A stretch of DNA of 17,994 nucleotides. Origin: Bacteroidales bacterium. GTDB taxonomy: Bacteria; Bacteroidota; Bacteroidia; Bacteroidales; SM23-62. Numbering within the stretch: the first letter of the stretch is position 1; every line of letters begins with the position of its first letter. The translations under genes and the position numbers were made by a program. Below the pieces are notes generated by a model. The model saw nothing but the letters and a program-made list of their open reading frames with translations. It was not told the DNA's origin and searched no databases. The stretch covers positions 1 through 17,994 of the forward strand of contig JADHVS010000082.1 of assembly GCA_016783865.1 (NCBI GenBank), in the 5' to 3' direction. Below, piece after piece: positions 1 to 17,994 of the stretch.

Positions 1-3
1 AGG

Positions 4-1047
4 TTAACAAATCCTTGGAAGCTGCTCACCGGTAAGCATGTCGATGATACGCGAACTGCCAATGGTCGTGATCATTCTGACGATTCCGGGATGATCTTCA
101 GTAACACGTCCGATTAGGGTTGCATTTTTTCCAGCAGGATGGTTTCGCATGGCTTTTAATACCGCTTCAGATTCTGATTCGGGAATAATAACCAGCAATT
201 TGCCTTCGTTGGCGATATATAGTGGATCGAGCCCAAGAATTTCACAGGCGCCGCGAACTTCGTTAGCGACAGGTATATGGTCTTCTTCCAGGATAATCCC
301 GGTATTTGAAGAAGATGCAATCTCATTTAAGGTTGTGGCAACCCCACCCCTTGTTGGATCACGCAAGACATGAATCTGACTTGAAGCATTCAGGATCTCT
401 TCCACCATGCCATTTAATGGAGCTGTATCGCTGACAATCTGAGTTTCAAATTCGAGGCCCGACCTGGCCGACATCACCGCAACTCCGTGATCACCTATTG
501 TGCCGCTGACTATAATCACATCTCCATGTTTACAATTCCCTGGAGAGATATTTACTCCTTCCCGAACGGAACCAATACCGGTGGTATTAATGAAGATTTT
601 ATCCCCTTTTCCCCTATCAACCACTTTGGTATCGCCGGTTATGATCTTAACTCCAGCTCTATCTGAAGCTTCTTTCATTGACACTGCGATCTTCCACAAG
701 TCGTCCATTGGAAGCCCTTCTTCCAGGATGAGGCCAACGGAGAGATAAAGTGGTTTGGCCCCGCAACAGGCAATATCATTTACGGTTCCGTTAATGGCCA
801 GTTCGCCGATGTTGCCACCAGGAAAGAAGATGGGATCGATAACGAAAGAATCTGTAGTAAAAGCGAGTTTTCCGGCAGGAACATCAAAGACTGCACCGTC
901 GTGCAGGTCATTAAGTTGTAATGTACCAAAAAGCGGCACGAACAACTTGTCGATCAACTGATGCGACAACACTCCTCCGCTCCCGTGCGCCATGGTGATG
1001 ACGGGATAATCGCTTATTGGTATAGGACAACTTGATTGAAAATCCAT
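4..1047 (-). CDS. hypE: HypE, [NiFe]-hydrogenase maturation protein
   Basis: HypE dehydrates the thiocarbamoyl group that HypF places on its C-terminal cysteine, giving the thiocyanate that becomes the CN ligand of the hydrogenase iron; it acts in the cytoplasm with the HypC-HypD complex. The 347-residue protein has the usual family length. It shows the N-terminal HGSGG segment (about residues 21-25), the glycine-rich ATP-binding segment GDHGVAVM in the middle, TRGGVATTLNEIA further on, and ends exactly in PRIC, so the modified cysteine is C347. The stop codon lies three bases inside the window edge, so the gene is complete. It is last in a hypC-hypD-hypE series read leftwards, 70 bases after the hypD stop. 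The intact C-terminus argues for a working protein. Confidence 0.97.
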   Translation of the reverse strand: MDFQSSCPIPISDYPVITMAHGSGGVLSHQLIDKLFVPLFGTLQLNDLHDGAVFDVPAGKLAFTTDSFVIDPIFFPGGNIGELAINGTVNDIACCGAKPLYLSVGLILEEGLPMDDLWKIAVSMKEASDRAGVKIITGDTKVVDRGKGDKIFINTTGIGSVREGVNISPGNCKHGDVIIVSGTIGDHGVAVMSARSGLEFETQIVSDTAPLNGMVEEILNASSQIHVLRDPTRGGVATTLNEIASSSNTGIILEEDHIPVANEVRGACEILGLDPLYIANEGKLLVIIPESESEAVLKAMRNHPAGKNATLIGRVTEDHPGIVRMITTIGSSRIIDMLTGEQLPRIC

Positions 1048-1071
1048 TTGATAATCTATGTTCTTTCTGCT

Positions 1072-1135
1072 AGTTATTGGTTACGAGTTACAGGTTTTGC
1101 GATTCACGATTCACGACTCACGACTCACGGTTCAG
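1072..1135. repeat. Heptanucleotide-period repeat between hypD and hypE
   Basis: From 1101 the plus strand reads as five consecutive 7-base units: two GATTCAC, two GACTCAC and one GGTTCAG. The weaker units AGTTATT, GGTTACG and AGTTACA precede them at 1072-1092. The array fills most of the hypD-hypE gap and supplies the hypD stop codon (TGA at 1118-1120 on the minus strand). The function is unknown. Units of different sequence but the same period occur in other gaps of this window. Confidence 0.8.
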
Positions 1136-2227
1136 CCTATTTTCGCTTTTCCTGAAGCGAAAATAGGCTGAACAGGCTCCTTCTGCCGAGACCATTGGGG
1201 CTCCAAGCGGATGCTCCGGTTTACATTCTTTTCCGAATGCAGAACAGTCGGAAGGTTTTTTAAGTCCCTGCAATACTTCACCTGCGATACACAGAGGTGA
1301 TTCCTCGACTGAGATATCTCCTGTATTAAAAACCCTTTCAGCATCGAATCCGGCGTAACCGGATGCCAGGGCATATCCGCTCTGCGGGATATTGCCAATG
1401 CCGCGCCACTTACGATCGGTGACAGTAAACACTTCCTGCAAAAGCTCTTTAGCCTTCACATTACCTTCCCGGGTGACCGCCCTGCCGTATGCATTGTGAA
1501 CTTCTGTAATTCCTTTTTCCAGCATCTCAACTGCCCTGTAAATCCCCTGCAGGATATCCACCGGCTCGAATCCGGTGACGACAATGGGTATGCCATATTC
1601 CTCTGCTATTGGGATATACTCATTATACCCCATGACTGTACAGACATGTCCGGCAGCAAGGAACGCCTGTATCTGGTTTTTATCAGACGAAAGAATGGCT
1701 TTCATGGCGGGTGGAACCAGCACGTGGGATGAGAGGATGAAATAGTTGGTCAATCCCCTGCGTTTAGCTTCTTTAACAGATAGTGCATTCCCCGGAGCCG
1801 TGGTTTCAAATCCGATGGCAAAAAAGACCACATTCTTTTCCGGATTCTCTTCTGCAATCTTTACTGCATCGAGCGGAGAATAAACCATCCTGACATCGCC
1901 TCCAGCAGCCTTCACGCTCAACAGGTCCTTCTCAGAACCGGGAACCCGCATCATGTCGCCGAATGAAGCGAAGATCACATCATCCCGTGAAGCCAGGGCA
2001 ATAGCTTTATCAATTATCTCAAGCGGTGTAACACAAACCGGGCAACCCGGTCCGTGTACAAGCCTGATCCGGTCAGGCAGGTATTCCTCAAGACCATACC
2101 TCATGATGGAGTGTGTCTGTCCCCCGCATATCTCCATGATGGTCCAATCACATGTGGTCACTTTCCTGATCTGGGCAGAAAGCTTCTGCACGATCTCCTT
2201 GTCCCTGTATTCGTCGAGGTATTTCAA
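1118..2227 (-). CDS. hypD: HypD, hydrogenase Fe(CN)2CO assembly protein
   Basis: HypD is the [4Fe-4S] scaffold that, with HypC, assembles the Fe(CN)2CO moiety for [NiFe] hydrogenases in the cytoplasm. Visible hallmarks are CGGQTH at residues 34-39, GPGCPVC at 59-65 (cysteines 34, 62 and 65 match the cysteines of the family's active site) and the cysteine-rich C-terminal region ending EGAC (C352), which binds the cluster. The start is a TTG at 2225-2227; the resulting MKYLDEYRD agrees with the usual N-terminus and no ATG fits better. The last 11 residues ([11 protein letters not shown]) extend past the usual SAYF-type ending and are encoded by the second arm of a perfect palindrome and a heptad repeat, which suggests the original stop was displaced. 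The gene sits between hypC and hypE on the same strand. Confidence 0.97.
1131..1172 (-). repeat. Perfect 18-bp inverted repeat at the 3' end of hypD
   Basis: Arms 1131-1148 and 1155-1172 are exact reverse complements around the six-base spacer TTCCTG. In the hypD mRNA this would form an 18-bp stem. It is not a standard intrinsic terminator, because no U-run follows in the direction of transcription. The first arm encodes the usual HypD end (SAYFRF), and the second arm and the heptad repeat encode an extra tail. Possible roles are mRNA protection or processing between hypD and hypE. Confidence 0.85.
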
Positions 2228-2251
2228 TTTTTAGTTTTTCGGTTTATCGGT

Positions 2252-2340
2252 CAGCGTTCAGTGTTCAGCGTTCAGCGTTTTTTGTTTTTCACCTCACTCG
2301 TCACTTCTTCTTCACTCGTCACACGTCACTCGTCACTTCT
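2252..2340. repeat. Heptanucleotide-period repeats between hypC and hypD
   Basis: Two different arrays share the gap. At 2252-2279 there are four contiguous units: CAGCGTT, CAGTGTT, then CAGCGTT twice. At 2295-2340 CACTCGT recurs, with four contiguous units at 2313-2340 (CACTCGT, CACACGT, CACTCGT, CACTTCT). The second array ends on the first base of the hypC stop codon (2340-2342). The period is exactly seven within each run. There is no spacer structure of CRISPR type. Confidence 0.8.
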
Positions 2341-2594
2341 TACCATGGTTCCTGGTTTTCCGTATCCATCTCACCCAGTTCCCGCAGCAGTTTGAGGGTC
2401 TCCATCGCATCTTCCTCATCGATTATATTAAGTGCCATCCCCACGTGAGACAGAATATAATCGCCTACCTTAACTTCAGGCAGCCATTGAACACTCACCT
2501 CCTTCATAATCCCTGAAAAATCAACCCTGGCCATTCTGAGTTCAGGATTGCTCTCATCGATCGACACTACCTTCCCGGGTACGGCTAAACACAT
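2340..2594 (-). CDS. hypC: HypC/HupF family hydrogenase maturation chaperone
   Basis: HypC is a small chaperone that carries the iron centre with HypD and docks on the hydrogenase large-subunit precursor. The 84-residue protein starts MCLAVPGKVV, the diagnostic N-terminus in which C2 (after methionine removal) is the essential ligand. The following segment ARVDFSGIMKEVSVQWLPEVKVGDYILSHVG, given here only by its ends (ARVDFSG to SHVG, about residues 22-52), is the typical small beta-barrel, and a short acidic C-terminal helix follows. It is first in the hypC-hypD-hypE run, so the operon promoter should lie to its right, in 2595-2831. No hydrogenase structural gene or hypA, hypB or hypF is inside the window. 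Confidence 0.97.
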   Translation of the reverse strand: MCLAVPGKVVSIDESNPELRMARVDFSGIMKEVSVQWLPEVKVGDYILSHVGMALNIIDEEDAMETLKLLRELGEMDTENQEPW

Positions 2595-2629
2595 AACACC
2601 AGCTTTTAAGAATGTTTCTAAATAATTGG

Positions 2630-2637
2630 CAAAGTAA
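2630..2637 (-). promoter_or_regulatory. Possible -7 box for hypCDE
   Basis: On the minus strand the bases read TTACTTTG, matching five of the six fixed positions of the Bacteroidota -7 element TAnnTTTG, 36 bases before the hypC start. I find no matching TTTG -33 element, so this is only a candidate. The rest of the 2595-2831 gap is AT-rich and shows nothing else recognisable except the 12-mer at 2814. Confidence 0.3.
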
Positions 2638-2813
2638 AGAAAAAAAAACCAGATAGGCTAAGTGATAAGAAGCGTGACAGAAAGGAATAATCAGCAGCAT
2701 GTTTTTGTTTACCGAATTAAGGTGTCAGGAGAATTTTGACTATTTTTAATGACTATGGCAAAATAGCAGGACAATTAAATAATAAGTAGAAGCAAAACAA
2801 GCAAGAAATATTT

Positions 2814-2825
2814 GAATTAAAAATC
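2814..2825 (+). promoter_or_regulatory. GAATTAAAAATC leader element, copy 1
   Basis: This exact 12-mer lies six bases before the ATG at 2832. Identical copies occur at 6010-6021 and 7411-7422, also just upstream of gene starts. Bacteroidota generally lack Shine-Dalgarno sites and favour A-rich leaders, so this may be a translation-enhancing leader. No function is established. Confidence 0.5.
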
Positions 2826-2831
2826 CGATCC

Positions 2832-3833
2832 ATGAAAGTATTATTTATCGGAGGAACAGGTAATATCTCCACGGCATGTTCAAAACTTGCACTTAAAAAA
2901 GGTTATGAAGTCTTTTTGCTGAACAGGGGTAACCGGGAAAGGCCCGGGCTCAAGGATGCCAGGATCATCCGGGGCGACATCAACAATGTTGATCAGATTA
3001 AGGCAGCTGTTAAGGATCTTGAATTTGATGTTGTTGCCAATTTTATTGCTTTCAAACCGGAAGAAATCAGACGTGACATTAAGCTTTTTTCGGGCAAGAC
3101 TGAACAATATATTTTTATCAGTTCGGCCTCAGCCTACCAGAAACCACTTTCCCATCCGGTCGTAACCGAATCAACACCCCTGAAAAATCCTTATTGGGAT
3201 TATTCGCGTGATAAAATTGCCTGCGAAGATGAATTGATAAAGGCTTACCGTGAAAATGATTTTCCGATGACCATCGTGAGGCCTTCCCTGACTTATGATA
3301 CTGTAATACCAGTAGCTATCGGCAGCTGGGAAGATTATACCATCATTGACAGAATTAAAAAGGGCAAGCCTGTTATTGTACACGGTGATGGCAGCTCACT
3401 CTGGACCATCACACATTCTGAAGACTTTGCTATTGGTTTCACAGGTTTGTTGGGACACCAACAGGCCATTGGTCATAGTTTCCACATCACTTCCGACGAG
3501 GTGTTAACCTGGAACCAGATCTATGAAGCAGTAGCTGCCGCAGCTGGAAAAGAAGCCAATATGGTACATATTTCTTCACATTTTATTTGCCAGGTGGCCG
3601 AATCACTCGGGCAGGAATGGATGTGGGGCAATTTACTGGGAGACAAAGCGGTAAGTGCAATTTTCGATAACTCCAAAATCAAAACCTTTGTCCCTGAATT
3701 TAAGGCCACGATCCCTTTCAAAGAAGGCATTAAAAGAACAATAGAATGGTTTGAGAGTGATCCGAAAAGAATGGTGGTTGAAGAAGGGACCAATGAGTTA
3801 ATGGATACCATTATTAGTAAATATCAAAACTGA
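2832..3833 (+). CDS. NAD-dependent epimerase/dehydratase (extended SDR)
   Basis: This 333-residue cytoplasmic oxidoreductase has a Rossmann fold. The nucleotide-binding glycine motif GGTGNIS is at residues 7-13 and an acidic/basic strand end NRGNR is near residue 31. The serine-rich catalytic strand SSASAY (97-102) follows, and the catalytic pair lies in YSRDK (Y124, K128), so the YxxxK motif of active SDRs is intact. It probably changes or oxidises a sugar or nucleotide-sugar; the exact substrate cannot be read. The ATG at 2832 gives the glycine motif its usual distance from the N-terminus. A Gfo/Idh/MocA gene starts 16 bases after its stop, so the two are almost certainly co-transcribed and may act in succession on one sugar. 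Confidence 0.9.
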   Translation: MKVLFIGGTGNISTACSKLALKKGYEVFLLNRGNRERPGLKDARIIRGDINNVDQIKAAVKDLEFDVVANFIAFKPEEIRRDIKLFSGKTEQYIFISSASAYQKPLSHPVVTESTPLKNPYWDYSRDKIACEDELIKAYRENDFPMTIVRPSLTYDTVIPVAIGSWEDYTIIDRIKKGKPVIVHGDGSSLWTITHSEDFAIGFTGLLGHQQAIGHSFHITSDEVLTWNQIYEAVAAAAGKEANMVHISSHFICQVAESLGQEWMWGNLLGDKAVSAIFDNSKIKTFVPEFKATIPFKEGIKRTIEWFESDPKRMVVEEGTNELMDTIISKYQN

Positions 3834-3849
3834 AAATATTCCGCAGAAA

Positions 3850-4851
3850 ATGAATAAACAATTAAAAGCCGGCCTGATTGGATGCGGCGACTACCTTCGC
3901 TGGGAAATTGATAACCTGAACAACAGCAAGTACTTCAAGGTTAAGTATACTTTCGACATTGACAAAGTTAAAAGCCGGACAATTGCCGGGAAGATTGGTG
4001 CACAGCCCGCAGATAGTGATGATGTAATCTTTGATGATCCGAAAATTGACATTGTGATGATTTTTACTCCTCCATGGATACGAATTGATCTTTTTCAGAA
4101 AGCTGCAGATTCCGGGAAACATATTATTACCACCAAACCCCTGGCACCCAATGTAAAAGATGCCGAAAAACTTTTCAATATAGTTCATGGTAAAGTAAAC
4201 TGCGCAGTGTTTTACGGACGCACCGGGAATGCCAATGTGGAAAAGATCAGGCAAATCCTTGATAGCGGGGAGATAGGCAGTCTTGCGCTTTACAAAGAGG
4301 ACTGGTTTCATCACTATCCTACCTGGAATGATTGGGCCACAGACCCTGAAAAAAACGGAGGTCCGTTTATGGATGCAATGGTTCACAATCTGAATAAATC
4401 GATCTATCTGGCCGGTTCAGCAGTTAAATCGATCAACTATTTCTCCGACAATTTTGCACAATCCCTTATGTGTAATGACACTGAATTCATGAAGGTCAAC
4501 TTTGAAAACGGGGCAAGCTCATATCTGTTTATTACCTGGGCAGCCGACCTCGAAGTCTTTGATCCAACCGGGAACGACAGGGAACATTATGGAATACTTC
4601 ATATGATCACCGACCAGGGCTGGTATATAACTGAGGAAGAAACCGATACGGGAAATGTAATCCGGGCAAAAAAAGAGGCACAGGTGAAAGAATGGATAGT
4701 TGATCCATTACCCTATACTCCCTACGACGATGTATCGATCAGTATCCAGGAGGGCAAGCCTCAAAAGCATGATATTTCACTGGCATTGAATGATATCAAA
4801 CTATTGGAGATTGCCTCTGCCAATATATCTGAAGCGAAAGAAATTATTTAA
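3850..4851 (+). CDS. Gfo/Idh/MocA family oxidoreductase
   Basis: This is a 333-residue NAD(P)-dependent sugar or inositol-type dehydrogenase. Its N-terminal Rossmann domain opens with GLIGCGDYLR (8-17). The family EKP motif is represented by TKPLA (95-99), with the K96-P97 pair retained and glutamate replaced by threonine. The C-terminal alpha/beta domain contains GGPFMDAMVHNLNK (starting near 170), the usual place of the catalytic aspartate (D175) and histidine (H179). No signal peptide is visible, so it should be cytoplasmic. It follows the SDR gene by 16 bases and converges with a zinc dehydrogenase, so three oxidoreductases with related chemistry sit side by side. The substrate is unknown. 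Confidence 0.9.
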   Translation: MNKQLKAGLIGCGDYLRWEIDNLNNSKYFKVKYTFDIDKVKSRTIAGKIGAQPADSDDVIFDDPKIDIVMIFTPPWIRIDLFQKAADSGKHIITTKPLAPNVKDAEKLFNIVHGKVNCAVFYGRTGNANVEKIRQILDSGEIGSLALYKEDWFHHYPTWNDWATDPEKNGGPFMDAMVHNLNKSIYLAGSAVKSINYFSDNFAQSLMCNDTEFMKVNFENGASSYLFITWAADLEVFDPTGNDREHYGILHMITDQGWYITEEETDTGNVIRAKKEAQVKEWIVDPLPYTPYDDVSISIQEGKPQKHDISLALNDIKLLEIASANISEAKEII

Positions 4852-4885
4852 GACTAACCGGGCTGATTTATACCGATCATTTATG

Positions 4886-5929
4886 TCAGGGATTTAATAG
4901 GATTTTTATACAGTCTTCAAGCTTCTGGTCAAAAATCCGGTACGCGTTTTTACCCTCATCCAGTGACATTGTATGAGTAATGATCAGATCGAGCATCTTG
5001 CTCCACCCATGTAACCTTGGTATTACTTTATCCATATAATGCCTGGCAGAACACCGGCCTATTTTGTACGTGATGTTTTTATTATAGGCATCCACCGGAC
5101 TGAAAGAAAAATCAGCTGCAGTGTGAACACCGACGGTAGATATGATACCTCCCTGCCTTACGATCTGATATGCCAGCCTCTGTGCTCCGGGACTTCCAAC
5201 TGCCTCCATCACCGATTCAAATCCTATACCCTGTGTAATATCCTGCACCTTTTCCTGAATTACATCATCCAGTTTGATGGGTACAGCACCCATTTTCTCC
5301 GCAATTTTCAATCTGTATTCAACCGGATCTATTGCATACACCCGGTCGGCTCCCTGATCAAAAGCACTCAGGACAGCAAGCAAACCAACCGGTCCGCATC
5401 CCACAACCACATAAGGTTTCCCCTTCTGCACCTCAGCCATTTCAGCACAGAAATATCCTGTAGACAGAATATCTCCCGCAAGCAGTGCATGTCGTGGTTG
5501 AACATTTTCAGGAATTAACACCGCCGTGGAATCAGCCAGGGGTATCCTTACATATTCTGCCTGTGCTCCCTGCAATCCCTTTCCATTTTCCACCCAGCCA
5601 AATAACTGGCTTCTTTCACAACGGGCTGTTAACCCGGTCTTGCAGAAATAGCATTTCCCGCAACTGGTTGTAAACGGACTTACTACATGATCTCCCTTTT
5701 TAAATACCGTGACACCTGTGCCGGTTTCCACAACCTCACCGGTAAACTCATGTCCCATAACAGTCCCTTTATCTATGCCGGTTTCCCGTCCATGATAAAC
5801 ATGCATATCGGAACCGCAGATGGCAGTGCAGGTGGTTTTGACGATCAGGTCGCCCGGTTCGAGGATCTCGGGATCGGGTACATCAATACATTCTATTTCC
5901 CTGATATTTTGGAAGGTAATCGCTTTCAT
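4886..5929 (-). CDS. Zinc-dependent medium-chain alcohol/sorbitol-type dehydrogenase
   Basis: This 347-residue MDR enzyme oxidises a secondary alcohol, probably a polyol or sugar, with NAD(P). The catalytic zinc site is C38 (in ICGSD), H60-E61 (MGHEF) and D153 or a neighbour (GDILSTG). The structural zinc lobe has all four cysteines at 90, 93, 96 and 104. The cofactor motif GCGPVG is at 177-182. All key residues are present, so it should be active. It resembles the threonine/sorbitol dehydrogenase branch; the substrate is not readable. It is transcribed towards the Gfo/Idh gene with only 34 bases between the two stops and no evident bidirectional terminator there. Confidence 0.93.
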   Translation of the reverse strand: MKAITFQNIREIECIDVPDPEILEPGDLIVKTTCTAICGSDMHVYHGRETGIDKGTVMGHEFTGEVVETGTGVTVFKKGDHVVSPFTTSCGKCYFCKTGLTARCERSQLFGWVENGKGLQGAQAEYVRIPLADSTAVLIPENVQPRHALLAGDILSTGYFCAEMAEVQKGKPYVVVGCGPVGLLAVLSAFDQGADRVYAIDPVEYRLKIAEKMGAVPIKLDDVIQEKVQDITQGIGFESVMEAVGSPGAQRLAYQIVRQGGIISTVGVHTAADFSFSPVDAYNKNITYKIGRCSARHYMDKVIPRLHGWSKMLDLIITHTMSLDEGKNAYRIFDQKLEDCIKILLNP

Positions 5930-6009
5930 TCCGGCTAAAGATAATTTCCCTGAAGATAAAAATATTTAATGTTTCTAAGGGTGGACTTTTTCTTGTACCT
6001 TGGTTTTCT

Positions 6010-6021
6010 GAATTAAAAATC
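6010..6021 (+). promoter_or_regulatory. GAATTAAAAATC leader element, copy 2
   Basis: This is identical to the copies at 2814 and 7411. It sits two bases before the ATA codon at 6024 that opens a clear signal-peptide reading frame. Its position supports 6024 as the original start of the broken glycoside hydrolase gene. A TACCTTGG sequence just upstream (5996-6003) is a near match to a -7 box. Confidence 0.5.
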
Positions 6022-6023
6022 GC

Positions 6024-6541
6024 ATAAAAACCAGCATCATAAAATCCAGAATACTGATAATCAGCGTATTATCACTTTTTCTTTTTGCCTGCCAGTCTAC
6101 ACAAAAGCCAGAGTATACCGGGAATGAATACACCGGACTGAAAAAAAACCTTGCTTCCGGCTGGAAGGGATATGTATTGTTTTGCTGGGATAATTATTTT
6201 GTATCCTACATGTTCAGTATGGATAATAAGGAACTGACCTATGCCAATGCCATCGAGATCACTCATGAAATAACCGAATCGGGATTTGTCCCCAATTTTG
6301 CTGCAACCAATGATTTGAAGAGCAGGGACCGCTCACAGCCTCCGGTCGGATCAATGACGGTAAAGGAGATCTATAAAAAATATCCTGAAAAATGGTTTTT
6401 ACATGAAGTCTTCGATGATTTGCTTACATGGAACCGCTGGTGGCCGGAGAACAGGAATACGGATGGGTTGCATTGCTGGGGATAGTGAAGATGATTCAGG
6501 ATGGAGTACTGCCAAATCCTGAAGATCCGTTAACTAAATAG
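6024..6541 (+). pseudogene. Decayed MGH1-like glycoside hydrolase lipoprotein
   Basis: An open frame from the TGA at 6009-6011 encodes a classic lipoprotein signal ([14 protein letters not shown], then [10 protein letters not shown] with the lipobox at FAC), but its first codon at 6024 is ATA and no ATG, GTG or TTG precedes the signal. The frame continues NLASGWKGY, then directly [28 protein letters not shown] (ends VLFCWD to NAIE), RSQPPVGSM, and [13 protein letters not shown], which I recognise as the MGH1-like (alpha/alpha)6 glycosidase core. Full-length relatives are about three or more times longer, so sequence is missing inside. At 6483 the frame stops. A second frame read through 6455-6541 gives [20 protein letters not shown] and ends PLTK, which looks like the native C-terminus. 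A lost start, internal deletions and a frame change together indicate a dead gene. Confidence 0.75.
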
Positions 6542-6553
6542 AAGGTATCGTCC

Positions 6554-6569
6554 AAAAGTCGCCTGGCTT
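6554..6569. repeat. 16-bp direct repeat, left copy
   Basis: AAAAGTCGCCTGGCTT occurs here and again at 7257-7272, in the same orientation and 703 bases apart. The pair brackets the ORF6N-domain gene. Sequence outside the 16 bases differs between the copies. It begins 12 bases after the pseudogene's final stop codon. It may be a duplicated target or attachment site. Confidence 0.75.
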
Positions 6570-6648
6570 CGAGCTTGCAAGTTTTACTGGAAATATTCTT
6601 ATCCAATCCTCAGGGATTCAGGAGGGATTTGATCTGTAATTTGTGGGG

Positions 6649-7200
6649 CTATTGTTCGTTTTGTCTTTTGTAACCTATCCGTCTCCTATCACTTTGCTCT
6701 GATTCATGCAGCCTGGTCTCTTCCAACTGCCTGAGGTATTCAAAGATTAAGATAATCTTTTCATCCTGTTCAATGTCCTTTCTCTCTAACTCCTCAAGTT
6801 TCTTAAGTATCTCTTTGTGAGTTTCAAGCATTTCACGAATACGTGTAAATACACGCATGATCTGGATGTTTACCTTTATTGCCCTTTCACTGTTTAATAC
6901 TCCCGATAACATAGCTACTCCCTGCTCGGCAAAAGCATATGGAGGAGTTCGTCTTCCACCCCAACTTGCTATTCCAATCTGGAATATCAAGTGATCAAGC
7001 TCCTCTTGCTCAAGCCGGAACATAAAGTCCTGTGGAAAACGGGCAATGTTTCTCTTTACAGCCTTATTCAGGTTTCCGGTGGTAACTCCTTAAAGCTCAG
7101 CCAGATCTGCATCCAGCATTACTTTTTTATCTCTTATTAAATAGATCTTGCTTGTTATTATCTCATCCGGTATGTCTGGTTTTCCGGCAATTTCTTCCAT
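6649..7200 (-). pseudogene. ORF6N-domain protein gene with one nonsense codon
   Basis: From ATG at 7198-7200 the minus strand reads MEEIAGKPDIPDEIITSKIY, then LIRDKKVMLDADLAEL, a stop (TAA at 7090-7092, codon 37), then GVTTGNLNKAVKRNIARFPQ and DFMFRLEQEEL. This is the ORF6N domain, in which the stopped codon is normally the tyrosine of LYGV. The frame is otherwise unbroken for 183 codons, including AFAEQGVAMLSGVLNSERA, a coiled-coil stretch (about codons 98-145) and the common basic tail IGYKR. ORF6N is a DNA-associated domain found in phage and bacterial proteins, often repeated through Bacteroidota genomes; its cellular role is not settled. A downstream ATG at 7021-7023 could give a 124-residue C-terminal fragment, without the N-terminal part of the domain. 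A single point change suggests recent inactivation or a base-call error. Confidence 0.8.
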
Positions 7201-7256
7201 TTGTACTGTTTTTTGGTTGTTAATAAGTGTCTTTATTATTAATCCGTCTTAGCTAT

Positions 7257-7272
7257 AAAAGTCGCCTGGCTT
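7257..7272. repeat. 16-bp direct repeat, right copy
   Basis: Exact second copy of AAAAGTCGCCTGGCTT (first at 6554-6569), 56 bases upstream of the ORF6N start codon. The 7273-7410 stretch that follows has no convincing gene. Confidence 0.75.
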
Positions 7273-7410
7273 ATTCCTGAAAAATGACATCATTGCCTAA
7301 TTTGCACTTAGCTTAAATTAATACAGGAATAAATAAAAGCGTAATCGATGGCATGAGGTATAATATTTTGTTATCCTGATCGTATTATTCAGGTGAGATT
7401 ATATAATTTC

Positions 7411-7422
7411 GAATTAAAAATC
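7411..7422 (+). promoter_or_regulatory. GAATTAAAAATC leader element, copy 3
   Basis: This exact copy ends five bases before the TTG codon at 7428, almost the same spacing as copy 1 (six bases before ATG 2832). The spacing supports TTG 7428 as the start of the PD40 lipoprotein gene over ATG 7446. Confidence 0.5.
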
Positions 7423-7427
7423 AGGGA

Positions 7428-8486
7428 TTGAAATACTTAATTCCCATGATCAGACGCCGGGGTATCATTGTTTTTCTTTTACTCGTTATACTTATGACCG
7501 CCTGTCCATACTATGGTTATAAATACAATACTGGTGTGCTTCCAACATCCCCTGTTAACCTGGAAGACTTCAATACTCAATATGATGACTATAATTTATC
7601 GGCACCAACTATTAATCATCTGTTCACCCTTTTCTTCTCAACAAACAGGAACAGCGATGGCGAGAACTTTGATATAATTCATGAAGATTTTGAGATTGAG
7701 TTTGATAAGGATAATGCAGATCTGACAGCAGGTAAGATAATAAACAACTGGTGGGGCCTTCATGATCCGAGTGTATTGAACCAGATACTGGATACTATCA
7801 ATACGCCATATAATGAATTGGGACCCGTCGTTAGCTATCTGAATGAAGAGATGGATTCGTATCATTATAATGAAAATGACCAATATCTGGTACTCTGGGC
7901 AAGTGACCAATCAGGGGACCTGGATATTATGTTAACACATACCGATACTGACGATGATACAACGCTGCTATTCATTGAACCCGCTGAAATCCTATACCTG
8001 AATTCTGGCAGTGATGATGCCTATCCATCCATTGACTTCGATAATAAAATAATCTATTTCTGTTCTGACCGGGGTCTGGATTTCGATATTTATTCCTGTG
8101 AGTTACCGGCGCAAAGAGAGGTTCTGTATTCCCTGGAAAATCAGACTCTGGATGCCGATATCCTTAAGTGTGCTGTTTTGTCCTCACCATCCAACGACAA
8201 ATGCCCCAGCATTAGCAATAATGTTCTGGTATTTACATCTGACAGGCCAGGTGGTCAGGGCGGGTATGATCTATGGTATTCTGTAAGAGAAGGATCGGGC
8301 TGGTCTGAACCGGAAAACTTCGGAAAGCAAATCAATACGGAATATGACGAATACAGACCGATCCTTAAACATCTTAACGACTTCCAGCATGACCTGCTGA
8401 TGTTCTCCTCGAACCGCCCCGGCGGAAAGGGCGGGTTTGATCTGTACTTCGTAGGCGTGAAAAAACTAATTGAGTCTGATTACTAA
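7428..8486 (+). CDS. PD40 (WD40-like beta-propeller) lipoprotein
   Basis: The protein opens with a basic N-terminus, a hydrophobic run and the lipobox LMTAC (C26), so it should be a lipid-anchored envelope protein. Four PD40/WD40-like blades are visible: LVLWASDQSGDLDIM (near 153-168), IIYFCSDRGLDFDIYSC (208-224), LVFTSDRPGGQGGYDLWYS (267-285) and LMFSSNRPGGKGGFDLYFV (324-342). Blades of this type occur in TolB and in OmpA-linked and PorE-like proteins of Bacteroidota, where they bind proteins or peptidoglycan-associated partners. Here there is no OmpA domain and only the C-terminal two-thirds is clearly propeller, so it may be a partial propeller. The start is TTG 7428 (352 residues) or ATG 7446 (346); both keep the signal. 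The partner and function are unknown. Confidence 0.82.
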   Translation: MKYLIPMIRRRGIIVFLLLVILMTACPYYGYKYNTGVLPTSPVNLEDFNTQYDDYNLSAPTINHLFTLFFSTNRNSDGENFDIIHEDFEIEFDKDNADLTAGKIINNWWGLHDPSVLNQILDTINTPYNELGPVVSYLNEEMDSYHYNENDQYLVLWASDQSGDLDIMLTHTDTDDDTTLLFIEPAEILYLNSGSDDAYPSIDFDNKIIYFCSDRGLDFDIYSCELPAQREVLYSLENQTLDADILKCAVLSSPSNDKCPSISNNVLVFTSDRPGGQGGYDLWYSVREGSGWSEPENFGKQINTEYDEYRPILKHLNDFQHDLLMFSSNRPGGKGGFDLYFVGVKKLIESDY

Positions 8487-8513
8487 TTTGCAGGTTGGCT
8501 GGTTTATACAGAC

Positions 8514-8576
8514 CAGGTACGAGGTACGAGTCACTGGTAGAACTTGTAACTTGCAACTTGCAACTTGCAACATGTA
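8514..8576. repeat. Heptanucleotide-period repeat after the PD40 gene
   Basis: Nine consecutive 7-base units run in one phase: CAGGTAC, GAGGTAC, GAGTCAC, TGGTAGA and ACTTGTA, followed by three ACTTGCA and one ACATGTA. It begins 28 bases after the PD40 stop and occupies about half of the gap to the next gene. Same period as the hyp arrays but a different unit sequence. Confidence 0.8.
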
Positions 8577-8618
8577 ACTCTTTTTTAGTTATTTTTATTC
8601 AATCTTTTTCGCAATACA

Positions 8619-10580
8619 ATGAATATGAGAAAAACAGCAATCATATATCTTTTAGCAGTCTTACTGGGATTTATATTTTCCTGTAAGAAAGACGATGTTG
8701 GCCCAAACCTCATTGCCCACACCGGAAATGACACAACTGCCAGCATTGGCGATACCATATGGCTCGATGCCTCGGCAACATTTGGCTCAGATTACGAAAT
8801 CGAATGGTCCTTTTCGGTCTCACCCTCGGACGATTCAATAGCCTTTTCCATGTCTGATTCTGCTTATTTCATTCCAACAATGAATGGATCATATACACTT
8901 AGGCTCAGGGTAACCCGGGGAACCCAGTTCAGCGAGGACTTTATGTCGGTAACAGTTGAGGGAACTTTTACACTGTCGGGGCATATTACTGCCGATTCAA
9001 CCATTGTGGTCAAAAATCCCGGTGAAACAGATTATATCGTTACCTCAAATCTCTATATATCTGCCAGAGTGGTTATTGAGTCAGGAGTTAACATTGAATT
9101 CCTGGATAATACAGGGATCATCGTTGAAGAAACCGGTCAGCTGGTGGCCAATAGTGTCGATTTTACAGCAGCATTTAATGACTGGAAAGGCATCCATTTG
9201 AAGAGCCAGGGCAATGTTATTGCCAACTGTGTATTAGACCATGGTGGATATTCCTCCTATACAGGCGAGGTGAGTGAGAGTGCCTGCCTGACCCTTACAG
9301 GAACCGCCAGAGCAACTGTTTCAGGAAACCTTTTTAAGAACAGCAACGGTTATGGTGTGGTTGTCAAAGATCAGGCTGTTTTTGAATTTGATGAGCCAAG
9401 TTATACCAACGCATTCTGGAACAATAATTTTGCATCCAATGGAATCGGTTCCATCAAGGCACCTGTGAATATACTCGCAAGCATGTCCAGCCCCGATTTC
9501 TCAGAGGAATCTGAAAATGCCCATATAATGTTGTATGAATCATCCTATGGCTCCACCGAAACAGTTGCACCCATCCTCACTAATTATGGCATTCCCTATC
9601 ATATTTCCGGAACAGTTACCTTCAATAAAACCCTGACTATTTTACCTGGAACTGAAGTATACCTGACCTACCAGGGAGGGATTATCGTGAATGGGGATCT
9701 GAACATAAACGGATCGTCTGCCTCACCGGTGATTATTGACGGGCTTGCAGGTACAGCCGGATCATGGACCGGGATTTATGTGAAAAATGGTAATACATTG
9801 ATCACCTACACTGATATAATGAATGGCGGTTACAAGGTATTGCAGGGACTTGAAGAAGCAGCCAACCTTACTATTGAAGGCAATCTGAACATGCAAAATT
9901 CTAAAGTATCCGGATCTATTGGGATGGGTATTCACCTGAAAGACGATGCAGTTATACAGTATACCAGCAATTTTTCTGGTAATACTCTTGAAGACAATGC
10001 TGTATCTGCCATCCGGCTGGGTATTGACGATGTGCACAAAGTAGTCTCTGATAACAGCATTTCTGTTCCCACCTCAACAACGCCTGCCATTGAAGTAAGG
10101 AATGGCCAGAATGACCTTACAGGAACATGGACAAACCTCAGTGCGGACATTGACTACCTGATCGTTGAATCCATCATCCTGAAAGGAACCCGGTCGATCA
10201 CCATTGAATCCGGAGCGGTATTACAATTCGCATCCGGGACTGCTTTCCAGGTAAACGGAGCCCTGACGGCATCTTCGGTTGTTTTCGAAGGATCAGAAAA
10301 TACAGCAGGCCACTGGGATGGGATATACATCGCCACCGACAATGCAGTATCCTTATCCAATGTTACTATTACTGACGGAGGCGGAGGAACTGTAGACCAG
10401 GCCAATGTGATCATCCAGCCAGCCGCTAAAAGTATAACTATAACCAACTCATCAATCACAAACAGTGCAGGTTACGGAGTCCTGATCAAATTGGGAGCTT
10501 CAGATTTCGGGATTAATGAAGGGGGTTCGGGTAACACACTGGGTGGTTCACTTGGCGATTTCCTTAATGAGAATAATTAA
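8619..10580 (+). CDS. PKD-like/right-handed beta-helix lipoprotein
   Basis: This is a 653-residue surface or periplasmic lipoprotein: the signal MNMRKTAIIYLLAVLLGFIF is followed by SCKKDD, the standard Bacteroidota lipid-anchor motif. Residues about 30-115 form a PKD/Ig-like fold (GDTIWLDASATFG, then YTLRLRVTRG). The rest is a parallel beta-helix made of three modules starting near 120, 325 and 505. Each module begins with a SGTV or LIVES-type strand, has an IESGV, ILPGT or IESGA turn, and then a WKGIHL, WTGIYV or WDGIYI strand followed by a DHGG, NGG or DGG turn. Beta-helices of this kind bind or process polysaccharide, but no catalytic motif is apparent. Start ATG 8619 is used; ATG 8625 is equally possible. 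It lies between two other envelope genes on the same strand. Confidence 0.85.
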   Translation: MNMRKTAIIYLLAVLLGFIFSCKKDDVGPNLIAHTGNDTTASIGDTIWLDASATFGSDYEIEWSFSVSPSDDSIAFSMSDSAYFIPTMNGSYTLRLRVTRGTQFSEDFMSVTVEGTFTLSGHITADSTIVVKNPGETDYIVTSNLYISARVVIESGVNIEFLDNTGIIVEETGQLVANSVDFTAAFNDWKGIHLKSQGNVIANCVLDHGGYSSYTGEVSESACLTLTGTARATVSGNLFKNSNGYGVVVKDQAVFEFDEPSYTNAFWNNNFASNGIGSIKAPVNILASMSSPDFSEESENAHIMLYESSYGSTETVAPILTNYGIPYHISGTVTFNKTLTILPGTEVYLTYQGGIIVNGDLNINGSSASPVIIDGLAGTAGSWTGIYVKNGNTLITYTDIMNGGYKVLQGLEEAANLTIEGNLNMQNSKVSGSIGMGIHLKDDAVIQYTSNFSGNTLEDNAVSAIRLGIDDVHKVVSDNSISVPTSTTPAIEVRNGQNDLTGTWTNLSADIDYLIVESIILKGTRSITIESGAVLQFASGTAFQVNGALTASSVVFEGSENTAGHWDGIYIATDNAVSLSNVTITDGGGGTVDQANVIIQPAAKSITITNSSITNSAGYGVLIKLGASDFGINEGGSGNTLGGSLGDFLNENN

Positions 10581-10586
10581 TCTTTG
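10579..10586 (+). promoter_or_regulatory. Possible -7 box upstream of the DoxX fusion gene
   Basis: AATCTTTG (followed by C) matches five of six fixed positions of TAnnTTTG and overlaps the stop of the preceding gene. A TTG at 10552-10554 could be a loosely spaced -33 element. Weak evidence. Confidence 0.25.
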
Positions 10587-10636
10587 CATCGCTTTAAGGG
10601 AAAATATATATTTAACCATCACAAATTATTACCAGG

Positions 10637-12229
10637 ATGAAAGCGACTGCAAGATCTGTAGATGTATCCAAGGTGGGTATCTATTTTATGGTAGCACTCA
10701 GGATACTTATCGGCTGGCACTTCCTGTATGAAGGCCTGATCAAACTTGGAGATCCTACATGGACAGCAGCAGGCTACCTTGAACAATCTAGATATATCTT
10801 ACCAGGATTATTTCACTGGATGGCTGATTCGCAAGGTATGCTGGCTTTCATTGATTTTGCTAATATCTGGGGACAAATTTTCATAGGACTGGGCCTGATG
10901 CTGGGTTTATTTACGCGCATCGCAGCCATTGGTGGTGCCGTTTTACTCGGGATGTATTTCCTGGCCAATCCACCGTTTATCACAAATGCCTATAGTTCAA
11001 GTCTGGAGGGACACTACCTGTTCATCGATAAGAACCTCATCGAATGCATTGCCATGATAGCTGTGGCATTACTCCCAACGGGTCATTATCTGGGATTGGA
11101 CAAACTGCTTTCCAGTTTCATATACCGGAAGAAATCGCCAAGAAAAATTGTGACCCCTGAGGAGATTGAAAAAAGCCAACAGGAACCGGAACCTGTTGCC
11201 GGACCTTTACTTCCACGGCGTGAAATCCTGAAACACCTGGCTACTTTGCCCGTTTTGGGTGCCTTCGGTCTTGCATACCTGAAGAAGAGGAAATGGGAAA
11301 GTATGGAGGAGCAAAACCTCGTGGATATAATGTCAGGTGCGAGTGTTGTGAGAATGGATTTCCCGGAAATCGATGAGTTGAAAGGAGAATTGCCTTTTGG
11401 GATGATCAGGGACAAACAGGTCAGTAAGGTAATTTTAGGCGGAAACCTGTTGAATGGTTATGCTCATTCCCGCGACCTGATTTATGTCTCTCACCTGATC
11501 AGGGCATATCATACGAAAGAACGAATTTTCAGGACCCTCTCCATTGCTGAAAAATGTGGAGTGAATACTCTGTTAACAGATCCGGTCATCGCGAAGCTTA
11601 TCAATGAATACTGGGACCGGAAACTTGGTAAGATCCAATTCATGTCTGATTGTGTTGGTCTGGATTATAGCCAGGGGGTCAGAGCAAAACCCTTCCAGGA
11701 GTGGCTCGATTTCATACAGCAAGCCATTGACCACGGAGCCACAGCCTGCTACATCCAGGGGGAAACGGCCGACTTCTATTTTCAGCAGGAAGACGGACCC
11801 GACAAAATAGCCAAAGCACTTCAACTGATAGAAGATGCCGGTCTGCCTGCAGGTATTGGAGCGCATAACATTGAAACCATCAAAAAAGCTGCTGATCTTG
11901 GATTTGATCCTGACTTCTGGATGAAAACAATTCACCACCAGCAATACTGGTCAGCTCAGCATCCTACCTGGCATGATAACAAATTCTGTTTCAACACCGA
12001 AGAAACAATTGCTTTCATGAACGACCTGCCTCAGCCATGGATCGGATTTAAGATCCTCGCCGCAGGTGCGATCCATCCTGAGGAAGGATTCCGTTTTGCC
12101 TTTGAAGGTGGGGCAGATTTCATATGTGTTGGCATGTATGACTTCCAGATGGTTCAGGATGTTAACATCGCGCTCGATTGCCTTAATGATCCTGCCATCC
12201 GGAACAGGAAACGGCCCTGGAGGGCATAA
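10637..12229 (+). CDS. DoxX-type membrane domain fused to a TIM-barrel-like domain
   Basis: Residues 13-160 are a four-helix DoxX/DoxD-like membrane domain: VALRILIGWHFLYEGLIKL (19-37), a second helix in IFIGLGLMLGLF (81-92), AAIGGAVLLGMYFLANPPF (96-114) and IECIAMIAVALLP (135-147). A charged linker (163-192, with QQEPEPVAGP) leads to PRREILKHLATLPVLGAFG (193-211), which looks like a twin-arginine signal or fifth membrane helix. Residues 225-530 are soluble and read as an (alpha/beta)8 barrel related to aldo-keto reductase or xylose-isomerase-like proteins (KVILGGNLLNGYAHSRD, GETADFYF, PAGIGAHN, GFKILAAGAIHPEEG, GGADFICVGMYDFQ). DoxX domains are tied to quinone or redox chemistry, so the protein may couple an envelope enzyme to the membrane. 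The reaction is unknown. A terminator follows at 12314. Confidence 0.8.
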   Translation: MKATARSVDVSKVGIYFMVALRILIGWHFLYEGLIKLGDPTWTAAGYLEQSRYILPGLFHWMADSQGMLAFIDFANIWGQIFIGLGLMLGLFTRIAAIGGAVLLGMYFLANPPFITNAYSSSLEGHYLFIDKNLIECIAMIAVALLPTGHYLGLDKLLSSFIYRKKSPRKIVTPEEIEKSQQEPEPVAGPLLPRREILKHLATLPVLGAFGLAYLKKRKWESMEEQNLVDIMSGASVVRMDFPEIDELKGELPFGMIRDKQVSKVILGGNLLNGYAHSRDLIYVSHLIRAYHTKERIFRTLSIAEKCGVNTLLTDPVIAKLINEYWDRKLGKIQFMSDCVGLDYSQGVRAKPFQEWLDFIQQAIDHGATACYIQGETADFYFQQEDGPDKIAKALQLIEDAGLPAGIGAHNIETIKKAADLGFDPDFWMKTIHHQQYWSAQHPTWHDNKFCFNTEETIAFMNDLPQPWIGFKILAAGAIHPEEGFRFAFEGGADFICVGMYDFQMVQDVNIALDCLNDPAIRNRKRPWRA

Positions 12230-12233
12230 TTGA

Positions 12234-12275
12234 AGAGTCCGCAGTCCACAGTCTACAGTCCGCAAGTCGGTAGTC
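12234..12275. repeat. Heptanucleotide-period repeat after the DoxX fusion gene
   Basis: Starting four bases after the stop codon, 7-base units follow one another: AGAGTCC, GCAGTCC, ACAGTCT and ACAGTCC, then the phase-shifted GCAAGTC and GGTAGTC. The shared core is AGTC every seven bases. Confidence 0.72.
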
Positions 12276-12313
12276 TCCAGAAACTTTTATCTTAAGTTAA
12301 CAGTATTATTAAG

Positions 12314-12339
12314 CTGCTCTCCCTGGGCAGTTTTTTTTT
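12314..12339 (+). terminator. Intrinsic terminator of the DoxX fusion gene
   Basis: Stem CTGCTC (12314-12319) pairs with GGGCAG (12325-12330) around loop TCCCT, with one G-T wobble, and is followed directly by nine T residues (12331-12339). It separates the DoxX gene from the BlaI operon promoter, which begins nine bases later. Confidence 0.8.
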
Positions 12340-12347
12340 GCATTTTA

Positions 12348-12379
12348 TTTGGATTTTAAATATCCATCTACTATATTTG
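12348..12379 (+). promoter_or_regulatory. Bacteroidota promoter of the blaI operon
   Basis: The -33 element TTTG (12348-12351) and an exact -7 element TATATTTG (12372-12379, consensus TAnnTTTG) are separated by 20 bases, within the usual range. The blaI start is 44 bases downstream of the -7 box. The -7 box lies wholly inside the BlaI-type operator, so repressor binding should block initiation. Confidence 0.75.
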
Positions 12380-12387
12380 TAGTAGAT
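12366..12387. promoter_or_regulatory. BlaI/MecI-type operator
   Basis: A perfect inverted repeat has arms ATCTACTA (12366-12373) and TAGTAGAT (12380-12387) around TATTTG. Its centre reads TATATTTGTA, one base off the BlaI/MecI core TACAnnTGTA, and it has the flanking TACTA and TAGTA half-sites seen in staphylococcal operators. It overlaps the -7 element and lies 36 bases before blaI, as expected for autorepression released when the M56 protease triggers BlaI cleavage. Confidence 0.85.
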
Positions 12388-12423
12388 AATTAAATCTTAT
12401 AGTACATATTTCAACTTTACTTA

Positions 12424-12798
12424 ATGAAGGAACTTACGAAAGCACAGGAAGAGATCCTGAGGGTTCTCTGGGAAATTGAAGATGGCGCGGTAACGGATGT
12501 TATAGATCAGCTGCCCGATCCCAGGCCTGCTTACAACACCGTAGCAACTGTACTTAAAGTATTGGAAAAGAAAGGCTATGTATCCCATAAAGTATATAGC
12601 AAAACCTATGTTTATTTTCCGATCGTCTCAAAAAAAGACTATGCACAATTCCTGTTAAAAGATACCATGAAAGGCCTTTTTAATAATTCTGTAAAACAAG
12701 CCGTTTCATTCTTCGTTAAGCAAAAGAAGGTAAGCCTGAATGAACTTGAGGAATTGAAGCAAATGATTGAAAATGAAATTCAAAAACAGAAAAAATGA
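12424..12798 (+). CDS. BlaI/MecI/CopY family transcriptional repressor
   Basis: This 124-residue winged-helix repressor starts LTKAQEEILRVLWEIEDGAV (residues 4-23) and continues with the recognition region PRPAYNTVATVLKVLEKKGY (33-52) and the wing SHKVYSKTYVYFPIVS, the signature of the BlaI/MecI DNA-binding domain. The remainder (about 70-124) is the helical dimerisation and cleavage region, rich in lysine and glutamate at the end. It binds DNA as a dimer and is inactivated by proteolysis induced by the partner M56 protease. Its stop overlaps the start of that partner by four bases (ATGA), so the two are translationally coupled. A matching operator lies in its own promoter. The link to beta-lactams is not implied, because many Bacteroidota BlaI/M56 pairs sense other signals. 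Confidence 0.93.
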   Translation: MKELTKAQEEILRVLWEIEDGAVTDVIDQLPDPRPAYNTVATVLKVLEKKGYVSHKVYSKTYVYFPIVSKKDYAQFLLKDTMKGLFNNSVKQAVSFFVKQKKVSLNELEELKQMIENEIQKQKK

Positions 12799-14402
12799 AT
12801 ATATCCCTGATCCTGGCATACATTGTTGTATCATCGGTCTGCATAAGCTTATTTTACCTGTTTTACAGGCTGTTACTTCAAAAAGATACTGATTTCAGGG
12901 CTGTCCGTATTTATTTGATAGCCAGTATAATTATATCGTTTATTTTGCCCTCTGTTAACATGCAGGTCAACCTGGATCTGCCTTCGCTGGGTACATCAGA
13001 ATATTTCGCCTGGCAACATGATAAAATCGATGGATCGGAGGCAGGTAATACGGAAGCTTCTCCTGTTATAACAAATCCTTCTGAATCACAATCATCCGGA
13101 CCTGTAAGGGGAAACGCTGAAATAATCGCCCCGCCCGTTAACCTGCCCGCTGTGCCATCTTCCGGTGAAAACATTCCCTGGTCAGGAATTGTATTATTGG
13201 TTTACCTGTTAGGTTTTGCCTTCCTTATGGTCAGGCTGCTGAAACAATTTACAGTCATCAGCGTCTGCTATTTCAGATCAGAAAAAGAAAAGAGCCAATC
13301 ATTCATCATCATCCGGAATACTTCGTTTGACCATCCCTTCTCATTCTTCAACTGGATCTTTATTCCGGCTAAGATTACACCGGACAATGAAATGAGTGAC
13401 ATCATCCAGCATGAAAAGATCCATGCCAGGCAATGGCATTCAGCCGACATGCTGCTCACCGAGGCGCTGACTGCAATCATGTGGTTTAATCCCCTCATCT
13501 GGATGATGAGAGATTCTGTCCAGCTCGTCCATGAGTACCTGGCCGATGAGGGCGCACTGAACAAGGGACTGGATAAGGTTTTTTACCAGGCCCTGCTGGT
13601 TAACCAGGTAGCCGAAGGCAGACTGATCCCGCTTTCTTCCCGTTTCAATCAATCATTAATTAAAAAACGCATAACCATGATGAGCAAAACAAAGTCAAAT
13701 CAAATGTCGAAACTTAAATTATTAGGAGTATTACCGATCATCGCACTCCTGGTGCTTGGGATCGCCTGTGCAAAAACACAGGAAAAACAAGTACTGAGTG
13801 AAGTGAATGGTGAAATGACCAATGATGATGTCATAACAGCTATTGTCCCGATAAAAATGAACGTATTGTACATTGGAGTCGAGAATCCCGTCGCTGTGGC
13901 CGTTTCAGGTTATAAATCCGAAGAACTGGAAGTGAGGCTCAACAACGGAAGGATTGAAGGCCAGGCCGGTGAATATGTAGTAATGCCAGCACGCACCGGT
14001 GAAGCGGAAATTACAGTCTCGAAAGATGGCAGGGATGTCGGAAGCATTACATTCAGGGTGAAACCTATCCCTGATCCCGTAGCACGCGTCGGAGAAATGA
14101 GAAGTGGATCAATCTCGAAAAGTGACCTGCTGGAGGCCGGTGGTATAAATGCTTATATGGCTATTGACTTCGATATACAATTCAAAGTGGTATCCTTTGT
14201 GATGAGTGCCACCGTTCCTATGTCTGGCGCAATGGCCATCAGGGAAGAAATTTCCAAATCAGATAAGTATTCTGAGTTGCAGATTGATCTTATCAATTCA
14301 CTTATCACTAACCAGAAATTGATGGTTGAAGAGATCAAGGCCATTGGTCCCGACGGGGCCATCCGGGACCTTGGCCCCATGGTTTTTACTATCTCTGAGT
14401 AA
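12795..14402 (+). CDS. M56 (BlaR1-type) metallopeptidase sensor with GldM C-terminal domain
   Basis: A 535-residue integral membrane sensor-protease. Membrane helices are at about 4-26, 37-53, 129-150 and 308-324. The M56 zinc site is HEKIH (206-210), with E247 in VHEYLADEGAL, 41 residues after the first histidine as in BlaR1, so the protease should be active. Residues 353-535 are not a penicillin-binding or TonB domain but match the last two domains of GldM: MNVLYIGVENPVAVAVSG (355-372), AGEYVVMPARTGEAEITVS (391-409), FRVKPIPDPVARVG (420-433), then SISKSDLLEAGG, FKVVSFVMS and IKAIGPDGAIRDLGPMVF. GldM is the periplasm-spanning rod of the type IX secretion motor. A lipobox-like LGIAC (C325) follows the last helix. 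The gene is coupled to blaI and ended by a terminator at 14445. Confidence 0.88.
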   Translation: MNISLILAYIVVSSVCISLFYLFYRLLLQKDTDFRAVRIYLIASIIISFILPSVNMQVNLDLPSLGTSEYFAWQHDKIDGSEAGNTEASPVITNPSESQSSGPVRGNAEIIAPPVNLPAVPSSGENIPWSGIVLLVYLLGFAFLMVRLLKQFTVISVCYFRSEKEKSQSFIIIRNTSFDHPFSFFNWIFIPAKITPDNEMSDIIQHEKIHARQWHSADMLLTEALTAIMWFNPLIWMMRDSVQLVHEYLADEGALNKGLDKVFYQALLVNQVAEGRLIPLSSRFNQSLIKKRITMMSKTKSNQMSKLKLLGVLPIIALLVLGIACAKTQEKQVLSEVNGEMTNDDVITAIVPIKMNVLYIGVENPVAVAVSGYKSEELEVRLNNGRIEGQAGEYVVMPARTGEAEITVSKDGRDVGSITFRVKPIPDPVARVGEMRSGSISKSDLLEAGGINAYMAIDFDIQFKVVSFVMSATVPMSGAMAIREEISKSDKYSELQIDLINSLITNQKLMVEEIKAIGPDGAIRDLGPMVFTISE

Positions 14403-14444
14403 AATTACTCGTCCCGAAAATAAAAACTTTCTTTCCAATTATTT

Positions 14445-14477
14445 CCGCAGAGAGCAATGAGTACTCTGCGGATTTTT
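14445..14477 (+). terminator. Intrinsic terminator of the blaI operon
   Basis: Perfect 8-bp stem CCGCAGAG (14445-14452) and CTCTGCGG (14464-14471) with an 11-base loop, followed by A and five T residues. It lies 43 bases after the M56 gene stop. Confidence 0.9.
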
Positions 14478-14505
14478 CTAATTTTAAAGAAGTTTATAAG
14501 AATCA

Positions 14506-14591
14506 TAGTAACTAGTTGCTAGGTATATGATTCATAGCATAAAAAGTAGTGGTTGTCTAATACCCAGTAACCAGTAACTAGCACCTTGCAA
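14506..14591. repeat. Heptanucleotide-period repeats before the ChbG-like gene
   Basis: Two short runs lie in the gap: TAGTAAC, TAGTTGC and TAGGTAT at 14506-14526, and two CCAGTAA units followed by CTAGCAC and CTTGCAA at 14564-14591. The intervening 37 bases are irregular. The period is seven as in the other gaps, and CTTGCAA is a rotation of the ACTTGCA-like units at 8549. Confidence 0.65.
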
Positions 14592-14610
14592 CTTTTTTAA
14601 TATACAAATT

Positions 14611-15465
14611 ATGAAAAAACTCACCCTTCTTCCGATTTTGCTTATTTTTTTCGTTGCTACCACCTCTTCCCAAAACGAATCCATCCGGCTGATCGTCCGG
14701 GGGGATGATATCGGTTCAACCCATGCTGCCAACCTGGGTTGTATACGCTCATACGTAGATGGCATTATGACCACCGTTGAAGTCATGGTACCCTGTCCCT
14801 GGTTTCCCGAAGCGGTAAAAATGCTGAATGAAAATCCCGGGCTGGATGTGGGGATCCACATTACAGTAACCTCTGAATGGGAAAACTATAAATGGAGACC
14901 ATTAACCCACTCTCCCAGTATTACCGACGAAGACGGGTACTTTTTCCCCATGATATGGGCCAATGATGAATTCCCGCCGGAGAGGGCCTTACGCGAACAG
15001 GATTGGAAGATCGGGGAAATTGAACAGGAAATGCGTGCCCAGATTGAAATGGCCATGAAACACATCCCCCATGTCTCACACCTCTCCTGCCACATGGGCT
15101 GCGCGAACTGGGATGACCAGGTTCAGGAAGTCTTTAACAAACTGGCTGAAGAATATAACCTGGTTGTTGACCGGAGCATTGCGGGAATAGAACGGTTTCC
15201 AATTGAAGGCAAGGGAGAAACCCTCGAGGAGAGAATTACTCTTTTCGTGGACGCCCTGAACAAACTGGAAAATGGCAAAACCTACCTGTTTGTGGAACAT
15301 CCGGCGCTGGACACCCCGGAAATGGAGGCTATCGGCCACAGTGGGTATATGGGTGTGGGTGCCGACCGGTACCTGGTTACAAAAGTATTCACCAGTGAAA
15401 AGGTCAGGGATATGATCAATGAACGCAACATCAAGCTTATCCCTTACAAGGACCTGGTAAAATAG
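14611..15465 (+). CDS. Secreted ChbG/YdjC-family carbohydrate deacetylase
   Basis: A 284-residue protein with an N-terminal signal peptide (MKKLTLLPILLIFFVATTSS, probable cleavage before QNES), so it should be periplasmic or exported. The fold is that of the ChbG/YdjC deacetylases, which remove an acetyl group from N-acetylated di- or oligosaccharides with a divalent metal. Metal and catalytic residues are visible in RGDDIG (D32, D33), VGIHIT (H83) and LSCHMGC (H161). Family members are usually cytoplasmic and about 250-300 residues, so the signal peptide marks an exported Bacteroidota subgroup. A GH28-like gene starts 43 bases after its stop, so both are probably one transcription unit for degrading an acetylated polysaccharide. 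The substrate cannot be assigned. Confidence 0.88.
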   Translation: MKKLTLLPILLIFFVATTSSQNESIRLIVRGDDIGSTHAANLGCIRSYVDGIMTTVEVMVPCPWFPEAVKMLNENPGLDVGIHITVTSEWENYKWRPLTHSPSITDEDGYFFPMIWANDEFPPERALREQDWKIGEIEQEMRAQIEMAMKHIPHVSHLSCHMGCANWDDQVQEVFNKLAEEYNLVVDRSIAGIERFPIEGKGETLEERITLFVDALNKLENGKTYLFVEHPALDTPEMEAIGHSGYMGVGADRYLVTKVFTSEKVRDMINERNIKLIPYKDLVK

Positions 15466-15508
15466 ATCAGTACCTCAGTAAACTCATCATCCAATAATAC
15501 TTTCCGCA

Positions 15509-17047
15509 ATGAATCATCATCCGGTCTTCTTCATCATTCTGTTGTTATTCACTTCCTGTACATCCAATATCAATTTGCACTATAACATACTCGATTATGG
15601 AGCAAAACCGGATGGACAAACATTGAACTCCGCTGCTATCCAGGGCGCCATCGATGACTGCCATGCGAAGGGAGGTGGAACTGTATTTATCCCGGCCGGC
15701 AACTTTATTACCGGAGCTTTAGCCTTAAAGGACAACGTAAACCTTCACGTATCTGCCGGTGCAAAACTCATCGGAAGCCTTGACACTGCCGATTACCGGA
15801 TGGATGGCATGAGACATGGCATGATCTGGGCATACCAGGCAAAAAATATTTCTATTACTGGTGAAGGTGAAATTGATGGAAGGGGCACCGATTTTCATAT
15901 CCCGGGAAGGGCCCATTCCGGGGGAGATTTCGACAGGCAGTACACCCGCCAGAGAGACCAATATTTTCCTGATGACAAGGTTCCTGATGACGGTCCGATA
16001 GAATACGAAGCAAGACCGGGAATGATGATCGTCATATTGCAATGTGAGGAGGTGCTATTGAAAGATATTAAGCTGAAAGATTCCCCTGTATGGACCGTTC
16101 GTATCGGGGATTGTGACGATGTCAATATTACTGGTATCGCCATTTACAATAATCTCCTGGTCCCTAACAGTGATGGAATACACTGCACCACTTCAAGAAA
16201 TGTCAGGATCTCGGATTGTGATATCAGGGCGGGTGATGATGCCATTATTGTTACAGGATTTGATACCCACGAAGGGGTGAGCAGAAATCTTATTTCAGAG
16301 CCTGATTATACCAAAAGAAAAGTAGGGAATAAAACGGGTTACGCTGAAAATATTGTGGTAACTAATTGCATATTGCAATCCCGTTCCAGCGGGATCCGGG
16401 TGGGTTATGGCATGAACAATATAAGGAACTGTGTCTTCAGTAACCTGGTCATATATGGATCGAACCGGGGAATTGGTGTTTTCGCGCGGGATGAGGGTTC
16501 AATTGAAAATATACTATTCTCCGATATTGTGATTGTGACCCGCTTGCATTCGGGTCACTGGTGGGGAAATGGGGAGCCCATCCATGTTTCGGCTATTGCA
16601 CAGAGTGAGGGCATCGTTTTGGGGCAAATATCGAATGTCAGGTTCAGGAATATCATTGCGAAAAGCGAAACAGGCATACTTGTATATGGCGTGGAGGAGA
16701 GTCCCATTACAAATCTTGTGTTCGACCAGGTTCAGCTGACAATCTCCGACAGTCCCCTGGCGGATAGTTATGGTGGCAATTTTGACCTGCGCCCGGCCTT
16801 TTCCATGGAAAAATCGATTTTTAAAAGCGATATCCCTGGTCTCTTTGCGGGACATGTTAACAGCCTGACTATCAAAGATTTTACTCTGATCTGGAGCGAG
16901 TCTCCGGCTTCATGGTTCACGTATGGCATTTATTGCACCAATTACCAGGATGTGTTGGTGGAAAGATTCACCGGGACCCATGCGCATCCGGAATCAGGGT
17001 TACCTTCTCTCATGTTTGAAAACGGTACAAACAAAGTGATCAGATAA
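15509..17047 (+). CDS. GH28-like (polygalacturonase family) lipoprotein
   Basis: A 512-residue right-handed beta-helix protein. The signal ends LLLFTSCTSN, a lipobox with C17. The family opening ILDYGAKPDGQTLNSAAIQG (27-46) and GGGTVFIPAGNFITGAL (55-71) is clear. The GH28 acid residues are present in NSDGIHC (N220, D222) and AGDDAI (D243, D244). However, the motif usually read GHG is SSGIRVGY (293-300) with no histidine, and the usual RIK is replaced in NRGIGVFARDEG (319-330). It may have a different specificity or altered mechanism rather than ordinary polygalacturonase activity. It follows the ChbG-like gene and precedes the stub of a Tat-signal gene, all on the plus strand, as in a carbohydrate-utilisation cluster. 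No SusC/SusD pair is in the window. Confidence 0.85.
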   Translation: MNHHPVFFIILLLFTSCTSNINLHYNILDYGAKPDGQTLNSAAIQGAIDDCHAKGGGTVFIPAGNFITGALALKDNVNLHVSAGAKLIGSLDTADYRMDGMRHGMIWAYQAKNISITGEGEIDGRGTDFHIPGRAHSGGDFDRQYTRQRDQYFPDDKVPDDGPIEYEARPGMMIVILQCEEVLLKDIKLKDSPVWTVRIGDCDDVNITGIAIYNNLLVPNSDGIHCTTSRNVRISDCDIRAGDDAIIVTGFDTHEGVSRNLISEPDYTKRKVGNKTGYAENIVVTNCILQSRSSGIRVGYGMNNIRNCVFSNLVIYGSNRGIGVFARDEGSIENILFSDIVIVTRLHSGHWWGNGEPIHVSAIAQSEGIVLGQISNVRFRNIIAKSETGILVYGVEESPITNLVFDQVQLTISDSPLADSYGGNFDLRPAFSMEKSIFKSDIPGLFAGHVNSLTIKDFTLIWSESPASWFTYGIYCTNYQDVLVERFTGTHAHPESGLPSLMFENGTNKVIR

Positions 17048-17052
17048 AATAT

Positions 17053-17100
17053 ATGAAACGGCGACCCTTCCTTAAAACACTGGCCGCTGGTATTTCATGA
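17053..17100 (+). pseudogene. Stub of a Tat-exported protein gene
   Basis: ATG five bases after the GH28 stop opens MKRRPFLKTLAAGIS and then TGA. The twin-arginine motif RRPFLK and the start of the hydrophobic stretch are typical of Tat signal peptides in Bacteroidota oxidoreductases and glycosidases. Nothing recognisable follows in any frame before the hairpin at 17177, so the rest of the gene appears deleted. A functional 15-residue peptide is less likely. Confidence 0.65.
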
Positions 17101-17176
17101 TGCCATATTCAATACCCGGTTTGCCGGAAGGTTTGAAGTTTATCGGGAAAAGTTTTCACAGGTAATCTGTTTGATT

Positions 17177-17221
17177 GGTCATGTTGAATTGTCTGCCAAT
17201 GGCATCCTATTCAGCATGACC
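17177..17221. repeat. Large imperfect hairpin between GH28 and Mut7-C genes
   Basis: Arms GGTCATGTTGAAT (17177-17189) and ATTCAGCATGACC (17209-17221) pair at 12 of 13 positions, with the remaining T-G pair allowed in RNA. Inside lies a second short stem, TGCC (17194-17197) with GGCA (17201-17204), around AAT. No T-run follows, so it is not a standard terminator. It could be a REP-like palindrome or the scar of a lost element. Confidence 0.7.
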
Positions 17222-17240
17222 GGATTCAATATTATTTATT

Positions 17241-17994
17241 ATGAAATCTGTTACCCTTAGATTTTATGAAGAACTGAACGATTTTCTTCCGGGCGGCAAA
17301 AAGAAACACCTCTTTAGTGTTGCATACAAAGGGAGACAAACCGTTAAGGACATCATTGAATCACAGGGAGTTCCGCATATTGAAGTCGACCTGGTGCTGG
17401 TCAATGGAAAACATGTTGATTTTGGTTACCTGGTGCAGCATGAGGATAAAATTTCTGTCTATCCTGTTTTTGAATCCTTCAATATTTCATCTGTCAGTAA
17501 GCTCCGCAATAAACCGCTGAGGAAAACTGCCTTTATCCTTGATGTCCATTTGGGCAGGTTAAAGAATTATCTCAGGCTGCTTGGATTCGACACACTGTAT
17601 AAAAATGACTACGAGGATGCGGAGATAGTGGAAATCTCAAATGCCGAACACAGGATCATCCTGACCCGTGATGTGGGAATACTGAAAAGGAATGAGGTTA
17701 GACTTGGGTATTGGATCAGGAATATTTATCCCAGGCAACAAACAAATGAAGTTGTCGAACGGTTCGATCTTTACAACCAGATCGAGCCTTTTAAAAGGTG
17801 CTCAGAATGTAATGGAGTGATTGAACAAGTTTCCCGGGAAAGCATAATCGACAGGTTGCAGCCTGGAACACGTAAATATTATAATGAATTCTTTCGCTGC
17901 ACCGGCTGTGAAAAAATTTACTGGAAAGGGAGTCATTATACGAAATTAAATGATTTTATTTCGGAAATCCTTTCTCATCAACACGAAAAGAAAG
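17241..17994 (+). CDS. Mut7-C RNase-domain protein with ubiquitin-like N-terminus (incomplete at window end)
   Basis: An open frame of 251 codons from ATG 17241 has no stop before the window ends. Residues 1-80 (KSVTLRFYEELNDFLPGGKK, then LVLVNGKHVDFGYLVQHEDK and ISVYPVFE) form the ubiquitin/MoaD-like domain found before Mut7-C domains. Residues 95-240 are the Mut7-C PIN-like RNase domain: FILDVHLGRLKNYLRLLGFD with D101, ILTRDVGILKR with D144, and a zinc ribbon with C187, C190, C220 and C223. It is predicted to be a cytoplasmic nuclease; the RNA target is unknown in bacteria. All expected metal-site acids and the four cysteines are present, and most of the protein is probably visible, since these proteins are about 250 residues long. 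Confidence 0.9.
   Translation, partial: MKSVTLRFYEELNDFLPGGKKKHLFSVAYKGRQTVKDIIESQGVPHIEVDLVLVNGKHVDFGYLVQHEDKISVYPVFESFNISSVSKLRNKPLRKTAFILDVHLGRLKNYLRLLGFDTLYKNDYEDAEIVEISNAEHRIILTRDVGILKRNEVRLGYWIRNIYPRQQTNEVVERFDLYNQIEPFKRCSECNGVIEQVSRESIIDRLQPGTRKYYNEFFRCTGCEKIYWKGSHYTKLNDFISEILSHQHEKK

Follow-up and report, generated by a model that had tools for sequence, protein, structure and literature searches.

The question raised by the locus described here is what a BlaR1-type sensor protease perceives when its putative periplasmic part is the tip of GldM, the motor arm of the type IX secretion system (T9SS), instead of a penicillin-binding domain. The locus lies in the window, the whole stretch of 17,994 nucleotides of a Bacteroidales bacterium that was analysed, and is a two-gene operon of about 2.1 kb in which blaI and the gene of an M56 protease fused to GldM domains overlap by four bases (ATGA). 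The original prediction described a promoter, an operator, blaI, an overlapping M56 gene with the motif HEKIH and a terminator, and each of these elements was located in the sequence from 12348 to 14480 (Table 1).

The boxes upstream of blaI fit TTTG and TAnnTTTG, which we take to be the Bacteroidota promoter consensus. The -7 box of this promoter-like element sits within the palindrome ATCTACTATATTTGTAGTAGAT, so that the predicted operator O1 has a direct geometry for repression, and the 16-base core of O1 is the sole site in the window at up to two mismatches, with 0.03 expected. A TAGTA-like half-site is seen by eye 3' of O1 in most relatives when the sequences upstream of fusion operons are compared, and it runs into TTTG in many relatives but not in the window. 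Upstream of all 12 testable fusion operons, the best operator-like box matches 12-16 of 16 bases (locus L177, with no usable upstream sequence, was left out), and in none of the 11 loci tested with 300 dinucleotide shuffles each (L178 was left out here) did more than 2.7% of the shuffles equal the box. At the other end of the operon, the terminator hairpin (14444-14472) is followed by TTTTTCT, and folding of the 51-nt terminator stretch gave -17.2 kcal/mol with a z of -4.9. Neither the promoter nor the terminator was flagged by a sigma-70 and terminator scan that seeks E. coli-type hexamers and loops of at most 8.

Table 1. Features of the blaI and M56-GldM operon, with positions in the window.
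Feature	Position	Strand	Basis
Bacteroidota-type promoter-like boxes: TTTG (12348-12351), 20-nt spacer, TATATTTG (12372-12379)	12348..12379	+	sequence read, spacer measured
Predicted BlaI operator O1, palindrome ATCTACTATATTTGTAGTAGAT = ATCTACTA-TATTTG-TAGTAGAT	12366..12387		perfect 8-nt arms
Second half-site TATAGTACATATTTCA, possible O2	12398..12413		putative function
blaI, BlaI/MecI repressor, 124 aa	12424..12798	+	PF03965 (Penicillinase_R), E 2.6e-29
M56-GldM sensor protease, 535 aa	12795..14402	+	Pfam, PDB matches, hydropathy, alignment
TM4, residues 307-325, ending in lipobox-like GIAC with Cys325 last	13713..13769	+	family alignment
GldM D3-D4, putative periplasmic sensor, residues 350-533	13842..14393	+	Pfam, PorM 6ey5 match
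Intrinsic terminator, 9-bp outer stem and T-run	14444..14480	+	sequence read, folding

With a Penicillinase_R domain and a palindromic, predicted operator at its own promoter, the first gene product belongs to the BlaI/MecI repressors. In an alignment to 1sd4, Phe97 corresponds to Phe102, the scissile P1' residue of staphylococcal BlaI, and the scissile bond Asn101-Phe102 corresponds to Phe96-Phe97. The pairing of the two genes is also preserved elsewhere: blaI is found directly upstream of the fusion gene in 13/13 testable loci, with identities of 64-73% (the window itself apart), and Phe97 is kept in all 13 of these BlaI proteins. This count omits the second fusion copy of one genome (G001, locus L136), which starts at a contig edge.

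The protease part of the second gene product has the architecture of BlaR1. Hydropathy indicates four transmembrane (TM) helices at about residues 5-23, 36-54, 131-149 and 307-325, and Pfam places Peptidase_M56 at residues 168-295 (whole-protein E 1.6e-11). A family profile of this part matches solved BlaR1 (8exp) with an E of 5.8e-12 (profile 3-299 to chain 3-324), while the match with a single sequence is weak (E 0.003 for the whole protein, 0.011-0.016 for the protease part). The window protein carries the zinc-site motifs HEKIH (206-210) and EYLAD (247-251), and the residues H206, E207, H210, E247 and D251 are invariant in 59/59 aligned fusion proteins. For BlaR1, PMC9834060 gives the zinc-site motifs H201ExxH and E242xxxD. 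In addition, Phe284 of the window protein aligns with the autocleavage Phe284 of BlaR1 and is present in 56 of the 59. The HExxH motif with a downstream ExxxD, the homology to solved BlaR1 and the blaI gene in the operon place the protein among the M56/BlaR1-type proteases. It falls outside BlaR1 proper, the beta-lactam sensor, with 25.8 bits for NCBIfam blaR1_generic against a cut-off of 400. Because the catalytic motifs, the autocleavage Phe and the scissile Phe of BlaI are all conserved, a repressor-cleaving relay is well supported, and BlaI is very probably its substrate.

It had been claimed that the sensor region resembles the last two GldM domains and not a penicillin-binding domain, and the domain searches agree. 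Pfam assigns GldM_3rd (PF21602) to residues 350-423 (E 7e-16) and GldM_4th (PF12080) to residues 426-533 (E 4e-12), both above the cut-off, and finds no match to a penicillin-binding sensor domain at E<=0.1. Residues 345-526 match solved PorM (6ey5, PDB) with an E of 8e-18 for the single sequence and 1e-41 for the family profile, which makes an unrelated C-terminal fold unlikely. NCBIfam GldM_gliding (TIGR03517) matches residues 348-526 (E 5e-24) with 84.9 bits, below the 180-bit cut-off, as is expected for a protein that holds half a GldM; no match to PF12081 or PF21601, covering the N-terminal GldM motor part and D1-D2, was found in the fusion protein. A column comparison was made between 93 main-clade fusions and 51 GldM proteins, with 11 second-set fusions excluded from the main-clade count. 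At 43 columns conserved in GldM (80%), the majority residue of the fusions is identical in 41, that of 19 stand-alone D3-D4 proteins in 39, and the window protein itself in 36. The mean identity of fusion D3-D4 to GldM is 38%, against 45% among GldM proteins, and the GldM-conserved positions kept in the fusions include N364-P365, the RVK.P.P hinge and GPDG. Judged by its residues, the fusion sensor is a genuine GldM tip.

All three Pfam domains are found in 101 of the best 120 of 1226 homologues. 'GldM family protein' is a name that some databases already give to them. Four fusion proteins (P0012, P0039, P0077 and P0092) are encoded on contigs of 4.6-6.7 Mb. Whole-genome searches gave the full fusion in at least 1 of 395 genomes of the phylum sample, that one being the centre genome, and in at least 1/7, 1/28 and 2/244 genomes of three families, centres included. 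One order yielded at least 9 of 393; 13 passed the E limit there, 4 of them ending before the GldM part, and in one of the nine, G800, the match stops at position 390 of 500. These counts are lower bounds, since the larger genome searches scored 3-6 candidates per genome, and at most 3 in the phylum sample. Among plasmid records, six held an M56 relative, none of them covering 80% of the query. Neighbouring genes vary between loci except in close pairs, which share an outer-membrane receptor-like protein (L003 and L192) or a chondroitinase-B-like protein (L135 and L002), and this variation makes the operon look self-contained. The fusion arrangement is conserved but rare.

A single origin of the fusions is possible. 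In the D3-D4 tree, reduced from 185 to 175 rows by dropping 10 rows (three fragments, long-branch or truncated rows) that were also left out of the linker and column counts, 92 of 103 fusions fall in one block. The free quick tree splits the fusions: the main set requires 4 label changes, of which starred branches force at least 3, and the set that lacks the Cys at the end of TM4 needs 4, at least 2 of them forced. Holding 42 sampled fusions as one clade was not rejected (p-AU 0.67), in a test from which 12 rows of the long-branch or truncated type and two of every three main-clade fusions were left out.

As for the targets of the relay, the strict operator occurred at 3 sites in three of the five fusion genomes searched, all at the fusion operon itself. 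With one mismatch allowed, the five genomes gave 27 sites (5 at fusion operons), fewer than the 73 of the reversed pattern used as control, and thus no excess. When 12 of the 22 other one-mismatch sites were viewed by eye, one was seen beside another BlaI-M56 pair (in G004) and the rest were patternless. With the strict operator confined to the operon and the near-matches without excess, autoregulation is the one output of the relay that can be named at present. The original prediction of a relay that senses T9SS and passes its state to gene expression therefore holds in part: the fusion is conserved, paired with blaI in each testable locus, and has its cleavage parts intact by sequence, and no trans sites beyond the operon were found in the genomes searched.

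The link of the fusion to T9SS is plausible. In the five fusion genomes, GldM apart from the fusion, GldN and SprA were each found above the cut-off in 4/5, and the three together in 3/5 (G002, G004 and G570). The proposed match between fusions and T9SS was seen in so far as each of these five genomes holds at least one of the three components, and it did not extend to GldN in G003, where outside the fusion only a weak GldM-like protein below the cut-off was present, nor to SprA in G001; these absences are uncertain because genome completeness is not given. GldN was found in four of the five fusion genomes compared with 95 of 395 in the phylum sample (Fisher p 0.014, with the centre genome removed from the sample and kinship uncorrected), a contrast that rests on five genomes, two of one family and all of ungiven completeness. 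Within the phylum sample, the fusion was seen in just one of the 95 GldN-positive genomes, that of the centre, with at most 3 candidates scored per genome. Regarding a partner, PMC5790014 reports that D4 of PorM alone binds PorN in a two-hybrid assay, and a D3-D4 sensor could therefore bind PorN/GldN. An AF3 model of weak confidence sets the D4 tip in a cleft between PorN copies, and according to the same paper the side of D4 that faces PorN shows no substantial conservation (PMC12635249). Since this surface is poorly conserved and the model is weak, conservation cannot serve as a check on PorN docking. In addition, with a linker of about 14 residues, D3-D4 may not reach the outer-membrane ring. 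A T9SS-type partner for D3-D4 therefore comes out a little short of an even chance, and the same caution applies to T9SS sensing as the function of the relay, which we tentatively take as the best single guess.

Other explanations of the fusion have to be weighed against this. That it is an inactive remnant or a chance fusion is highly improbable: its frames are open, its catalytic residues are invariant, its operator is kept across proteins 33-69% identical to that of the window, and the fusions may form one clade, although the sporadic spread (the centre genome alone of 395 and 9/393 in one order, both lower bounds) and the absence of target sites outside the operon in the genomes searched would suit a remnant. 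The locus represents a real variant of the BlaR1/BlaI relay, and a conserved one. More weight is given to the idea that D3-D4 is a general Bacteroidota envelope module that binds an outer-membrane or periplasmic protein outside T9SS, with the relay as in BlaR1. D3-D4 does occur outside the motors. In G004, D3 and a D4-like stretch follow a TM helix on an nSTAND1 ATPase (L137, 2881-5955); Pfam accepts GldM_3rd alone, and the fusion profile covers both domains. A search with the GldM part of this STAND protein listed a single protein, an ordinary GldM, and so no STAND-GldM family was seen among the matches listed. In G003, a D3-D4 protein with an apparent signal peptide is clustered with an ECF sigma factor and FecR. 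Stand-alone D3-D4 proteins appear by eye to be secreted, lipoprotein-like or single-TM proteins, one of them named Calditrichaeota, and P0029 has tandem D3. Its presence in stand-alone proteins and in a STAND ATPase means that D3-D4 may be an envelope module of general use; these occurrences weaken a strict T9SS reading and suggest a module repeatedly fitted to signalling devices. The idea also gains from G003, which has the fusion and no detected GldN, and from related M56 proteins with other C-terminal domains, namely PF07715 (Plug) in P0116 and PF01520, presumably Amidase_3, in P0109. It sits less well with the presence of at least one T9SS component in each of the five fusion genomes tested and with the retention of nearly all GldM-conserved positions, for which a re-purposed module would have no need; this last argument is weak, as the stand-alone proteins retain almost as many. 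An envelope module of this kind is possible, if on the doubtful side.

The end of TM4 offers a further explanation, in which this helix would be an internal lipoprotein signal: signal peptidase II would cut before Cys325, the Cys would be acylated and D3-D4 would be sorted to the outer membrane; this release would be the turnover or signalling step, close to the site at which signal peptidase I cuts staphylococcal BlaR1. The residue before the Cys is A or S in 59/59 aligned family members, and the Cys itself is present in 53/59. A lipobox-like pattern, taken from the PROSITE rule and not from a trained predictor, is present in 92 of 112 GldM-type proteins against 17 of 72 other M56 proteins, near-copies included. 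The Cys also goes with the linker to D3: 82 of 83 fusions with the Cys have a short linker (at most 45 residues; median about 14) and one a long linker, while of the 15 without it 13 have a long and two a short linker, and the Cys-less linkers are richer in Pro (mean fraction 12% vs 3%). Cys with a short linker and no Cys with a long linker may be two solutions for bringing D3-D4 near the outer membrane. The apparent stand-alone D3-D4 lipoproteins (by eye) also speak for a lipoprotein signal. However, the fusions are related, and after kinship only four independent contrasts are supported for the linker and Cys correlation, about three agreeing with it and none opposed, a number that cannot reach significance. 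Furthermore, Niastella soli has Phe at the Cys position and yet a short linker, the lipobox position -3 is most often filled by a residue other than Gly, and the exposed Cys could instead form a disulfide at the membrane edge of a dimer. In staphylococci, BlaR1 is cut by SpsB (signal peptidase I) at Gly331, just past its last helix (PMC9834060). A cut in the fusion by signal peptidase II would correspond to it in Gram-negative bacteria. The lipoprotein-signal explanation is considered unlikely. Less probable still is a combination of the readings, in which a BlaR1-type relay would read the T9SS or gliding motor through the motor arm's own tip and release that tip as an outer-membrane lipoprotein through the internal TM4 lipobox, with D3-D4 as a general T9SS adaptor also used in STAND ATPases and ECF-sigma loci. 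To our knowledge, this would bring two novelties: a sensor input taken from a secretion machine, and a signalling protease processed by signal peptidase II at an internal helix.

The preferred reading remains a self-contained, autoregulated relay of the BlaI/BlaR1 type with the GldM tip as its input, a reading to which we assign slightly less than even probability. The operon, the predicted operator, the catalytic residues, the cleavage-site Phe and the homology to GldM are all established at the level of sequence. In the proposed mechanism, BlaI dimers on the palindrome over the -7 box would hold the two-gene operon low, and the second gene would supply a four-helix M56 zinc protease, probably with a cytoplasmic active site and a periplasmic D3-D4. 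D3-D4 would dock on the partner of the motor arm, a PorN/GldN-type protein, either free or in the ring, and docking would signal the availability, assembly or movement of this partner. Altered docking could shift the helices and lift the hold of the autocleavage loop on the active site, after which the protease would cut BlaI before Phe97, leading to derepression of the operon and of any weaker targets.

If D3-D4 does bind GldN/PorN, proteolysis would offer a way to read the secretion machine directly and the operon would be a natural reporter of T9SS assembly; an input would then also be given for one Bacteroidota BlaI/M56 pair. PorXY-SigP is a known regulator of T9SS genes (PMC7712824). The domain combination was proposed to be new, and in the open-licence PMC literature no description of an M56-GldM fusion was found among the matches listed; likewise, no paper describing the signal for Bacteroidota BlaI/M56 pairs was recognised among the matches listed.

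Compared with known systems, the fusion shares D3 and D4 with GldM/PorM, the T9SS motor arm; however, it is without D1, D2 and the N-terminal GldM part, is joined to a protease, and in the window is not within a gldKLMN cluster. With BlaR1/BlaI and MecR1/MecI of staphylococci it has in common the two-gene operon of repressor and sensor protease, the four TM helices, the operator over the promoter, the HExxH...ExxxD gluzincin site, the Phe284 of the autocleavage loop and the scissile Phe in BlaI. It differs from staphylococcal BlaR1 in having GldM D3-D4 in place of the penicillin-binding sensor and, at the position of Asp210, an aligned His215 that is invariant in 59/59 fusions. The lipobox-like Cys at the end of TM4 also sets the fusions apart from BlaR1 and MecR1, and across 12 fusion loci no resistance gene and no other common neighbour was noticed. 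Other Bacteroidota M56 proteins have the same protease part, with up to 43% identity over about 60% of the window protein, but they carry a different periplasmic tail, such as Plug, Amidase_3 and others.

GldM D3-D4, the two last domains of the type IX secretion motor arm, were also found outside the fusions of an M56 protease with GldM. Six proteins (P0142, P0147 and P0151-P0154) carry these domains as stand-alone units that are not part of any motor protein, and lipoprotein signal peptides are apparent by eye in all six. In G003, one of the genomes with a fusion, GldM D3-D4 form the C-terminal end of one protein of an ECF sigma/FecR cluster, and a signal peptide is apparent in this protein. 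In a second fusion-bearing genome, G004, an nSTAND1 ATPase has a transmembrane helix (recognized by eye), after which come GldM D3, a stretch resembling D4 and a tail, about 300 residues long, that gave no Pfam match. Among the matches listed for the GldM part of this protein, a second nSTAND1-GldM protein was absent.

Features in the window and at two other loci
Feature	Location	Strand	Basis or remark
ECF sigma, FecR, CarboxypepD_reg-like and D3-D4 protein cluster	L138:7432-11291 (G003)	minus	
nSTAND1 ATPase with GldM D3 and D4-like stretch	L137:2881-5955 (G004)		
Three genes resembling hydrogenase maturation hypE, hypD, hypC	window 4-2594	minus	by eye
ORF6N domain, partial match	window 6649-7023	minus	Pfam; domain positions 44-86 of 86
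530-aa protein, N-terminal DoxX domain (about 18-104)	window 10637-12229		Pfam
Terminator-like hairpin with T-run	window 12311-12339		just 5' of operon promoter
Mut7-C RNase with N-terminal ubiquitin-like (Ub-Mut7C) domain	window 17241-17993		incomplete at window end

The hairpin upstream of the operon probably terminates the preceding gene. In the DoxX protein, the roughly 420 residues beyond this domain gave no Pfam match. The ORF6N match may represent a gene remnant: it is confined to the domain's second half.

The lipobox-like end of TM4, the last membrane helix of the protease, is wider than the GldM fusions, because it is shared by other Bacteroidota M56 proteins: by pattern, 17 of the 72 non-GldM proteins have such a motif, of which GCEP is one form, with L106, L107, L113, L121 and L125 as examples.
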